Part shown: piece by piece, positions 1-64,000 of the stretch
How the letters are laid out: every line of letters starts with the position of its first letter
Numbering within the stretch: position 1 is the first letter of the stretch
NCBI RefSeq assembly: GCF_014863405.1
Contig: NZ_JACZZA010000010.1
Span: 1 to 64,000, forward strand
DNA: 64,000 nucleotides
Direction of reading: 5' to 3'
Origin: Dyella acidiphila
GTDB taxonomy: Bacteria; Pseudomonadota; Gammaproteobacteria; Xanthomonadales; Rhodanobacteraceae
Notes under the pieces: generated by a model
The model's input: only the letters and a program-made list of their open reading frames with translations
Database searches by the model: none
What the model was told of the DNA's origin: nothing
Position numbers and translations under genes: made by a program

Positions 1-127
1 CAACACGGTTCGGCCGCATAGCGCGTTGAATTATCGGCCACCGGCTCCTGAAGCTGTCCTGCCAGCCATCCAGGATGTACATCTGAAGCTCGCTGCTTAA
101 ACTAACCCTACATCTGGACCAGTTAGT
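1..127 (+). mobile_element. 3' end of an IS3-like insertion sequence (transposase C-terminus)
   Basis: Reading frame 2..100 encodes the last 32 residues of an integrase-fold transposase and ends at a TAA. The motif NTVRPHSALNYRPPAPEA is the classic C-terminal rve_3 signature of IS3-type (OrfB) and related transposases. The rest of the element lies before the window. The bases after the stop (to about 127) should contain the terminal inverted repeat, but the left end is not visible, so the exact boundary is inferred. The next gene is picked up without its 5' end immediately afterwards, so the element appears to have inserted into that gene or mediated a deletion there. Confidence 0.8.
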
Positions 128-829
128 GCAGGCCACTCAACCGACACGTTCGGCATTCGTACGCTGATTCGCCCTTCGGAAGACACCACCGTCAACGCAG
201 GCGACACGCCGTGGTCGATGTTCAAGCTTTCGGGCAACGGCGTGCGCTCCGATTTCATCGTGCTCGCGCCCACGCTTGGCGTGGCCGAGGAAGCCGATGC
301 CATTGAAGAAGTGCAGTTCCTGCGCGACGACATGGCGGCGATGGCATGGGCCGTTGAAAATCAACTGCAAGGCGATCTGGATAAAGCGGTCGATGGCCAA
401 GAAGCTTATTTGCGCTGGCTGAAAGCCAATCCCGTGCCGCCGCCACCGCAAGCCACCGCAAATGGACCACAGATCTACTACACGCTGGAAATACCCGCAC
501 CCAACAACTGGATTCCCATGGTGCCCGAACAGGCCCCCGACGGCGCTTTGTATCTACGCCGAGGCACCATGATCATTCCCACCACCAGCGGACCGTATAC
601 CGTTACCGCCCGTGCGGAATTGCTCGACCCGGGCACGCCGTTTTTCCTGCTCGATCATGTGGTTCCGCGATCCGGCGTACTCGCCGATCGCTATTTCCGT
701 CGTGCACGATCCGCCGATGGAAATACGCTTCTATGGCTCGCGCGTAAATCAGGAGCAGGCAAAGGCCCGGGCTGGTCTGGATTGCGTTTCGATGTCGTCC
801 GCCAGGAAACGTCTGCGCCAAGCCCATAG
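128..829 (+). pseudogene. 5'-truncated hypothetical protein gene next to the IS
   Basis: An open frame runs directly out of the IS end (from about 128) to a TAG at 827..829 and gives about 230 residues. The apparent start at 218 (ATG) is internal: coherent sequence such as TDTFGIRTLIRP precedes it. The C-terminal part has features I associate with a large uncharacterised bacterial family: EEVQFLRDDMAAMAWAVEN, YTLEIPAPNNWIPMVPEQ, LRRGTM, and a terminal [11 protein letters not shown]. No function is known to me. The N-terminal part is missing, so it is called a pseudogene. What was lost cannot be judged from this window. Confidence 0.65.
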
Positions 830-840
830 CGAATCAGGTC

Positions 841-1134
841 CGCCGTTTCAGCAAGTTGCTTGCCGCGGAAGCGGGCATGAGCACGTCGAGCCTGTACGAG
901 CATTTTCGTGCGGTGACGGCGATGACGCCGCTTCAATTTCAGAAGCAGCTCAGGCTGCAGGACGCGCGCAGCCTGATGCTGGTGCAGGACATCGACGCTA
1001 CGACTGCCGCCTTCCGCGTGGGTTACGAAAGCCCAACGCAGTTCAGTCGTGAATATCGCCGCCACTTTGGAGAACCGCCGGCGCGTGACATAGCTCGCTT
1101 GCGCGCGTCGCAGGGCCTGGCAGTGGTGGCTTGA
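841..1134 (+). pseudogene. AraC-family regulator, C-terminal fragment
   Basis: The frame encodes only the DNA-binding half of an AraC/XylS regulator: [19 protein letters not shown] is the first helix-turn-helix, followed by [19 protein letters not shown] and the second HTH with its [20 protein letters not shown] signature. The usual sensor domain (about 180 residues) is absent. Upstream in frame only about 10 more codons are open, with no plausible start or ribosome binding site (the nominal start is TTG at 856). It follows the other truncated gene within 30 bases, so both appear to be debris of one rearrangement. A functional truncated regulator is possible but less likely. Confidence 0.75.
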
Positions 1135-1232
1135 GATCAGCCTGCCGCTGTTGGCGCGCTAATCGCCCTGCACTGATGCTGGCTACGAACCAACAGCTGG
1201 GCCCCACTCTTGCATCCCGAGCTTACCGGTTA

Positions 1233-2243
1233 TCAATGCGAGCCGGCGCTTGCCTCCGCCGCAGCGCGCTTGGGAGTATCGATCGGACACCAGGTCTTGA
1301 GACGCTTGCCATCCCGATAGAGATCGATGCACTCGCGCACTTGCGCCTGGAAAATAATTTCAGCCGTATTGACCGGGCAGCCTTGCGACAGGCCCTTGCC
1401 TTGGCCGTATTCATCGATGCAGGTTGAAAGCGGTACTGGCTTGGCTGGCGTGCCGCCTCCAGCCAATGCCGATGGCGGCAAATTGAGGCGTTCGTCGGTG
1501 TTCTTCGGATCAGGCGGAATCGGCGGCGCGCCGCACAACAAGTTACTAGCCGTGCTGGCCTTTTCCGGGTCGCACATGTCCTTGGCTATTTCCTTGATCA
1601 CATCGTCGATATGCCGGCCTACCGCGCCGCCAAGGGTTTCGTTCGGCGGCGGGAAATACTTATTGAAGCGCGTCGGCTTGTAATGCGTGAAGTCGGTATG
1701 CTCCATGATCTGGCGATCGTCTTTCGGCTTGCTCGCCTTTACCTCGGAGGGTGTGTTGGCCGAGTACTGGATATGTTCGGGCGGCAGGCGGATCGAGCCG
1801 TCGGCGGAAAATATCTGGCTGGCATCCGGGTTGTCGTCAGGCGGGGTCTGCGTTGGCGCGGGCTTTGCAGCCGATGCGTCGATCGACGCTTTATGCGGCT
1901 TTTCAGTGGGCTTGGGTTTCACCGATGGCGCCGATGCCAGCGACACCATGACGGGAGTCGCGGGCGGCGGCAACTGTTTCGCGGGTGTTGCCACGTCGAT
2001 CAAACGCACGCTTAGCGACTGCTCTCTAACCTCCAAGGGCGGTCGCATCGTATTCCAGATCATCAGTGCGAAAAGCGCGTGTAGCGCCAGCACTACGGCC
2101 AGCACCAGCACCCTACCCCGCGGATTCAAGGACCGCGTGGACCAGGGCGCCTGATTTTTGTACGTATCAATCTTGCAACGCGCAGCATCTTGCGCATGTA
2201 CTTGATCGAGATCCTGTCCAGGAGCTTCGATAACCCGCCTCAT
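1233..2243 (-). CDS. hypothetical single-pass membrane protein, proline-rich
   Basis: 336 residues. Seen: a short cytoplasmic N-terminus, one membrane segment (residues about 44-64, RVLVLAVVLALHALFALMIW), then a long Pro/Lys/Ala-rich stretch to about residue 150 and a periplasmic region with five or six cysteines (DMCDPEKAS, LLCGAPPIPPDP, STCIDEYGQG, GCPVN, RECIDLY, TWCPID). The architecture resembles TonB-like or energy-transducing proteins (N-terminal anchor plus proline-rich spacer), but the canonical TonB C-terminal domain is not recognisable. The two C-terminal 'C-I-D-x-Y' segments look like an internal repeat. I do not recognise the family by name. The start (ATG 2243) is preceded by GTGAGAG. 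Function unknown. Confidence 0.7.
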   Translation of the reverse strand: MRRVIEAPGQDLDQVHAQDAARCKIDTYKNQAPWSTRSLNPRGRVLVLAVVLALHALFALMIWNTMRPPLEVREQSLSVRLIDVATPAKQLPPPATPVMVSLASAPSVKPKPTEKPHKASIDASAAKPAPTQTPPDDNPDASQIFSADGSIRLPPEHIQYSANTPSEVKASKPKDDRQIMEHTDFTHYKPTRFNKYFPPPNETLGGAVGRHIDDVIKEIAKDMCDPEKASTASNLLCGAPPIPPDPKNTDERLNLPPSALAGGGTPAKPVPLSTCIDEYGQGKGLSQGCPVNTAEIIFQAQVRECIDLYRDGKRLKTWCPIDTPKRAAAEASAGSH

Positions 2244-2532
2244 TCACGCTAATTACTCTCACAACACTAACGCTACTAGCCACGCGCGTATTGCAGCCAG
2301 CCCAGTAGACCTGTCGTATTCACCGAGGTTCCTCGAATAAACGCCTGGAACGAAATCAGGGCCCATCAGGCCAGATTCAATGCGCAACGCATTCGGCCAA
2401 TCGTTTTAATTTGCGATCGGGAGCCATGGGCCACCGGTGCAAATCCCACAGCCTTCATGCGTATGGAGTGTCAGAAGCTCGTAAACGGGTGCGCCCCTAA
2501 ATTTGTGGGCGACGCGTGCTCACCGGCTCCCA

Positions 2533-4323
2533 TTAGCTGGGCAGCGCGGACTTCATCTCTGAAGTATCTATCGAGACCTGGTTGCGGCCACTCTCCTTGG
2601 CCCGATAAAGCGCGGCGTCGGCGTCGATCAGCAACTGGCGCAGCGTGAAGCTCGAGTTGGCGGTACAGGCCATTCCCAAGCTGGCGGACACCATGACGGC
2701 CACCTGGGAATCCAGCATCACTGGCGTCGTGGCCAAGGCATTGCGGATGCGATTTGCCGCCTCCAACCCTTGGTCGCGCAAACAGCCCGATATCAGGATA
2801 CCGAACTCCTCACCACCCAAGCGGCCGAGTAGATCCGTGGGGCGCAGTTCGCGGGCAACAATCATCGCGGCAGAACGTAATACCTGGTCACCCGCGGCAT
2901 GTCCGTGCGTGTCATTGACCCGTTTGAAATGATCCAGGTCCAGCACGATCAGGCAGGCATCGCCGCCAGCCTTGTGCAGCTGCCGTAGCGCTCGCCTCGC
3001 TTCGGCGAAAAAGTGTTCGCGGTTGTACGCCCGGGTCAGGCCGTCGTGTCGCGCCATCCAGCGAAAACGCCGCCAGGAACGCCACAGCCACAGCATGGCC
3101 AGAACGAAGAAGGCGATCACCGCCAGCAGTAGTGCGTTGAACAACCGGCTGCTTTTCTGCGCCTGGCTCGCCAGGGCCTGGCTAAGCTGGAGAATTTTGT
3201 TCTCTTTGCCCAGGGTCTCCGCCTTCATCTTCGCGGCCAAGACCTGCTGCCTGACTGTCTGGTAGGCCAAGGCAATCGCCTTGGCATTGTCCATGGCGGC
3301 GGTTTTCTGGGCCGCGTACTTTTCGTAATAGGCCAGCGCGGCGGCATCATGGCCCTGCTTCTTTTCCGCCTGATAGAGAACCTCATAGGCGTCCTGCAGT
3401 GTCCACAACGGACTGTTCGGGCCCGTGATGGCAATGCTGTCCAGGGCGAATTTTCGCGCCCTGACTGCGTCGCCCAGGCGCAGATAGGCCCGGGCCTGGG
3501 TAACGGGCAGCGAGGCAAGATAAGGCGTGTAGTCAGTGCCCTCAATCTCGGGGGCAATGCTGTGCAAGAAGGCGATGGCCTGATCGGCATGGCCTTCGTC
3601 GACCATTTGGTAGGCCTGATCCAGGCGCAGCGCATCGGCTTGAAGGGACTCCCCCGCGGCAAGGCATCGGTCAATCGCAGCCTGAAACGCGGGGCTGGTC
3701 GAGGCCAAATTGCCCGCATAGAGCATGGACTGCGTTTCGAGCGCGTTGGCGTAACACTGGCCTTTGGCCGAAGGAAGCAATGCCTTCATCTGACGGGCAT
3801 ACTCCAACGCCAGATCGTGCTGCCCCACAGGGGTCTGATCCAGCATCAGGATGACCTCCTCCATGCCTTCCAGGCGCGCCTGCGGGTTATCGACCCTGGG
3901 GAGTTCAGCCATCAAGGTGTTGGCCAGCGCATAAGCGCTCACGTAATCGCGATTGAGGAACTTGTCGCGGATCAACGCCGCCATCGCACGGATCGACAAG
4001 GGCAAGTCGCCCGAGTGATCGATGATGTCGTGCAGGATGGGCTCGGCCTTGGCGTAGTCACCCTTGTCTGCAAGCAACTGCGCATTCAGCAGTCGGAAAT
4101 GCCAGCGCTGGGTGGAAGTGAGCTGATCTTCGTGCTGCTGCAATTGCGCCAAAATAACCCGAAAACGGGAAATATTATTCGACCACGCATCGTCAGCCTG
4201 CGTCAGCCATGCCTCGGCTTGGGCGTTATCGACCGACGCCGTTCCCGACTTTGCATCCATGCACAGCAGGAGAGCCGCCATAACGGCGGCTACTGCCAGG
4301 CCAAGCGACACACCACGTACCAT
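2533..4323 (-). CDS. membrane-anchored diguanylate cyclase with periplasmic TPR-like sensor
   Basis: 596 residues. An N-terminal signal/anchor (residues 5-22) is followed by about 350 helical residues that look like TPR repeats, a membrane segment at about 390-412 (LFNALLLAVIAFFVLAMLWL) and a C-terminal GGDEF domain (HDGLTRAYNREHFF onward). The active-site signature is intact as GGEEF near residue 503, and an RxxD inhibitory site (RPTD) lies at the usual spacing before it. The protein should therefore make c-di-GMP from GTP with product feedback. It starts 14 bases after the stop of the borosin precursor-like gene on the same strand, so co-transcription is likely. No strong ribosome binding site is visible at the chosen ATG. 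Confidence 0.88.
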   Translation of the reverse strand: MVRGVSLGLAVAAVMAALLLCMDAKSGTASVDNAQAEAWLTQADDAWSNNISRFRVILAQLQQHEDQLTSTQRWHFRLLNAQLLADKGDYAKAEPILHDIIDHSGDLPLSIRAMAALIRDKFLNRDYVSAYALANTLMAELPRVDNPQARLEGMEEVILMLDQTPVGQHDLALEYARQMKALLPSAKGQCYANALETQSMLYAGNLASTSPAFQAAIDRCLAAGESLQADALRLDQAYQMVDEGHADQAIAFLHSIAPEIEGTDYTPYLASLPVTQARAYLRLGDAVRARKFALDSIAITGPNSPLWTLQDAYEVLYQAEKKQGHDAAALAYYEKYAAQKTAAMDNAKAIALAYQTVRQQVLAAKMKAETLGKENKILQLSQALASQAQKSSRLFNALLLAVIAFFVLAMLWLWRSWRRFRWMARHDGLTRAYNREHFFAEARRALRQLHKAGGDACLIVLDLDHFKRVNDTHGHAAGDQVLRSAAMIVARELRPTDLLGRLGGEEFGILISGCLRDQGLEAANRIRNALATTPVMLDSQVAVMVSASLGMACTANSSFTLRQLLIDADAALYRAKESGRNQVSIDTSEMKSALPS

Positions 4324-4337
4324 CGAAGGCTAATCGG

Positions 4338-4643
4338 TTATCGCTTATGGTCCGGAGGCGAATGCGCCTTATCCGCTTCGTCTTCGTCATGCTGCGGCAC
4401 GTTATCCGGATCGTCTTCGCAGGGATCGCAGCCGCCATGACCGGGGTTGTTAGGGGGGTTCATCGGGTGATGCTTGGGCCCGAGCTCATGGATGAGGCCA
4501 TCCTTGTCACCGGATGCCGCTGCCACTTTCAGGCCTTCGCTGGCATTCAATTCGCCGAGCACCTGCGCCAGATCTTCCGGCGAAGCGTGACGCAACGATG
4601 CGTCCTGCCCGATGCGCTCCAGCAGCTCAATCGTCTTGGACAT
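4338..4643 (-). CDS. putative borosin-type RiPP precursor (split system), 101 aa
   Basis: The start is taken at ATG 4643 (MSKTIELLERIGQDASLRHA), preceded by an AGGAGCAGGGG-like ribosome binding site; an upstream in-frame ATG at 4676 has none. Residues 1-55 are a compact helical segment that resembles the binding domain of SonA (Shewanella) and also Nif11-like leaders: 'ERIGQDASL...' then 'ASEGLKVAAASGDKDGLIHELG', compare SonA 'TQLGQDAQL...' and 'INAVMTGDMEKLKTLSG' (from memory). Residues 56-101 are a low-complexity tail rich in Pro, Asn, His, Asp and Glu with a CDPC pair. The methyltransferase lies 190 bases upstream on the same strand. The precursor role is inferred from context and leader resemblance; the hydrophilic tail is unusual for a borosin core. 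Confidence 0.68.
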   Translation of the reverse strand: MSKTIELLERIGQDASLRHASPEDLAQVLGELNASEGLKVAAASGDKDGLIHELGPKHHPMNPPNNPGHGGCDPCEDDPDNVPQHDEDEADKAHSPPDHKR

Positions 4644-4832
4644 ATTTATCCCCTGCTCCTGTTGTGGATGAATCATTCACCCCGCTGGAGGCGATGAAAT
4701 GCATCTCCAAGGGCGAGGTCGCCGCATGCAAGTGGGCGCACAGCTCGGAATCTCATCACAACGCGGCGCCCCCAAACACCGCTATATAGCCTACCACCGA
4801 TCGGCAAGGCGCATGACGGCACCCCCGCGGCG

Positions 4833-5672
4833 CTAGCTAGCCGACGCCATGGCCTGATCCAGCGCAGCCAGCCGCTTGCGTACCGCATGATTGGGGCGCA
4901 GCGGCGATGCCGGCTGCAGCACCACGGTTTCCTCGGCGCTCACGTCCACCGCGGGCAGGTCACGCAGGGTCACATGGCGAATGCGCGGCTGCTCGATCGG
5001 CAAGGTGGCGCCGCGATAAATGATGACCTCATGGTCCAGCGGGTAATCCCGGCTCAGCACATCCACCAGCACTTGCCGGTACTCGGGGCCGGTGGAAAAA
5101 CGCGCCATTGAGCGGTCGCCGACCAGGCCCACCTGCCACAGCACCAGGCAGGCACTGGGATTGATCGGCGTGTCGTAGAACAGCAACTGGCCGGCCTCGT
5201 AATGCTGGCAGCCGAGGCGGCCGGGATCGATGCCCAGGTCCGCATAGAGGCAGTCCTCGGCTGAGATACCTGGCTCCATATGGGCCTGGAAACCCTCCGC
5301 ACGGGCCACTTTGATCACTTCATGCGGCGACCAGGCGAAGATGCCGGGATGGCCATAAAACACGGCGCAAACCCGTTTGCCGGCCCGTATCTCGTCCATC
5401 ATCACCTCGACCCATTCGCGATAGGTCACTGCGCGCGACTTGTTTTTGCCATCGCCATAATACGGCTGCAAGCTGCGCACATCCGGGTGCATGTGTTCCA
5501 GCCACACCTCCACAATGGCGTCGGAAAGCGCCGCGAACACCACGTCGGCCTGCTGGATATAGCTGCGCGACAACGGCGAGAGATGCGAACCCAGCGTCAT
5601 GCCCAGCCCCACACAGGCGATGCTGCCGCGTGTTTCGGCGTCTGCGGGTTTGGCCGGTGATACAGATGTCAT
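4833..5672 (-). CDS. borosin-type peptide alpha-N-methyltransferase (SonM-like)
   Basis: 279 residues, tetrapyrrole-methylase fold, S-adenosylmethionine dependent. It resembles SonM of Shewanella, the free-standing methyltransferase of split borosin systems that methylates backbone amides of a separate peptide. Shared stretches include LSRSYIQQADVVFAALSD, FYGHPGIFAWSPH (SAM-binding GHPG at 107-110), EGFQAHMEPGISAEDCLYAD, LGIDPG and YPLDHEVIIYRGA. The residues matching the catalytic Tyr/Arg/Tyr set appear present (Tyr71/72, Arg80, Tyr84 in YYGDGKNKSRAVTYREW). Unlike fungal OphMA it carries no peptide at its C-terminus, which fits the split type. The start is ATG 5672. A corrin or sirohaem methylase is less likely because the EPGISAE/LGIDPG pattern is that of the borosin branch. 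Confidence 0.85.
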   Translation of the reverse strand: MTSVSPAKPADAETRGSIACVGLGMTLGSHLSPLSRSYIQQADVVFAALSDAIVEVWLEHMHPDVRSLQPYYGDGKNKSRAVTYREWVEVMMDEIRAGKRVCAVFYGHPGIFAWSPHEVIKVARAEGFQAHMEPGISAEDCLYADLGIDPGRLGCQHYEAGQLLFYDTPINPSACLVLWQVGLVGDRSMARFSTGPEYRQVLVDVLSRDYPLDHEVIIYRGATLPIEQPRIRHVTLRDLPAVDVSAEETVVLQPASPLRPNHAVRKRLAALDQAMASAS

Positions 5673-6026
5673 AGCAGATATCCAGGAAGTTAATGTGGAA
5701 TGGCGCCCGCGGCCGCGCGCCGATATTCCGTTTCGGCGCTGGCGAACGGCGAATATACCGTTTCACCGACCCGCATCGCTGCTATCTGGGTTTTTCCACC
5801 GCCCTGCATAACCCGTCATCTACGCACGCCAGCGGATGCGGCCGTTCCAAGGCAGCAGGAGCCTTATGGGGAAACAAATCGCCGCATTATGTAATATATA
5901 AAAATCAATTACTTATGACTAAAAAGTAAGCATATCCTTAGTAGCTCAACGCACTTTCAGAAGTTCTGCTGGCAGAAAAGCCGCTACATAATGCGCGCTC
6001 ATCAGCGATGAACCGGGGGGCGCATT
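5673..6026. promoter_or_regulatory. intergenic control region of the borosin locus and the divergent membrane-protein gene
   Basis: No gene is seen in these 354 bases. Two near-identical direct repeats lie 45-95 bases upstream of the methyltransferase start: CGATATTCCGTTTC (5721-5734) and CGAATATACCGTTTC (5750-5764). Their spacing of about 29 bases, close to three helical turns, would suit a dimeric or tandem regulator. A marked AT-rich stretch at 5886-5940 (TATATAAAAATCAATTACTT and beyond) is the likely promoter zone for the rightward gene at 6027. Regulator unknown. Confidence 0.4.
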
Positions 6027-6530
6027 GTGGAAGAAAAAGCTTATCTGCCGCCCGGCACGAGCGCGCTCAACCCAGGCACGTATCCGCGAAGCTACGCCAC
6101 GCCCATTTCCTTTCGTTTGTGGCGGGCGGGTTTAGCCATCGCCTTTCTTTTCATGTTTCGCGGCATCATCCAAATAGGCGCGTCACAGCACGACACCGGG
6201 CAACGGATTGCGTTTGTGCTGATCGCCCTGGTGCTGCTGGCTTGCCTGGTTGCTGCAGTCAAGTCCGTCATAGCGCCCAAGCGCGTGACGCTGACGGCAA
6301 CCAAGCTCACCATTACCCAAATGTTCTCCAGCACGCAATCCACGTACCGCAAAGACATCGCCGAATGCAGCATAGGAAGGGTCAAGTGGCTTTACATCGC
6401 CATACGCTCCCGCCATCCGAAGGCGAAGCCAATCATCCTTCCATTTATGAACTACGACGACGCGTTCTGGGATTGGTTCTCTGGCATTCCCGGCGACCGC
6501 ACATCGCGCGAACTGAAATGGTGGTCCTGA
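6027..6530 (+). CDS. hypothetical small membrane protein
   Basis: 167 residues from a GTG start at 6027 (GGGGGGCGCATT upstream gives only a weak ribosome binding site). Two membrane segments are visible at about 32-47 (GLAIAFLFMFRGIIQI) and 60-82 (RIAFVLIALVLLACLVAAVK). They are followed by a cytoplasmic beta-rich domain with KRVTLTATKLTITQMFSS and ECSIGRVKWLYIAIRS, which is reminiscent of bacterial PH-like (bPH) membrane proteins. No catalytic motif. It is the only gene between the divergent borosin locus and the lanthipeptide locus. A role in either is possible but nothing in the sequence requires it. Confidence 0.6.
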   Translation: MEEKAYLPPGTSALNPGTYPRSYATPISFRLWRAGLAIAFLFMFRGIIQIGASQHDTGQRIAFVLIALVLLACLVAAVKSVIAPKRVTLTATKLTITQMFSSTQSTYRKDIAECSIGRVKWLYIAIRSRHPKAKPIILPFMNYDDAFWDWFSGIPGDRTSRELKWWS

Positions 6531-6938
6531 TTCCGGCGCGCACTTTCCGGGCGGGGCATCCCCAGGACTGCGACTCAGCATGCCTCCCTACCGATGTCTC
6601 TGGCCGGCGGATCCTCTATTAAGACAGGCAAGGTTTCAGCCCGGTGACCGGCAATTTCAGGCCCCAACCTGGTACACGCACGTCCCACCCGGCAACTCTT
6701 TGCGTCCCGCTTATGAGTTTCGGCCGTATCTATACGCCGTCTACACATATCCCGGCTCATGGTAATCAGGCGGCGTCCGCCCGGGGGAAACAAATGCGTG
6801 AGAGTCATGGATCCCTGCTTGGGATATAGCCCGCCGCGTACATTTTGAACGCTAGCATTCGGGGCAGCTTGTCGGTGCCCGCGGGTATCGAAACTGTTAC
6901 CGAATTCCTTTCTCTATGACCTGCAAAGGAGTTCAGCT
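6531..6938. other. intergenic region upstream of the lanthipeptide genes
   Basis: 408 bases without a convincing gene; short open frames here (for example 6580..6765) lack ribosome binding sites and any recognisable sequence. The last part is the promoter/leader of the first precursor. It ends with GACCTGCAAAGGAGTTCAGC, which is nearly duplicated before the second precursor (7187-7209), evidence that the two precursor units arose by tandem duplication including the 5' leader. Confidence 0.5.
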
Positions 6939-7133
6939 ATGCAACAGAATGATGAGGTAGTTTCCGGCTGGCTTAATGGCGACGATTGCGTCGCCGGTTA
7001 TGACAACCCGGCCGGCTCGCTCTACGTGGATAACGCCACGGAGCAAAAGATGACGGCTCAAGCGGGTGCCGAAATGATCGACACCATGCTGAAGACCACG
7101 CAGTCCTGCGCTTCCGGCTGCGCTTGTTGCTGA
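6939..7133 (+). CDS. class II lanthipeptide precursor peptide 1 (LanA)
   Basis: 64 residues with a strong ribosome binding site (AAAGGAG, 9 bases upstream). The leader is acidic, with VVSGWLNGDD, a DNPAGSLYVD segment and a short QAGA that could be the double-glycine-type cleavage site. The C-terminal core ends in TTQSCASGCACC, with four cysteines and several Ser/Thr that a LanM can dehydrate and cyclise to (methyl)lanthionine. It is followed at once by a paralogue and by lanM, so the assignment rests on small size, Cys/Ser/Thr-rich end and context. Cleavage position and ring pattern are not determinable from sequence alone. Confidence 0.88.
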   Translation: MQQNDEVVSGWLNGDDCVAGYDNPAGSLYVDNATEQKMTAQAGAEMIDTMLKTTQSCASGCACC

Positions 7134-7145
7134 TTTTCCGATCGG

Positions 7146-7179
7146 GCCAACGCACAGCCAGTTCTGGCTGTGTGTTGGC
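7146..7179 (+). promoter_or_regulatory. stem-loop between the two lanthipeptide precursor genes
   Basis: Left arm GCCAACGCACAGCCAG (7146-7161) pairs with CTGGCTGTGTGTTGGC (7164-7179), a 16-bp stem with one G-T pair, followed by a short T-run (CTTTTCC). It begins 12 bases after the stop of precursor 1. This is either a leaky terminator/attenuator or an mRNA-stabilising 3' structure that would let precursor mRNA outnumber lanM mRNA. Seen directly; the role is inferred. Confidence 0.65.
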
Positions 7180-7210
7180 TTTTCCGTGACCTGCACAGGA
7201 GTTTTCAGCC

Positions 7211-7402
7211 ATGCAACAGCATGATGATGTTGTTTCCGGTTGGCTCGATGGTTCGGATAACTGCGGCGGCCAGGATAATCCGGCCGGCCCGCTTTACCTT
7301 GATAGTTCCGCCGAAGAAAAGATGACCGGCCAGTCGGCGGCCGCGATTTTCACGACCCAGAAGACGACGCAATCCTGCGCATCGGGTTGCATTTGCTGCT
7401 GA
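7211..7402 (+). CDS. class II lanthipeptide precursor peptide 2 (LanA paralogue)
   Basis: 63 residues, collinear with precursor 1: MQQHDDVVSGWLDGSDN, then QDNPAGPLYLD, a QSAA possible cleavage site and a core ending TTQSCASGCICC. The last 12 residues differ from precursor 1 at one position only (Ile for Ala), whereas the segment just before (AIFTTQK versus EMIDTMLK) differs. The ribosome binding site ACAGGAG lies within a duplicated leader (GACCTGCACAGGAGTTTTCAGCC). Both precursors are probably processed by the LanM that follows. They could be a two-component pair or simply a duplicated substrate; the near-identity of the C-terminal ring region argues for duplication. Confidence 0.88.
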   Translation: MQQHDDVVSGWLDGSDNCGGQDNPAGPLYLDSSAEEKMTGQSAAAIFTTQKTTQSCASGCICC

Positions 7403-7413
7403 TCTTGCATCCG

Positions 7414-7450
7414 GGCCAGCACACAGCTGGATCCGCGCTGTGTGCTGGCC
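7414..7450 (+). promoter_or_regulatory. stem-loop between precursor 2 and lanM
   Basis: Perfect 14-bp arms GGCCAGCACACAGC (7414-7427) and GCTGTGTGCTGGCC (7437-7450) around a 9-base loop, with no T-run after it. It is similar in sequence to the stem-loop after precursor 1, so it was probably duplicated with the gene. It lies 46 bases before the lanM start and probably limits read-through or stabilises the upstream mRNA. Confidence 0.65.
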
Positions 7451-7496
7451 GCTCCCTATTCCCATTGCGTCATCGCAGGAAGGCGATTCGAAGCAC

Positions 7497-10316
7497 ATGA
7501 TGGCCGAGACCCTTACACCCGATGCCTTCGCGCCCGTGTTCGAGCATTTCACCGCTACCGTGCGCACTGCGTTGGGCAAACGCCTGGCTGCGATGGCGGG
7601 ACTCGATGCCGGGGAAGTATTGCTGATCCGCAAGGCTGCCGACGAAGCGCTGCGTGCCAACGCACGACTCAAGCTAAATCGCGTACTGCTGCTGGAATTG
7701 CATGCGGCCAATCGATGCGGCCAGCTGACTGCGGAAAGCGATACGGATCGCCACGATCAATTTGTCGACTATGCGCAGCAAGCCGAATTTACCGATCACC
7801 TGGATCAACGTTATCCGGCCTTGCATCGGCGCCTGCAGCGATCTCTCGAACAGCAAGCCGGCGCGATCGAGGCCCTCGCCTCTCGCCTGGCCACCGATCG
7901 CGCCTTGCTGACGCACTTCTTCGGTCGTGCGGCCGGGCGCCTCATGGCGCTGAGCCTGGGGCAAGGCGATCTCCATGCCGGTGGCCACACGGTGGCACGG
8001 CTGTCGCTGGAAGCCGGCGAGATTATGTACAAGCCGCGCTCGCTGCGTGTCGATATGGCGCTGGATAGCTTTTTGCAGCGCGTATTCGGCGAAATCAACG
8101 AGCGCATCCGCGTGCCCGAGGTCATTGACCGGGGCCATTACGGCTGGGTTTCTTTCGTCGTCCATCGCTATTGCGAAGGCGAGCAGGAGCTGCAGGCGTT
8201 TTATCTGCGGCTCGGCCATTGGCTGGCAGTACTGCGCTTGCTCGGTGGTACCGATATTCATCACGAAAACCTGATTGCTGCCGGCCCGATGCCGGTGGTT
8301 ATCGATGCCGAAAGCCTGTTCGCCGTAATTCCGAAACCGGCCGCTTCCGGTGGCGGCCTGGCGCACGATGCTGCGCAGATGCTGATCGCCGGCTCTGTTT
8401 TGCGCACTGGCATAGTGCCCTTCCGTGCCTCGGATGCGGGCTTCGACGGCGCCGATCTTTCGGCGGCCGGCGCGCTGCCCAATCAGCAGCCGAAGGTGCA
8501 GATTCCCGTAATCGTCGATGCGGGCACCACCGAGGCGCGGTTAAAGCTGGTCGATACCGATATCGTCCATGCCCAGAATCATCCGAGTGCCCTTCCCCAG
8601 GTTTCCGCTTATTGGAGCCAGATAAGCGAGGGATTCCTGGCGGCCTCCCATATCCTGCGCGACCTCGACGCAAGCGGCGTGCTCGAAGCATGGCTGCGGG
8701 ATTTTGAAGGCTGCCCGGTACGCGATCTTCGGCTGCCCACGCAGACGTATGTGGAGCTTGGCCGCATGCTGTGGCATCCGGCATCGCTGCACGATGAGGC
8801 CAAGGCGATCGAGCGCGCCCGCGATCTTTTCTCCCGCAATGCCGCCATTACTGCGGTAACCGCATCCACGCCCGCGGAAATCAGCGGCACGATCGACGAT
8901 CTGTTGTATGGCGATATTCCGGTTTTCGTGGCTCCATTGAAGCGCTCACGCATCGATGCCGCCCTGGCGGACTGGCGCGCGATGCGGATCGACCTGGAAG
9001 AGCTGACCATTCGCTGCGCGCTGGTCACCACCGAACTCAACCGGCGCGGCAACCTGCCCGACCCGGTCAGCGATGGCCGTCTTTGCCGTGCACAAGCACC
9101 GCATGCCGAGCAGTTGGATGCACGCCGCCGCAAGCTGGCCGCAGATGTGGTCGAGCGCCTGCTGAAACTTTCCGTGTCCGGCGCCGACGGCTCGGTGACC
9201 TGGATTACGCCGGAAACCACGACGGAAGGCTGGTTTATCCAACCGCTGCAGGGCGATATCTACTTCGGGCTCGGCGGCGTTACCGTCGCGCTCGCCGGCT
9301 ACCTGCGCGAAGTGCACGATGGCCGCGCCAACCCGGTGCCAGGCATTGAGGCAGCATTGAATGGCGCCCTGCATACCCTCACGGCGCTTGAAGCAATCCA
9401 GCCGCCCCGAAATATCGGCGGTTTTGCCGGCTACGGCGCCCAGATCTGGACCTGGCTGACATTGCGCGAGCTGCTGCAGCGCCCCGAATTGATCGAGCGC
9501 GCCGTGGCCAGCGCCGAAGCACTGGAAGCGAAAGGCCTGCACGGCGACGACGGCTTCGACATCATCGACGGTGCCGCCGGTGTCATCGTGCCTTTACTGG
9601 GCCTGGCAGACGCCACGGGCGATGCACGCTGGCTGGCATTGGCTGCGCGGGCGGCTGAGCATCTGGAGAACACCGCGGTAATCGACGCCCTCGGCGCACG
9701 CTGGATGACTCGATTCGAGCAGGCAATTGGCGGATTTTCCCATGGCGCCACCGGCATCGGCTGGGCCCTTGCTCGCCTTGCTGCGTCCGCAGCAGGCAGC
9801 GCGGCCGACCGCAGCCGCTGGAGTGCGCTGGCCGACGCCGCGTTCGCGTTCGAGGATTCGCTCTACGAAGAAAGCTGCGGCAACTGGATCGACAAGCGTC
9901 ACCCGGAACTCAACAAGAGCCACGATACCTGGTGCAACGGCAGCGTCGGCATCGGCCTTGCGGCGGCGGATCTCTATGCGCGCAGCGGCGATGCGCGCCA
10001 TCTGCAGCGGCTGCGGCGTGCAACAGTGGCAGCGCGTGGCAAGTGGGGCATCAGCCACACCTTGTGCCATGGCGATTTTTCGCTGTGGGAACTACAAATG
10101 CGCGCTGCTGCGCTCGATCCCGTTGCTTGCGCCGAAGACCTGACCGAATCGGCGGCGCATGTTATTTCGTCGATCGAAGAGCAGCGCGGCATTGTCACCG
10201 GCAGAGCGCGCGCCGCGTTTACACCGGGCTTGATGAACGGGCTTGCGGGCGCCGTGCACGGACTGAGCCGATTGCATCCGGAATGTACGCTGCCCTCGCC
10301 ACTGCTATTGGAATGA
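7497..10316 (+). CDS. lanM: class II lanthipeptide synthetase LanM
   Basis: 939 residues from ATG 7497 (AGGAAGG upstream; the second ATG at 7500 is an alternative). The N-terminal half is the LanM dehydratase domain (DUF4135 type), a kinase-like fold that phosphorylates and eliminates Ser/Thr: the lysine motif MYKPRSLRVD near 177, GGTDIHHENL near 249 and VIDAESLF near 267 are all present. The C-terminal part (from about 600) is a LanC-like cyclase: SHGATGIGW near 747, WCNGSVGIG near 811 and LCHGDFS near 856 provide the zinc ligands Cys, Cys and His. The length is typical of the family. Both domains look intact, so it should install lanthionine rings in the two upstream peptides. No lanT or other export gene follows: the next gene is convergent. 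Confidence 0.95.
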   Translation: MMAETLTPDAFAPVFEHFTATVRTALGKRLAAMAGLDAGEVLLIRKAADEALRANARLKLNRVLLLELHAANRCGQLTAESDTDRHDQFVDYAQQAEFTDHLDQRYPALHRRLQRSLEQQAGAIEALASRLATDRALLTHFFGRAAGRLMALSLGQGDLHAGGHTVARLSLEAGEIMYKPRSLRVDMALDSFLQRVFGEINERIRVPEVIDRGHYGWVSFVVHRYCEGEQELQAFYLRLGHWLAVLRLLGGTDIHHENLIAAGPMPVVIDAESLFAVIPKPAASGGGLAHDAAQMLIAGSVLRTGIVPFRASDAGFDGADLSAAGALPNQQPKVQIPVIVDAGTTEARLKLVDTDIVHAQNHPSALPQVSAYWSQISEGFLAASHILRDLDASGVLEAWLRDFEGCPVRDLRLPTQTYVELGRMLWHPASLHDEAKAIERARDLFSRNAAITAVTASTPAEISGTIDDLLYGDIPVFVAPLKRSRIDAALADWRAMRIDLEELTIRCALVTTELNRRGNLPDPVSDGRLCRAQAPHAEQLDARRRKLAADVVERLLKLSVSGADGSVTWITPETTTEGWFIQPLQGDIYFGLGGVTVALAGYLREVHDGRANPVPGIEAALNGALHTLTALEAIQPPRNIGGFAGYGAQIWTWLTLRELLQRPELIERAVASAEALEAKGLHGDDGFDIIDGAAGVIVPLLGLADATGDARWLALAARAAEHLENTAVIDALGARWMTRFEQAIGGFSHGATGIGWALARLAASAAGSAADRSRWSALADAAFAFEDSLYEESCGNWIDKRHPELNKSHDTWCNGSVGIGLAAADLYARSGDARHLQRLRRATVAARGKWGISHTLCHGDFSLWELQMRAAALDPVACAEDLTESAAHVISSIEEQRGIVTGRARAAFTPGLMNGLAGAVHGLSRLHPECTLPSPLLLE

Positions 10317-10347
10317 CGGCTGGGCGCGATGGCCTGCCGCCCCCGTC

Positions 10348-11193
10348 CTACACAATCGGCACCTGGCTGATATTGTTCTTCGGATCCATCCAGAACGATT
10401 CATTGACGAAACGTCCGAAGATTTCCCGCGGCAGGATCGAAGCCCGCTCCACCGGCTCGACCTTCGGCCTTACGGTATGCAGCCCAGGCATGCCCACCCG
10501 CGCATCGAATTCATCGGCGTTATAGGCAATATGGTCGAAGTCGTGCTCGAACCAGGGCTCGCCGATAAACTGGTATACCGCGCGCATCGCCGCAGCCGGG
10601 TTGCGCACCAGGCTTTCATAGGTCAGCAGCAATAAATGCCCCGGCGCGTACTGGCCATAGAACGCATCCTTGGTGGCCTGGAAGGCGAAGCCCACCATGC
10701 CGCGCGGATCGGTCAGCGCCTCGATGCGCGAATACACGGTGGTATTGGTATCGAAGCGGAACACCTTGCTGACGCCGACCGGCTGTTTGCGCACAAGCCG
10801 CTCCATGCTGTCCAGCACCCATGACAACTGCCGCACGCAGGCGATGACCTTGGCCTGCGGGAACAAGGTATCGAGCAGAGACATGCGGCTGCACCACAGC
10901 CGGCTGGTGTCGAATACGAGATCGGCGTCGCCATAGCCTTCGTAGAAGTTGTGGACCAGGCCGCGCAGCATGGCAACGCGCTGTTCGTCGGAGACGTCGA
11001 AGGAAAAGTCGTTTTTGCTGCTGGCCTCGGCGATCACCATGCCCATGATGTCGGCCAGCGGGCTGGTCATGCCGGCGCGAAAGCGCGGGTTCTGGTTGAG
11101 GATGGCGGCCAGCAGCGTGCTGCCCGAGCGTGGCAGCCCCGAAATGAAATGGAACTTCCGGCCTGGCTTGGCGACCTCCGGTGCGGCTGGCAT
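10348..11193 (-). CDS. PAPS-dependent sulfotransferase family protein
   Basis: 281 residues. FISGLPRSGSTLLAAIL (residues about 16-32) is the 5'-phosphosulfate-binding loop of the sulfotransferase family. VIACVRQLSWVLDSM, near the middle, matches the 3'-phosphate-binding region, and LLLTYESLVRNPAAAM the later conserved segment. No signal or membrane segment, so it is cytoplasmic. The ribosome binding site is GAGGAGAG before ATG 11193. It lies 81 bases downstream of the LacI gene on the same strand, so it could be the last gene of the sugar locus. It converges on lanM with 31 bases between stops, so tailoring of the lanthipeptide by sulfation is conceivable but unsupported. Substrate unknown. 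Confidence 0.85.
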   Translation of the reverse strand: MPAAPEVAKPGRKFHFISGLPRSGSTLLAAILNQNPRFRAGMTSPLADIMGMVIAEASSKNDFSFDVSDEQRVAMLRGLVHNFYEGYGDADLVFDTSRLWCSRMSLLDTLFPQAKVIACVRQLSWVLDSMERLVRKQPVGVSKVFRFDTNTTVYSRIEALTDPRGMVGFAFQATKDAFYGQYAPGHLLLLTYESLVRNPAAAMRAVYQFIGEPWFEHDFDHIAYNADEFDARVGMPGLHTVRPKVEPVERASILPREIFGRFVNESFWMDPKNNISQVPIV

Positions 11194-11274
11194 GCGGGCA
11201 CTCTCCTCTGGGTCGATACGGCAAATGGCTAAAACGCGGCGCCCTCTTTGGGGGCTATGCCGGATGGTACGCGA

Positions 11275-12288
11275 TCAGGGCTGTGCGGTAGGCGCAGTGG
11301 AGGCGCGGATGCACATCTTGTAGTCGACCTCGACCATCCTGGCCTCGCCCTTGTTGAGTACGCGCAACAGCAGTTCCTGGGTGGCGCGCCGGCCCATCTC
11401 GCGCACCGGCTGGTGGATGGTGGTGAGCGGCGGCCACACCTGCGTGGCGATGGTCGTATCGTCGAAGCCGCAAATGGAAATATCGCGCGGCACCGCCACG
11501 CCCGCTTCGGCCGCGGCCCAGATCGCGCCCACCGCCATATCGTCGTCGGCTGCAAAGATCGCGGTTGGCCGCTGCGGCAAGGCCAGCAGCTGGCGCATGG
11601 CGTCCACGCCCGATTCGAAGGAAAAGCGGCCCTGCACCATATAAGTGGAGTCTTCTTCCAGCCCTGCCCGCTTGAGCCCATCGCGATAGCCGGCCATGCG
11701 CCAGATACCGGCGCCATGCTCCGGATCGCCCAGAATGTGCGCGATGCGGCGATGACCGAGCGATACCAGGTGCTCCACCATGGCCGCGGCCGCCTCGCGC
11801 TCGCGCAGCATCACGCCGATGCAGTTTTCCGGCTGGCGCGGTGCGATCGAGGCGAACGGCAGGTCGTGCTTGTGCAGGCAGGCCAGCAGCTGTGGATGGT
11901 CGGTGAGCGGCGGCGTCAGGATCAGGCCGTCGGGCTGGTGCCGCGTGAGGATGTCCTCGACTCGCTCGACGAAGTCGGCGGCGGTGGAGACCAGCGGCTG
12001 CACCATCATGCTGTAGTGCTGGGCCTCGCAGGCTTCCAGCACGCCGGCCTGTACTTCCATGATGTAGCTGGGCGAGCGGTTGTCGTACAGCAGGCCGATC
12101 ATGAAGGAGCGATTGGCCGCCAGGCTGCGTGCCGAGGTGAGCGGCCGATAGTTGAGCTCCGCCACGACGGAAAGCACCCGCTGGCGCAGGGACTCACTCA
12201 CGTTGGGATCGTTATTGAGCACCCGCGAAATGGTTTTTTTCGACGTCCCCACGGTGCGGGCGACGTCGCTGATGGTCACACGCGTCAT
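11275..12288 (-). CDS. LacI-family transcriptional regulator
   Basis: 337 residues from ATG 12288 (MTRVTISDVARTVGTSKKTI); the open frame extends 14 codons further up, but that overlaps the upstream gene's end without a better start. The N-terminal HTH has the canonical ISDVARTVGTSKKTISRVLN and hinge helix LTSARSLAANRS. A periplasmic-binding-protein-like sugar domain follows, with HRRIAHILGDPEH, AIFAADDDMAVGAI and ISICGFDD. It begins 16 bases after the glucosaminidase gene, so it belongs to that operon and probably controls it. A palindrome TTGTCACCGGTGTCAA upstream of glucokinase (21440-21455) is of the type these repressors bind. Confidence 0.92.
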   Translation of the reverse strand: MTRVTISDVARTVGTSKKTISRVLNNDPNVSESLRQRVLSVVAELNYRPLTSARSLAANRSFMIGLLYDNRSPSYIMEVQAGVLEACEAQHYSMMVQPLVSTAADFVERVEDILTRHQPDGLILTPPLTDHPQLLACLHKHDLPFASIAPRQPENCIGVMLREREAAAAMVEHLVSLGHRRIAHILGDPEHGAGIWRMAGYRDGLKRAGLEEDSTYMVQGRFSFESGVDAMRQLLALPQRPTAIFAADDDMAVGAIWAAAEAGVAVPRDISICGFDDTTIATQVWPPLTTIHQPVREMGRRATQELLLRVLNKGEARMVEVDYKMCIRASTAPTAQP

Positions 12289-12304
12289 GCAAGTCTGGCC
12301 TGGT

Positions 12305-15034
12305 TCAATGCGTCGGTTCCTGCGCAGCATCGGTCCGGTGCTCGACGGCTACCGGTACGTTCCGGGTGGGAACGTTCCATCCGCTCACTTCGATGACCGG
12401 CGGCGCACTCCCCTGCCCGGCGTAATGCGCGGTCAGGGTCAGCGATTCGCCGGGCCATAGCGTTACATCATTGTCACTCCACAGCACCGGCAGCGCCAGC
12501 TGGCCGCCGGCGGCGCGCCGGATCGCAAGATGCTGGAACAGCGCCACGGCTTTGGATGACGCCGGCAGCGTAAGCGTCACGCTCACCGTGTTCTCGCCGC
12601 CCGCTTGCTGCAGCGTGGCGTGAACCTCGCTTGCCGTGGCGGGCAAGGATTGCAAGGCGGTCAGGTCTGCATAGTGCGTCACCGGCGTGAGATACCAGTT
12701 CGAATGCGGCCAGTCGAGCTGGTCGGCCTGGGTGGAAAGCCAATACACGTTGCGGCTGAGCGGCTTGCCGTCGGCGGAAGCCAGTTCGAGTTCGACGAAA
12801 TAGGTCCGTGACAAACGCGGGAGCGCCGGCAGCACGGTCAGCTGCTGCGTGTGGTTGCCTTCGAGGTCGATGTCTTGCAGGTGCTTCTCGTATTGCACGC
12901 TGCCATCCAGGTTGCGCACATGGATATTCGCCTGCAAGCCATGCTCATCGGTAAGGGTCTGGTTGACCAGCACGATCGCGCCGGTGTCATAGGAATATTG
13001 AATATGCAGCGGCTCGTTGGCCTTCTTCGCGCCGAAGTAGGCGCCGGCCGGATTCAAGAAGTAGTCGTACAGATGCCAGTGCAGCGACGGCCACGCATTG
13101 TTGAGCATCCAGTAGATCACGCCGGTGGATGGCTTGGCGGCATCCATGTGCGCATTGAATGCTTCGAACTGGGCGCGAACGTTGTCGTAATTGTCGAGCT
13201 GGGCCTTGGCCACGTAATCCGCAAGATTTTTCACGGCGCCATAGCGTGCAGCCAGCGCCGTATCGAACGGCTCGATGCGTGCGAACGGCGACCAGTCCGC
13301 AGAAGCGTGGTATTGCCGCAGCTGCGGGTATTTCCACAAGGTTTCCAGTTCCGGTGGTGACAGCATCTGGGTCAGGTCTTCCAGCCGCGGGATATCGGCA
13401 CCGGCGCTTACTTCCGAATCGAAGCCAAAAGCGCCACCCAGCTTGTCCGCATACCAGTACACCGGCGGAATCCAGTCGTAAGGTCCGGCCATCTTCATAC
13501 CGGAGGAACCGGTCTCGGCCGTGCCCTGGTCGGAGGCGGCAGCGACGATCGGTGTCTGCCAGTCCTGTGCCTGCAAGGTATCCACATACATCTTGGCGAG
13601 CGCAGCGGGCGGTGCATTATCGCTACCGATCAGGAAGCCGATTATCGACGGATGATTGCGCAGCAGGCGCGCTTCGCTGGCCATGGAGGCTTGCGCCACG
13701 GCTTCATCCGCGGCATCCCACGGTGCGCCGCCGGTCTTGGCCGCCGATTCCCACTTGTCGCAGCACTCCCAGCCGGCCAGGATCATGATGCCGTAACGGT
13801 CGGCGAGATCGTAGAAGCGCGCGTTTTCCAGCTTGCCTTCGCTGCGGATCGTGTTCAGCCCGAGGTTCTGCACGTAGCTGAATTCAGTCTCCATGCGCTG
13901 CGGATCGTCGCGCAGAAACATATCCGGCGCCCAGCCGCCACCGCGAATCAAGACCGGCTTGCCATTGACGAAGAACAGGCGATAGCCCTGCGCGGTGAGC
14001 TTGGAGCTGACGCTGCGTATGCCGAATGTTGCATCGGCCTGATCGGAGGTTGCGCCATCGACCGTGGCGGTCATCTGCAAGGTATACAGCGGGTGCTCGC
14101 CCATGCCGATCGGCCACCACACTTTCGGATGGCTCAGGTCCAGGCCCGGATCGGTGCTGGGCGTAAACGATACGGTCTGCGTCTGATTGGGAGCGAGCTG
14201 GATCGTCTTGCGCAATGAAACACCGGCCACCACGCCGCTAACCGTTGCTTCGTGCGCTACCGTATCGAGATTGCGTACTTCCACTTTGACGGTCAGGGCG
14301 GCGTGGGCAAGATCGGGGAGCGACAGCGCCGAGCTTACCTGCGGGAAGCGCAGCTCCACCGGGCCGGTCTGCACGATATCCACGCCCCGCCACGGGCCCA
14401 TATTGTTGTCCGGCGGCGTGGGGTTCCAATCGACCCAGCCGATCGAAAGACTCCGGCGCGGATCCCCCGGATGCACATTCAGCGCAAGAACGTTACCGCC
14501 GGCGTGCACCCACGGCGTTACGTCGAATTCCTGCACCGGATAAGCACCGGCGACGTTCGCATGATCGGCGACGAGATGCCCGTTCACCCACAGGTCGGCA
14601 CTCGCGATCATGCCGTTGGTGCGCAGCAAGGTGTGCAGCGAGCGAGCACCGTCGGCAAGCGCGAACTCGCTGCGATACCACCACGGATTCACGAACAGGT
14701 TGCCGCTGGCATCGGGTACCTGCACCGCGCGCAGGTTGTCGCTGTAGAACACATCTTTGTAAACGCCATTCTCCAGCAAACCTGCCATCACCGTGGCGCG
14801 GCCGCTGACCGGATACCAGCCATCGGTGGAAAAGCCGGCACGGGAGATCTCGGCACCGGCTTGCTGCGCCTTGTCGCTGGACTGGATCTGCCAATTGGCG
14901 ACGGCCGTGATCGAACCCGCGCCGCCATGTACCTGGGTTGGCGCGTAAGCGTTTGCGGCATGAGCGGGCGACAGGCCTGCCGAAGCTGCGAGCGCCGCCA
15001 TCGTCAGGAGCATGGATTGAGTGAGGATTCGCAT
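12305..15034 (-). CDS. csxA: exo-beta-D-glucosaminidase (GH2, CsxA-like)
   Basis: 909 residues from ATG 15034, with a signal peptide (MRILTQSMLLTMAALAASAG, cleavage after about AHA). It closely follows the Amycolatopsis CsxA pattern (from memory): GWYPVSGRATVMAGLLENG near the N-terminus, GSDNAPPAAL with the acid Asp near 470, and FDSEVSAGADIP with the nucleophile Glu near 541, then GVIYWMLNNAWPSLHWHLYD and KKANEPLHIQYSYD. CsxA releases glucosamine from the non-reducing end of chitosan oligomers. An Asp acid instead of Glu is typical of this branch and separates it from beta-mannosidase. It starts 4 bases after the permease stop. The open frame extends upstream to 15304, but that part overlaps the permease and has no signal. 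Confidence 0.9.
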   Translation of the reverse strand: MRILTQSMLLTMAALAASAGLSPAHAANAYAPTQVHGGAGSITAVANWQIQSSDKAQQAGAEISRAGFSTDGWYPVSGRATVMAGLLENGVYKDVFYSDNLRAVQVPDASGNLFVNPWWYRSEFALADGARSLHTLLRTNGMIASADLWVNGHLVADHANVAGAYPVQEFDVTPWVHAGGNVLALNVHPGDPRRSLSIGWVDWNPTPPDNNMGPWRGVDIVQTGPVELRFPQVSSALSLPDLAHAALTVKVEVRNLDTVAHEATVSGVVAGVSLRKTIQLAPNQTQTVSFTPSTDPGLDLSHPKVWWPIGMGEHPLYTLQMTATVDGATSDQADATFGIRSVSSKLTAQGYRLFFVNGKPVLIRGGGWAPDMFLRDDPQRMETEFSYVQNLGLNTIRSEGKLENARFYDLADRYGIMILAGWECCDKWESAAKTGGAPWDAADEAVAQASMASEARLLRNHPSIIGFLIGSDNAPPAALAKMYVDTLQAQDWQTPIVAAASDQGTAETGSSGMKMAGPYDWIPPVYWYADKLGGAFGFDSEVSAGADIPRLEDLTQMLSPPELETLWKYPQLRQYHASADWSPFARIEPFDTALAARYGAVKNLADYVAKAQLDNYDNVRAQFEAFNAHMDAAKPSTGVIYWMLNNAWPSLHWHLYDYFLNPAGAYFGAKKANEPLHIQYSYDTGAIVLVNQTLTDEHGLQANIHVRNLDGSVQYEKHLQDIDLEGNHTQQLTVLPALPRLSRTYFVELELASADGKPLSRNVYWLSTQADQLDWPHSNWYLTPVTHYADLTALQSLPATASEVHATLQQAGGENTVSVTLTLPASSKAVALFQHLAIRRAAGGQLALPVLWSDNDVTLWPGESLTLTAHYAGQGSAPPVIEVSGWNVPTRNVPVAVEHRTDAAQEPTH

Positions 15035-15038
15035 GGCG

Positions 15039-16427
15039 TCAGTGATTCTCAAGATAGGCTTCGCGAATTTCCACGGGTGCGAACGGCCAGGATCGATTGA
15101 CCTTGGCCCAGATCGCAAACACCACCAGGCCGGCGACGATCCAGGCGCCGGACAGCAGCAGCGACAAGACAGAAGCCGATACGTACACGTAGATCCAGCC
15201 CAGCAGCGCGATCGCGCACGGCACCGGATATAGCCACTGCTTATACGGCCGCTCGAGCATGGGCTGGCGCCTGCGCAACACCGCCAGCGCCGCGATCTGC
15301 GCAACGGACTGCACGATGATGCTCGCGGCCAGCAGCATATTGATCACTTCAGTCAAGTCGAAGAACGTGCCGATCGCCGTCACCACGCCCATGGTGAGCA
15401 GCGCCACATGGGGAAAGCCGTGCTTCGTATGCAGCTTGCCGAATACCGACAGGAACACCTTTTCGTGCGCCGCCTGGAACGGCACGCGCGAGCCGCCCAG
15501 CAGGCCGGCAAATACCGAGGCGAAGGCGGTGATGATGATCAGGACGGTCATCAGCGCCGCCGCCGTATGTCCCCAGCTGCGCTCCACCACTAATGAGGCC
15601 ACCGATTGCGACTTGGCGATGTCCTGCCACGGCGCCACGCCGAGCACGCTGATATTGAGCGCGAGGTATACGCACATCATCGCGATCACTGACACGATGA
15701 TGGAGCCTGGCATGGTGCGGCCCGGATTGCGCAGTTCGTCGCCCATGTAGGCGGTGGTGGAATAGCCCAGGTAATCGTAGATACCGAGAATCAGCCCCGC
15801 GCCCAGCCCTATGAAAAAGTGCCCGCCGAACATGCCGTGCGGATAGCTGAAGGCATAGCTCGCATGGAAATCCGAAAAGCCCGCTGCGGTAACACCGATG
15901 ACCGACAGCAGCATGATCACCCACAGCGCGATGGTGATGGTGCGAATCGATTCGATCCGCCGGTACAGCAGCAAGGTGACCAGGCCGGTCGCGGCCACGC
16001 TGACCAGGTGTACCGGCCACCAGCCCATGTGCGGGAAAAAGAACTCCAGGTACTCGACCATGCCGATGATGCCGGTCGACATCAGCAGCGGAATCGTCAG
16101 CAGCACTGTCCAGATAAACAGGAACGGCATCAGCTTGCCGGTGCGGTACTGGAAGGCTTCGCGCAGATAGACATAAGTGCCGCCGGAACCGGGCATGGCC
16201 GCGCCCAGTTCGGCCCAGACCATGCCGTCGGCCACTGCGAGAATAGCCCCGGCGATCCAGCCGAGCACCGCCTGCGGACCGCCCATGGTGGCCAGCATGA
16301 TCGGGATGGTGATGAACGGCCCGATGCCGCACATCTGGGTCATGTTGATCGCCGTGGCTGAGAACAGGCCAATGGAGCGGTGGAAGTGGCCGTCGCGGGC
16401 GGATCGAGTGGTTTGGGGATGCTGCAT
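15039..16427 (-). CDS. APC-superfamily amino acid/amine permease
   Basis: 462 residues with about 12 hydrophobic segments. The first helix carries the APC hallmark unwound region GIGPFITIPIM, with AELGAAMPGSGGTYVYLREAF in helix 3, both typical of amino-acid/polyamine antiporters. The ribosome binding site AAGGCTGAC precedes ATG 16427. The neighbouring csxA starts 4 bases after its stop, so they are translated together. In this setting a role in uptake of glucosamine or another amino sugar across the inner membrane is plausible, but the substrate cannot be read from the sequence. Confidence 0.88.
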   Translation of the reverse strand: MQHPQTTRSARDGHFHRSIGLFSATAINMTQMCGIGPFITIPIMLATMGGPQAVLGWIAGAILAVADGMVWAELGAAMPGSGGTYVYLREAFQYRTGKLMPFLFIWTVLLTIPLLMSTGIIGMVEYLEFFFPHMGWWPVHLVSVAATGLVTLLLYRRIESIRTITIALWVIMLLSVIGVTAAGFSDFHASYAFSYPHGMFGGHFFIGLGAGLILGIYDYLGYSTTAYMGDELRNPGRTMPGSIIVSVIAMMCVYLALNISVLGVAPWQDIAKSQSVASLVVERSWGHTAAALMTVLIIITAFASVFAGLLGGSRVPFQAAHEKVFLSVFGKLHTKHGFPHVALLTMGVVTAIGTFFDLTEVINMLLAASIIVQSVAQIAALAVLRRRQPMLERPYKQWLYPVPCAIALLGWIYVYVSASVLSLLLSGAWIVAGLVVFAIWAKVNRSWPFAPVEIREAYLENH

Positions 16428-16473
16428 GTCAGCCTTGCTTTAATGATGCACGGTTGGAATGGTGCGGAACTGC

Positions 16474-16505
16474 GTTGCTGCGTTGCTGCGTTGCTGCGTT
16501 GCTGA
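16474..16505. repeat. short tandem repeat, four 8-bp units (GTTGCTGC)
   Basis: Four head-to-tail copies of GTTGCTGC (the last ends in A) lie 47 bases upstream of the permease start, within its probable 5' leader. Such octamer tracts can change copy number by slippage. Confidence 0.85.
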
Positions 16506-16546
16506 TTGAAGCACGGCTGCTCAAGAGCAACACCTCACCCCTTCCC

Positions 16547-16810
16547 CGTCGTCCCGGCGCAGGCCGGGACCCAGCAACTTCAAGAACCTCAAGTCACTGG
16601 ACCCCGGCTTTCGCCGGGGTGACGAGCTGAACATCGAGGCACTGGACTCCGGATTTCGCCGAGGTGACGCGCTGAGCATCGAGGCACTGGACTCCGCTTT
16701 CGCCGGGGTGACGAGCTGAGCATCGAGGCACTGGACTCCGGCTTTCGCCGGGGTGACGAGCTGAGCATCGAGGCACTGAACTCCGCTTTCACCGCGGTGA
16801 CGCGCTGAGC
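16547..16810. repeat. REP-like element with its right arm amplified into five 45-bp tandem units
   Basis: A REP-like inverted pair is visible: CGTCGTCCCGGCGCAGGCCG (16547 onward) against CCCCGGCTTTCGCCGGGGTG (16601 onward). The right arm is then repeated. Units start at CACTGG at 16595, 16640, 16685, 16729 and 16774 and are 45, 45, 44, 45 and about 37 bp. Each unit contains a CCGGCTTTCGCCGG hairpin followed by TGACGAGCTGAGCATCGAGG. The array sits between the receptor stop and the permease leader on the minus strand. No spacer diversity, so it is not a CRISPR. Confidence 0.88.
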
Positions 16811-16851
16811 GCCAAGTCGCCGGGCGTCGGCCTGCGCCTGTGTGCTGGGCA

Positions 16852-19800
16852 TTACCACTGCCCGCGCACGCCAACCATGACCATGCGCTCCGAGAAAGTC
16901 GAGTGCGCCGGCTGGTCGGGCCATACCAGGTAGTAATGCTGGTACTCGTTGGTAAGGTTGGTGCCGTCCAGGAACACCTCGAAGTATTTGTCGAGCTTGT
17001 AGGACACCGACGCGTCGAGATACTTCTGCGGCGCTTCGTACATTTCCATGCCGGTAATGCCGCCGACGTCTTCCGATACCGCACGCCGGGATCGGTAGTT
17101 GTATGCAAGGCGCGCCTGGAAGCGATCGTTCTGATACCACAGGATGAAGTTGCCCGATTCGGTGGAGTTGTCCTGGAACGGAATCTTGTGCCCGGCCAGG
17201 TCGGTTTCCCCGGTATTGCTCGGCGCATAAGTGGCGTTGACTTCGATACCGGTCTTGGACAGGAACCCAGGCAGGAAAGTGAAGCCCTGGCGATAATCGA
17301 ACTCCGCGCCCTGAATGCTGTTGCCGGTGCCCTGGATCGGCTCGGTGATGGTGATGCAATGATCGCGCACCACGCCATCTTCGTCCGGCAACGCGCAATT
17401 GATCACGCTGCCGGTCTTGATAAAGCTCTGCACATCGATGCGGAACCCGGCAAGGCTGATCATGCTGGTGGGATTGATGTAGTACTCCAGCGACGCGCCG
17501 TAGTTGGTGGAACGCCATGGATTGAGGTTCGGGTTGCCGGTGGAGGTACCTTCCGACACACGGAACAGCGGACCTTGCGGCGTTTCCACCAGCGAGTAGT
17601 TCAGCTGCAGACCGCCGCCCCAGGTGCTGAGATCGAGCGGCATCATGTTTTTGGAGTAAGCGAGGCGGAATTTCAGATCGTCGGTAAGATCCAGCGCAAA
17701 GTTGGCAGCCGGCAGCACGTCGCGATAATCGCGCTTCGTCACTTCGGTGCCGGCATCGGCAGCCTCCGTACCGTAGGCACCCGGCGCACCGCTCAAATGC
17801 TGGGTAACGTCCAGGTTGGTGCGGATCACGCGCACGCCGACATTGCCGCTATAAGGCATGCTGCCGAGCATGCCGTCGAAATCGGCCTGCGCATAGCCCG
17901 TGGTTTCTTTCAGGCTCACGCCCCAGGTGGTGCCCGGCTCGCCCTGCCGCGTGGTATCGGGGTAAAGCGATTTCCAGTAGCCCTCTGGGTCGTCCATAGC
18001 GCGCGGATCGATCGCCCAGAAAGTAATCCCCGAACCGAGCAGGTTGGCGTATTCCTTCCAGTTGTTGGCCAGCGGCCCCGGCGTATTCGGCACCTGCAAT
18101 GCCGACAGCGGACCGGCGCGGAAGTAACCCAGCGAATTGCCGGCGGTACAACTGCCGCTATTCAGCACCACGTCGGCACCCACGTAACGCACCAGGCAGC
18201 CATTCGGATCGCTGGCGCCCATGCCGGCGTAGACCGGTGTAACCAGGGTGAAGCCGATATTGTCCGCACTGCGGATGGCATTGCGCAAACCGAAATCGAG
18301 CTTGATACCGTCGCCGAAATCGTAGTGTCCGTCGAAGCGCAGCGCATTGAGCCCCACCGAGCGGTCGTAGTCGCCGGAAGATTCCAGCGTCTTCATGGTC
18401 CAGCCATCGGGATTGGCGAATTGGCTGGCGAGCGACGAGGGCATGCTCACCGTGAGGTAACGGCCGCCGAAATTCGCGATGATCGGCACCGTATTTTGTG
18501 GCGTGCCATTGGCATTGAAGACGCGGTTGCCGCCCAGCTGGCTGGGATAAATAAACGTGCCAGGCGCCACGGCGTTATCCGGCACGCCCGGCATCAGCAC
18601 ATTCGGCCACAAGACACCATCGGAATCGGACACGTTGATGTCGGTTTCCACATTCGATTGGCGCGCCGTATCGCGGATGCCGCGCACGCTGCCGGTGAAG
18701 GGGCCGCCGTTATCGAAATCCACCTGCAGATTGAAATTCTCCGCGGTGGATTCCTTGCGCGTGATCTGCGAAAACGACTCCACATCGCCGGGCCACTTTT
18801 CGTAGACCTGGGTGGTATACAGCTGCGAGCCGCCCCAGCCCGGCTCCGGCGTGCCGTACGAACCGGCAATGGGGCTGCCGGTGTCGCGCGATTTCAGCGG
18901 CACATAGGTAGCGCCCTGCCAGTTGGTGGAGTTGAACTGGATGCCGTAGTTGCGATCGAACTGCGCCTGGTGCGCGTAAAAGTAATCGCTGGTCAAGCTG
19001 AGTCCGCTGCCCAGATCCATCTGGAAAGACGCATTGCCGGACTTGCGCTTACGCTCGGTGGTGATGTCGTACAGGCTGATGTCCTGGCTGCCCATGAATA
19101 CGCCGTTGGACTTGCCGTCCCCGTTCACGTCCACGCTGCCGTCGGGATTCTGCACGATCTTCGACGGAATCGGCGCGCCGTTCCACGGTGTCAGGAAGCC
19201 GTTGTAGCCACCGGCACTGGCCGCGTTCTCGCCGTTCAGAACCACGCCATATTGATCGAGGCCTTCGTTGGAGTTGGTGCGCGTGGTATCGGAATAATCG
19301 GCTGAAACCAGCAGGCCCCAATGGCCGTTCGAGTTATACGAAATAAGCCCGTTTGCCTCCGGCCCCCACTGCTTGCTGGTCTGGCCGCGCTCGCCGTCGG
19401 CGGAATAGCTGTAAGTGAAACCGGTGGGCAAATCCCAGGGGCGATACGTATGCAGGTCGAGCGCGCCACTGATGCCGCCGTCGGTAGTACTGGCCGTGGG
19501 CGACTTGATCACATCCACGCTATGGAACAGCGTGGCCGGCAGCATGGTGAAATCGGGCTGCTGTGAATCGATCTGGTCGGCGGTAATGAAAGCCTCGCCA
19601 TTCAGCATGGTGCCGACTTCAGGCAGGCCGCGTACGTCCACCGTGGTGCCCACGCCTGCGTCGCGATTGATCTGCACGCCGGTAACGCGCTGCAAGGCGT
19701 CGGTGATGGTGACGTCGGGTAGCTGGCCGATGCTTTCGGCCGTGATGCTGTCCTGGATATTCGGCGCCTCGCGTTTCACTTCGATCGCGCGCATCTGCGA

Positions 19801-20079
19801 CGCGCGTACGCCGACGACGTTGACGGCCGACAAGGTTGCCGCATTCTGCGAGGCGTTCTTGGCGGTGGTATCCGACCCCGGCGCGGCGGCCGCGGGCTTG
19901 GCTTTCGTTGCCGCGGCCGACGGTGTCGCCGGCGCGTTTTGCGACGCCGCGGCCTGTGTCTGCGGCGTATCCACCTGGGCACCCGTACTTTGCGCTGCCA
20001 CGGCCGATGTCGCCATGACGGCGAGCAACGACATCGAGATGGCAAATGACAAGGGATGCTTGCGTTGTAGGGCGGACAT
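16852..20079 (-). CDS. TonB-dependent receptor (large, carbohydrate-type)
   Basis: 1075 residues from ATG 20079, preceded by GAGGTAAAG. A signal peptide (SFAISMSLLAVMATSAVAAQ) is followed by an Ala/Gln/Thr-rich linker. The plug domain reads VNVVGVRASQMRAIEVKREA, then ESIGQLPDVTITDALQRVTG and VDVRGLPEVGTMLNGEAF. The rest is a beta-barrel with many aromatic strands, ending in the aromatic C-terminal residue (VGVRGQW). It belongs to the Xanthomonas/Caulobacter class of long receptors found in sugar-utilisation (CUT) loci. With the downstream glucosaminidase and permease and the upstream glucokinase it probably imports chitosan-type oligosaccharides across the outer membrane. The substrate is an inference from context. 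Confidence 0.92.
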   Translation of the reverse strand: MSALQRKHPLSFAISMSLLAVMATSAVAAQSTGAQVDTPQTQAAASQNAPATPSAAATKAKPAAAAPGSDTTAKNASQNAATLSAVNVVGVRASQMRAIEVKREAPNIQDSITAESIGQLPDVTITDALQRVTGVQINRDAGVGTTVDVRGLPEVGTMLNGEAFITADQIDSQQPDFTMLPATLFHSVDVIKSPTASTTDGGISGALDLHTYRPWDLPTGFTYSYSADGERGQTSKQWGPEANGLISYNSNGHWGLLVSADYSDTTRTNSNEGLDQYGVVLNGENAASAGGYNGFLTPWNGAPIPSKIVQNPDGSVDVNGDGKSNGVFMGSQDISLYDITTERKRKSGNASFQMDLGSGLSLTSDYFYAHQAQFDRNYGIQFNSTNWQGATYVPLKSRDTGSPIAGSYGTPEPGWGGSQLYTTQVYEKWPGDVESFSQITRKESTAENFNLQVDFDNGGPFTGSVRGIRDTARQSNVETDINVSDSDGVLWPNVLMPGVPDNAVAPGTFIYPSQLGGNRVFNANGTPQNTVPIIANFGGRYLTVSMPSSLASQFANPDGWTMKTLESSGDYDRSVGLNALRFDGHYDFGDGIKLDFGLRNAIRSADNIGFTLVTPVYAGMGASDPNGCLVRYVGADVVLNSGSCTAGNSLGYFRAGPLSALQVPNTPGPLANNWKEYANLLGSGITFWAIDPRAMDDPEGYWKSLYPDTTRQGEPGTTWGVSLKETTGYAQADFDGMLGSMPYSGNVGVRVIRTNLDVTQHLSGAPGAYGTEAADAGTEVTKRDYRDVLPAANFALDLTDDLKFRLAYSKNMMPLDLSTWGGGLQLNYSLVETPQGPLFRVSEGTSTGNPNLNPWRSTNYGASLEYYINPTSMISLAGFRIDVQSFIKTGSVINCALPDEDGVVRDHCITITEPIQGTGNSIQGAEFDYRQGFTFLPGFLSKTGIEVNATYAPSNTGETDLAGHKIPFQDNSTESGNFILWYQNDRFQARLAYNYRSRRAVSEDVGGITGMEMYEAPQKYLDASVSYKLDKYFEVFLDGTNLTNEYQHYYLVWPDQPAHSTFSERMVMVGVRGQW

Positions 20080-20333
20080 GAGCTTTACCTCGTGGTTGAT
20101 GTTTTCAACGCGTGCGCTCAGCTGACGCCAGTTGCCTGGCGTGTCGTGTAATGCCGACTTCGGTGCATCCGGCCATGGCATTGCGTGCCGCGACCGTCAG
20201 GTACTCCCCCGCGGAATCCCTATTCCGCGTACTGCTCAGGCGCCGCGCACATGCCTTGCATGCGCGCTGGCCAACCGCTGCAACCCTCCCCTGGGCTGCC
20301 CACATTGCATCGCTGTCGATGCCGTCATGCGCT

Positions 20334-21398
20334 TCATCGACTCAATCCGGCCGCCAACAGATCCCCCGGCCCTGTCTCCCCAGACAGGTTGCGCCGCAGG
20401 TACCAGCTGGCTGCCCCCAGTACACCTTTGCGACCGTGCTCGGTGACCCACACCGGCACTCGCGACAACAGTGCCCGCGCACTGCGCCCATGCAGGAATC
20501 GCTCTTCGAAGGCGCTGCGCTCGAGCAGCGCGAACAGCGAATACAGAAAGCCGCCGGCCAGATACACACCGCCCACGGCCATGAAGGTCATGGCCAGGCT
20601 GCCGGCAAAACTTCCCAGCGATGCGCAGAAGATCTCCACCGCTTCCACCGCCTGCGCGTCGCTGCGCGCAGCGGCCGCAGCGCTGATGGCCTCCGGCGTG
20701 GAAAACACGGGTGTATCGCCGCGCGATGCACACAGCGCCGCATACACCGTCAGCAAGCCTGGGCCGGACACGATGCGTTCGTACGCCACATAGCCGCCCT
20801 GCGGGGCGAGTTGCGCCAGCACTTCGCGTTCGCGCAGCGAATTCGGTGCGAAGTCCATCTGGCCGGCTTCGGTCGTCAGCACATGGCCGCCGGCGGCGTC
20901 ATGCAAGCGCACCGCCGCGCCCAGTCCGGTTCCCGGACCAATCACCAGGATCGGGCCATCGACCTGCACATCGGGTCCGCACAACCGCCTGGCGTTGCTG
21001 TCGACACGATGGTCGAGCGCGTAGCCCAATGCCTCGAAATCGTTGAGAACGGCAATATCGTCCAGGCCCAGCACTTGGCGCAGCTGCGACAAGTGGATTG
21101 GCCATGCGGAGTTGTCGTTCAAGACCTCGTCGCCCACCACCTGGCCGGCGCAGGCGATCACGCAATGCCGCACCGGAACCCGCACGTCGGTATCGAGAAA
21201 GGCCTGCAGCAGTTCCGCCAATCCGCGGAAATCTGCGCACACGAACTTGCGATAAGCCAGCACCTCGGCCTCGCCGCCGCCGTCTTGCGGGGCCTGCATC
21301 AAGGCGACGCGCGCATAGGTACCGCCGACATCCGCCGCCAGAAACGGCCTCGCCGGGACACTCGCTGGACGATCCAGAGGGTCGATGACTGCGTTCAC
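20334..21398 (-). CDS. glk: glucokinase (Glk family)
   Basis: 354 residues. I choose GTG 21398 as start because a near-perfect ribosome binding site (GGGGAGG) lies 6 bases before it; in-frame ATGs at 21425 and 21440 lack one. The family's ATP-binding DVGGTYARVAL is near residue 23; LNDNSAWPIHL and LNDFEALGYAL (catalytic Asp) and GPGTGLGAAV follow. VGGVYLAGGF is the later nucleotide-binding motif. It phosphorylates glucose, and probably other hexoses freed by the neighbouring enzymes, at C6. It lies 254 bases upstream of the TonB receptor on the same strand. It is the non-ROK Glk type. Confidence 0.9.
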   Translation of the reverse strand: MNAVIDPLDRPASVPARPFLAADVGGTYARVALMQAPQDGGGEAEVLAYRKFVCADFRGLAELLQAFLDTDVRVPVRHCVIACAGQVVGDEVLNDNSAWPIHLSQLRQVLGLDDIAVLNDFEALGYALDHRVDSNARRLCGPDVQVDGPILVIGPGTGLGAAVRLHDAAGGHVLTTEAGQMDFAPNSLREREVLAQLAPQGGYVAYERIVSGPGLLTVYAALCASRGDTPVFSTPEAISAAAAARSDAQAVEAVEIFCASLGSFAGSLAMTFMAVGGVYLAGGFLYSLFALLERSAFEERFLHGRSARALLSRVPVWVTEHGRKGVLGAASWYLRRNLSGETGPGDLLAAGLSR

Positions 21399-21925
21399 TG
21401 TGCCTCCCCGCACCGGGAACGGCATCAGCTTGCGAGTCATTGTCACCGGTGTCAACTTGCGACGCAAAATAGATATTTTGCCGCAGGCAAGTTTTATAAG
21501 TACTCGACAAATATATATTTAATTATAGAAATGTCATGCCATTTCTAGATTATATGATGCTATGCATCAATTGAGAGAAAATTAGCTCTGGATTGACCTA
21601 AGGGACAACTGAAAATAGGCACGCCCGTGGATCGCCCCATCCCGGGCGCCGGCGCGGCCATTCGAGAGACGTGCGTTACCGCCATACCACCAGTACCCCA
21701 AAGAGCAAACAAAGCGACGCCGGTTCGGTATTACTTGTGGTCCTTGACAGAAATTACGCTGATTCGCAAATTGCTGCGTCCGGCCGCACTGGCGATCAAA
21801 GCCACGCGCAGGCGGATATGTCGAACCCCATAAAGCCTGGCTTTAGCTGCAAGACCGGAGCGTGAGCTTTTATCGGCGCAGCGCAGGCTCTCCCCAAAAA
21901 TCTGGTTCCTAGGAGTAAAGCCGCT
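21399..21925. promoter_or_regulatory. divergent control region between glucokinase and the VOC-domain gene
   Basis: 527 bases without a convincing gene; the short frame at 21627..21833 has no ribosome binding site. The AT-rich core (about 21464-21600) carries several dyads besides the LacI-type site: GCAAAAT-AGAT-ATTTTGC (21464-21481), TAGAAATG-TCATGC-CATTTCTA (21526-21547) and TGATGC-TAT-GCATCA (21555-21569). The dense clustering of palindromes in an AT-rich stretch points to a regulated promoter for glucokinase, with possible operators for more than one protein. The remainder (21600-21900) shows nothing recognisable. Confidence 0.5.
21440..21455. promoter_or_regulatory. candidate LacI-family operator upstream of glucokinase
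   Basis: TTGTCACCGGTGTCAA is a 16-base dyad centred on ACCGGT with one mismatch pair, of the form bound by many sugar-responsive LacI repressors. It lies 42 bases before the preferred GTG start of glucokinase. The LacI regulator of the same locus (11275-12288) is the obvious candidate. No equally good copy was found by eye before the receptor or the permease. Confidence 0.55.
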
Positions 21926-22936
21926 GTGCGAACTGTGATGCTCCTGCTTGCCCTGTGCCTGATATCAGGCATTGCCCAGGATTCCGCCTATGCAGCGGAG
22001 CCCTCTGCCCCTGCAAACAAAATCGACCACATCCTGCTGTGGGGTCGCAATATCGACGAAGTCACGTCGATCATGACGACCAAACTGGGTTTCCAGGTAA
22101 AACCTGGGCGCGATCCGAGCGGCGTAGCCAATCGATTCGTGCGCTTTGCCGATCTCGGTTATATCGAATTGCTGGGCATGACCAAGCCCAATCCGGAAAT
22201 GGATCCCGGCGAGCAAGCCGACCAGGCCTCGCTGCATGGCGGTGCCGGCGCACGTCAGTTTGGGCTGCACACAACGGAACTAGACCAGGCGCGCACGCTG
22301 TTGCAGCAACGCGGCTTCGGCGTAACGCCGATCTTCTCCGCCGCAGCCAATGATCCCGATGGCACCGGACCGCAGGGGCCGCGTCGCTGGCAGCTGTTTG
22401 TGCTGCAGCCCTCACCGCTGTCGAGCGGCACCTTCCTGATCGACTATGCGCCGCTGAAGAGCGACCCGGCGAGCGTCATGGATGACCGCATCGGCCGCGA
22501 ACAGCCGAATGGGGCACGCGCCCTATCCGCCATCTGGCTGCTATCGGCCGATGCAGCGGCCAACAAGACGCAATTCGAGCGCATGGGTTTCAGCGGCGCG
22601 AAAGCGGTACACCTGCCTCAGATAGCTGCGCGTGGCTATTGCATCCCAGTGGGCGGTACCGGCGTGTTGGCGCTGGAGCCGGATGGCCCTGGCATTGCTG
22701 CCGATACGCTGCACAAGCAAGGCCCGGAGATATTGGGCGTCAGCGTCGGCGTGGCGGATCTCGATCGTGCACAACGGCGTGTTGCGCGTGGATATGAGCA
22801 GACGATTAGCTCTTACAAGGGTGTCTTTGGCGAATCCTTTCTTGCGCCGACGCAGGCGGATTTAGGGATTTTGCTGGAATTTCATGCGTTGTCGGCGAAA
22901 GCGTCAGTTGGCGTTTGCGGTAACAAGCTCGACTAA
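21926..22936 (+). CDS. secreted VOC/glyoxalase-like domain protein
   Basis: 336 residues from GTG 21926, with AGGAG ten bases upstream. A signal peptide (MLLLALCLISGIAQDSAYAA) predicts export to the periplasm. The mature part begins KIDHILLWGRNIDEV...LGFQVKPG, the typical start of a vicinal-oxygen-chelate (glyoxalase/dioxygenase) module, with RFADLGYIELLGM and a histidine in QFGLHTTE as likely metal ligands. A weaker second module (ALSAIWLLSADA...FERMGFSG) suggests the usual gene-duplicated VOC pair. Similar proteins are annotated glyoxalase-like (PF13468). Substrate unknown. A strong terminator follows. Confidence 0.8.
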   Translation: MRTVMLLLALCLISGIAQDSAYAAEPSAPANKIDHILLWGRNIDEVTSIMTTKLGFQVKPGRDPSGVANRFVRFADLGYIELLGMTKPNPEMDPGEQADQASLHGGAGARQFGLHTTELDQARTLLQQRGFGVTPIFSAAANDPDGTGPQGPRRWQLFVLQPSPLSSGTFLIDYAPLKSDPASVMDDRIGREQPNGARALSAIWLLSADAAANKTQFERMGFSGAKAVHLPQIAARGYCIPVGGTGVLALEPDGPGIAADTLHKQGPEILGVSVGVADLDRAQRRVARGYEQTISSYKGVFGESFLAPTQADLGILLEFHALSAKASVGVCGNKLD

Positions 22937-22973
22937 AAGTCACAGCGCACAACACATTTGATTGCCTGGATCG

Positions 22974-23006
22974 AAAAGTCCGCCTCTCTCCGAGGCGGAC
23001 TTTTTT
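22974..23006 (+). terminator. bidirectional Rho-independent terminator
   Basis: AAAAGTCCGCCTC, a short loop, then GAGGCGGACTTTTTT: a 13-bp stem with T-runs in both directions. It lies between two convergent genes (stops at 22936 and 23020) and can serve both. Confidence 0.93.
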
Positions 23007-23019
23007 GTAACAAAGCCAA

Positions 23020-23727
23020 TCACAACGCCGGAGTGGCCTGCTCCGCCTCTGCAACGCCCACCTCTGTCAGCACAGTCTCATAAGCATCCAGGCGCCCTTT
23101 GGTACGGACGACCCACCAGGAAATTGCATAAGTGACGATGAGCAGCGATAGCAAGATGCTGCCGATCCAATGAAAATGAGCAAGCAGGCCTTTCCAATCA
23201 CCGAAAGACCAGTCCTTTAGCTGTAGATACAGCAACGCGACCAAGGGCAGAACGCCAATTTTTTCCATGCCTCCGCTTAAGAGGCCGTGGCGATACATCA
23301 ATACCGCTTTCCGATCACGGATATAGCGAAGATGTTTAGCGATCTCTGCAGCCGGATATGTCCGCAAGCCGTCGATAATTTCCCTATAACGCACGTAACC
23401 ATTGTCGAGGTCGTGAGCAATATCGATATATTGACGCTTGTATGCACGCCATGCTCGATAACCTGTTCGGACGTAAACAGCCACAACGCATAGCCATTGC
23501 AGCAATACACTAAGCTGGAAAATATACAGCCCAAGCTGATTGCGTAATAGCAGGTGGAAAAGTATCGCCAGACCACCGATGACGACTACGGCAATCATGC
23601 CGTAGCCTTCGATTTTGGTCGCGGGCGGATCATCCATATCCGCCGCGTATTCAGCGATCTTCTCTTCCAGCCAAGAGAAATTAAATGGCCGCGGGGCCAT
23701 TTCAGTCACATGCTCCACCCCATCCAT
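23020..23727 (-). CDS. hypothetical multi-pass membrane protein
   Basis: 235 residues with four likely membrane segments: about 42-60 (GMIAVVVIGGLAILFHLLL), 67-87 (LGLYIFQLSVLLQWLCVVAVY), about 158-172 (GVLPLVALLYLQLKD) and 187-208 (IGSILLSLLIVTYAISWWVV). A charged cytoplasmic loop lies between pairs (YRAWRAYKRQYIDIAHDLDNG and LRYIRDRKAVLMYRHGLL). I do not recognise the family. It converges on the VOC gene, separated by a shared terminator. The start at ATG 23727 was chosen as the first of the frame; a second ATG ten codons in (MAPRPFNFSW) is possible. Confidence 0.7.
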   Translation of the reverse strand: MDGVEHVTEMAPRPFNFSWLEEKIAEYAADMDDPPATKIEGYGMIAVVVIGGLAILFHLLLRNQLGLYIFQLSVLLQWLCVVAVYVRTGYRAWRAYKRQYIDIAHDLDNGYVRYREIIDGLRTYPAAEIAKHLRYIRDRKAVLMYRHGLLSGGMEKIGVLPLVALLYLQLKDWSFGDWKGLLAHFHWIGSILLSLLIVTYAISWWVVRTKGRLDAYETVLTEVGVAEAEQATPAL

Positions 23728-23827
23728 ACGCTTCCCCAGCTCCCGTTCCTGTCTCTACAGTAACGGGATCCTGGCGTGCTTGCATGAGGCACGAAGCCAT
23801 TCCTATATGGCGGAAAAAGCGCGTTGC

Positions 23828-26368
23828 CTAGCTGACCCGCTTCACCGCAGCAGAAGTTTTCTTCGTCTTCACCACCAGCGAAGCAGAGCTGATCGACGGC
23901 GCCGCGGAATCCTCCGACACCGCCTCGATATGAATCGCCCCGGCCTGCCCGGTCGATTGAACGATCAGCTGCGCCAGCCCATTGAACAGGGCACGCTTGG
24001 AACCCTTGTCGCTCTCGTGGCTATTGGGATCGCCATTGCCCACGCCGATCAGCTTGCCCGCGCCGGAGACGCGGAAGCTGAGCGCATGGTTGGCGGTCGG
24101 TACCGGACGGCCATGGTCGTCCAGCACATCGACGGTGATCATGCTCACGTCCTGCCCATCCGCATCGATTTCCGCGCGGTCGGCAGCGAGCCGCAGCTTC
24201 CGGGCGGGGCCTGTGGTTTCGCGGCGCTCGACCAGCACGGTCTGGCCGTTACGGCGGCCACGTGCCTCGATCACGCCGGGCGCGTAAGTGACATCCCATT
24301 GCACATGCCCCAGGCGCGGCACTTGCTTGATGCCCAGGCTCTTGCCGTTGAGCAGCAGCTCGACCTCATCCAGATTGGTGTACACCCATACCGGAATCTG
24401 CTGCCCTTCCTTGCCGGCCCAGTTCCAGTGCGGAAACACATGCAGGCTGGGGGCTTTGGTCCACCAGGCTTTGTAGTAGTAGTAATAATCCTTGGGGAAA
24501 CCGCACAGGTCGACGATACCGAACTGCGAGCTGATAGACGGCCAGCCATACGGTGTGGGCTCACCGCGATAATCGAAGCCCGTCCACGCGAAGCCGCCGG
24601 CCAGCCAGTCGCGACTGCCGTAGAAAGTCCACCACTGCTCCGGACTCTCGCCCCACGGCACGACGCCGTCATAGCTGCTGACGGTGTATTTGGTCTTGTC
24701 GGTTTTGTACTCGCCACGCGTAGCGATGGCGCTGGAGGTCTCCGAACCGAATACCGCGCGCTTCGGATGCTCGGCGTGGAACTTGTCGGGAAATTCCAGG
24801 TGGTAATTGAAACCGATGATATCCAGCGAATTCGAAACGCCTTGCTCATTATTGCCATTGACGGCAGCCGAAACGACGCGGGTGGGGTCGAGTTCGTGGC
24901 AACGCTCGACCATGGTCGCGGCGATACGCTCGCCCTCTTTCGCCATCTCACCTTCCTGCAATATCCACTCCTCGTTGCCGATCGACCAGATGATGATCGA
25001 GGGCGAGTTGCGGTAGCGCTTCACCATCGTCTCAAGCTGCTGCAGGCCGCTCGGGCTGGAGCTCATGTGGCGTGTTTCGCACATCATCAGCATGCCCATG
25101 CGATCGCAGGCTTCGACCCATTCGGGCGTGGGCATATTGTGCGAAGTACGCACCGCGTTGCAGCCCATGCCCTGCAGCACCGACACGCGGAAGGACTGCA
25201 GCCGGTCCGGCAGTGCCGCGCCTACGCCGGCATGATCCTGGTGGTTGCAGGTGCCCTGGATCTTGAGCGGCTTGCCATTGAGGAAAAAGCCGTGGTCAGG
25301 ATCGAATACCGCGGTGCGGATACCGAATGGCACCCGCTCGCCATCGCGCACGCTGCCACCGACAACGACCTTCACGATGGCGGCATAAAGATGAGGCTCA
25401 TCCGGCGACCACAGCGCGGGATTGCTGATCGACGCTGTAGCTTGGTAGTGGCCCGATGCATTCGCTGCGATCGACTGCGCCGGCGAGGTCGCTTGCGCGA
25501 CGGTGCGGCCTTCGGCATCGATAATGGTCCATTCGAGCGATGCATCCGCCGGCTGCTCGCCGTCGTTCTGCACGATGGTGGCCAGCTCAAGTGCGGCGGA
25601 CTGGTCCTTGATGGTCGAGCGCACCACGCTCTCCCACCGCCCCAGGTGCACGGGGTCCATCTTGGTCAGCCAGACATGGCGATAGATGCCTGCGCCTTCG
25701 TAGAACCAGCCGTCGCCGAAGCTGGCGTCCACGCGCAGCACCACGTAGTTCTTGCCGCCGTAGTTGAGGAAATCGGAAAGGTCGAAGCGGAATGGCGTAT
25801 AGCCATCGTCGTGCTGCCCGATAAAGCAGCCATTGACGAACAGGGCCACGTTGCGCATCGCACCGTCAAACTCGATCCAGATGCGGCGTCCACGATCGCT
25901 TTCGGGGATCTCGAATTCGCGCCGATACCAGCCCACGCTGGTGTCGGGAAAGCGCCGCCCCAGCGGCTTGTAACCGTGCGAGGTCAGGCGCGTATCGTCA
26001 TCGCCGCTGTCATCGTGGACGAACGGCAGCTCCACGGCCCAGTCGTGCGGCAGATCCAGTGCATGCCAGCCACTGTCATTGAAGGCGGATGTGGCGATCT
26101 TGAAGCTGCCGGTCTTGGAAAAATCGCCCTGGCCGAAGCCGTAGCCAAAATCCTTGTTGGGATCGGCGCCGTTACCCAGCGAAAAACGCCAGCCGAAATC
26201 GAACAGCAGCTGCTCACGCGGCGCAAGCGCCTCATCGCCAGGGGAAGCCGCCCATGCGGGTCCGCGTGGCGCGCCGATGCCGGCGGCCCAGATGGCTCGC
26301 GGCAACAGGCAGGAGCCGAGCAACCCGGCGCTGGAGAGAATGAAGGTGCGACGAGTGATGTCAGCCAT
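23828..26368 (-). CDS. Tat-exported GH2 beta-galactosidase-like enzyme
   Basis: 846 residues from ATG 26368, which gives a twin-arginine signal (MADITRRTFILSSAGLLGSC); the frame stays open 43 codons upstream but that part has no signal character. Domains in order: GH2 sugar-binding (HALDLPHDWAVELPF, GWYRREFEIPE), GH2 immunoglobulin-like, and the TIM barrel with IIWSIGNEEW (acid/base Glu near 464) and FGSETSS (nucleophile Glu near 542). DUF4982-like and further beta domains follow (VYTNLDEVELLLNGKSLG, LRLAADRAEIDADGQDVSMI). It is most likely a periplasmic or secreted beta-galactosidase or related exo-glycosidase; the exact sugar cannot be assigned. It has no obvious operon partner. Confidence 0.88.
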   Translation of the reverse strand: MADITRRTFILSSAGLLGSCLLPRAIWAAGIGAPRGPAWAASPGDEALAPREQLLFDFGWRFSLGNGADPNKDFGYGFGQGDFSKTGSFKIATSAFNDSGWHALDLPHDWAVELPFVHDDSGDDDTRLTSHGYKPLGRRFPDTSVGWYRREFEIPESDRGRRIWIEFDGAMRNVALFVNGCFIGQHDDGYTPFRFDLSDFLNYGGKNYVVLRVDASFGDGWFYEGAGIYRHVWLTKMDPVHLGRWESVVRSTIKDQSAALELATIVQNDGEQPADASLEWTIIDAEGRTVAQATSPAQSIAANASGHYQATASISNPALWSPDEPHLYAAIVKVVVGGSVRDGERVPFGIRTAVFDPDHGFFLNGKPLKIQGTCNHQDHAGVGAALPDRLQSFRVSVLQGMGCNAVRTSHNMPTPEWVEACDRMGMLMMCETRHMSSSPSGLQQLETMVKRYRNSPSIIIWSIGNEEWILQEGEMAKEGERIAATMVERCHELDPTRVVSAAVNGNNEQGVSNSLDIIGFNYHLEFPDKFHAEHPKRAVFGSETSSAIATRGEYKTDKTKYTVSSYDGVVPWGESPEQWWTFYGSRDWLAGGFAWTGFDYRGEPTPYGWPSISSQFGIVDLCGFPKDYYYYYKAWWTKAPSLHVFPHWNWAGKEGQQIPVWVYTNLDEVELLLNGKSLGIKQVPRLGHVQWDVTYAPGVIEARGRRNGQTVLVERRETTGPARKLRLAADRAEIDADGQDVSMITVDVLDDHGRPVPTANHALSFRVSGAGKLIGVGNGDPNSHESDKGSKRALFNGLAQLIVQSTGQAGAIHIEAVSEDSAAPSISSASLVVKTKKTSAAVKRVS

Positions 26369-26535
26369 AAGCGCATGCAACCTGTCAGGGAACAAGGAGG
26401 TACTCCCCGATCTTAAGTTGAAGCCGCCTATTCGCAAAAGACTTAAAAGCGGATTGAAGTCACGCCATGACGGCAAGACTCTCGCGACTGCTTGCATATG
26501 CCCATACGGCCTAACGGATTGTGTATTGGCCTGCG

Positions 26536-28578
26536 CTAGACCGCGCGCGAAACAAGGCCCATCTGGCCGGACTGCACGATGTGCTCCAGCGGCAACGGCC
26601 GGCCGAGCAGGAAGCCCTGGAATTCATCGCAGCCGGCCTCTTTCAGCATCGAAAACTGGCTCGGCGTCTCGATGCCTTCGGCCATCACGGGGATATTGAG
26701 GCTCTTGCCCAGTGACAACACCGCGCGAATCACCGAGAAGGTCTGCAGATCGCTTTCCGCATCCTGCACGAACGATGCGTCGATCTTGATCCGGTCGAAG
26801 GAAAAGCTGCGCAGGATGTCGAGCGAGGAATAGCCGGTGCCGAAATCGTCCAGGGCGATGCTTACGCCCAGCGCCTTGATGTCCGCCAGCAACTCCAGCG
26901 CATGTTTGCGATCCATAAAGATAGTGGACTCGGTCAGTTCCAATTCCAGACGGGTCGGCGCAAGTCCCGTTTCTTCCAGCACGGCTTTCAACAGCGCCAG
27001 CAGGCTCACTTGCGAGAACTGCATGGGCGACAGGTTGACCGCCACCTTGCACGGGCTGTCCCAGGTGGCGGCCGCCGCGCAGGCCTGGCGCAGCACCCAT
27101 TCGCCTAGCTGCAGGATCAGCCCGCTTTCTTCCGCAATGGGAATGAACTCGGCCGGCGGCACTGCCCCGCGCACCGGATGGAGCCAGCGCACCAGCGCCT
27201 CGTATCCCAGAATGCCGCCGGTGGCCACGGAGGTTTGCACCTGGTAGTGAATCGACAGCTGTCCGGTATCCAGCGCCTTGCGCAATTCGGTGGCCACGTT
27301 GCGGCGCTTGCGCACCAGCTCGTCCATGCCGGGCTCGTAGAAGCACACATGCTGGGCCAGCTGCGCCTTGGCGCGGTACATCGCCAGGTCGGCATTGCTG
27401 ATCAGCTGTTCGGAATCATTGGCGTCACTGGGATAAAACGCCACGCCAAAACTCGCGCCGGCATCGATATCGAAGCTTCCGCTATGAATCGGCTTGACGA
27501 TCACGGCCCGCAGGCGCTCGACAAACTGCAGCACCTCTTCGTGCTGGCCGGCGCGGCAAGTGGCCATGAATTCATCGCCGCCCACGCGCGCAATAAACTC
27601 GCCGCGATCGCGGCGCAGCGCATTGCGCAGGCGTAAACCCAGCACGCGCAGCACTTCGTCGCCGGCACGGTGGCCTTGTGCGTCGTTGATTTCCTTGAAG
27701 CCATTCAAGTCGATCACGATCAAGGCCAGATAACGCACCTGGCTGCCGGCGAGCGCAATCTCCTGCTCCAGCCACTCGGCGAATGCCACGCGATTGGGCA
27801 ATTCAGTCAGAGCATCCTGCAAGGCCATGCGGCGCAAACGCTCCATGGTCTCCACGCGAGCGCGATTATCGAGCAGGTAACTGACCAGGCCGGCAATGAT
27901 GACCAGCACCGCCATGCCGGCGATCACCCAGGCCAGCGTATTGAATTGAGAGGGGTGATCGAGCACCGGCTGACCGGGCCACGGCGTCATGCGGAAAGCC
28001 GCCATGCCCGTGAAATGCAGTATGACGATGGCCAACGCCAGCACGGCAGCCATCTGGTTGCTGGCCCGATGGCTATGCCGCATGCCCAGCTGCAAGGCCC
28101 AGGCGGAAAGCAGCACCGAAGCCGCCACCGAGGCCAGCAGATAATCGCGGTCCCAGCTTACAGACGCCTGCACCTGATAGGCGAGCATGCCGATGTAGTG
28201 CATGGCGGAAATGGCCAGCCCAACCAACGCCCCACCCCAGATCGGCGCCCAGCGAATCCGTTTGCTGCTGGCCAGCACGAAACCCGCCGTGCTGCCGGCA
28301 ATGGCGATCAGCAGGGAGATAACCGTAAGGCTGGCATCGAAGCTCACTGGCGCTGTTGCCCGGTAGCCGAGCATGGCTACGAAATGCGTGCACCAGATGG
28401 CTACGCCCGCCGCCAGAGCCGTCAGGAAATACCAGCCAATACGCTGCACGCCTTGTGCTTCCAGGGTGCGATGCAGCAGCCGCGCAGTGACCCACGAGCC
28501 CACGATGCACAACAGGATGGCGGCAAGGACCAGGCCAATATTGTGTTCGTGCACTAGGCACGAAAAAACCATCACCAT
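26536..28578 (-). CDS. MHYT-GGDEF-EAL c-di-GMP turnover protein
   Basis: 680 residues. The N-terminal MHYT sensor has the three repeated membrane motifs WCTHFVAML, SAMHYIGML and LHFTGMAAF within seven membrane helices; this domain is thought to sense O2, CO or NO through metal ions. It is followed by GGDEF (LTELPNRVAFAEWLEQ, intact GGDEF near 331, no RxxD inhibitory site) and EAL (YEALVRWLHPVRG near 459, ELTEST, DDFGTGYSSL, KIDASFV), all intact. It could therefore make or break c-di-GMP; the net activity is not predictable. Transcribed alone. Confidence 0.93.
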   Translation of the reverse strand: MVMVFSCLVHEHNIGLVLAAILLCIVGSWVTARLLHRTLEAQGVQRIGWYFLTALAAGVAIWCTHFVAMLGYRATAPVSFDASLTVISLLIAIAGSTAGFVLASSKRIRWAPIWGGALVGLAISAMHYIGMLAYQVQASVSWDRDYLLASVAASVLLSAWALQLGMRHSHRASNQMAAVLALAIVILHFTGMAAFRMTPWPGQPVLDHPSQFNTLAWVIAGMAVLVIIAGLVSYLLDNRARVETMERLRRMALQDALTELPNRVAFAEWLEQEIALAGSQVRYLALIVIDLNGFKEINDAQGHRAGDEVLRVLGLRLRNALRRDRGEFIARVGGDEFMATCRAGQHEEVLQFVERLRAVIVKPIHSGSFDIDAGASFGVAFYPSDANDSEQLISNADLAMYRAKAQLAQHVCFYEPGMDELVRKRRNVATELRKALDTGQLSIHYQVQTSVATGGILGYEALVRWLHPVRGAVPPAEFIPIAEESGLILQLGEWVLRQACAAAATWDSPCKVAVNLSPMQFSQVSLLALLKAVLEETGLAPTRLELELTESTIFMDRKHALELLADIKALGVSIALDDFGTGYSSLDILRSFSFDRIKIDASFVQDAESDLQTFSVIRAVLSLGKSLNIPVMAEGIETPSQFSMLKEAGCDEFQGFLLGRPLPLEHIVQSGQMGLVSRAV

Positions 28579-28970
28579 GAGCGGCTCGCAGGGGCAACTT
28601 CCGTTGTGGCAGTCGACGCGCCAATCGTCCCGGCGAGACTACGCCTTTAAATTCCGGCGCAAAAGCAGGCCGTCATGCATTTATATCGGTAAAAGGGGGT
28701 AAACCTGAAGCAGGATGCAGCCCGAAGGAGCTCCCGAGGAGGCCTTTCAGCCATCCCGGTGCTGCAAATCGACCTTGGATAAGGCGCATCTTGCGGCATA
28801 TAGGCTTTCGGCCAACTGTCGCATGGGTGCCCATGGCGAGCCCTCAGGGCAACGGGACGAAGCGAGGCTGGCCTTGCGGGCCATGTGGCCGTCATTTCAG
28901 GACATTCGGCAATAGAACCGAACGCTTGGGATTCCCCCGGTTTCGCCTACGTGCACCGATGCCGCAAGGC

Positions 28971-29050
28971 CGTCATTCCCGTGAAAACGGGGATCCAAGT
29001 TGACCTTTGCATCAGAGCCAAATGGATTCCTGCTTTTGCGGGAATGACAG
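28971..29050. repeat. REP-like inverted repeat pair
   Basis: The left arm begins CGTCATTCCCGTGAAAACGG (28971) and the right arm ends TGCTTTTGCGGGAATGACAG (29050). They are imperfect inverted copies of about 27 bases, each with its own inner hairpin, separated by about 25 bases. The same core (GTCATTCCCGC / GCGGGAATGAC) recurs at 59386 and in the array at 16547-16810. Confidence 0.85.
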
Positions 29051-29277
29051 CCACGCGATTGGAAATGTCATGCATCAATGGACGGCCCACTGGCTCGCTT
29101 GACAAAACCCGTATTAATAGACTGCGATAGAAGGCGCTGGGGCGAAAATCGACCAGAGCGACCAGGGGCAATCAACAGGCAAATCCTTGGAATGATGCTG
29201 CGAACAGCTATTTCGCAGCAGCCGCGCTCGCGTCGACTCAAGGACGTTTGACCTATTGCACTCCAAGGAGGTTTTGC

Positions 29278-29340
29278 GTGACGAATACCGGCCCCGGTCC
29301 TTGGTCACGAAAACAGGAGAGAAACCGCCACCCCCATTAA
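29278..29340 (+). CDS. possible 20-residue leader peptide
   Basis: GTG 29278 follows a perfect AAGGAGG at optimal spacing and opens a 20-codon frame (VTNTGPGPWSRKQERNRHPH) ending TAA at 29340, 76 bases before the YVTN gene. The peptide is basic and shows no known motif. It might be a translated leader, the dead 5' end of an older gene, or a chance frame. Evidence is the ribosome binding site only. Confidence 0.25.
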   Translation: MTNTGPGPWSRKQERNRHPH

Positions 29341-29416
29341 CTCCGTCAGGTTTCAGGCTGCGAATAGCTTCAGGAACGGCGCCTTGCCGCGCCCCTATCT
29401 TCTATCGAGGTATTCC

Positions 29417-30412
29417 ATGACGAATGAACAACCGGCGTTGAAAAAGCAACTCACGGCACACCGCTTCGCTCGATGCACCCTCCCCTTGCTGGTGGCGCTG
29501 ACGGCATTGCCGGCTTTTGCCGACAACAACCACGCATATGTGGCGAATGAAAACGACAATACCGTTTCAGTGATCGACCTGGCCACCAATGCCGTCACCG
29601 CGACGGTGCCGGTCGGCAATGCGCCACTGTCGCTCGCAGTAAGCCCCAATGGCGGCCGCGTATATGTGGCCAACGCCAATGACAACACCGTCTCCGTGAT
29701 CGACGCTGCCAGCAACACCGTAACCGGTACGATTACGGTGGGAAATACGCCCGGCGCGATCGTGGTCAGCCCGAACGGCGCCGATGCGTATGTCGCCAAT
29801 GCCAATGCCGCTACCGTCTCAGTCATTGATACGGCCTCCGGCACCGTCATCGCCACCGTGCCTGTCGGCACCATCCCCCTCTCCATCACCGCCAGCCCCA
29901 ATGGCGCCCATGTGTATGTGGGCAACGTCGTCGACAACACGGTCTCCGTTATCGACACAGGCACCAACACGGTGAGTGCCACCGTGCCCGTTGGAAACAG
30001 CCCTTTCGGCGTAGCTGCAGGCCCCTTCGGCGCGCGCGTTTATGTCGCCAACTTGGGCGACAATGACGTCTCCGTGATCGATACGTCCACCAACACGGTC
30101 GGCGCGACGGTGGCCACGGGCAATAGCCCCGCCGCCATTGCCACGGGAGTTCTCGGCGCACGGGTATACGTGGCGAACAATACCGACAACACCGTCTCGG
30201 TCATCAATACGCTCAACAATAGCGTAGTGGCCACGACGCCCGTCGGCTCCGCGCCGGGAGCCGTTGCCGTAAGCCGCGATTCCGGCCGTGTATATGTGGC
30301 CAATACGTCTTCCAATAGCGTCTCGGTGATCAGCCCACTCACTCAAAAGGTCATTGCCACCATTAACGTAGGCAACCAGCCGATCGCGGTGGCGACGCAG
30401 CCAGAATGGTGA
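29417..30412 (+). CDS. secreted YVTN-family beta-propeller repeat protein
   Basis: 331 residues from ATG 29417 (GAGG seven bases upstream). A signal peptide (ARCTLPLLVALTALPAFA) is followed by about seven near-perfect 42-residue blades of the form VYVANxxDNTVSVIDxxTNxVxATVPVGNxPxxxAxSPNGxR. These are the YVTN surface-layer/cell-surface repeats and should fold into one closed propeller of seven blades. Such proteins mediate protein or ligand contacts; some are quinoprotein-like, but no cofactor site is visible. The high identity between blades suggests recent internal duplication. Transcribed alone. Confidence 0.88.
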   Translation: MTNEQPALKKQLTAHRFARCTLPLLVALTALPAFADNNHAYVANENDNTVSVIDLATNAVTATVPVGNAPLSLAVSPNGGRVYVANANDNTVSVIDAASNTVTGTITVGNTPGAIVVSPNGADAYVANANAATVSVIDTASGTVIATVPVGTIPLSITASPNGAHVYVGNVVDNTVSVIDTGTNTVSATVPVGNSPFGVAAGPFGARVYVANLGDNDVSVIDTSTNTVGATVATGNSPAAIATGVLGARVYVANNTDNTVSVINTLNNSVVATTPVGSAPGAVAVSRDSGRVYVANTSSNSVSVISPLTQKVIATINVGNQPIAVATQPEW

Positions 30413-30456
30413 GATAGCGGCCGAATCAGGCGGCATGAGTGCGTACAAGAAAAACA

Positions 30457-30486
30457 GAATAGCCATCGCTTAAGCGATGGCTATTC
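30457..30486 (-). terminator. Rho-independent terminator of the small secreted-protein gene (minus strand)
   Basis: Perfect 14-bp arms GAATAGCCATCGCT and AGCGATGGCTATTC around TA. On the minus strand it is followed by CTGTTTTTCTT, a T-rich tail, so it fits the gene ending at 30560. It may also stop the converging YVTN transcript. Confidence 0.8.
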
Positions 30487-30559
30487 TTCGGTCGATTGAT
30501 TCGTCCTGATGAACAAGGCGCGAGGCAGAGGCCAGCCCAACCCTCCAGGGTCTGCTTGT

Positions 30560-31009
30560 TCAGCGCATACGCTCAAGATCTGAAAATTGCTTTTCGATTG
30601 CCTCGCAAAGTTTACTGGCGGATGCGGGACAACTGGACTTGGCCTGCGTCCGTATAACCGTGGACTGGACTGGCGTCATCAGGTCGTCGAGATGCCGTAT
30701 CACGAAACCTTCGAATTCCGGGTGCGCAATGGCCAACTTATTCAGCTCGCCGACTTGATCCCAGTGCGCCGCGAGCAGATCTGCGATGGAATCACTGTAG
30801 CCTTCGGCAATAGCGCCGTCGTCGCACTGTTTGTAGTGCTGATAGGAGGTAAAAACGCTCGCCCATGTTTTGAGGGTTGAGGCTTCCGTTTCGGCCTGAA
30901 TAGCCTGCTCGCGAGTGCATTGCTGCTGCGATGCCATTACATCTGATATGCACGTGCACGCGAGAAGTAACACCGCAGTACTAAGCCCCTTCCGCCAAAC
31001 AGACGACAC
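30560..31009 (-). CDS. small secreted protein, possible orphan Rhs immunity protein
   Basis: 149 residues if GTG 31009 is used; this start gives a credible signal peptide (VWRKGLSTAVLLLACTCISDVMA). The open frame continues upstream to 31522, but that part is antisense or out of frame with Rhs scraps and is not believed. The mature protein reads SQQQCTREQAIQAETEASTL, SYQHYKQCDDGAIAEGYSDS, FEGFVIRHLDDLM and SSCPASASKLCEAI, with four cysteines. I have an impression of similar proteins near Rhs genes but cannot name the family. Position directly behind an Rhs-core scrap suggests an orphan immunity protein against a periplasmic toxin. Start and role are uncertain. Confidence 0.55.
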   Translation of the reverse strand: MSSVWRKGLSTAVLLLACTCISDVMASQQQCTREQAIQAETEASTLKTWASVFTSYQHYKQCDDGAIAEGYSDSIADLLAAHWDQVGELNKLAIAHPEFEGFVIRHLDDLMTPVQSTVIRTQAKSSCPASASKLCEAIEKQFSDLERMR

Positions 31010-31020
31010 GGTAGTAGCGC

Positions 31021-31074
31021 CTGGCTGTAAACCAAGCCGGCTTCTTGACCGAAGTACTGACCGTAAAGCCGGAA
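31021..31074 (-). pseudogene. Rhs core scrap 2
   Basis: On the minus strand 18 codons read FRLYGQYFGQEAGLVYSQ, matching the 'GQYFDxETGLxYN' motif that precedes the C-terminal tip of Rhs proteins (full-length gene: FSGQYFDSETGLFYN). In-frame stops lie a few codons upstream and about 30 codons downstream. It is a relic of an earlier Rhs C-terminal end placed just before the small secreted-protein gene. Confidence 0.65.
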
Positions 31075-31229
31075 GTCGATGGATCTGTGTAATCAACCGA
31101 CGGAACGCATCAGAGTCCGCAGGTGACATTGGAGTGAGCACAGGATAATTGGCGTCAGCGCCGACCCAGGGAGATACCAAGGCATGGGCAGCACCTCTTG
31201 AAGACCGGCAGGATCGATTGCCTATAGAG

Positions 31230-31370
31230 TACATATGTGTAGGTGTTAACTCCAGCTTCGATTCCCGACGGATCACTCTCGATGTAATGACCCGAACCAG
31301 AACCGTAGTCACGAAAGTCGTTTTGGAACAGTCCGGTCTCCGCATCGAAGTACTGCCCTGGAAGCCGGAT
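31230..31370 (-). pseudogene. Rhs core scrap 1
   Basis: A minus-strand frame encodes 47 residues: IRLPGQYFDAETGLFQNDFR, then YGSGSGHYIESDPSGIEAGV and NTYTYV. This matches the end of the Rhs core of the neighbouring full gene (GQYFDSETGLFYNGHRDYDS and on to STYAYG). It lies directly after the terminator of the Rhs operon and then runs into unrelated sequence (VLYRQSILPVFKRCC) and a stop near 31155. Such core scraps mark orphan C-terminal modules displaced by recombination. Confidence 0.8.
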
Positions 31371-31375
31371 GTGCT

Positions 31376-31406
31376 CAAAAAAAAGCGCCGTTCCGGCGCT
31401 TTTTTC
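31376..31406 (-). terminator. Rho-independent terminator after the Rhs/immunity operon
   Basis: AAAAAAGCGCCG-TTC-CGGCGCTTTTTT, a 12-bp perfect stem with A/T runs on both sides, so it works in both directions. It lies 100 bases beyond the immunity gene stop. Confidence 0.93.
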
Positions 31407-31505
31407 ATGACCACTAAGGCGACACGCCTCAATTCCGCAATCACCTGACAACTTATATTGATGATCGTAGGAACCATGATCCTTTTCGCATTTTGATCAC
31501 GACAA

Positions 31506-31793
31506 TTACTGCTTTTCGCCATTCAAGGCATCCAACACTTTTCCTGAGCTATCAAGGAATACCAAAACCCATGAAACTTCTTGCTCATCTAACTCTCGCA
31601 ATAGCGTGAGAGTCTCCGACGCCTGCACTTCACTAACTAAAAAGTATGAACCAACGACCTTAGCGCGAATTAGCACGCACTGAAATCCGTCCTGAATTTC
31701 ATAGTCCACCGCGCTGACCTTGGGAGAAAATTTGCCCCCCAACTCAACAACGAGTCGTTCCAATATCGCCAGTTTCTCAGCTTGGTTCTTCAT
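31506..31793 (-). CDS. probable immunity protein of the Rhs toxin
   Basis: 95 residues, no signal peptide or membrane segment, acidic (MKNQAEKLAILERLVVELGG, DYEIQDGFQCVLIRAKVVGS, SWVLVFLDSSGKVLDALNGE). Its ATG overlaps the Rhs stop (ATGA, 31790-31793), so the two are translationally coupled. This is the standard place and size for a cognate immunity gene. A cytoplasmic immunity protein implies that the toxin tip acts in the cytoplasm. The family is not recognised. Confidence 0.75.
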   Translation of the reverse strand: MKNQAEKLAILERLVVELGGKFSPKVSAVDYEIQDGFQCVLIRAKVVGSYFLVSEVQASETLTLLRELDEQEVSWVLVFLDSSGKVLDALNGEKQ

Positions 31794-34700
31794 AAATTAT
31801 TTGGCTGGATAGGAGCTGGCCGCTGGGCCCAATCGTATGCGTCCGCGGGCACCGGACATCCTTTGGCCTCTGCTTGGCTAATCATTTTATTTAGCCCAGC
31901 CTGAAGGCCCTCATAGTAGGTCACATGTCCTTCCCATGTACCCCAAACATCGTCAGGAGGGGCCATTCTTGTATCGTAAGCCTTTGTGTAAAGGCCATGT
32001 TCGTCTTCAAGCATGTTGTTGTATTTCGTTTCAAGACCTTTAACTTGCGCTTCGATCTTTGCAATAAGCGCGGCACAGTCATCATCCGGGCACGTTTTAC
32101 TGTCACTAGACAAACTTCCTGCCGCGGCTGCGGCAGCCGCCCCGCCAATAGCCGTGGCACTCACTCCGCCACCCGTGGCCGGCGACATACCTGCTGCCGC
32201 ACAAGCGGCAGCGTTTACTGGATTGGCGCAGAGCACAGTTGACTGCAATCCACTCGGGTCCACATAGCTCAACGGGCTATTATTGCCGTAGGCATATGTG
32301 CTGATCTGGCCGCCAAACAAACCCTTTAGATCGCTCTCTATTTCGCGCCCAGTAGATGAATCGTAATCGCGATGACCGTTGTAGAAGAGGCCTGTCTCCG
32401 AGTCGAAGTATTGCCCAGAAAATCCGAGGTTATAGATGTATCCACTACTGATCGGCGCGACCTCGTTCCACGAATTTCCCTGATAGGCATTATGCCACTC
32501 GGCGTTGCCATTAGCATCTGAGATGACTCTGGGCGTACCCAACTGATCAGCGGTAACGTAGGCAAGTGTGTTCGTGGTGCCGATGATGTCCACGTTCGCC
32601 ACCGGAATTCCATCCATCCAAACGTAATCCCGGTTGGTCGCTCCATACTCATCCAACATCTGGCTATCTTCGTTATAGCCATAACGCTCCGCACCGCCTC
32701 CCACCGATTTCTGAATCCGCTGGTTCAGCGCGTTGTACGTGTAATTGGCAATCGTGCTTCCCGCAAGCTGCGCCACCGTCATGCGATTACGGGCGCTGTA
32801 TCCAAAGCCATAGGTGCTGCCCGCCTCGCTGATTGCGGTCGTATTGCCGTCGGCATCAACAGCCCTGGCCGCGCTACCTGTCCCAATGAGCTGGTGGGTA
32901 TTTGCGTTGTAACTGTACGCACCGGTCGCAAGGCCGCTACCGGTTTTGGTCAGGCGATCTCCCGACGGGTTGTACGTCACACTTTCCAACAGGGAACCAT
33001 TGGCTTCCGTGATCATCGTCAGTCGATACAGCGGGTCATAGCTGTAGGTTTCAGAAGCGGGATTCGCCCCCGGCGTATTCCCGATCGCCGTGATATCCCC
33101 CATCGCATCCCGCACCACATGCAGATTGAACGCCGGGCTCGTCAAATCCGTGAGCCGGTAGTTCGCATCGAAAGTCCGGGTGATTTGCTGCCCGTTACCC
33201 AGCGTGTAGGCACCCACCGGACCGAACGGCTGATAGGCAACATAGCTCACCGCTGCGCTGGCAACGCCGTTGGGCGGTGTAACGGATATCGACTGGATCC
33301 GGCCATCGCCGTCCCGGGCGTAGGTCACCTGGGTGCCGCTAGGATACACAATGCTGCTCCGCCGCCCTGCCGCGCTGACGCCGTAGCCGGTAGTGTCGGT
33401 GGTGCCGTTGAGGACCTGCTGCTTCTCGATCACGTTGCCGCGCGCGTCGTAGCAATAGATCGTGGTGACGGTGTTTTCGATGATGCGGGTCAGTCGCCCA
33501 ACCGGGTAACCACCGCTGCAGCCGGTCGTACCGTTTTGATCGTCGTAGCTATAGGTGACGTTCTGCGTGCTGTCCGAATAGCTGGTGCTAGCCAGGCGGT
33601 CCAGCGCGTCGTAGGTGTTGGTGGCGGTAACGCCCTTGGCATCGGTGCTGGTAAGCACATTGCCCGCGGCATCAAAGGTACGGCTAGTGGTACCCGTATC
33701 CGGACTCACCTGCCCGGTCGCATCGCTCAAGCCATCGTAACTGTAAGTGGTATTGAGACTGCTGGGATCGGTGACCTGAGCGAGGCGGTCCAGGCTGTCG
33801 TATTGGTAGGCGGTAGTGGTGTTGTGGGTGGCGGGATCGCTACCGAGGTAGTTGTCCAGCGTCTGCACCAGACGATTGAGTGCGTCGTAGCCCTGCTGGC
33901 GCAGGATGCCGCGGCCGTCGCTGTTGATCAGCAAGTTGCCGTTGGCGTCGTAGCTGCCGTTATTGCTGGCGTTGAATACGGTCTGGTTGAGACCATCGAT
34001 CACCGTGGTGAGCTGGCCCAGAGTGTTGTAGGTGCGGGTGAGCTGCTTATGCAAGTTGCCGTTGGCGTCGTAGACCTGCTCCGCGGTTTTGTCACCGGCG
34101 GCATCGAGCGTGTACTGGATGTAATTACCCAGGGCATCGGTGACCTTGGTGAGGCGGTGGGCGGCATCGTAGCCGTAGGTGGTGGTGACGCCATCGGGGT
34201 CGGTGCTGGTCTGCACAGCGCCATAGGCCGTATAGGTGAAACTGGTGGTGGCGCCGCCCACGCTGCGCGATGCCAGCCAGCCGCGCGGGGTGTAGGTCAG
34301 GTCGGTGTTGACGCCATTGGGGTCGGTGATGCGGGTGATGCGGCCATCGGCGTCGTAGGAGTTGATGCTGGTGAGATGGCCCAAGGCGTCGGTGATGCTG
34401 TACAGGTCGCCGGCCTGAAAGCAAGGTGCACCAGGCGTGCCGCAATTCGTCGCGCTGCTGCTGGTGTAATAGCTGTAGGTGGTGGTTTGGGTGAGGTCGG
34501 TGCGGGGGCCGCTAGCGGTGAGCAGCAAGCCAGTCAGCGGACACTGCGCCGGATCAATGCTGGCGCAGTAGGTATAAGCCCATTGCCGTACGCCGACCGG
34601 CGCCGAACCACTGCTGCCGCAGCTGTAACCGGCATTGGCGGAAGACGGGTCGATCAGGCAGTGCGCCGTAACCTGTCCCGCCGCGTTGTATGCCCATGCT

Positions 34701-36310
34701 TCGGATGCCACGACATTGCCGCCGGCATCCAATGTCTTGCGGGTCAGCGGCACTCGCAGCGTATCGTTCCACTGCGTATTGACAGTGCGCTGCTGGGCAG
34801 CACCCACCGCGTCAATACGCTGGGTTTCCAGATGTGCCGCATCAAAGGTATAGCTGGTTTTATTGCCGTTGAAGTCCGTTGTGGTGGCGAGATTACCGCT
34901 TGTATCGTAAGTATAGGCCGCAGACAGGCCACACGAAGCACATGAGCCGCCGCTCACGTTCGCGATGTGATTGACGCTGAGGACGGATTGGATGGTAAAG
35001 CTGCGGGTTGCACCCCAAGCGTCACTGACGTTGGCGCTGCCATCGGAATTGTAGGCAACCTCCGTAGCCCCGGCGCCGCCCGCATGCTGACTTGCTACCG
35101 CGCGCGACTGCCCATCGTATTGATACGTCGCATAGCGCTGCGCGGCCTCGTCCTGGATGCCGGTGAGGAGATCGTTGTTATCCCCCGCAACCACATACGC
35201 CGACTCGTTATAAAAATACGTCCTTGGGGCGCCGGTGGGGTAAGCCGCGGAGGTGAGATTTCCGGAAGCATCGTAAGCGTAGGTAACCGCCTGGCCATCG
35301 GGCTCAAGCAACTGCCCGATTTGCCCGGACGAGTTATAGGTGAGGCTGAGAACGTGGCCGTAGGAATCCTTGACTGACGTGAGTTGCCCGGCTGCATTGT
35401 AGGAGAGCTGATGGCTGAAGCCGCCAACGGCGGTTTCGGACAGCAAGCGCCCCGAGCCGTCGTAGTTTTCGGTGACGTCACGCTCATCGACATATGTCCA
35501 CGCCACCACATAGCCGCTGCTATTGGTGGTTGCGGTCAGTGTCCCCGTTTCATCGGCGGTCGCGCACCACAGGCTGCCGCATTGGTTGAAATACCTTACT
35601 TCACCGTCGTCCCGGTAAAGCATGGCCGTCACCACGCTCTGCTGTTCCGACAGCGTCAGGAAGCGACTGTAGCTGTGGTTCCAGCGGGCGCCGATCGTCC
35701 CATCGCCATTGCCGTCGCTGTTGTAATAGCGCGCAAATTGCAGCGGAAACGTACCGCTGCCAGTGTAATCATCTTCTTCCTGGTATTTATTCCCGATCGA
35801 AAAATTGATCGGATTGCCCGCCATGGGGGCGCCGCAGGCCTGGCAGCCCTTGTTTCCGAGATTTCGGTCGATGGCGGGCGCGGCAGTAAACGTGTTCGGC
35901 GCGATGATGGCGGTGTAGCTGCCGTTGTATTGCGACATCCACCATAAATTGATGGTGTTGTTACTGAAGGTCATGCCGGTAAAAGTGAGGGTTCCCCACC
36001 ACCCCAGCAGGTAGGAGTTGTAGGACGCCTCGGAACATGCCCTCAGTGAAGCGATACTGCCGTTCGGGCATGGCGCGTGATACCAGACATCATTCACTTC
36101 CGAGCCAACGCAGATCCCGCCCACGCACCAATAGGAGGGTGGCGAGGGGTCTGTGGACTGCGCATGAGCCGGAGCCTGGGGCACGAGGAAAAGCGCTAGA
36201 AATAAAAGCGCCGCCCAAACCAGCGCATGGGGATGGCGCCATGGACGCGCCATTGCCGAAGCTGCGGTCTGCCCGCTCTTGCGCAGCCCAAGAGATGCCG
36301 AATGAAGCAT
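31790..36310 (-). CDS. secreted Rhs/YD-repeat protein with C-terminal polymorphic toxin tip
   Basis: 1506 residues. An N-terminal signal/anchor (residues about 28-50, ALVWAALLFLALFLVPQAPAHA) predicts Sec export. A cysteine-containing region and a DUF6531-like module follow (NPINFSIGNKYQEEDDYTGS), then dozens of YD repeats (for example TTYGYDAAHRLTKVTDALGN). The core ends FSGQYFDSETGLFYNGHRDY and then PLSYVDPSGL near 1350, the conserved DPxG boundary. The last 150 residues are the variable tip: an Ala/Gly-rich linker, then CPDDDCAALIAKIEAQVKGL, GTWEGHVTYYEGLQAGLN and a Trp/Pro-rich end. The toxin activity is not identifiable. No T6SS VgrG/PAAR gene is nearby, and the signal peptide points to a Sec-exported, cell-surface Rhs. 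Confidence 0.9.
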   Translation of the reverse strand: MLHSASLGLRKSGQTAASAMARPWRHPHALVWAALLFLALFLVPQAPAHAQSTDPSPPSYWCVGGICVGSEVNDVWYHAPCPNGSIASLRACSEASYNSYLLGWWGTLTFTGMTFSNNTINLWWMSQYNGSYTAIIAPNTFTAAPAIDRNLGNKGCQACGAPMAGNPINFSIGNKYQEEDDYTGSGTFPLQFARYYNSDGNGDGTIGARWNHSYSRFLTLSEQQSVVTAMLYRDDGEVRYFNQCGSLWCATADETGTLTATTNSSGYVVAWTYVDERDVTENYDGSGRLLSETAVGGFSHQLSYNAAGQLTSVKDSYGHVLSLTYNSSGQIGQLLEPDGQAVTYAYDASGNLTSAAYPTGAPRTYFYNESAYVVAGDNNDLLTGIQDEAAQRYATYQYDGQSRAVASQHAGGAGATEVAYNSDGSANVSDAWGATRSFTIQSVLSVNHIANVSGGSCASCGLSAAYTYDTSGNLATTTDFNGNKTSYTFDAAHLETQRIDAVGAAQQRTVNTQWNDTLRVPLTRKTLDAGGNVVASEAWAYNAAGQVTAHCLIDPSSANAGYSCGSSGSAPVGVRQWAYTYCASIDPAQCPLTGLLLTASGPRTDLTQTTTYSYYTSSSATNCGTPGAPCFQAGDLYSITDALGHLTSINSYDADGRITRITDPNGVNTDLTYTPRGWLASRSVGGATTSFTYTAYGAVQTSTDPDGVTTTYGYDAAHRLTKVTDALGNYIQYTLDAAGDKTAEQVYDANGNLHKQLTRTYNTLGQLTTVIDGLNQTVFNASNNGSYDANGNLLINSDGRGILRQQGYDALNRLVQTLDNYLGSDPATHNTTTAYQYDSLDRLAQVTDPSSLNTTYSYDGLSDATGQVSPDTGTTSRTFDAAGNVLTSTDAKGVTATNTYDALDRLASTSYSDSTQNVTYSYDDQNGTTGCSGGYPVGRLTRIIENTVTTIYCYDARGNVIEKQQVLNGTTDTTGYGVSAAGRRSSIVYPSGTQVTYARDGDGRIQSISVTPPNGVASAAVSYVAYQPFGPVGAYTLGNGQQITRTFDANYRLTDLTSPAFNLHVVRDAMGDITAIGNTPGANPASETYSYDPLYRLTMITEANGSLLESVTYNPSGDRLTKTGSGLATGAYSYNANTHQLIGTGSAARAVDADGNTTAISEAGSTYGFGYSARNRMTVAQLAGSTIANYTYNALNQRIQKSVGGGAERYGYNEDSQMLDEYGATNRDYVWMDGIPVANVDIIGTTNTLAYVTADQLGTPRVISDANGNAEWHNAYQGNSWNEVAPISSGYIYNLGFSGQYFDSETGLFYNGHRDYDSSTGREIESDLKGLFGGQISTYAYGNNSPLSYVDPSGLQSTVLCANPVNAAACAAAGMSPATGGGVSATAIGGAAAAAAAGSLSSDSKTCPDDDCAALIAKIEAQVKGLETKYNNMLEDEHGLYTKAYDTRMAPPDDVWGTWEGHVTYYEGLQAGLNKMISQAEAKGCPVPADAYDWAQRPAPIQPNNL

Positions 36311-36536
36311 GTTGCCCTCCTAATCCCTTAGTAGTGTGTCGCGCACGAATGATCATCGCCTGAGGGCGCGTCATGGGTGGCGAATCAAATCCCCTTTCAA
36401 ACCGGGCAACCCTCTTCTCGATGAAAAGGATGTGAAGGGATCACATCACGCAATCCGTGAAGAGTGCGTGCAAAGTAGACGCTTTATGACCACAAGCAAT
36501 GAGACGAAGCGCACGATATAGGCACAATAATTTGGT
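36311..36536. other. upstream region of the Rhs gene
   Basis: No gene. The Rhs leader includes GGATTAGGAGGGCAAC (minus strand) immediately before ATG 36310, a strong ribosome binding site. The A/T-richer part at 36420-36530 is the likely promoter. Confidence 0.5.
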
Positions 36537-36620
36537 GCGTTCGGGAATGCGCTCGTGGTCGAAGTGGGTGATTTTCTCGCGCAGGATGAAATTTTCCAGC
36601 AGGGTCGGCCCGCGCGGCTG
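36537..36620 (-). pseudogene. fragment of a heme catalase gene
   Basis: Immediately after the DUF3247 stop, the minus strand encodes 28 codons, [17 protein letters not shown] followed by [11 protein letters not shown]. This is the highly conserved N-terminal segment of monofunctional heme catalases ([32 protein letters not shown]), including the Arg, Phe and His around the heme pocket entrance. Identity stops exactly after IPER; the next residues ([12 protein letters not shown]) are unrelated. The catalase N-terminus and its remaining roughly 450 residues are absent from the window. It is a deletion or insertion scar at the edge of the Rhs island. Confidence 0.8.
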
Positions 36621-36929
36621 TCAGGCCTTGCTGGACCCTTTAGTGACCGAATCCAGGTGCACCAGGCGCTCGATCTCGCACAGCCAGACCAGTTCGCTCC
36701 AGTCCGGCCGCTCGGGATCGATCAGCTTTACCACGCCGTTGCTGCCTTCCTGTTGCTGCGGATCACGGAAGACCTGCACGGTAGGCGTTACCGCCACCAC
36801 GCCTTCGGTAACGCGGCCGCCGCGAAGATGCAGGGCTACCAATGCATTCACGGCCAGCTCGTCCACCAACTGCTCCAGCCGCTGCACGTCTTCCGTGCGC
36901 GTATAGACGCGATCTGCCATCTGGCCCAT
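36621..36929 (-). CDS. DUF3247 family protein
   Basis: 102 residues: MGQMADRVYTRTEDVQRLEQ, then LRGGRVTEGVVAVTPTVQVF, DPERPDWSELVWLCEIERLV and HLDSVTKGSSKA. The pattern matches DUF3247, a small family that I know mainly from Xanthomonadaceae, with an Sm/SH3-like beta fold (RVTEGVVAVTPTVQVFRD). Function unknown. It is followed without a gap by the catalase fragment and preceded (13 bases) by the DUF1328 gene on the same strand. The C-terminus might have been altered by the adjacent rearrangement. Confidence 0.75.
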   Translation of the reverse strand: MGQMADRVYTRTEDVQRLEQLVDELAVNALVALHLRGGRVTEGVVAVTPTVQVFRDPQQQEGSNGVVKLIDPERPDWSELVWLCEIERLVHLDSVTKGSSKA

Positions 36930-36942
36930 CGTGACACTCCGG

Positions 36943-37116
36943 TTACGGCCGCGGTCCGCGGCGGATATTGCCGAAGATCAGCGACAGCACGAACAGCACT
37001 ACGAAAATAAAGAAGATGATCTTCGCGATACTAGCGGCGCCGGCAGCGATGCCGGCAAAGCCGAAGATGGCTGCCACGATGGCAATGACCAAAAACACCA
37101 GCGCCCAATACAGCAT
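36943..37116 (-). CDS. DUF1328 (UPF0391) small membrane protein
   Basis: 57 residues from ATG 37116 with an AGGAG ribosome binding site; the frame's longer start at 37161 lacks one. Two membrane segments ([20 protein letters not shown] and [19 protein letters not shown]) with the conserved [15 protein letters not shown] turn and RRG tail identify the UPF0391/DUF1328 family, often induced by envelope or osmotic stress. Likely co-transcribed with DUF3247. Confidence 0.92.
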
Positions 37117-37298
37117 AGGTTGCTCCTTTGTCCTGTGTTGGCGTGTCTGGATAGATCGCACCTTTGCGGTTAAAGCGCCGTATCCGAATCATGGCTGTGC
37201 ACTTGCCTGAAATGCGCATATCACAAGCTGTTCACCGCAGTTGAACGGCGGGAAAGTTAGCTATACGTCTCGTTGCCCGAACCCGCTTTGCGAGCACG

Positions 37299-38888
37299 AT
37301 GAACTTATCCATGATGTCTCACGACCAGGCGCACGCCGCGCCGCAGCCGCAGGATCTGCAGACACCGGCAGATCGCTACCAGGAACTGTTTCAGGCTGTG
37401 CAGTTGCAGCGCGTGTTCCCGGACAGCAAGACCTTTGTCGACTGCGTACCCGAAGAAGATCCCGCGCAGATTCTTGCGGCCTACCGTGAACAATGTACGC
37501 GGCCCGGTTTCGACCTTTCGGGTTTTGTACACGCCAATTTCGCCGTTCCCGAGGTGTATGCCAGTCACTACGTGTCGGTGGCCGGGCAGCCGATGCGCGA
37601 GCATATCGATGGCCTGTGGGATGTGCTGTCGCGGCAGCCGCAGCAACATCCTCCACGCTGTTCGCTACTGGCCCTGCCCCGCAACTACGTGGTGCCGGGC
37701 GGACGCTTCGCCGAGCTGTATTACTGGGATTCGTACTTCACCATGATGGGCCTGGCCGAAAGCGGCCGGCACGACCTGTTGCGTGCGATGGCGGACAACT
37801 TCGCCTATCTGATCGACACCTACGGCCATATTCCCAACGGCAACCGCACCTATTACCTCAGCCGTTCGCAACCGCCGGTGTTCGCGCTGATGGTGGAGCT
37901 GTTCGAGCGGCACAGCATCTGCGAGGCCATCGGCTACCTGCCGCAGCTGTGCAAGGAATACGCGTGGTGGATGGACGGTGCCGACACGCTGCAGCCCGGC
38001 ACCGCGCACCGCCATGTGGTGCGGCTGGAAGATGGCACCCTGCTCAATCGCTACTGGGATGCGCGCGATACGCCGCGCGAAGAGGCTTACCTGGAGGATG
38101 TGGTGACCGCACGGCAGACCACCCGCCCGGCGGCCGAGGTGTATCGCGACCTGCGCGCCGCGGCCGCATCAGGCTGGGATTTCAGTTCGCGCTGGTGCGA
38201 TGACGGCAATCTGTCCAGCATTCGCACCACGGCGATCTTGCCGGTGGATCTGAACAGCTTTCTGTGGAAGCTGGAGCAGCAGATCGCCCTGCTCAGCCGC
38301 AAGGCCGGGCTGACCGAGCAGTCACGCCTGTTCCAGCGGCGCGAGCATGCGCGGCGCGAAGCGGTGGACCGAGTGCTATGGGATAACGCCGATGGCGTGT
38401 ACCGCGATTACGACTGGCAGCGCCAGCGTTCGCGCGGGATGCTCAATGCAGCGATCAGCACACCTTTATATGTGCGCATGGCCAGCAAGCAGCAGGCCGG
38501 GCTGACGGCCGAAGCCTTGCGTACCCGCCTGCTGAGTGCCGGCGGCATCGAAACCACCTCGATGCTCACCAGTCAGCAGTGGGACAAGCCCAATGGCTGG
38601 GCGCCGCTGCAATGGCTGGCGATCGGCGGTCTGCGCCACTACGGGCTGGAGGATCTTTCCGAAGATATCGCGCATCGCTGGCTGTGCACGGTAAGCAGCC
38701 TGTATCAGCGCGAGAGCAAGCTAGTGGAAAAGTACGTACTGGAATCGACCCCGCATGGCGCTGTCGGCGGCGGTGGCGGCGAGTATCCGCTGCAGGACGG
38801 TTTCGGCTGGACCAATGGCGTCACGCGCCGCCTGCTGCATGAGCGCCCCGCACACGCCGCCAATCACGCGCGCGCCGCATCGGCGTAG
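37299..38888 (+). CDS. treF: alpha,alpha-trehalase, cytoplasmic (GH37)
   Basis: 529 residues, no signal peptide, so TreF-like rather than periplasmic TreA. GH37 signature 1 [15 protein letters not shown] (about residue 133) and signature 2 [13 protein letters not shown] (about 427) are intact, as are [10 protein letters not shown] with the catalytic Asp and the glycine-rich [17 protein letters not shown] with the catalytic Glu. It hydrolyses trehalose to two glucose, closing the cycle opened by TreY/TreZ encoded 9-14 kb downstream. ATG 37299 is used; an ATG at 37311 is an alternative. The SDR gene follows after 84 bases. Confidence 0.93.
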
Positions 38889-38972
38889 ACAAAATCTGTT
38901 GGCCAATGTCACGCAGCCCTGACACCCGCCTGTAGAGGCTTGGTCGGTAAATGGCTGCCGGAGGTAACAACC

Positions 38973-39827
38973 ATGAGTGCAAACCCCGCCGCGCAAACCC
39001 GCAGCACCGCCCCACCGCTGTCATTGCCGCGCCTTTTGACCGGACAAAAGGCCTTGGTGACCGGCGCCAACTCCGGCATCGGCCGCGCCGTGGCGATCGC
39101 GATGGGTCAGGCTGGCGCCGATGTGATCATCAATTATGTCAGCGGCGATGAGGCGGCGCAGGCCGCAGTGGAGGAGATTCGCCAGGGCGGCAGCAAAGCG
39201 ATCGCCTGCAAGGCCGACGTTTCTTCGGAAACCGAGGTGGCGGCGATGTTTCGCCAGATCGTGGAGGAGTTCGGCTCGCTGGATATCCTGGTCAACAATG
39301 CCGGGCTACAGCGCGACGCCCACTTCGAGGCGATGACACTGGAACAATGGAATACGGTGATCGGCATCAATCTCACCGGGCAGTTCCTGTGTGCGCGCGA
39401 AGCGATCCGCCTGTTTGAGCGCCAGGGCGTGGTGCCGCAGGTGTCTTGCGCCGCCGGCAAGATCATCTGCATGAGTTCGGTGCACCAGGAAATTCCCTGG
39501 GCCGGGCATGCCAATTACGCCAGCTCCAAGGGCGGCATCAAACTGCTGATGGAAAGCCTGGCGCAGGAAGTGGCGCCCAAGCGCATCCGCGTCAATGCGA
39601 TTGCGCCGGGCGCGATCCGCACGCCGATCAATACCACGGCCTGGTCCACGCAGTCGGCGTACGACGCGCTGATGACGCTGGTGCCGTACGGGCGCATCGG
39701 CGAGCCGGAAGATATTGCGCGCGTGGCGGTATGGCTGGCCTCGGATCTGTCGGACTACGTGCTGGGCACTACCATTTTCGTGGACGGCGGCATGACGCTG
39801 TATCCCGGCTTCGCCACCGGCGGCTGA
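38973..39827 (+). CDS. SDR oxidoreductase, glucose 1-dehydrogenase-like
   Basis: 284 residues from ATG 38973 (GGAGG ten bases upstream); the open frame's earlier start has no ribosome binding site. Rossmann motif TGANSGIGRAVAIAMG, structural NNAG (DILVNNAGLQRD), and the active site Ser (CMSSVHQE) with YASSKGG (Tyr/Lys) are all present. The closing EDIARVAVWLASDLSDYVLG and FVDGGMTLYPGF are characteristic of glucose 1-dehydrogenases. Product of the trehalase next door is glucose, so oxidation to gluconolactone is a reasonable guess, but SDR specificity cannot be read reliably. Confidence 0.88.
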   Translation: MSANPAAQTRSTAPPLSLPRLLTGQKALVTGANSGIGRAVAIAMGQAGADVIINYVSGDEAAQAAVEEIRQGGSKAIACKADVSSETEVAAMFRQIVEEFGSLDILVNNAGLQRDAHFEAMTLEQWNTVIGINLTGQFLCAREAIRLFERQGVVPQVSCAAGKIICMSSVHQEIPWAGHANYASSKGGIKLLMESLAQEVAPKRIRVNAIAPGAIRTPINTTAWSTQSAYDALMTLVPYGRIGEPEDIARVAVWLASDLSDYVLGTTIFVDGGMTLYPGFATGG

Positions 39828-39856
39828 GCCGGTGCGCAGCCGCCACGCGCGCCTGC

Positions 39857-40099
39857 TCAGTGCCCCGGCCGCCTGGCAGCAATGTCCTTGGCCATCGCCA
39901 CCCCTTGCGTTCCGGCAAACAGATACGCGTTCTCCTCCGTAACCTGCAGATCGGTATCGCCCTCCGCCACCGCCGACTGCTCGCGGAATTGCTGTCCGGG
40001 ATGCACCGACCAATGCCCGCGCCAGCGATCGCCTTCGCTAAGCGCCACCTTCTCCGCGGTGATCTCCACCACCAGATCCTGCACAGGTATGACGCGCAC
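39857..40099 (-). CDS. hypothetical small protein downstream of the hydrolase
   Basis: 80 residues from GTG 40099, which lies 5 bases after the hydrolase stop, so translational coupling is likely. The sequence VQDLVVEITAEKVALSEGDR, then WRGHWSVHPGQQFREQSAVA has alternating hydrophobic residues suggesting a small beta-sheet. No family recognised. Codon use and lack of internal stops fit the genome, but a high-GC chance frame cannot be excluded. Confidence 0.5.
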   Translation of the reverse strand: MRVIPVQDLVVEITAEKVALSEGDRWRGHWSVHPGQQFREQSAVAEGDTDLQVTEENAYLFAGTQGVAMAKDIAARRPGH

Positions 40100-40104
40100 G
40101 GCGG

Positions 40105-40974
40105 CTATACCTTCGCCGCCGGCAAGGTCACGTTCGGCGGCGACTTCACCAGCTCCAGCAGGTCGGCAGCCAGTTCCCGCGCGTGTGTGACGAACAATCC
40201 ATGCGGCGCATCGTCATACGCCTTGAATACGCAATTGGGCAGCGCATCGGCCAGGCGTGCGCTGGTGGCGGCGATCGGCGCGATGCGATCGGCATGGCCG
40301 TGCACGACCAGCGTAGGCATATTCACGATGGCGCGCAGGTCCTCGCTGAAGTCGGTCTCGCGCAACAGCTGGATACCGGCCAGCATGCTTTCAGTAGCGG
40401 CGCGATGGATCTGCGACTGGATCCAGTCCTTGGTGGCGCGGCTCACCGTGGGCTCCTGGCAGCCTTCGAACAATTCGTTGGCGTACCAGGCAGTGAATGC
40501 AAAGCGGTCCTCGCGCAGCTCCGTGTCCATGCGATCGAAGGTTGCCTCGTCGACACCGCCCACGTCAGTGGACGATTTGGCCAGCGATGGCGCCACTCCG
40601 CTGATCAGGGCCAGCCGGCCCACCCGCTGGCCGAGATGGCGCGCCATATAGCGGATGATTTCACCCACGCCCATGGAATAGCCCACCAAGGTGACGTCGC
40701 GCAGATCCAGCGCGTCCAGCAGCATGGCCAGGTCGTCGGCGAAGCGGTTGTAGTTGTAGCTGCCCTGCGACTGCGAGGAGCGGCCGAAGCCGCGGCGGTC
40801 GAAGGTGATCACGCGGCAGCCGCGGTCTAGCAATTCGGCCGCCTGCGCTTCCCACATGGCATGGTCGAGCGGCCAGCCATGGGTCAGCACCACTGGAAAA
40901 CCGTAGCCGACATCTTCGTAGTAGAGCTCGACCGGGCGGCCCAGCGTATCGGTCTCGACTTCAAGCATGCTCAT
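40105..40974 (-). CDS. alpha/beta hydrolase (non-heme haloperoxidase/esterase type)
   Basis: 289 residues from ATG 40974 with GGAGAA upstream. Oxyanion motif THGWPLDHAMW, FDRRGFGRSSQ, nucleophile elbow GYSMG, acid VVHGHADRI and catalytic His in APHGLFVTHA form a complete Ser-Asp-His triad. The pattern RRGFGRSSQ...YNYNRFADDLAMLLDALDL is that of the cofactor-free chloroperoxidase/arylesterase branch. No signal peptide. It follows the MscS-type channel by 34 bases on the same strand. Substrate unknown. Confidence 0.88.
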   Translation of the reverse strand: MSMLEVETDTLGRPVELYYEDVGYGFPVVLTHGWPLDHAMWEAQAAELLDRGCRVITFDRRGFGRSSQSQGSYNYNRFADDLAMLLDALDLRDVTLVGYSMGVGEIIRYMARHLGQRVGRLALISGVAPSLAKSSTDVGGVDEATFDRMDTELREDRFAFTAWYANELFEGCQEPTVSRATKDWIQSQIHRAATESMLAGIQLLRETDFSEDLRAIVNMPTLVVHGHADRIAPIAATSARLADALPNCVFKAYDDAPHGLFVTHARELAADLLELVKSPPNVTLPAAKV

Positions 40975-41008
40975 GATGTTTCTCCGTTGCAATCTCGAAT
41001 AATTCCGC

Positions 41009-43543
41009 TCAAGGATGGCTGCCCTGCTCCGGTTCCCGCTCGCCGCCGCCCGACGAACGCAGGGCCTCCGGCGTCAGCAGCAGGTTCATGCGCGGATTGG
41101 CCAGCTCGATGCCTTTTTCGCGGAAGCGCTTGACGATGCGCGCGTTGATCTCGCGCTGCACGCCCCAGCGGCCGCTGTCGGTGCATTGCATCTGGCCGAT
41201 CAGGGTGATCTTGGAGCCGTCCATCGCGTCCACCCCCCAGACCTCGATGTCCTTGAGGATCAGGTCGCGATAATCCTTGTCCTGGCGCAGCTCGGCACCG
41301 ATGCTTTTGAGTTCGGCAATGGCACGCTCGATGTCGTTTTCCTGACTGACGCTGACGCTCACCGCCGCGTTGCCGAGCCCGCGATGCGTGTTGTTGACCG
41401 TGGTGACGGAACTGAACGGCACGGTATACAGCGAGCCGTCGCCGCCGCGCAGGCGCACCGTGCGTACCGAAAGGTTTTCCACCGTGCCGGAGACGCCTGC
41501 CACGGTGACCCAGTCACCGACCTGCATGGCGTTTTCCATCAGCAGAAAGATGCCGGTGATGAAATCCTGCACCAACTTCTGCGACCCGAAGCCCAGCGCC
41601 ACGCCGACAATGCTGGCGCTGGCCAGCAAGGGCGTGGTGTTGATGCCGATCTCGTTGAGCGCGGTCAGCCCTACCACCAGCACTACGCCGACCAGCAGGC
41701 TGGTGCGCAGCATTGGCAGCAAGGTGCGCAGGCGTGCCGCGCGCATCACGTCGCCGCGTTGCGACCATACGTCGATGCGCCGCTCGATGCTGATGCTGGC
41801 CGCTTCCCAGATCACGATGGCGATGATGCTGGCCACCAGGATGGTCATCGCCGCCGAGGTCAGGCTGCGGCCGATCGCGCCGTTGGAGAACCAGCCGAAG
41901 GCATCCAGGCCCCAGGCCTGGAACAGTGCAATCAGCGCGCAGACGGTGATCAGCAACGACACCAGCGTCTTGATGAAGGGGTAATAGGTACGCGTGAGGC
42001 GCACGCGCACATCGGCCTTGGCACTGGCATCCGCATCGGCATGAAAGGCGCGGCCGAGCATGCCCTGCAGCAGGACCGTGGCGAGCCGCGCAGCGATCAG
42101 GATGGCGGCGGTGATCAGGATCACGTGAATGAGCTTGGGGAAGCCATCCTCCACGCCCAGCGCCCAGACCACCCACTCGCCCAGGATCAAGGTGAAGGCG
42201 AACGGCACCCACATGCGCGCCAGCCAGTTGCGCGATGCCGCCACCAAGCCGTGCTGCCCCGACTTGGCCGCGATGGCGCGGCGTACCGGCCGGCGCAGGC
42301 GGAACACCAGCGTGACCGCGGCGATATGCACAAACAAGGCAATGATCTTGATAAAGGCGAAACGGGCCTGCCCGGTCGCACCCAGCGTCTGCGCGGAAGC
42401 ACCGATCGCATTGCCGAATGCCACCAGCGCCACGATGCAGCGCACCCAGCGCTGCAATATCAGTGCAGTACCCTTGCCGGTCTGCAGGATGCGCATGCCG
42501 CTGCTCAGCGGCGAAACCAGCAGGCGCAGCGTGGCCATGATCACACGCGTACTGACATAAGCCTCGACAAAATCGCTGCCGATGGCGTGAATACGGGCAT
42601 CGTCGTCGGCCAGCCAGTGCAGCAACAGCGCCGAGACCGGCAGGAATACCGCCAGCGGCAGCAGGTCCAGCAGCCAGCTGCCGAGTGCATACATCAGGCG
42701 GCGCAAGGCATGCACATAGCGCGACGGCTGATGGCGGTTGGCGCCGGCACCGGCCTTGCCGGAGGGCTGCGCGCCCGGAGCGGACGGCGCATCGTTGCCG
42801 GTATTGCGCTCGCCAACTGGCACCTCTTCCACTTTTTCGACGCCGTTCTCGACCGTGCTGACCATCGCCACGTCGTCGCGCGAAGGACGTGTACCGGCCA
42901 GCACTTGGTCGGCATCAGGCACGGCATTCGACGCCGACTGCTGTTGCCGCGCCTGTTCACGCTCCTGGCGCGCATCATCCGCCGCACCGCGTGCTTCGCC
43001 GCGATCCGCGCGCTCCACCAGCCAGGCCAGCGGATGCTTCAACAGGCGATGCACGCACCATTCCAGTGCAAGGCCGCAGGCAAAGCTGCCGATCAGCACA
43101 ACCGCCGCCTGCAGCAACAATTGCCGATTGGTATCGCTGATACGTCCGCCGGAGCGTGCGAACAAGGCCAGCAGGGCGAGCAAGGCACTGCGCAATTCAG
43201 CCAGCTGCGTGCCCAGCCCATCGACCCATTGATCGATATCGCGCAGCGTGCGTGCGATCAGGCCGTTGGCCTGCAGCGTGCCTGGCTTGCTGGCCGGCGC
43301 CGCCGGCTTGGCAGCGACAGCCGATACTCCCTGTGCTGTCGGCCCTGTGCCGGAAGCCGCCGCATGCGCAGGCACTGCCGCGCATGCCGATGCTGTTGAA
43401 GTTGCCGCTGTATGCGGCGCAGCCTGCGCGTGCGCCAGCGCCACGGCCAGCAACAGTGATGCCAGGGCGGTACACCACCTGCACGCAGCCAAGGTTTTGT
43501 CCTTACGCAGCGCCGGTAACAAAGGTCTCAATGCATGAAGCAT
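41009..43543 (-). CDS. mechanosensitive channel, MscS family (large, multi-helix)
   Basis: 844 residues from ATG 43543 (a GTG at 43579 is also possible). A signal-like segment (CTALASLLLAVALAHAQAAP), a Pro/Ala-rich periplasmic part, then about ten membrane helices from residue 120 on. The pore and beta domain are classical: SASIVGVALGFGSQKLVQDF, GIFLLMENAMQVGDWVTVAG, SGTVENLSVRTVRLRGGDGS and YTVPFSSVTTVNNTHRG (about 635-720), followed by a C-terminal alpha/beta domain ending EKGIELANPRMNLLL. It opens on hypo-osmotic shock to release solutes, which fits the trehalose genes nearby. Longer than E. coli MscS (286), in the size range of MscK/YbiO-type channels. Confidence 0.92.
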   Translation of the reverse strand: MLHALRPLLPALRKDKTLAACRWCTALASLLLAVALAHAQAAPHTAATSTASACAAVPAHAAASGTGPTAQGVSAVAAKPAAPASKPGTLQANGLIARTLRDIDQWVDGLGTQLAELRSALLALLALFARSGGRISDTNRQLLLQAAVVLIGSFACGLALEWCVHRLLKHPLAWLVERADRGEARGAADDARQEREQARQQQSASNAVPDADQVLAGTRPSRDDVAMVSTVENGVEKVEEVPVGERNTGNDAPSAPGAQPSGKAGAGANRHQPSRYVHALRRLMYALGSWLLDLLPLAVFLPVSALLLHWLADDDARIHAIGSDFVEAYVSTRVIMATLRLLVSPLSSGMRILQTGKGTALILQRWVRCIVALVAFGNAIGASAQTLGATGQARFAFIKIIALFVHIAAVTLVFRLRRPVRRAIAAKSGQHGLVAASRNWLARMWVPFAFTLILGEWVVWALGVEDGFPKLIHVILITAAILIAARLATVLLQGMLGRAFHADADASAKADVRVRLTRTYYPFIKTLVSLLITVCALIALFQAWGLDAFGWFSNGAIGRSLTSAAMTILVASIIAIVIWEAASISIERRIDVWSQRGDVMRAARLRTLLPMLRTSLLVGVVLVVGLTALNEIGINTTPLLASASIVGVALGFGSQKLVQDFITGIFLLMENAMQVGDWVTVAGVSGTVENLSVRTVRLRGGDGSLYTVPFSSVTTVNNTHRGLGNAAVSVSVSQENDIERAIAELKSIGAELRQDKDYRDLILKDIEVWGVDAMDGSKITLIGQMQCTDSGRWGVQREINARIVKRFREKGIELANPRMNLLLTPEALRSSGGGEREPEQGSHP

Positions 43544-43828
43544 CTTGCGGTCATGGTCGTCTATCGTTGCGCGGAGCACCGTGAAGTTTGTGTTGAATAA
43601 AAGTAGTGGCGCGCTTCATACATGACCATCAAGTGAATATGCATTGCACTGCGTGCGCTGCTGCGCCCGTGCAGCGAGGCGCGCTAGCGGCGCTCCAATG
43701 ACGATTTCACTTTGTTCCATCATTCACTGTACGAATGCTTGATGGATGCGCGCATATCTTTTGCATAGATCGCCGCTTTCTTATCCCATGCGCACGGACA
43801 TCGCGCGAAATATTTGCGAGAAAACAGG

Positions 43829-45379
43829 ATGAATTACGCCAAACCCCTCCGCAGCACTCCCTCCCGTCCCCGCACCGCCGCATCCGTGGCGCGCCGCGAG
43901 CAGCCTCGTGCCGGCATCAACCCAGCCGAACAAACCTCGACCACCGATCGTTCCGTCGGCGAAAAAGTATTATTTGTTACGTCGGAAATGCGTGACTTCG
44001 TCAAGGCCGGTGGCCTCGGCGATGTGTCAGCCGCGTTACCGCGCGTGCTGGCGCATGAACACGATGTACGCGTGTTGATTCCAGGCTATCGCGCCGTGCT
44101 GCAATCTGGACGGCCGCTACGCAAGGTCGGCGCCACACGCCGCCGGGGTGAACTGCCGCCGTGCGAGATCTATGAATTACAAACCGATGACGGCCTGCGC
44201 GTGCTGGCCGTATGCAACCAGGAACTGTTCGACCGCGAAGGTTCGCCGTATGTGAACGCGAAAGGCCTTGGCTGGGCGGACAACGATATCCGCTTCGCCA
44301 CGTTTTCGTCGGTGGCTGCCGATATCGCCGCCGGTCAGGCCGGGCTGGCGTGGCAGCCGGAGTTGTTGCATCTGAATGACTGGACTTGCGCCCTCGCCGC
44401 CTGCTACACGCGCTGGCGCCATCAATCCACGCCGACCGTGCTGACTATCCACAACCTCGCTTATCAAGGTGTGTTTCCGGCCACCACCACCCGCCGCATC
44501 GGCGCACCGGAACATGCCACGGAGCTGGATTTTCACGGCCAGGTGTCGTATCTGCGCGGCGGCATCGTGCGCTCCGACTGCCTGATCACGGTCAGCGAAA
44601 GCTATGCGCAGCAGATCGTCGATCCGGTCTACGGCTGCGGCATGGACCGCCTGCTGGCGCGTCGCCGCAACGAAGGGCGGCTAGTCGGCATCCTCAACGG
44701 CATCGACGACAGCTGGCATCCGCAGCACGACGAAGCACTCGACACCACTTTTTCGGTCGGCGAATGGGAGCAGCGCCAGTGCAATACCTCGGCGCTGCGC
44801 GAGGAATTCGGGCTGGAGCCGATCCACGGACCGTTGTTTATCTTCGTCTCGCGCATGGTGCATCAGAAAGGCCTGGACCTGGTGTATGAGGCCGCGCCGC
44901 AGATCATCGCCGCCGGCGGCCAGCTGATCCTGATCGGGCGCGGCGAACCGATGTTCGAGCGCATGGCGAGCATGCTGGCCAAGCGTTTCCCGGGACGCAT
45001 CGCCGCGCACATCGGCTTCAAGGAAGATGTGGCGCACCGCATGTTCGCCGGCGCGGATTTCCTGTTGATGCCTTCGCGCTATGAGCCTTGCGGGCTGAGC
45101 CAGATGTATGCGCAGGCGTATGGCTGCCTGCCGATCGCGCACGCCACCGGTGGCTTGAACGACACCATCGAGGATGGCGTTTCCGGCCTGCTGTTCCAGA
45201 GTGCGCGCGTATCGGATTTGCGCGGCTGCCTGCAGCGCGCCTTCCGCATTTATGCCGAGCCCCTGCTGCTGGAAGCCATGCGCGGCGCGGCCATGCTCGA
45301 GCGGCACGACTGGAGCCGTTCCGGCCAGCAATACACCCGTTTGTACCGCCAGCTGTGCACGCAAAAGGCGGTTGCGTGA
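43829..45379 (+). CDS. glgA: glycogen synthase (ADP-glucose type, GT5)
   Basis: 516 residues from ATG 43829. An N-terminal extension of about 45 residues rich in Arg/Pro/Ser precedes the GT5 start VLFVTSEMRDFVKAGGLGDV, which contains the ADP-binding KAGGLGDV. LTIHNLAYQGVFPATTTRRI, VGILNGIDDSWHP, FIFVSRMVHQKGLDLVYEAA, LLMPSRYEPCGLSQMYAQAY and HATGGLNDTIEDG all match GlgA. It extends alpha-1,4-glucan from ADP-glucose. First gene of the glycogen-trehalose operon; its TGA overlaps the GTG of glgB. No glgC is in the window. Confidence 0.95.
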   Translation: MNYAKPLRSTPSRPRTAASVARREQPRAGINPAEQTSTTDRSVGEKVLFVTSEMRDFVKAGGLGDVSAALPRVLAHEHDVRVLIPGYRAVLQSGRPLRKVGATRRRGELPPCEIYELQTDDGLRVLAVCNQELFDREGSPYVNAKGLGWADNDIRFATFSSVAADIAAGQAGLAWQPELLHLNDWTCALAACYTRWRHQSTPTVLTIHNLAYQGVFPATTTRRIGAPEHATELDFHGQVSYLRGGIVRSDCLITVSESYAQQIVDPVYGCGMDRLLARRRNEGRLVGILNGIDDSWHPQHDEALDTTFSVGEWEQRQCNTSALREEFGLEPIHGPLFIFVSRMVHQKGLDLVYEAAPQIIAAGGQLILIGRGEPMFERMASMLAKRFPGRIAAHIGFKEDVAHRMFAGADFLLMPSRYEPCGLSQMYAQAYGCLPIAHATGGLNDTIEDGVSGLLFQSARVSDLRGCLQRAFRIYAEPLLLEAMRGAAMLERHDWSRSGQQYTRLYRQLCTQKAVA

Positions 45380-47610
45380 GGCTCGCCATTGACACGCATT
45401 CGCTCGCTTCAGCTACTCGCCAGGACCACCACCTTCCACCCGACGTGTTGGCGCAGCTGGATCATGGCCGCTGTGCGGCGCCATTCGAATGGCTGGGGTT
45501 GCACGAATACAACGGGCGCTGGCAAGTCGTTGCAGTAGCGCATGGCGCACGCTCGATCGAAGTAGTGGTGGACGGCAGCGAACAGGCCGTCACCGCGACA
45601 CGGATCGGCGAAGGGGTGTTCGTGGCGCACCTGGCGGCGAAGCCGGCCAGCTATGCGCTGCGCCTGCATTGGCCGCGCCATAGCGAAACCATCGCCGACC
45701 CCTATGGCTTCGATCCGTTGCTTGCGCCGGAGCAATTGGACGCCTTCAACCGCGGCGAACTGCGGCGGCCGGCCGATGTCTTCGGCGCGCAGGTACGCGT
45801 GGTGAACAATCTCGAGGGCGTGCACTTCTCCGTCTGGGCGCCGCATGCGCAACGCGTCTCCGTAGTGGGCGACTTCAACCAGTGGGACGGGCGCCGCCAT
45901 GTGATGCGCCGGCATGCCGAGGCGGGCGTGTGGGAAATCTTCATTCCCGAGGTGGATATCGGCGCGGTATATAAATTCGAGCTGCTCGACCAGCATGGCT
46001 ACCTATTGCCGCTGAAAGCCGATCCGCATGCCCGGCAAACGGAATGTCCGCCCGCTTCGGCCTCCATGGTGGCACCCCCGCTGTGGCATGCCTGGCACGA
46101 TGCCTCGTGGATGGCGCGTCGCCGCAGCATGCATTTCGAAGCCGCGCCGCTGAGCATCTACGAAGTACAGGCCACCTCCTGGCAGCGCGATGCCGAAGGC
46201 CGCTGGCTGGACTGGGATGCACTGGCCGCACAGCTGATTCCGTATGTGCAGGCACAAAACTTCACCCATATCGAATTTCTGCCGGTCAACGAATACCCGT
46301 TCGGCGGCTCGTGGGGCTATCAGCCCATCGCCATGTATGCGCCCACCGCACGCATGGGCGATCTGGATGCGTTTGCGCGCTTTGTCGATTCCTGTCACGT
46401 GGCAGGTATCGGCGTGATCCTGGACTGGGTCAGTGGCCACTTTCCTGCCGACGCGCACGGCCTGCGCCAGTTCGACGGCACGCCGCTGTACGAGCACGGC
46501 GATCCGCGCGAGGGCTTCCATCAGGACTGGCACACCCTGATCTACAACTACGGCAAGCCGCAGGTACGCCAATACCTGCTCGGCAGCGCGCTGGCCTGGC
46601 TGGATCGTTTCCATATCGACGGGCTGCGCGTGGATGCGGTCGCCAGCATGTTGTACCGCGACTACAGCCGCGCCGAAGGCGAATGGATCCCGAACAAGCA
46701 CGGCGGCCGCGAAAATCTCGAAGCGGTGGCCTTCTTGAAGGACCTCAACAGCCTGATCGCGCGCGAGCATCCGGGCGTGATGGTGATGGCCGAGGAGTCC
46801 ACTGCATGGCCCGGGGTAACCGGATCGCCAGAGCATGGCGGCCTGGGTTTCAGCTTCAAGTGGAACATGGGCTGGATGCACGATTGCCTGCACTACATGC
46901 AGCACGATCCGCTATACCGCCGCTATCACCATGACGACCTCACCTTCGGCCTGGTGTACGCGTATTCGGAGCGGTTCGTGCTGCCGCTGTCGCACGACGA
47001 AGTGGTGCACGGCAAGGGCTCGCTGCTGTCGCGCATGCCCGGCGATCGCTGGCGGCAGTTCGCCAACCTGCGTGCGTTCTACGGTTTCATGTGGGGCCAT
47101 CCGGGCAAGAAGCTGCTGTTCATGGGTGGCGAATTCGCCCAGCGCAATGAATGGCATCACGATCGCGCACTGGATTGGGAACTGCTGGAAGATCCGCTGC
47201 ACCTGGGCGTGCAGCGGCTGGTCAGCGATCTTAATCGCCTGCTCTATCACGAGCCGGCGCTGCATCGGCGCGATCATCAGCCGGACGGTTTTTCCTGGGT
47301 GGTCGGCGACGATACGCATGCTTCGGTCTATGCCTTTCTGCGCTACGGCGGCGAAGGCACGGCGCCGATGCTGGTGGTGTGCAATTTCACTCCGGAAGTG
47401 CGCAATGACTACCGTATCGGCGTACCCGAGGGCGGCGTGTGGCATGAGGTCTGCAATACCGACAGCGATTATTACGGCGGTTCCAACGTAGGCAATGGCG
47501 GCGAAGTGCGCGCGCAAGACATTCCCAGCCGCGGTCACCGGCAATCGCTCAATCTGCGCCTGCCGCCACTGGCGACGCTGATCCTGCGGGCGGAGGGCAA
47601 TAGCGCATGA
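45376..47610 (+). CDS. glgB: 1,4-alpha-glucan branching enzyme (GH13)
   Basis: 744 residues from GTG 45376, which overlaps the glgA stop as GTGA; the frame is open further up inside glgA but that is not coding. Two N-terminal CBM48-like domains (FEWLGLHEYNGRWQVVAVAH and VVNNLEGVHFSVWAPHAQRV), then the GH13 barrel: EFLPVNEYPFGGSWGYQP, nucleophile in DGLRVDAVASMLY, acid in VMVMAEESTAWPGV, and LPLSHDEVVHGKGSLL. Introduces alpha-1,6 branches in glycogen. Full length for the family. Confidence 0.95.
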   Translation: MRLAIDTHSLASATRQDHHLPPDVLAQLDHGRCAAPFEWLGLHEYNGRWQVVAVAHGARSIEVVVDGSEQAVTATRIGEGVFVAHLAAKPASYALRLHWPRHSETIADPYGFDPLLAPEQLDAFNRGELRRPADVFGAQVRVVNNLEGVHFSVWAPHAQRVSVVGDFNQWDGRRHVMRRHAEAGVWEIFIPEVDIGAVYKFELLDQHGYLLPLKADPHARQTECPPASASMVAPPLWHAWHDASWMARRRSMHFEAAPLSIYEVQATSWQRDAEGRWLDWDALAAQLIPYVQAQNFTHIEFLPVNEYPFGGSWGYQPIAMYAPTARMGDLDAFARFVDSCHVAGIGVILDWVSGHFPADAHGLRQFDGTPLYEHGDPREGFHQDWHTLIYNYGKPQVRQYLLGSALAWLDRFHIDGLRVDAVASMLYRDYSRAEGEWIPNKHGGRENLEAVAFLKDLNSLIAREHPGVMVMAEESTAWPGVTGSPEHGGLGFSFKWNMGWMHDCLHYMQHDPLYRRYHHDDLTFGLVYAYSERFVLPLSHDEVVHGKGSLLSRMPGDRWRQFANLRAFYGFMWGHPGKKLLFMGGEFAQRNEWHHDRALDWELLEDPLHLGVQRLVSDLNRLLYHEPALHRRDHQPDGFSWVVGDDTHASVYAFLRYGGEGTAPMLVVCNFTPEVRNDYRIGVPEGGVWHEVCNTDSDYYGGSNVGNGGEVRAQDIPSRGHRQSLNLRLPPLATLILRAEGNSA

Positions 47611-49430
47611 ATGTATTGAGTGAAACAGCCCCGGCGGCACGGCCGCCCTTACGCGGCAAGCCAATGGAATCGGCCTATGGCGCCACCCTGCTTGGCAATG
47701 GCCACGTGCGTTTCTGCCTGTGGGCACCGGATGCGAAAAGCGTGGATCTGGTGGTCGGCAACATCGCCCATCCGATGCTGCGCGAAGATGGCGGCGACTT
47801 TACGCTCACCCTCACGGCCAAGCCCGGCACGCGCTACAACTACCTGATCAACGACCAGCATCGCGTACCCGATCCGGCTTCGCGCCTGCAACCGGCCGGT
47901 GTGCATTGCACAAGCGTAGTGGCCGATCCGGCCGACTACGCCTGGCAGCAGAACGACTGGCAAGGGCTATCCTGGCATACCGCGGTGATCTGTGAAGTGC
48001 ACGTCGGCGCAATGGGCGGCTTCGATGGCGTGTGCAAGGCGCTGCCGGAACTGGCGGCCAGCGGCTACAACGTGATCGAGCTGATGCCGATCGGTTCCTT
48101 CGAAGGTGAGCGCAACTGGGGCTATGACGGCGTGCTGCCGTATGCGCCGGAGGCCAGCTACGGCACCCCGGCCTCGCTGAAAGCGATGATCGACGAAGCC
48201 CACCGGCTGGGCATGGCGGTGATGCTGGACGTGGTCTACAACCACTTTGGCCCGGTCGGCAATTACCTGGCCTACTACGCCAGCAGCTTCTTCCGCCACG
48301 ACGTGCACACGCCCTGGGGCGACGCGATCGATTTTCGCCGGCCGCAGGTGGCGCGCTATTTCATCGACAACGCGCTGATGTGGCTGCACGAATACCGCTT
48401 CGACGGCCTGCGCCTGGATGCGGTGCATGCGATCAAGCCGAGCAGCTTCCTGGATGAACTGGCTGCGGCCGTGCGTGCCTCCTGCGCCACCGGCCGCGAG
48501 GTGTTCCTGGTGGTGGAGAACGAAGACAACCGTGCTTCGCTATTGCGCGGCGACTATGACGCGCAGTGGAACGACGACGGCCACAACGCCTTGCACGTCA
48601 TGCTGACCCATGAACACGAGGGCTACTACGCCGATTTCATCGACGATCCTACGGCCAAGGTGGCCGGCATGCTGTGCGAAGGCTTTATCTTCCAGGGCCA
48701 GCCCGACCGGCGCGGCATCCGGCGCGGCGAGCCGGGCCATGGTCTGCCGCCGACCTCGTTCGTACTGTTTTTGCAGAATCACGATCAAATTGGAAACCGC
48801 CCACTGGGCGAACGGCTGGCCAGCCTGGTGCCGGAAGCGGACCTGCGTGCGGTGCAGGTGCTGGTGGCGCTGTGTCCGATGATTCCGCTGTTCTTCATGG
48901 GCGAAGAATGGGGCTGCCAGACCCCGTTCTACTATTTCACTGACTACCAGGACGAACTCGCCGAAAAAGTGCGCGAGGGCCGGAGCAAGGAATTCGCGCA
49001 TTTTTCCGGCTTTACCGATCCGGCCAGCCGCCAGCGCATTCCCGATCCGAATGCCGAAGATACCTTCGAAGCCTCGATCCCGCGCGTGGACAACCCGGCC
49101 CTGGCGCGCATCTGGAAAAGCTGGTTCAGCCATCTGCTGTATCTGCGCAAGACCCAGTTGAGCAGCCGCATGCAACAGTGCCATGCGATGGGCTGTACGG
49201 TGCTGGCCGAACGCGCCTTGCTGGCACGCTGGCGCCTGGCTGATGGCTGTATCTGGGAAATTGCCTTGAATGTGTCGCCGCGCGACGTGGCCTGGAGCCG
49301 CGACCCGGAAGCTGAGACGATCTGGTCCGAGCCGCCGGATGCGATCCAGCATCCGGACATCCTGCCCGCGCATTCGGTGATCGTATCGGCCAGCACGGCA
49401 CGCGACCGCGATCATGCGTTCGACGCTTGA
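47607..49430 (+). CDS. treZ: malto-oligosyltrehalose trehalohydrolase (GH13)
   Basis: 607 residues; the ATG overlaps the glgB stop (ATGA, 47607-47610). An N-terminal CBM48-like domain (GHVRFCLWAPDAKSVDLVVG) is followed by the catalytic barrel: CEVHVGAMGGFDGVCKALPE, VMLDVVYNHFGPVGNYL, nucleophile DGLRLDAVHAI, acid VVENEDNR and FLQNHDQIGNRPLGERL, ending GEEWGCQTPFYYFTDY, which is typical of TreZ. It releases free trehalose from the maltooligosyl-trehalose made by TreY. Confidence 0.95.
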   Translation: MNVLSETAPAARPPLRGKPMESAYGATLLGNGHVRFCLWAPDAKSVDLVVGNIAHPMLREDGGDFTLTLTAKPGTRYNYLINDQHRVPDPASRLQPAGVHCTSVVADPADYAWQQNDWQGLSWHTAVICEVHVGAMGGFDGVCKALPELAASGYNVIELMPIGSFEGERNWGYDGVLPYAPEASYGTPASLKAMIDEAHRLGMAVMLDVVYNHFGPVGNYLAYYASSFFRHDVHTPWGDAIDFRRPQVARYFIDNALMWLHEYRFDGLRLDAVHAIKPSSFLDELAAAVRASCATGREVFLVVENEDNRASLLRGDYDAQWNDDGHNALHVMLTHEHEGYYADFIDDPTAKVAGMLCEGFIFQGQPDRRGIRRGEPGHGLPPTSFVLFLQNHDQIGNRPLGERLASLVPEADLRAVQVLVALCPMIPLFFMGEEWGCQTPFYYFTDYQDELAEKVREGRSKEFAHFSGFTDPASRQRIPDPNAEDTFEASIPRVDNPALARIWKSWFSHLLYLRKTQLSSRMQQCHAMGCTVLAERALLARWRLADGCIWEIALNVSPRDVAWSRDPEAETIWSEPPDAIQHPDILPAHSVIVSASTARDRDHAFDA

Positions 49431-51381
49431 GGATAGCGCGCGCGCAGCCGGTATCGAGCTGGACTGGATCGATGCCTATGGCCAGCCGCGCCGGCTGGCC
49501 GAACGCAACTTGCAGCAGCTGCTGGAACGGCTGCCATGGCCGCAATCACCGCGGCAGGGTCGCGGCAAGCGTGCGAATGTTCCGCTGATTACGGTCGATG
49601 CCGGCGGCACGGTGCAGCTTGCTGTAACGGACCGTCGCGCCATGCCGGCCAAGCTGCGCGACGAAGCCGGCGCGGAACAGTCCCTGCGCATCGATGCGGA
49701 TGGCCGCTTTCAGGCGCCGCAACGACATGGCTACTACGAGCTGCATTGCGGCGCCGAACAATGGCGGCTCGCCGTAGCGCCGGCGCGCTGCTACAGCGTG
49801 GCCGATCGCCTCGAGCCCGAGCTGCCGCCCAGCTGGGGCCTCAGCGCGCAGGTGTACTCGTTGCGGCGCGCTGGCGACGGCGGCATGGGCGATAGCGGCG
49901 CGGTAGCCGAACTGGCCAGGTCGCTGGCGCAGGCCGGCGGCGACGCCGTGGCGCTGAGTCCCTTGCATGCGGCACGCCGCACGGCGGCGATCTATAGCCC
50001 CTATACGCCCTGGCATCGCGGCTGGCTGGACTGGATGTATGCCGATCCGGCACAAGTGCTGGGCGCCGAGGCAGTGCGTGCAGCACTGGCCGATGCCGGT
50101 ATCGGCGCGGGATGGGAACAGGCGCAATGCGACAGCCTGGTCGACTGGCCGCAGGCCTATGCGCTGCGACGTACGCTGTGGCAGCAACTGCATACGCGCT
50201 TTCTGCGGCATCCCGGGCAATTGCACGACGACCTGCTTGCGTTCGCCCAGCATCATGGCGAGTCGCTGCGTACGCATGCGCGCATGGTGGCGCGCGACAT
50301 CCTGCAGACGCAGGCCACCCCGCGCAGCGACGTGCCGGAAGCCTTTCGCGTGGAGCTGGAATTTGAAATTTTCGCGCAGTGGCTGGCCGCACGCTGCTGG
50401 CGCGATACGCAGAACATGGCACTGGATGCCGGGCAGCGCATCGGCCTGATCAACGACCTCGCCGTAGGCTGCGATGCCGGCGGCAGTGAAGCGTGGAGCT
50501 ATCGCGACAGCGTATTGAAAGGGCTGGAACTGGGCGCACCGCCGGATGCCTTCAATGCCGACGGCCAGTGCTGGGGCATCACCACCTGGTCGCCATGGGG
50601 CCTGCAGGCCACCGGCTTTCGCCATTACATCGACCTGCTGCGCGCCAATATGAGTCGCGGCGGCGGTCTGCGCATCGATCACGTGATGGGCTTGTATCGC
50701 CTGTGGGTGGTGCCGCAGGGTGAATCGGCGCAACAGGGCGGCTATCTGCATTATCCCTGCGACGACCTGTTGCGCATCCTGGCGCTGGAATCGTGGCGCC
50801 ATCGCTGCATCGTGATCGGCGAAGACCTCGGCACCGTACCGGCGGGCATGCGCGAGCGGCTGACTGCGCGCGGCGTGCTCGGCACCGACGTATTGCTGTT
50901 CATGCGCGATGCGCAGGGCCAATTCCTGCCACCTGCGCAATGGCGTCGCGAGGCGGTCGCCACCACCACCACACACGATCTGCCGCCCCTGCTGGGCTGG
51001 CGCGCCGCGCTGGATATCCAGCAGCGCGCGCAGGTGCAGGCGTGGCCGGAACACCTGCGCAGCGAACAGCAACAAGAGCGCCGGGCCAGCGTGGAAAAAC
51101 TCGATCAGGCCCTGGCGCGCTGGCATGCGGATCGACCGGAAGCCGGTGTTGCGCCGGCCTATGCCAACCAACTCAGTGTCGACTACGTGTTCGACAGCCC
51201 TGCCCAGCTGGTGCTGATACCGCTGGAAGATGCGCTGGATCGCCAGGAACAACCCAACCTGCCCGGCACGGTGCAGGGTTATCCGAACTGGCGGCATCGC
51301 CTGCCGGCCAGCGGCGTTGCCGGCTTGTCGCCGATCCTGCGCCAGATGAATCGCCAGCAGCACGGGACGACGCTGCCATGA
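49414..51381 (+). CDS. malQ: 4-alpha-glucanotransferase (GH77, amylomaltase)
   Basis: 655 residues; the ATG lies 17 bases inside treZ. An N-terminal domain of about 130 residues precedes the GH77 barrel: SWGLSAQVYSLRRAGDGGMG, ALSPLHAARR, nucleophile region GGGLRIDHVMGLYRLW, acid VIGEDLGTVPAGMRERL and TTTHDLPPLLGW. It transfers maltooligosyl units and can turn short chains released by debranching into longer substrates for TreY. Its stop overlaps the treY ATG (ATGA). Confidence 0.95.
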   Translation: MRSTLEDSARAAGIELDWIDAYGQPRRLAERNLQQLLERLPWPQSPRQGRGKRANVPLITVDAGGTVQLAVTDRRAMPAKLRDEAGAEQSLRIDADGRFQAPQRHGYYELHCGAEQWRLAVAPARCYSVADRLEPELPPSWGLSAQVYSLRRAGDGGMGDSGAVAELARSLAQAGGDAVALSPLHAARRTAAIYSPYTPWHRGWLDWMYADPAQVLGAEAVRAALADAGIGAGWEQAQCDSLVDWPQAYALRRTLWQQLHTRFLRHPGQLHDDLLAFAQHHGESLRTHARMVARDILQTQATPRSDVPEAFRVELEFEIFAQWLAARCWRDTQNMALDAGQRIGLINDLAVGCDAGGSEAWSYRDSVLKGLELGAPPDAFNADGQCWGITTWSPWGLQATGFRHYIDLLRANMSRGGGLRIDHVMGLYRLWVVPQGESAQQGGYLHYPCDDLLRILALESWRHRCIVIGEDLGTVPAGMRERLTARGVLGTDVLLFMRDAQGQFLPPAQWRREAVATTTTHDLPPLLGWRAALDIQQRAQVQAWPEHLRSEQQQERRASVEKLDQALARWHADRPEAGVAPAYANQLSVDYVFDSPAQLVLIPLEDALDRQEQPNLPGTVQGYPNWRHRLPASGVAGLSPILRQMNRQQHGTTLP

Positions 51382-54116
51382 CGGCACTGCGCGCCACCGT
51401 GCGCCTGCAATTGCGGCGCGAATTCGATTTCGCCGCGGCAACGGCGCAAGTGCCCTACTTCGCTGCACTCGGCCTCAGCCACATCTATATGTCGCCGATC
51501 GCCACCGCCCGGCCCGGCTCCACCCATGGCTATGACGTCATCGATCCGCTCACGGTTAATCCGGAGTTGGGCGGCGAAACCGGCCTGGCTGCGCTGGTGG
51601 ATGCTCTGCATGCGCACGCTATGGGAGCGATCCTGGATATCGTGCCCAATCATATGGCCGCCGATCTCGGCAATGTCTGGTGGGCGGATGTGCTGGCCAA
51701 CGGCGAAAGCAGCGCCTATGCCACGTATTTCGATATCGAATGGGATGCGCCCGATACCGGCGGCAAGCTGTGGCTGCCGTGGCTGGAGCAGCCGCTGCAA
51801 CAGGCGCTCGACCACCGGCGCCTGACGCTGGAGCGGCGCGTAGACGGCAATGCTGCGGGCGTGGCGCTGGATGGCAACGTGTTGCCGCTCTCCGCCGGCA
51901 GCCTCGAATGGCTATGCCAGCGCGGCGGTATCGCGCTGCCGCCGCCGGATGCCGGGCACACCCGTTTCGAGCGCATACGCCACGCCCTGCAGAATGCAGC
52001 CGCACAACATGCCTTCGATCGCGCGCTGCGCGAAGTCGATCACGACCCTGCGCTGATGCATCAGCTGCTCGAGCAGCAACACTACCGGCTGGCCTGGTGG
52101 CGCAGCGGCGATCAGTTGCTCAACTATCGCCGCTTCTTCGATATCGACGGTCTGGCGGCCTTGCGCATGGAACGTGACGAGGTATTCGAGGCAGTGCATG
52201 CATTGCCGCTGCGCCTGATCGAAAACGGCTCCATCGACGGACTGCGCATCGATCATATCGACGGCCTCAGCCAGCCCGGCCACTATTTGCGACGGCTGCG
52301 CGAACGCATGGACCAGGCTGCGCAGCACGGTCCTCAGCGGCACGTCAGCCTGTACGTGGAAAAAATCCTGGCGGCCGACGAAAGCCTGCCGCTGGACTGG
52401 CCGGTGGACGGCAGCACCGGCTACGACTTCATGCGCCAGGTGGAAAGCCTGCAGCTCGATCCCGGCAGCTATGCCGTGCTGTGCCGCGCATGGGCACGCA
52501 GCACCGGTCGGCCGGCCGACTTCGCCGCCGAAGAAAACGCAGCGCGGCGCCAATTGCTGCGTACTTCGCTGGTCAGCGAACTGGCGCGCTGCACGCGTGC
52601 CTTCTGCCGCTATTTCGCTGACACCGCTGCGCACGGCGACATCACGGCGCAGGCACTCCACTATGCGCTGACCGATGTGCTGGCCGGCATGCCGGTGTAT
52701 CGCAGCTATCTGGGCGACGGCCACTTCACCGGCATCGACCGCCGCGTGCTGCAACATGCGTTTGCGCAGGCCGAACTGGATGGCGAGCCGCATTACGCAC
52801 CGATACGCGCCCTGCTACAGCAGCCATTGCTGGATGCCGACGAGCACAGCCTGCCACCGGCGCAGGCGGAACACTTGCATCTCGCACGCCAGCGCTTCGA
52901 GCAGCTTTCCACCGTACTGGCCGCCAAGGCGGTGGAAGATACGGCGTTCTATCGCTACGGTCCTTTGCTTTCGCGCAATGAAGTGGGTGGTGCGCCAGGG
53001 CACAAACAGCCGGAGCCGATGAGCTGGCATGCCGCCATGCGCCAGCGGGCGATCCGCTGGCCACGTTCCCTGCTGGCCACGGCGACGCACGATCACAAGC
53101 GCGGCGAAGATGTGCGCGCGCGGCTGCAGGCACTGGGTGAAAAGCCGCGCGAATTCGCCGACCGAGTGCACGCCTGGTCGAACGAACTGGGCGAACGCTC
53201 GCGGCTGCCCTATGGGGTGCTATGGATGCTGCTGCAGACGGTGCTCGCCGCGTGGCCCTTGGAACTGGCCGAGGACGATCTGCCGGCGATGCGCCAGTTC
53301 GCCGACCGCATCACCGAGTGGCTGCGCAAGGCGCAGCGCGAAGCCAAGCTGCACACCCGCTGGACCTGCCCGGACACGTCCTATGAAGCCGCCTGCGCCG
53401 AACTGGTCGAGGATCTGCTGCTGTCGGCGCCCTATGTTTCATTGCGCCGCAAACTGCGCCACGCCGCGCATGAACTGGACGCACCCGGCGCCATGAATGG
53501 CCTGGTGGCGACCGCCTTGCGCCTGACCGTACCGGGTGTGCCCGATCTCTACCAGGGCACCGAATACTGGGACCAGTCGCTGGTGGATCCGGACAATCGC
53601 CACACCCCCGATTACGCCGCGCGCGCAGCCAGCCTGGAACAGGCTGCCGAGCCGGTGGAACTGCTGTGCGATTACCGCAGCGGCGCCGTGAAGCAGCAAT
53701 TGATCTATCGCCTGCTGCAGCTGCGCAAAGCGTGGCCTGAACTATTCAGCCATGGCGCCTACCTGCCGGTGGCCGTGACTGGAGCGCAGCGCAAGCACGT
53801 GGTGGCCTTCGTGCGGCAGCACGGCGAGCGGCGGCTATTGGTAGTAGCGCCGCGCCTGTGCGCCCGGCACATGGACGGCAGCGGCCTGCCGCTGCCAAAT
53901 GTAAGTTTTTGGAAAAACACGCGTGCGAGGACGGTCGATGATGACGCCGCCTGCACCTTCATTGATCTATTTACATACAAGAAGCATGGCCTCGAGCCGA
54001 TGGGCTGGAACATCGCCGAACTGCTGGCCGATTGGCCGCTTGCCGTGCTGATTCCCGCGAGCCAGGCCGATGACTGCCCAACCTTCCCCCGCCGAACGCC
54101 AACGCAAGATCAGTGA
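51378..54116 (+). CDS. treY: malto-oligosyltrehalose synthase (GH13)
   Basis: 912 residues from ATG 51378, overlapping the malQ stop by 4 bases; the long open frame upstream (to 50793) is a shadow within malQ. TreY hallmarks: LRATVRLQLRREFDFAAA at the start, LSHIYMSPIATARPGSTHGY, LDIVPNHMAADLGNVWW, nucleophile DGLRIDHIDGL, acid YVEKILAADESLP, ATATHDHKRGEDVRARL, and VPGVPDLYQGTEYWDQSLVD. It converts the reducing end of a maltodextrin into a trehalosyl unit. The final 47 bases overlap the DUF2934 gene. Confidence 0.95.
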   Translation: MTALRATVRLQLRREFDFAAATAQVPYFAALGLSHIYMSPIATARPGSTHGYDVIDPLTVNPELGGETGLAALVDALHAHAMGAILDIVPNHMAADLGNVWWADVLANGESSAYATYFDIEWDAPDTGGKLWLPWLEQPLQQALDHRRLTLERRVDGNAAGVALDGNVLPLSAGSLEWLCQRGGIALPPPDAGHTRFERIRHALQNAAAQHAFDRALREVDHDPALMHQLLEQQHYRLAWWRSGDQLLNYRRFFDIDGLAALRMERDEVFEAVHALPLRLIENGSIDGLRIDHIDGLSQPGHYLRRLRERMDQAAQHGPQRHVSLYVEKILAADESLPLDWPVDGSTGYDFMRQVESLQLDPGSYAVLCRAWARSTGRPADFAAEENAARRQLLRTSLVSELARCTRAFCRYFADTAAHGDITAQALHYALTDVLAGMPVYRSYLGDGHFTGIDRRVLQHAFAQAELDGEPHYAPIRALLQQPLLDADEHSLPPAQAEHLHLARQRFEQLSTVLAAKAVEDTAFYRYGPLLSRNEVGGAPGHKQPEPMSWHAAMRQRAIRWPRSLLATATHDHKRGEDVRARLQALGEKPREFADRVHAWSNELGERSRLPYGVLWMLLQTVLAAWPLELAEDDLPAMRQFADRITEWLRKAQREAKLHTRWTCPDTSYEAACAELVEDLLLSAPYVSLRRKLRHAAHELDAPGAMNGLVATALRLTVPGVPDLYQGTEYWDQSLVDPDNRHTPDYAARAASLEQAAEPVELLCDYRSGAVKQQLIYRLLQLRKAWPELFSHGAYLPVAVTGAQRKHVVAFVRQHGERRLLVVAPRLCARHMDGSGLPLPNVSFWKNTRARTVDDDAACTFIDLFTYKKHGLEPMGWNIAELLADWPLAVLIPASQADDCPTFPRRTPTQDQ

Positions 54117-54264
54117 GATCGCCCATCGTATCTGGGAGTCGGAAGGCCGTCCGCAGGGCCAGGCGCTGCGGCATTGGCAGATGGCCGAGAAATTAGTGAT
54201 CGCCGAGGAACGGCAAACCGCGTTCCGCAGCAAGCAAAAGCAAGACGTACCACCTTCTCCATAA
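54070..54264 (+). CDS. DUF2934 family small protein
   Basis: 64 residues: RQRKISEIAHRIWESEGRPQ, then GQALRHWQMAEKLVIAE. This is the DUF2934 signature (IxxxAYxxWExxGxPxGxxxxHWxxAE), a small family often encoded beside trehalose/glycogen and stress genes in proteobacteria. It starts 47 bases before the treY stop in another frame and ends 21 bases before glgX, so it belongs to the operon. Function unknown. Confidence 0.85.
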   Translation: MTAQPSPAERQRKISEIAHRIWESEGRPQGQALRHWQMAEKLVIAEERQTAFRSKQKQDVPPSP

Positions 54265-54284
54265 CGTGTGACTCATAAACAACG

Positions 54285-56438
54285 ATGAGCAAGTCTATGC
54301 GTGCAAGTCGTGGAAGCGCCGCCACATCACATGCTGCAAGCCTGAGGGAGGGATTGCCCTTCCCGCTGGGCGCCACCTGGGATGGCCTTGGCGTGAACTT
54401 TGCGCTGTTTTCCGCGCACGCCACGCGCGTGGAGCTGTGCCTGTTCGATGAGCACTGCCAGGAAACCGAACGCATCACCCTGCCCGAATTCACCGACGAG
54501 GTCTGGCACGGCTACCTGCCGGATGCACGCCCCGGACAGTTGTACGGCTATCGCGTGCACGGCCCGTACGAACCGGATGCCGGCCATCGCTTCAACCCGA
54601 ACAAGCTGCTGCTCGACCCCTATGCCAAGCAGATCGTCGGCAAGCTGGAATGGAACGATGCGCTGTTCGGCTACACCATTGGCCATCCGGACAAAGACCT
54701 GAGTTTCGACGAACGCGACAGCGCGCCCTACATGCCCAAATCGCGCGTCATCGACCCGGCCTTTACCTGGGGCAACCACTATTGGCCAGGCGTACCGTGG
54801 GACCGCACCATTCTTTACGAGATGCACGTGCGCGGCTACACCATGCTGCATCCGCGCGTACCACAAGCCTTGCGCGGCACCTTTGCCGGATTGGCGCATC
54901 AGGAGGTGGCCGACTACATCCGCTCGCTTGGCGTCACCTCGGTGGAGCTGATGCCGGTGCACGCGTTCATCGATGACAAGCACCTGCTTGACATGGGTCT
55001 GCGCAATTACTGGGGCTACAACACGCTGAGCTTCTTCGCGCCGCATCCGCACTACATGGCCAGCAACACGGTGGCAGAGTTCAAGGAAATGGTGGCGCAT
55101 TTCCACGATGCCGGGCTGGAGGTGATCCTCGATGTGGTCTACAACCACACCGCCGAAGGCAACCACCTCGGACCGACGCTGTCGCTACGCGGCATCGACA
55201 ACGCCACTTACTATCGCCTGGCCGACAATCCGCGTCTGTATATCAACGATACCGGTACCGGCAACACGCTTGACCTGAGTCATTCACGCGTTTTGCAGAC
55301 GGTGATGGACTCGCTGCGCTATTGGACCACCGACATGCGCGTGGATGGCTTTCGCTTCGACCTGGCCACCATCCTCGGCCGCGAATCGCACGGCTTCGAC
55401 CAGGGCGGCGGTTTTCTCGATGCCTGCCGGCAGGATCCGGTACTGGGGCGCGTAAAGCTGATCGCCGAACCGTGGGACATCGGACCGGGCGGCTATCAGT
55501 CCGGCAAGTTTTCGCCCGGCTGGGCTGAATGGAACGACCGCTTCCGCGATGCCACACGCGCCTTCTGGCGCGGCGACGAAGGCCGCCTGCCGGACTTCGC
55601 CACCCGCCTGAACGGCTCGGCGGATATCTTCGACCAGCGTGGCCGACGCCCGTATGCATCGGTCAATTTCGTCACCGCGCACGACGGCTTCACCCTGCAC
55701 GACCTGGTCAGCTACAACGACAAGCACAACGAAGCCAACGGCGAAGACAACCGCGACGGCTCCAATAACAACCTCAGCTGGAACTGCGGCGAAGAAGGCG
55801 ACACCGAAAATCCCGATATTCTCAGCCTGCGCAATCGCCAGATGCGCAACATGCTGGCCAGTCTGCTGCTGTCGCAAGGCACGCCGATGCTGCTGGCCGG
55901 CGATGAATTCGCGCGCAGCCAGGGCGGCAACAACAATGCGTATTGCCAGGATAACGAGGTCACCTGGTTCAACTGGGAAGCGGTCAATGACCGGCGTCCG
56001 CTGATCGATTTCGTGCGGCGCCTGACCCGCCTGCGCCAGCACCATTCGTTGCTGCGGCGCAATCGCTTCCTGCATGGCCATGCCGACGAGGAAACCGGCG
56101 TCAAGGACGTTACCTGGGTCACGCCCGACGGCCAGGAATTCACCGAGGAGCGCTGGAACGATCCGCAGGCGCGTTGCCTGGGCATGCTGCTGGACGGGCG
56201 CGCCAAGCCAACCGGCGTAAAGAAGCCCGGGGCCGACAGCACCTTGCTGCTGTTGATCAATTCGCATCACGAACCGGTGCCGTTCCAGCTGCCGAAATTG
56301 CCCGCACGCTCGGAATGGCGACTGCTGCTGAGCAGTGCCGCGGGCTCGCGCAAGTCGGCATCGCTGGATCGCAGCAGCGTGACGCTCGAAGGCCGCAGCC
56401 TGATGCTGTACAAGGCGCATCCGCCCGTACTGCCCTGA
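54285..56438 (+). CDS. glgX: glycogen debranching enzyme GlgX (GH13)
   Basis: 717 residues. N-terminal CBM48 (FPLGATWDGLGVNFALFSAH), then the isoamylase-type barrel: YEMHVRGYTMLHPRVP, VELMPVHAFIDDKHL, WGYNTLSFFAPHPHYMAS, VILDVVYNHTAEGNHLGPTL, nucleophile DGFRFDLATILGRE, acid LIAEPWDIGPGGYQSG, VTAHDGFTLHDLVSYNDKHN and the family-typical DEFARSQGGNNNAYCQDNE. It removes alpha-1,6-linked side chains from glycogen and so supplies linear chains to TreY and MalQ. Last enzyme of the glycogen-trehalose operon. Confidence 0.95.
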   Translation: MSKSMRASRGSAATSHAASLREGLPFPLGATWDGLGVNFALFSAHATRVELCLFDEHCQETERITLPEFTDEVWHGYLPDARPGQLYGYRVHGPYEPDAGHRFNPNKLLLDPYAKQIVGKLEWNDALFGYTIGHPDKDLSFDERDSAPYMPKSRVIDPAFTWGNHYWPGVPWDRTILYEMHVRGYTMLHPRVPQALRGTFAGLAHQEVADYIRSLGVTSVELMPVHAFIDDKHLLDMGLRNYWGYNTLSFFAPHPHYMASNTVAEFKEMVAHFHDAGLEVILDVVYNHTAEGNHLGPTLSLRGIDNATYYRLADNPRLYINDTGTGNTLDLSHSRVLQTVMDSLRYWTTDMRVDGFRFDLATILGRESHGFDQGGGFLDACRQDPVLGRVKLIAEPWDIGPGGYQSGKFSPGWAEWNDRFRDATRAFWRGDEGRLPDFATRLNGSADIFDQRGRRPYASVNFVTAHDGFTLHDLVSYNDKHNEANGEDNRDGSNNNLSWNCGEEGDTENPDILSLRNRQMRNMLASLLLSQGTPMLLAGDEFARSQGGNNNAYCQDNEVTWFNWEAVNDRRPLIDFVRRLTRLRQHHSLLRRNRFLHGHADEETGVKDVTWVTPDGQEFTEERWNDPQARCLGMLLDGRAKPTGVKKPGADSTLLLLINSHHEPVPFQLPKLPARSEWRLLLSSAAGSRKSASLDRSSVTLEGRSLMLYKAHPPVLP

Positions 56439-56458
56439 GCGCAGTGAGGCTGCCGTGC

Positions 56459-57280
56459 ATGGACCGTCCCTTCCGCCCTGCTTTCCGCTTCGCCATCGCC
56501 GGCATTGGCGACGACGACTTGTCGACGCACGCCGCCGCGATCGCGTTTTATTCGGCCCTGTCGATGGCGCCGATCGTGCTGCTGATGCTGTGGGGCTTGT
56601 CCTGGCTGGGCCCGCAATGGCAACCGGAACTGGCCGGCGCCCTGACCGGCATGATGGGCAGCAAGGCTGCCGCCACCATCGTCAGCGTGGTCAACAGTGC
56701 CAAATCGCGGCCGGAAACCGGCAATATCGCCGGCCTGATCGGCATTGCCGTGACCTTGTTCAGCGCCTCGGCGGTGTTTGCGCAACTGCAGTCCACGCTC
56801 AATCGCATCTGGCATATCCAGAGCGCCGAACATCACATGATCAGTCACTGGCTGAAGGCGCGTGCGCGTGCGTTCGGCTTGCTGGTCGGCATCGCCTTCC
56901 TGATGATCGTATCGTTCGCCGCCAGCGCGGTGATCCATCTATTGATACCGCGTGCCGTGGCCGCCTGGGCCTCGGCCGAATACGTGGTGTCGTTGGCGAT
57001 TTTCGCCACCGCCTTCGCCGCCATGTACCGCGTACTGCCCGATACGCATATCGCCTGGAGCGATGCCGGCTGGGGCGGCCTGTTGACCACGCTGCTGTTC
57101 ATCCTCGGCAAGTTCGGCATCGAACTGTATATCCAGCACGCCAGCATCGGCGGCGCCTACGGCTCGGCCGGCGGCCTGGTGGTGATGCTTACCTGGGTGT
57201 ACTACGCCTCGTTTGTGGTGCTGCTGGGTGCGGAGCTGACGCATGGGCTGGCGCAGGCGCGGAACAGATCGCCGAACTGA
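56459..57280 (+). CDS. YihY/virulence factor BrkB family membrane protein
   Basis: 273 residues from ATG 56459, 20 bases after the glgX stop; the open frame extends upstream within glgX without meaning. Six membrane segments with the family's DDLSTHAAAIAFYSALSMAP near the N-terminus, FAQLQSTLNRIWHI, LKARARAFGLLVGIAFLM and YGSAGGLVVMLTWVYYASFV near the end. Once called ribonuclease BN in error. Inner-membrane protein of unknown transport role. Possibly the tail of the operon. Confidence 0.9.
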   Translation: MDRPFRPAFRFAIAGIGDDDLSTHAAAIAFYSALSMAPIVLLMLWGLSWLGPQWQPELAGALTGMMGSKAAATIVSVVNSAKSRPETGNIAGLIGIAVTLFSASAVFAQLQSTLNRIWHIQSAEHHMISHWLKARARAFGLLVGIAFLMIVSFAASAVIHLLIPRAVAAWASAEYVVSLAIFATAFAAMYRVLPDTHIAWSDAGWGGLLTTLLFILGKFGIELYIQHASIGGAYGSAGGLVVMLTWVYYASFVVLLGAELTHGLAQARNRSPN

Positions 57281-57454
57281 ATGCATCGACTCTGCTTTCG
57301 CCATTCCTCGACCTTCTGCCAACCTATTTTCAGCCTAGCATCGGGCACGCTGTGCGAGAGGTTGCGGCCATGCGCGATGACACCATTTTCGCCTCACCTT
57401 CATGCCTGAGACGGGGCGTGTCCGGTCACGTGCGAGCTTGATGGCGTCGACGAC

Positions 57455-59350
57455 ATGGTCGAAAAAACATCAGCAGCAGATGGCAAACCAAAGAAATCGC
57501 TGCCGGCCCTCGCCCTGGCCGCCACCGGCGTGGTGTTCGGCGATATCGCCACCAGCCCGCTGTATTCATTGCAGCAGGCCTTCGGCGAACAGGGCATCAA
57601 GCCCGATCACGACAGCGTGCTGGGTTTGTTGTCGCTATGCCTGTATGCCCTGCTGATCGTGGTGACCGGCAAATACGTGCTGGTGGTGATGCGCGCGGAC
57701 AATCATGGCGAAGGCGGCATGATGGCGCTGGGCGCGCTCGCCCGTGGCGCCATGCGCGGACACGGGCGCCTGACCTGGCTGACCATCATGGTGGGACTGG
57801 CTGGCGCGGCGCTGTTCTTCGGCGACAGCGTGATCACTCCGGCCATCTCGGTGCTATCGGCGGTCGAAGGCCTGCAGTTGGCCTCACCCGCGATGAAAGA
57901 ATGGGTCTTGCCGATCGCGGTGACGATCCTGATCGGGCTGTTTCTGCTTCAACGCGGCGGCAGTGCGCTGCTGGGCCATCTGTTCGGCCCGATCATGACG
58001 CTGTGGCTGCTTTCCATCGCGGCGCTCGGCGTCGTCGCGATCGTGCAGAATCCCAAGATATTCGAGGCGGTCAATCCGTATTACGCGGTGCTGTACATGC
58101 AGCACAACGGCTTCAAGGGATTCGCGTCGCTGGGCGCGGTGGTGCTGGTGCTGACCGGCGCGGAGGCGCTGTATGCCGATATCGGCCACTTCGGCACGCG
58201 GCCGATTCGCGTTTCCTGGCTATGCCTGGCGCTGCCGGCCCTGCTGCTGAATTATTTCGGCCAGGGCGCGCGGCTGATGGCGCAGCCCGGCCAGAGCGGC
58301 CAGCCGTTTTTTGCGCTGGTGCCGCATACCCTGCTCTATCCGATGATCGTGCTGGCCACCCTCGCCACGGTGATCGCGTCGCAGGCGGTGGTATCGGGCA
58401 CGTTCTCGATGGTGCGCCAAAGCATCCAGCTCGGCTATCTGCCGCGTGCGCGCGTCCTGCATACGTCCAAGGAAATGGAAGGCCAGATCTATCTGCCGGC
58501 CATCAACATGATCTTGTTCGTGGCCGTGATGGTGGCGGTACTGGCCTTTCGTTCCTCGCAGCGATTGGGCGGCGCCTATGGCATCGCCGTCAGCGGCACC
58601 ATGCTGATCACTACCGCGCTGCTGCTGTTGGTGGCCAAGCGCCAGTGGCGCTGGGGCATTTTCAGGCTGGTCGGATTCGGCTTGCTGTTCGGCATCATCG
58701 ATGGCGCCTTTGTCGCGGCGAACCTGCTGAAACTGCCGCAAGGCGGCTGGTTCCCGCTAGTGGTGGCGGCGATCGCCATGCTGATCATGACTACCTGGCG
58801 GCGCGGGCGCATGCTGACTATCCAGCGGCTGCATGCCAGGGAGGAACGGCTGGATGGTGTAATCGCCAAGACCATGGCCGATTCCCCGCTGCGCGCCGAC
58901 GGCACCGCGGTGTTCATGACCCGCAGCCGCAAGTGGGCGCCGCACGCCCTGCTGCAGAATCTGCGGCATAACCAGGTGCTGCATCAGCGCAATATCTTTT
59001 TGCATATCGACGACGGGGGCGACAGCTCGCGAGTCGGGGAAAAACAGCGCAGCGAGCTGCAGGATCTGGGCAACGGTTTCTACTGGGTGCATCTGCGCTT
59101 CGGCTTCAACGAGCATATCGATGTGCCGGCGCGGCTGCGCGAACTGGGTTTCGATCCCGTGCTGGAGCCGGAGCAGCTGACTTATTTTGTCGGGTTCGAT
59201 GAGCTCACCGCGGCGCAGAAAAAGGGCCAGATGTGGCGCTGGCGCAAGATGGTGTTCATCTATCTGTATCGGAACGCATTGCCGGCGGTGCTTTATTACG
59301 GGATGCCGGCGCGGCGGCTGGTGGAGATCGGGACCAGGGTGGATTTGTGA
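57455..59350 (+). CDS. kup: Kup-type potassium transporter
   Basis: 631 residues, 12 membrane helices followed by a cytoplasmic C-terminal region of about 150 residues. Family motifs: ALAATGVVFGDIATSPLYSL near the N-terminus, MRADNHGEGGMMALGAL, FFGDSVITPAISVLSAVEGL, LTGAEALYADIGHFG, LNYFGQGARL and SGTFSMVRQSIQLGYLPRAR. It takes up K+ with H+ symport, important under acid or hyperosmotic conditions. It is preceded by a 174-base gap after the YihY gene, so probably has its own promoter. Confidence 0.96.
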   Translation: MVEKTSAADGKPKKSLPALALAATGVVFGDIATSPLYSLQQAFGEQGIKPDHDSVLGLLSLCLYALLIVVTGKYVLVVMRADNHGEGGMMALGALARGAMRGHGRLTWLTIMVGLAGAALFFGDSVITPAISVLSAVEGLQLASPAMKEWVLPIAVTILIGLFLLQRGGSALLGHLFGPIMTLWLLSIAALGVVAIVQNPKIFEAVNPYYAVLYMQHNGFKGFASLGAVVLVLTGAEALYADIGHFGTRPIRVSWLCLALPALLLNYFGQGARLMAQPGQSGQPFFALVPHTLLYPMIVLATLATVIASQAVVSGTFSMVRQSIQLGYLPRARVLHTSKEMEGQIYLPAINMILFVAVMVAVLAFRSSQRLGGAYGIAVSGTMLITTALLLLVAKRQWRWGIFRLVGFGLLFGIIDGAFVAANLLKLPQGGWFPLVVAAIAMLIMTTWRRGRMLTIQRLHAREERLDGVIAKTMADSPLRADGTAVFMTRSRKWAPHALLQNLRHNQVLHQRNIFLHIDDGGDSSRVGEKQRSELQDLGNGFYWVHLRFGFNEHIDVPARLRELGFDPVLEPEQLTYFVGFDELTAAQKKGQMWRWRKMVFIYLYRNALPAVLYYGMPARRLVEIGTRVDL

Positions 59351-59385
59351 GCGTTGCCGTATTGATACCGCTCGCTACACGATGA

Positions 59386-59415
59386 CGTCATGCCCGCTTT
59401 CGCAGGAATGACATC
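59386..59415. repeat. solo REP-like half element
   Basis: GTCATGCCCGCTTTCGCAGG followed by AATGACATCC is a single copy of the REP-like core that occurs as an inverted pair at 28971-29050. It lies 36 bases after the kup stop. Confidence 0.7.
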
Positions 59416-59549
59416 CATACGGGTTTGAAGCTACCCGCAAAGGCAGTGCGCGCCTCAAGCGTGATCCGGCACACGTCGTTGACGAAACCACCGCGCAACC
59501 TTGAGGCTGCGCTTGCGATGATTCTCCCAACGCACCCACGGCCTTTCCC

Positions 59550-59714
59550 ATGACTCTCCGCAACGAAGCCGTCGAACGTCGCCGCCGCAAGAACGTCAAG
59601 TTCGAGCAGGAACGCGTGGCTTCGCTCGATTCCGACCTGCAGCGCGCCGGCGGCATCAAGTCGCCGCCCAAGAACGAAGACAAGCCCAAGCCGGCGAAGA
59701 AATCCACGCACTAA
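59550..59714 (+). CDS. hypothetical 54-residue basic protein
   Basis: ATG 59550 to TAA 59714. Sequence character: MTLRNEAVERRRRKNVKFEQ, then ERVASLDSDLQRAGGIKSPP and a Lys/Pro-rich tail ending KKSTH. It is very basic and probably disordered or helical, and might bind nucleic acid. The compositional bias is not that of a random high-GC frame, and it fills an otherwise empty gap next to other small stress proteins. No strong ribosome binding site is visible. Family unknown. Confidence 0.5.
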   Translation: MTLRNEAVERRRRKNVKFEQERVASLDSDLQRAGGIKSPPKNEDKPKPAKKSTH

Positions 59715-59723
59715 ACCACCGGC

Positions 59724-60188
59724 TCAACGGTGCCCGCGCCGGAAGATGCGCTTGAGCTTGGCCAGTTCCTCGCGCGCGGACTGGATGGTTTCGTAAGCCC
59801 CCAGCACGGTCTCGCGCGGTTGCGGCGACAGATGCCCTTCCTGCAGCACATCGCAATATTTCTGCTTGAGCAGGCCTTCGCGGCGGTCCACTTCCTCGAC
59901 CACCGCCCAGTCGCCTTCATGCAGCACGTAATACAGATTGCTCATCGCGCGCTGCAAGGGCGCGACCAGGCTGCCGTCGTCCTTGGGATCGCCGCCGATC
60001 GCATCGACCTGATCGCGCAATCTGGCGGACAACGCCAGGCGTTCGCGGCAGCGGATCCGCAGCACCTGCGTCAACTCGGCGCTGCGCGCATCGCCCATTG
60101 CCTGGCTGTATTGCTCGGCGCTGTCGAGGGTGAGGCTGATCAGGCGATTGAGCACCCGGATGTCATAGTGCCGTTGGGCCACAGGCAT
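59724..60188 (-). CDS. PA2169/DUF2383 four-helix-bundle stress protein
   Basis: 154 residues: LNRLISLTLDSAEQYSQAMG, LTQVLRIRCRERLALSARLR, LQRAMSNLYYVLHEGDWAVV and VLGAYETIQSAREELAKLKR. The helical pattern with paired acidic and His residues matches the PA2169/DUF2383 family, a ferritin-like four-helix bundle linked to general stress response. It stands with the small 59550 gene (convergent, 9 bases apart) and the BON gene region. Confidence 0.82.
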   Translation of the reverse strand: MPVAQRHYDIRVLNRLISLTLDSAEQYSQAMGDARSAELTQVLRIRCRERLALSARLRDQVDAIGGDPKDDGSLVAPLQRAMSNLYYVLHEGDWAVVEEVDRREGLLKQKYCDVLQEGHLSPQPRETVLGAYETIQSAREELAKLKRIFRRGHR

Positions 60189-60400
60189 GCGTCTCCGCGT
60201 TGAGTACGCGCTTCATTCTGCGTAATAAGCGTTTACATGCAGTACTTCATGAGTAAAGACGCGGTTATCGCCGAATCTGTTCAGGCACGCCGGCAGGTGC
60301 GCGAAGACAAGCCGGCGACGATGCCTCCACCTCGCATAAAGGCGCGAAGACCGATCATCCCCGGCAACGCATCGAGCAGAACCTCGCTGGAGAAACCGCC

Positions 60401-61154
60401 ATGATTCGAGACTATTTCCGATTCCCGCAGCGGCAAGGCGCACGCCCGCAGCATGAGCATGAACAGCACCGCCAGGAATCCGGCCGCCGCTCGCCGCGCA
60501 GCATGCGCGACAACCCGGACTGGGACCGCTGGCCCGATGCCGAGGCTTTGCGCTGGAGTCCGCGTGCCGCCCGCGAAGAAGCGGCGCCTACTCAAGACAA
60601 CAGTTATTTCGAGGAAGGCTACGGTTACGGCGATGCGTATTTCGGCGACGACCAGCGCGCCCCCCGCTCACGCTTCCAGGAAGGTTGGGAAGGCAGCTAT
60701 CGCAGCGCGCCGTGGACGGCTAGGCAACGATCAGGTTGCGCCGGGCATGCACGGCCCGTACGGCCATTCGCAGCAATATGACCTGGGTCCGGAAAGCTGG
60801 ATTGCCGATGAAGATTTCGCACGCCCCCGCCACCGCAGCGATGCCCATCGGCGGCAGGAACGCCAGCAAGGCGCGCATCGCGGCATCGGTCCGCAGAATT
60901 ACACCCGTTCCGACGAGCGCGTCCGCGATGACGTCTGCGACCGGCTCACCGACCATCCGGAAGTCGATGCGCGCCATCTGGATGTCACGGTGGAGAACGG
61001 CGTAGTGCTACTGCAAGGCACCGTGTCCGATCGCGTGATGAAATATGGTGCCGAAGACTGCTCCTGGCACGTCAATGGCGTAAAGGATGTGGACAACCGG
61101 ATTCGCGTCGACCGTCGTCAACCGCAGCAGCGCGAAGGATCGAGCCAGCTATAA
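60401..61154 (+). pseudogene. BON-domain stress protein gene with a frameshift
   Basis: The N-terminal part is in frame 60401 (ATG with GGAG upstream): MIRDYFRFPQRQ, then WDRWPDAEALRW, NSYFEEGYGYGDAYFGDDQR and GWEGSYRSAPWT. The C-terminal part is in another frame and ends at 61154: GPYGHSQQYDLGPESWIADE, then IGPQNYTRSDERVRDDVCDR, and a BON domain (VDARHLDVTVENGVVLLQGT, then VNGVKDVDNRIRVDRRQ). The two halves together have the layout of disordered-N-terminus BON proteins (OsmY-like). The frame must change by one base at about 60705-60730. It is either a real frameshift mutation or a sequencing error. Confidence 0.75.
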
Positions 61155-61179
61155 GTTCAATCCGCGCCGCCGACATAGC

Positions 61180-61212
61180 GACGCCCCGTGATTGACATCA
61201 CGGGGCGTCTTT
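61180..61212. terminator. bidirectional Rho-independent terminator
   Basis: GACGCCCCGTGAT-TGAC-ATCACGGGGCGTC, a perfect 13-bp stem followed by TTTGC. It lies between the convergent BON gene (stop 61154) and response-regulator gene (stop 61241). Confidence 0.88.
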
Positions 61213-61240
61213 GCATGGATAACAGAGAAGATCGCTGGGC

Positions 61241-61981
61241 TCAGGCCGCAGCGGTCGTCGCCTTGCTGCTGCCGCCTTCTTCACTCAGATCGGCCAGGCG
61301 GTAGCCGGCCGAGTGGATCGTGTGCAGCAGCGGGCGGGCGAACGGTTTGTCGATCACCCGGCGCAGGTTGTACAGATGCGAGCGCAAGGTGTCGGAATCG
61401 GGCAAGGTGTCGCCCCAGATTTCGCGCTCGATGTCGCGCCGGTTGACCACGCGCGGCGACTCGCGCATCAGGATGCCGAGAATGCGCAGGCCGATCGGCG
61501 ACACGGTAAGTTCCTTGCCGGCGCGCGTCAGGCGCAAGGTGGCGGTGTCGAAGCTCAGGTCGCCCACGCTCAGGGTCTCGGTTGACACCTGGCGGCGGTC
61601 GCGGCGGATCAGTGCGCGGATACGCGCTTCCAGCTCGCGCACTTCGAAGGGCTTGACCAGGTAATCGTCTGCACCGGCCTGCAGGCCCATCAGCTTGTCG
61701 TCGAGCATATTGCGGCCGGTAAGCATCAGGATGGGGGTGGAATTCTTGGCGTCGCCGCGCAGCTTGCGGCACACGTCCAGGCCGTCGATGCCCGGGATGC
61801 GCAAATCCAGGATGATGGCGTCATAGCTGTTGGTGACGGCCAGGTGAAGGCCGCTGATGCCGTCGGCGGCGAAATCCACCGAGTATCCGCAACAGTCCAG
61901 ATAATCGCCGACCGACTCGGCTACCTCTCGGCTATCCTCAATAAGCAGCAATATTCCCGTATGTTCTTCTGATCGAAACAT
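61241..61981 (-). CDS. OmpR/PhoB-family response regulator
   Basis: 246 residues from ATG 61981 (GAGGG upstream; a GTG at 62002 is an alternative). Receiver domain: acidic pocket LLLIEDSREV, phospho-acceptor Asp in AIILDLRIPGIDG, Thr in MLTGRN and Lys in YLVKPFE. C-terminal winged helix: LSFDTATLRLTRAGKELTVS, then WGDTLPDSDTLRSHLYNLRR and TIHSAGYRLAD. It activates or represses transcription when phosphorylated. No partner kinase adjoins; the hybrid kinase 0.5 kb away, with its own receiver, is a possible but unproven partner. Confidence 0.93.
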   Translation of the reverse strand: MFRSEEHTGILLLIEDSREVAESVGDYLDCCGYSVDFAADGISGLHLAVTNSYDAIILDLRIPGIDGLDVCRKLRGDAKNSTPILMLTGRNMLDDKLMGLQAGADDYLVKPFEVRELEARIRALIRRDRRQVSTETLSVGDLSFDTATLRLTRAGKELTVSPIGLRILGILMRESPRVVNRRDIEREIWGDTLPDSDTLRSHLYNLRRVIDKPFARPLLHTIHSAGYRLADLSEEGGSSKATTAAA

Positions 61982-62084
61982 AATGCCCTCGCTGATCTTC
62001 ACATCACCATGAAGATCGAGCTTAGCCCCTGCAACCGCATATGAGTTGTGACGTAAGCGCCTAGAAGTTGTGCATTAGAAGTTC

Positions 62085-62113
62085 AAAAAACGTTAGGGGC
62101 GGTTGGCCGCCCC
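62085..62113 (-). terminator. Rho-independent terminator of the KGG gene (minus strand)
   Basis: On the minus strand GGGGCGG-CCAA-CCGCCCC is followed by TAACGTTTTTT: a GC-rich stem with a six-base T-run, 22 bases beyond the KGG stop. Confidence 0.88.
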
Positions 62114-62134
62114 TGATCCGTTGCGAGGGCCGCA

Positions 62135-62332
62135 TCAGACGTTCTTATGGCTCTGCTGGCCGGCCCTGACGTGCTGCTCATGGGTGCCGCCGCTGCTCTT
62201 CCTGCCGGCCGCGACGTGTTGCTCAGGGGTGGCATGGTCACCCCCACCGGCCTTGCCGCCCTTGCTGGCGATCTTGCGTTGTTGTTCTTGATCCATCGAG
62301 GCGAAGCCGCGATTTTCTGTCTTGCTGGTCAT
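62135..62332 (-). CDS. KGG-motif stress-induced protein
   Basis: 65 residues: MTSKTENRGFASMDQEQQRK, then IASKGGKAGGGDHATPEQHV and AAGRKSSGGTHEQHVRAGQQ. The KGG repeat (GFASMDxEKQRxIASKGG) identifies the small hydrophilic general-stress family (PF10685; B. subtilis GsiB and E. coli YciG relatives), linked to desiccation and stationary phase. Single gene with its own terminator. Confidence 0.95.
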   Translation of the reverse strand: MTSKTENRGFASMDQEQQRKIASKGGKAGGGDHATPEQHVAAGRKSSGGTHEQHVRAGQQSHKNV

Positions 62333-62456
62333 AACTAACTCCGGTTGATCGGTACAACGTCCGCGTTGCTGCGAACGGGGCCTACCCTATCAACCCGGTA
62401 GTCAATCGAACTGGATATTGATGTGATAAATGTCTTCGCCTCAGCGAGCGCAGCGC

Positions 62457-64000
62457 TCACGATCTTTGGATCGAAGCATCAGGTTCGGCACCGTTGAGCT
62501 GCAGCGTCTCGTCATCGGCCGGCGCCGCGGCATTCTCACGCCGCCATTCGAGCAGTCGGCTCACTTGTTCGCGCAATTTGTCCACCGTGAACGGCTTGGA
62601 CAGCAAGGCCGTGCCGGCCGGCAGATCGAGCGGCGCCGAATCGGCGCTGGCGTCGTAGCCGGTAATCAGCAGCACCGGCAGGCCGGGGCGCCGGTCGCGC
62701 GCGGCTTCGGCCACGCTGCGGCCGTTGACGCCGGGCAGGCCGATGTCGGTGATGATCAGGTCGATCGGATAATCGGAGACAGCAATCGACACGCCTTCCA
62801 GTCCATCCACCGCCTGGGTGATTTCGTAGCCGAGGTTGCTCAGCACTTCGGTGATCACGTTGCGGATCACCGCCTCGTCTTCCACTACCAGGATGTGCTC
62901 ACCCTGCACAAAGTGCGGCTTGCTTGCGCGCACCGGTACCGGCGCGCGCTGCTTTTCGCCGACATAGCGCGGCAGATACAGCTCCACGCAAGTGCCGATG
63001 CCCTGCTCGCTTTCGATCGTGCAATAGCCGCGCGACTGGCGCGCGAAACCGTACACCATCGACAGGCCCAGTCCGGTGCCTTCGCCCGCCGCCTTGGTGG
63101 TGTAGAACGGATCGAAGGCACGCTGGCGCACCTCCTCGCTCATGCCTATCCCCGTATCGGTAATGGCGACTTTCACGTAAGGCTGATCGACCGCATCCAG
63201 GCTCGGGCTCTCCGGATCGCGGTCCAGCGCGTTATTGGCTTCGATGCGCAAACGGCCGCCGCCGGGCATGGCGTCACGCGCGTTGATGGCCAGATTGAGC
63301 AAGGCATTTTCCAGTTGGTTGGGATCGCAGCGTGCTTCCCACAGATCACTGGAAAGCACCAGCTCCAGCGCAATCTGCTCGCCCAGCGTATGGCGCAGCA
63401 ATTCGGTCATGCCACCCAGCAGATTGGTGACGTCGACCGGCTGCGGATCCAGCGACTGGCGCCGCGCGAACGCCAGCAGGCGATGGGTCAGCGAGGCCGC
63501 GCGCTTCACGCTTTCCAGGGCATTGCGGATATGCTTTTCGCTGCGCTCCTGCTGCCCACGTGCAGCCAGCATCGAGATCACTTCCAGCGAACCGCTGATA
63601 CCCTGCAGGATGTTGTTGAAGTCGTGCGCAATGCCACCGGTCAGCTGGCCCATGGCTTCCATTTTCTGCGCCTGGCGCAGTTGGGTTTCCATTTGCAGCT
63701 TTTCGGTCACGTCGCGGATGAAGATATTCATCAGGCGCCCGGAGGCGAGCGCGAGCGCACTCACGCTCAGTTCCACCGGGAACTGCTGATGGCTGCGGTC
63801 GATCACCACCACCTGGTGCGTGGGATGGCGCAGATCGCCGTGCAGCGCGGTCACGAACCAATCGTGGGTATCGACGTCATCGGGCGAAAAGCATAGCCAA
63901 GCCAGGCTCTTGCCCACCGCAGCTTCGCGCGACCAGCCGAACAGCGCGTGCGCCTGCGGGTTCCATTCGGTAATCAGGCCAGCTTCGTCCACCTGCACGA
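62457..64000 (-). CDS. hybrid sensor histidine kinase (PAS-HisKA-HATPase-REC), 5' part beyond the window
   Basis: At least 513 residues; the frame runs out of the window, so N-terminal domains may be missing. Visible order: PAS (LITEWNPQAHALFGWSREAA, and GRLMNIFIRDVTEKLQMET), HisKA with the H-box MGQLTGGIAHDFNNIL, HATPase with the N-box (LENALLNLAINARDAM) and G-boxes (VAITDTGIGMS and GEGTGLGLSMVYGF), and a C-terminal receiver with ILVVEDEAV, Asp in IITDIGLPG and Lys in LLSKPF. All phosphotransfer residues are present. The order suits kinases that pass phosphate on, or use the receiver for self-control. Confidence 0.94.
   Translation of the reverse strand, partial: VQVDEAGLITEWNPQAHALFGWSREAAVGKSLAWLCFSPDDVDTHDWFVTALHGDLRHPTHQVVVIDRSHQQFPVELSVSALALASGRLMNIFIRDVTEKLQMETQLRQAQKMEAMGQLTGGIAHDFNNILQGISGSLEVISMLAARGQQERSEKHIRNALESVKRAASLTHRLLAFARRQSLDPQPVDVTNLLGGMTELLRHTLGEQIALELVLSSDLWEARCDPNQLENALLNLAINARDAMPGGGRLRIEANNALDRDPESPSLDAVDQPYVKVAITDTGIGMSEEVRQRAFDPFYTTKAAGEGTGLGLSMVYGFARQSRGYCTIESEQGIGTCVELYLPRYVGEKQRAPVPVRASKPHFVQGEHILVVEDEAVIRNVITEVLSNLGYEITQAVDGLEGVSIAVSDYPIDLIITDIGLPGVNGRSVAEAARDRRPGLPVLLITGYDASADSAPLDLPAGTALLSKPFTVDKLREQVSRLLEWRRENAAAPADDETLQLNGAEPDASIQRS

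Follow-up and report, generated by a model that had tools for sequence, protein, structure and literature searches.

The DNA analysed here, referred to as the window, is a 64,000-nucleotide stretch of Dyella acidiphila (contig NZ_JACZZA010000010.1, positions 1 to 64,000). On its minus strand, a gene for a putative backbone N-methyltransferase is followed by a small precursor gene and a receptor-like gene, with these features:

4833..5672, minus strand: split-borosin backbone alpha-N-methyltransferase, putative by homology to SonM; 279 aa, no fused peptide
4338..4643, minus strand: borosin precursor, 101 aa, assigned by a profile match to SonA and its predicted leader fold
4479..4643, minus strand: leader, precursor residues 1-55, a predicted five-helix borosin binding domain
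4341..4478, minus strand: presumed core, near residues 56-70, followed by an acidic tail rich in Pro and His that runs to residue 101; no predicted secondary structure
2533..4323, minus strand: receptor-like gene, 596 aa, with signal-like N terminus, TPR superhelix, transmembrane helix and GGDEF domain
4258..4314, minus strand: N-terminal hydrophobic segment, receptor residues 4-22
3358..4227, minus strand: TPR superhelix (predicted structure), receptor residues 33-322, presumed extracytoplasmic
3088..3144, minus strand: transmembrane segment, receptor residues 394-412, within a long predicted helix
2578..3054, minus strand: GGDEF domain with RxxD inhibition site (Pfam PF00990, 3.3e-41)
2803-2817, minus strand: GGEEF motif, inside the receptor GGDEF domain

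The first-pass annotation had described two ORFs on one strand, a methylase of the SonM pattern and a separate small protein, and both lie where it had placed them. The 279-aa enzyme contains all of the borosin-type motifs it had quoted (LSRSY, YGHPG, EPGISAE and LGIDPG) and, as also claimed, has no peptide domain; a core peptide fused to the enzyme, as in types I-III, is absent. In a phmmer search against the PDB, residues 16-268 match SonM at 1.3e-73, OphMA-type enzymes match at 5.4e-45 to 1.2e-41, and just one corrin enzyme is listed, at E 7.8e-4. The enzyme is 45% identical to SonM. In an alignment, the catalytic residues Y58, R67, Y71 and Y93 of SonM (numbering and mutants from the available part of Miller 2021, PMC8429565) correspond to Y72, R80, Y84 and Y106, so that all four studied active-site residues are kept. 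The tree, with 38 rows, places the window enzyme beside a relative from Rhodanobacter glycinis (84% identity); SonM clusters with three enzymes of the Shewanella type (99/97). The genome also encodes two CysG-like enzymes, which sit far from the window enzyme on a branch of length 10; the tree tool marks the join of this branch to L218 as possibly false. A third enzyme of the genome, L199, had no placement in this tree. Sequence, active-site residues, the tree and the predicted leader fold make the assignment of the locus to the split (two-gene, type IV) borosins well supported.

The precursor has its ATG at 4643, with AGGAG/AGGGG among the bases upstream, and no signal peptide is recognizable in it by eye. 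Its structure is predicted to have five helices within residues 2-54. Among solved structures, the predicted leader is best matched by SonA chains, and the modelled fold also resembles the clasp region of the fused borosins OphMA and dbOphMA. On its own, the precursor sequence finds nothing in the PDB at E values of 10 or below. A profile of the precursor family (54 members) ranks SonA first in the PDB, with an alignment to SonA 1-64 that is without gaps. The leader had been called SonA/Nif11-like; the SonA half of that description holds and the Nif11 half does not, as Pfam Nif11 matches only one of the 54 family members (E 0.011), which is not the window protein. The ungapped register places P63, which has no NH, and N65 of the window precursor opposite L63 and I65 of SonA. 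The first methylated residue of SonA therefore aligns with a proline and the second with an asparagine, which counts against the explanation we prefer below; P63 is seen in 6 of 109 nonredundant cores, and neighboring residues may be methylated instead. We rejected the possibility of a lone chance ORF because the leader recurs next to the enzyme in 78 of 80 named loci (the best 80 of at least 577 relatives), and the other two loci end at the enzyme. In three relatives (L155:6369-6746, L156:6300-6698 and L158:5922-6311, all on the plus strand), precursor tails have two CC-containing core-like segments.

The receptor-like gene begins 14 bp past the precursor stop. Its intact GGEEF motif fits the GG[DE]EF pattern of active diguanylate cyclases, suggesting that the domain is catalytically competent. 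Across complete receptors, hydropathy identifies a hydrophobic N-terminal segment in 75 of 86 and a transmembrane segment ahead of the GGDEF domain in 86 of 86, and many of 19 Shewanella-type receptors viewed by eye have signal peptides. An alignment of 55 shows two invariant cysteines in the TPR domain. TPR domains are not basic, with median net charges of -6 (n=86) and -9 (n=19). By sequence, the TPR region has a single match in the PDB, at E 0.89.

Scans for promoters and terminators across 2400-6100 gave results at chance level, and Rfam had no match up to E 1 in window positions 1-12000. Beyond the borosin genes, two short plus-strand ORFs ending in QSCASGC[AI]CC (6939-7402) precede a plus-strand 958-aa LanM-like gene with DUF4135 and LANC_like domains (7440-10316), and together these genes (6939-10316) resemble a class II lanthipeptide locus adjoining the borosin genes. 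A minus-strand ORF (10348-11193), downstream of the LanM-like gene, has a start (SGLPRSGSTLLAAIL) that is sulfotransferase-like by eye.

Within the family, the enzyme is widespread and linked to the receptor. The genome of the window has four such enzymes, and one is present in 162 of the 233 family genomes (E 1e-20), therefore the system is common in the group and not the rare new variant that had been supposed. Among the named loci kept for gene-order counts (the best 80 of at least 577), three are cut off by contig ends, and in 73 of the remaining 77 the precursor is followed by a TPR receptor gene; these 73 include two loci (L113 and L164) whose contig stops ahead of GGDEF. The precursor has no receptor in four loci (L159, L162, L174 and L183). 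Because the TPR receptor gene comes after the precursor in 73 of 77 loci, the notion of a two-gene borosin applies to the split pair and not to the whole system. Across 60 loci no longer than 20 kb, the most widely shared families are the receptor (51 loci), the enzyme (46) and the precursor (25, a figure depressed by the poor clustering of short ORFs); the next occurs in 10. These 60 loci share no conserved family of exporters or proteases next to the cassette.

The linkage extends to whole genomes. With thresholds of E 1e-20 for the enzyme and E 1e-15 for the sensor, and the two lists compared by eye, 157 of 233 genomes have both, five have only the enzyme, one (G080) has only the sensor, and 70 have neither. 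In the five enzyme-only genomes, the enzyme follows GGDEF within a single fused protein of 821-870 aa (L211-L215), in which Pfam recognizes TPR, GGDEF and TP_methylase in the one case searched. The fusions are preceded by a weakly matching SonA-like precursor, and L214 has two of them in tandem. All four sensor matches in the window genome fall in borosin loci; at its C5 enzyme there are two short precursors and no receptor. Ten receptor places seemed to lack an enzyme, and one proved to have it. An adjoining precursor is present in seven of the remaining nine and was not found at L187 and L194. The precursor and receptor are the unit that stays together in these nine loci. Two loci have tandem arrays, of 11 precursors (L070:6090-9680, minus strand) and seven (L075:9963-12582, plus strand), with one enzyme and one receptor each; all precursors except the receptor-adjacent one have short tails and PQ..Q cores.

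Outside the family, 20 enzyme places turned up, of which 19 were looked at (G954 was left out). A linked receptor is present at 13 of these 19 loci: at 11 it carries GGDEF, at two a histidine kinase and receiver domains take the place of GGDEF, and one of the 11 (L216) has both kinds. The TPR proteins with histidine kinase/receiver domains (L216:10474-13434, minus strand; L217:10383-13631, plus strand; L247:8564-11419, plus strand) are located beside the cyclase or replace it. The receptor is missing at six loci (L218-L222 and L248). Precursors outside the family were recognized only weakly or by eye, and none was recognized at L237 and L246. In a distant genome, an ORF of 1174 aa (L248:4340-7864, minus strand) includes an enzyme domain of the borosin type and has no recognizable receptor nearby. 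At the sonM locus itself (L257, with an enzyme 100% identical to SonM over 254 query residues), the gene order is sonM, sonA and a TPR-GGDEF gene that starts 0 bp after sonA. In 20 Shewanella-type loci chosen from the listing, a GGDEF gene is downstream in all 20, although at L258 it lies in two frames, and a SonA-like precursor is present in 17. In five Shewanella-type genomes, nine of 10 sensor matches adjoin a borosin enzyme.

Cores and TPR domains also covary. Across 104 cassettes, the partial correlation of the 14-residue core with the TPR domain is 0.43 when GGDEF and enzyme are controlled for, and 0.28 once the leader is also controlled for. The core correlates weakly with GGDEF (0.09, p 0.013) and not with the enzyme (0.02). 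Core-TPR correlations range from 0.23 to 0.38 across the full set and four subsets, each at the permutation floor, while core-enzyme, core-GGDEF and core-leader correlations are significant in two, three and three of the five sets, respectively. The leader-TPR correlation of 0.58 exceeds that of the core, therefore shared descent explains part of the covariation. We take this sequence covariation as support for a ligand-receptor pairing, not as proof.

The acidic tail was counted in 162 precursors taken from locus sets that overlap, with duplicates removed according to the last 60 residues. After correction by hand, 119 are receptor-adjacent, eight are receptor-less, 32 are followed by another precursor and three are at a locus edge. 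The correction moved L054 and L066 from the receptor-less group (originally 10) to the receptor-adjacent group (117); they had been called receptor-less because their receptor ORF was extended upstream. Four or fewer acidic residues are present in five of 119 receptor-adjacent precursors, and three or fewer in all eight receptor-less ones, one of which (L055) adjoins a GGDEF fragment. SonA-type precursors are located beside receptors and have no acidic tail. Given these tailless precursors and the nonbasic TPR domains, the tail as a receptor-binding element is a weak idea.

We suggest that the window encodes a three-gene, receptor-coupled split borosin, in which a dedicated TPR receptor controlling c-di-GMP recognizes the N-methylated peptide as its ligand, and assign this reading a probability of roughly 0.6. 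Its direct basis consists of homologies, predicted folds, gene order, intact catalytic motifs, hydropathy topology, conserved linkage and covariation. By analogy with SonM-SonA, the enzyme would dock the helical leader and N-methylate backbone amides just past it. A protease would then free the modified peptide, which would reach the periplasm and bind the downstream-encoded membrane protein at its TPR domain. Binding would be expected to alter the cytoplasmic GGEEF diguanylate cyclase and hence the level of c-di-GMP, in one direction or the other. The missing conserved exporter is the main gap in the mechanism. Receptor-less loci, receptors with no precursor found, the sensor-only genome G080 and the loci L237 and L246 are also counted against the receptor reading, as are the precursor's lack of a signal peptide by eye, the tailless SonA-type precursors and the TPR domains' lack of positive charge.

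Other explanations make different use of the same observations. An ordinary secreted natural product, with the TPR-GGDEF gene merely a regulator sensing something unrelated to the peptide, is consistent with the fungal borosins, which are natural products according to the available part of a review, with arrays that look like product diversification, and with the loci that have no receptor. We nevertheless consider it unlikely, because precursor-receptor pairs occur without an enzyme, the core covaries with the TPR domain and no exporter is conserved. The absence of a conserved exporter or protease instead suits a precursor that is a cytoplasmic partner, methylated or not, remaining bound to the enzyme and acting on the cyclase from inside with no peptide released. 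In the fusions with a C-terminal enzyme, the enzyme, the precursor and the cyclase likewise share the cytoplasm. However, the domain that covaries is the TPR domain, which hydropathy places outside, and the signal peptides seen at Shewanella-type receptors agree with that placement, making a purely internal role improbable. There is a negligible chance of a corrin or sirohaem methyltransferase accompanied by an unrelated small ORF. The Pfam family of the enzyme is TP_methylase, but NCBIfam corrin models are far below their cut-offs (best scores of 26.9 and 26.2 bits vs 525 and 302), and the SonM match and the distant CysG-like branch point the same way; this identity was rejected on the NCBIfam scores, PDB matches and tree.

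The ligand-receptor reading can be extended beyond the window. Because related trios are widespread, we suggest that their peptides are signals rather than antibiotics. There is about an even chance that the split borosins of Gammaproteobacteria, SonA included, are backbone-N-methylated signals with their own extracytoplasmic TPR receptors and exchangeable outputs (a cyclase or a histidine-kinase phosphorelay), and not antibiotics. On this wider reading, N-methylation may confer stability on the peptide or let it cross membranes, which would remove the need for an exporter. To our knowledge, a backbone-N-methylated ribosomal peptide that signals into c-di-GMP would, if true, be an unusual case. 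Should the conserved neighbor prove to be the receptor, core-TPR binding and c-di-GMP would offer a direct test, in a laboratory strain, of what a large RiPP group does.

The association of borosins with a receptor may itself not be new. Xu 2024 (PMC11395268) lists borosin types 0-XI and, in the part available, names a GGDEF domain in the Figure 1 legend; the borosin-GGDEF association has therefore been published at least in part. In the open literature, outside which the primary borosin surveys lie (Imani 2022; Cho 2022; Lee 2024), nothing was found on borosins with diguanylate cyclases, and borosins with GGDEF were found in Xu 2024 only; nothing related was found there for N-methylation, RiPP, cyclase and TPR together. 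Locus tags of the sonM locus appear there only in Miller 2021, in the available text without SO1480, and the available main text does not use "cyclase", "signal" or "regulat".

Compared with known systems, the window locus is most like SonM-SonA of Shewanella oneidensis (type IV), in which, according to the available part of Miller 2021 (PMC8429565), enzyme and precursor are likewise separate. The two share the four active-site residues, a leader predicted to have five helices, and a TPR-GGDEF gene directly behind the precursor (L257). In contrast to SonA, the window precursor has a long acidic tail with CxxC and a proline at the first methylated position. Fused borosins such as OphMA and dbOphMA have a homologous enzyme, but their core is fused to it whereas that of the window precursor is separate. 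Split borosins are a known kind, and we read the receptor-coupled form with an acidic-tailed precursor as a new variant, with reserve. With membrane diguanylate cyclases, the window receptor shares GGEEF, the inhibition site and the transmembrane helix; it differs from them in having a TPR superhelix as its sensor and a RiPP precursor gene as its neighbor.
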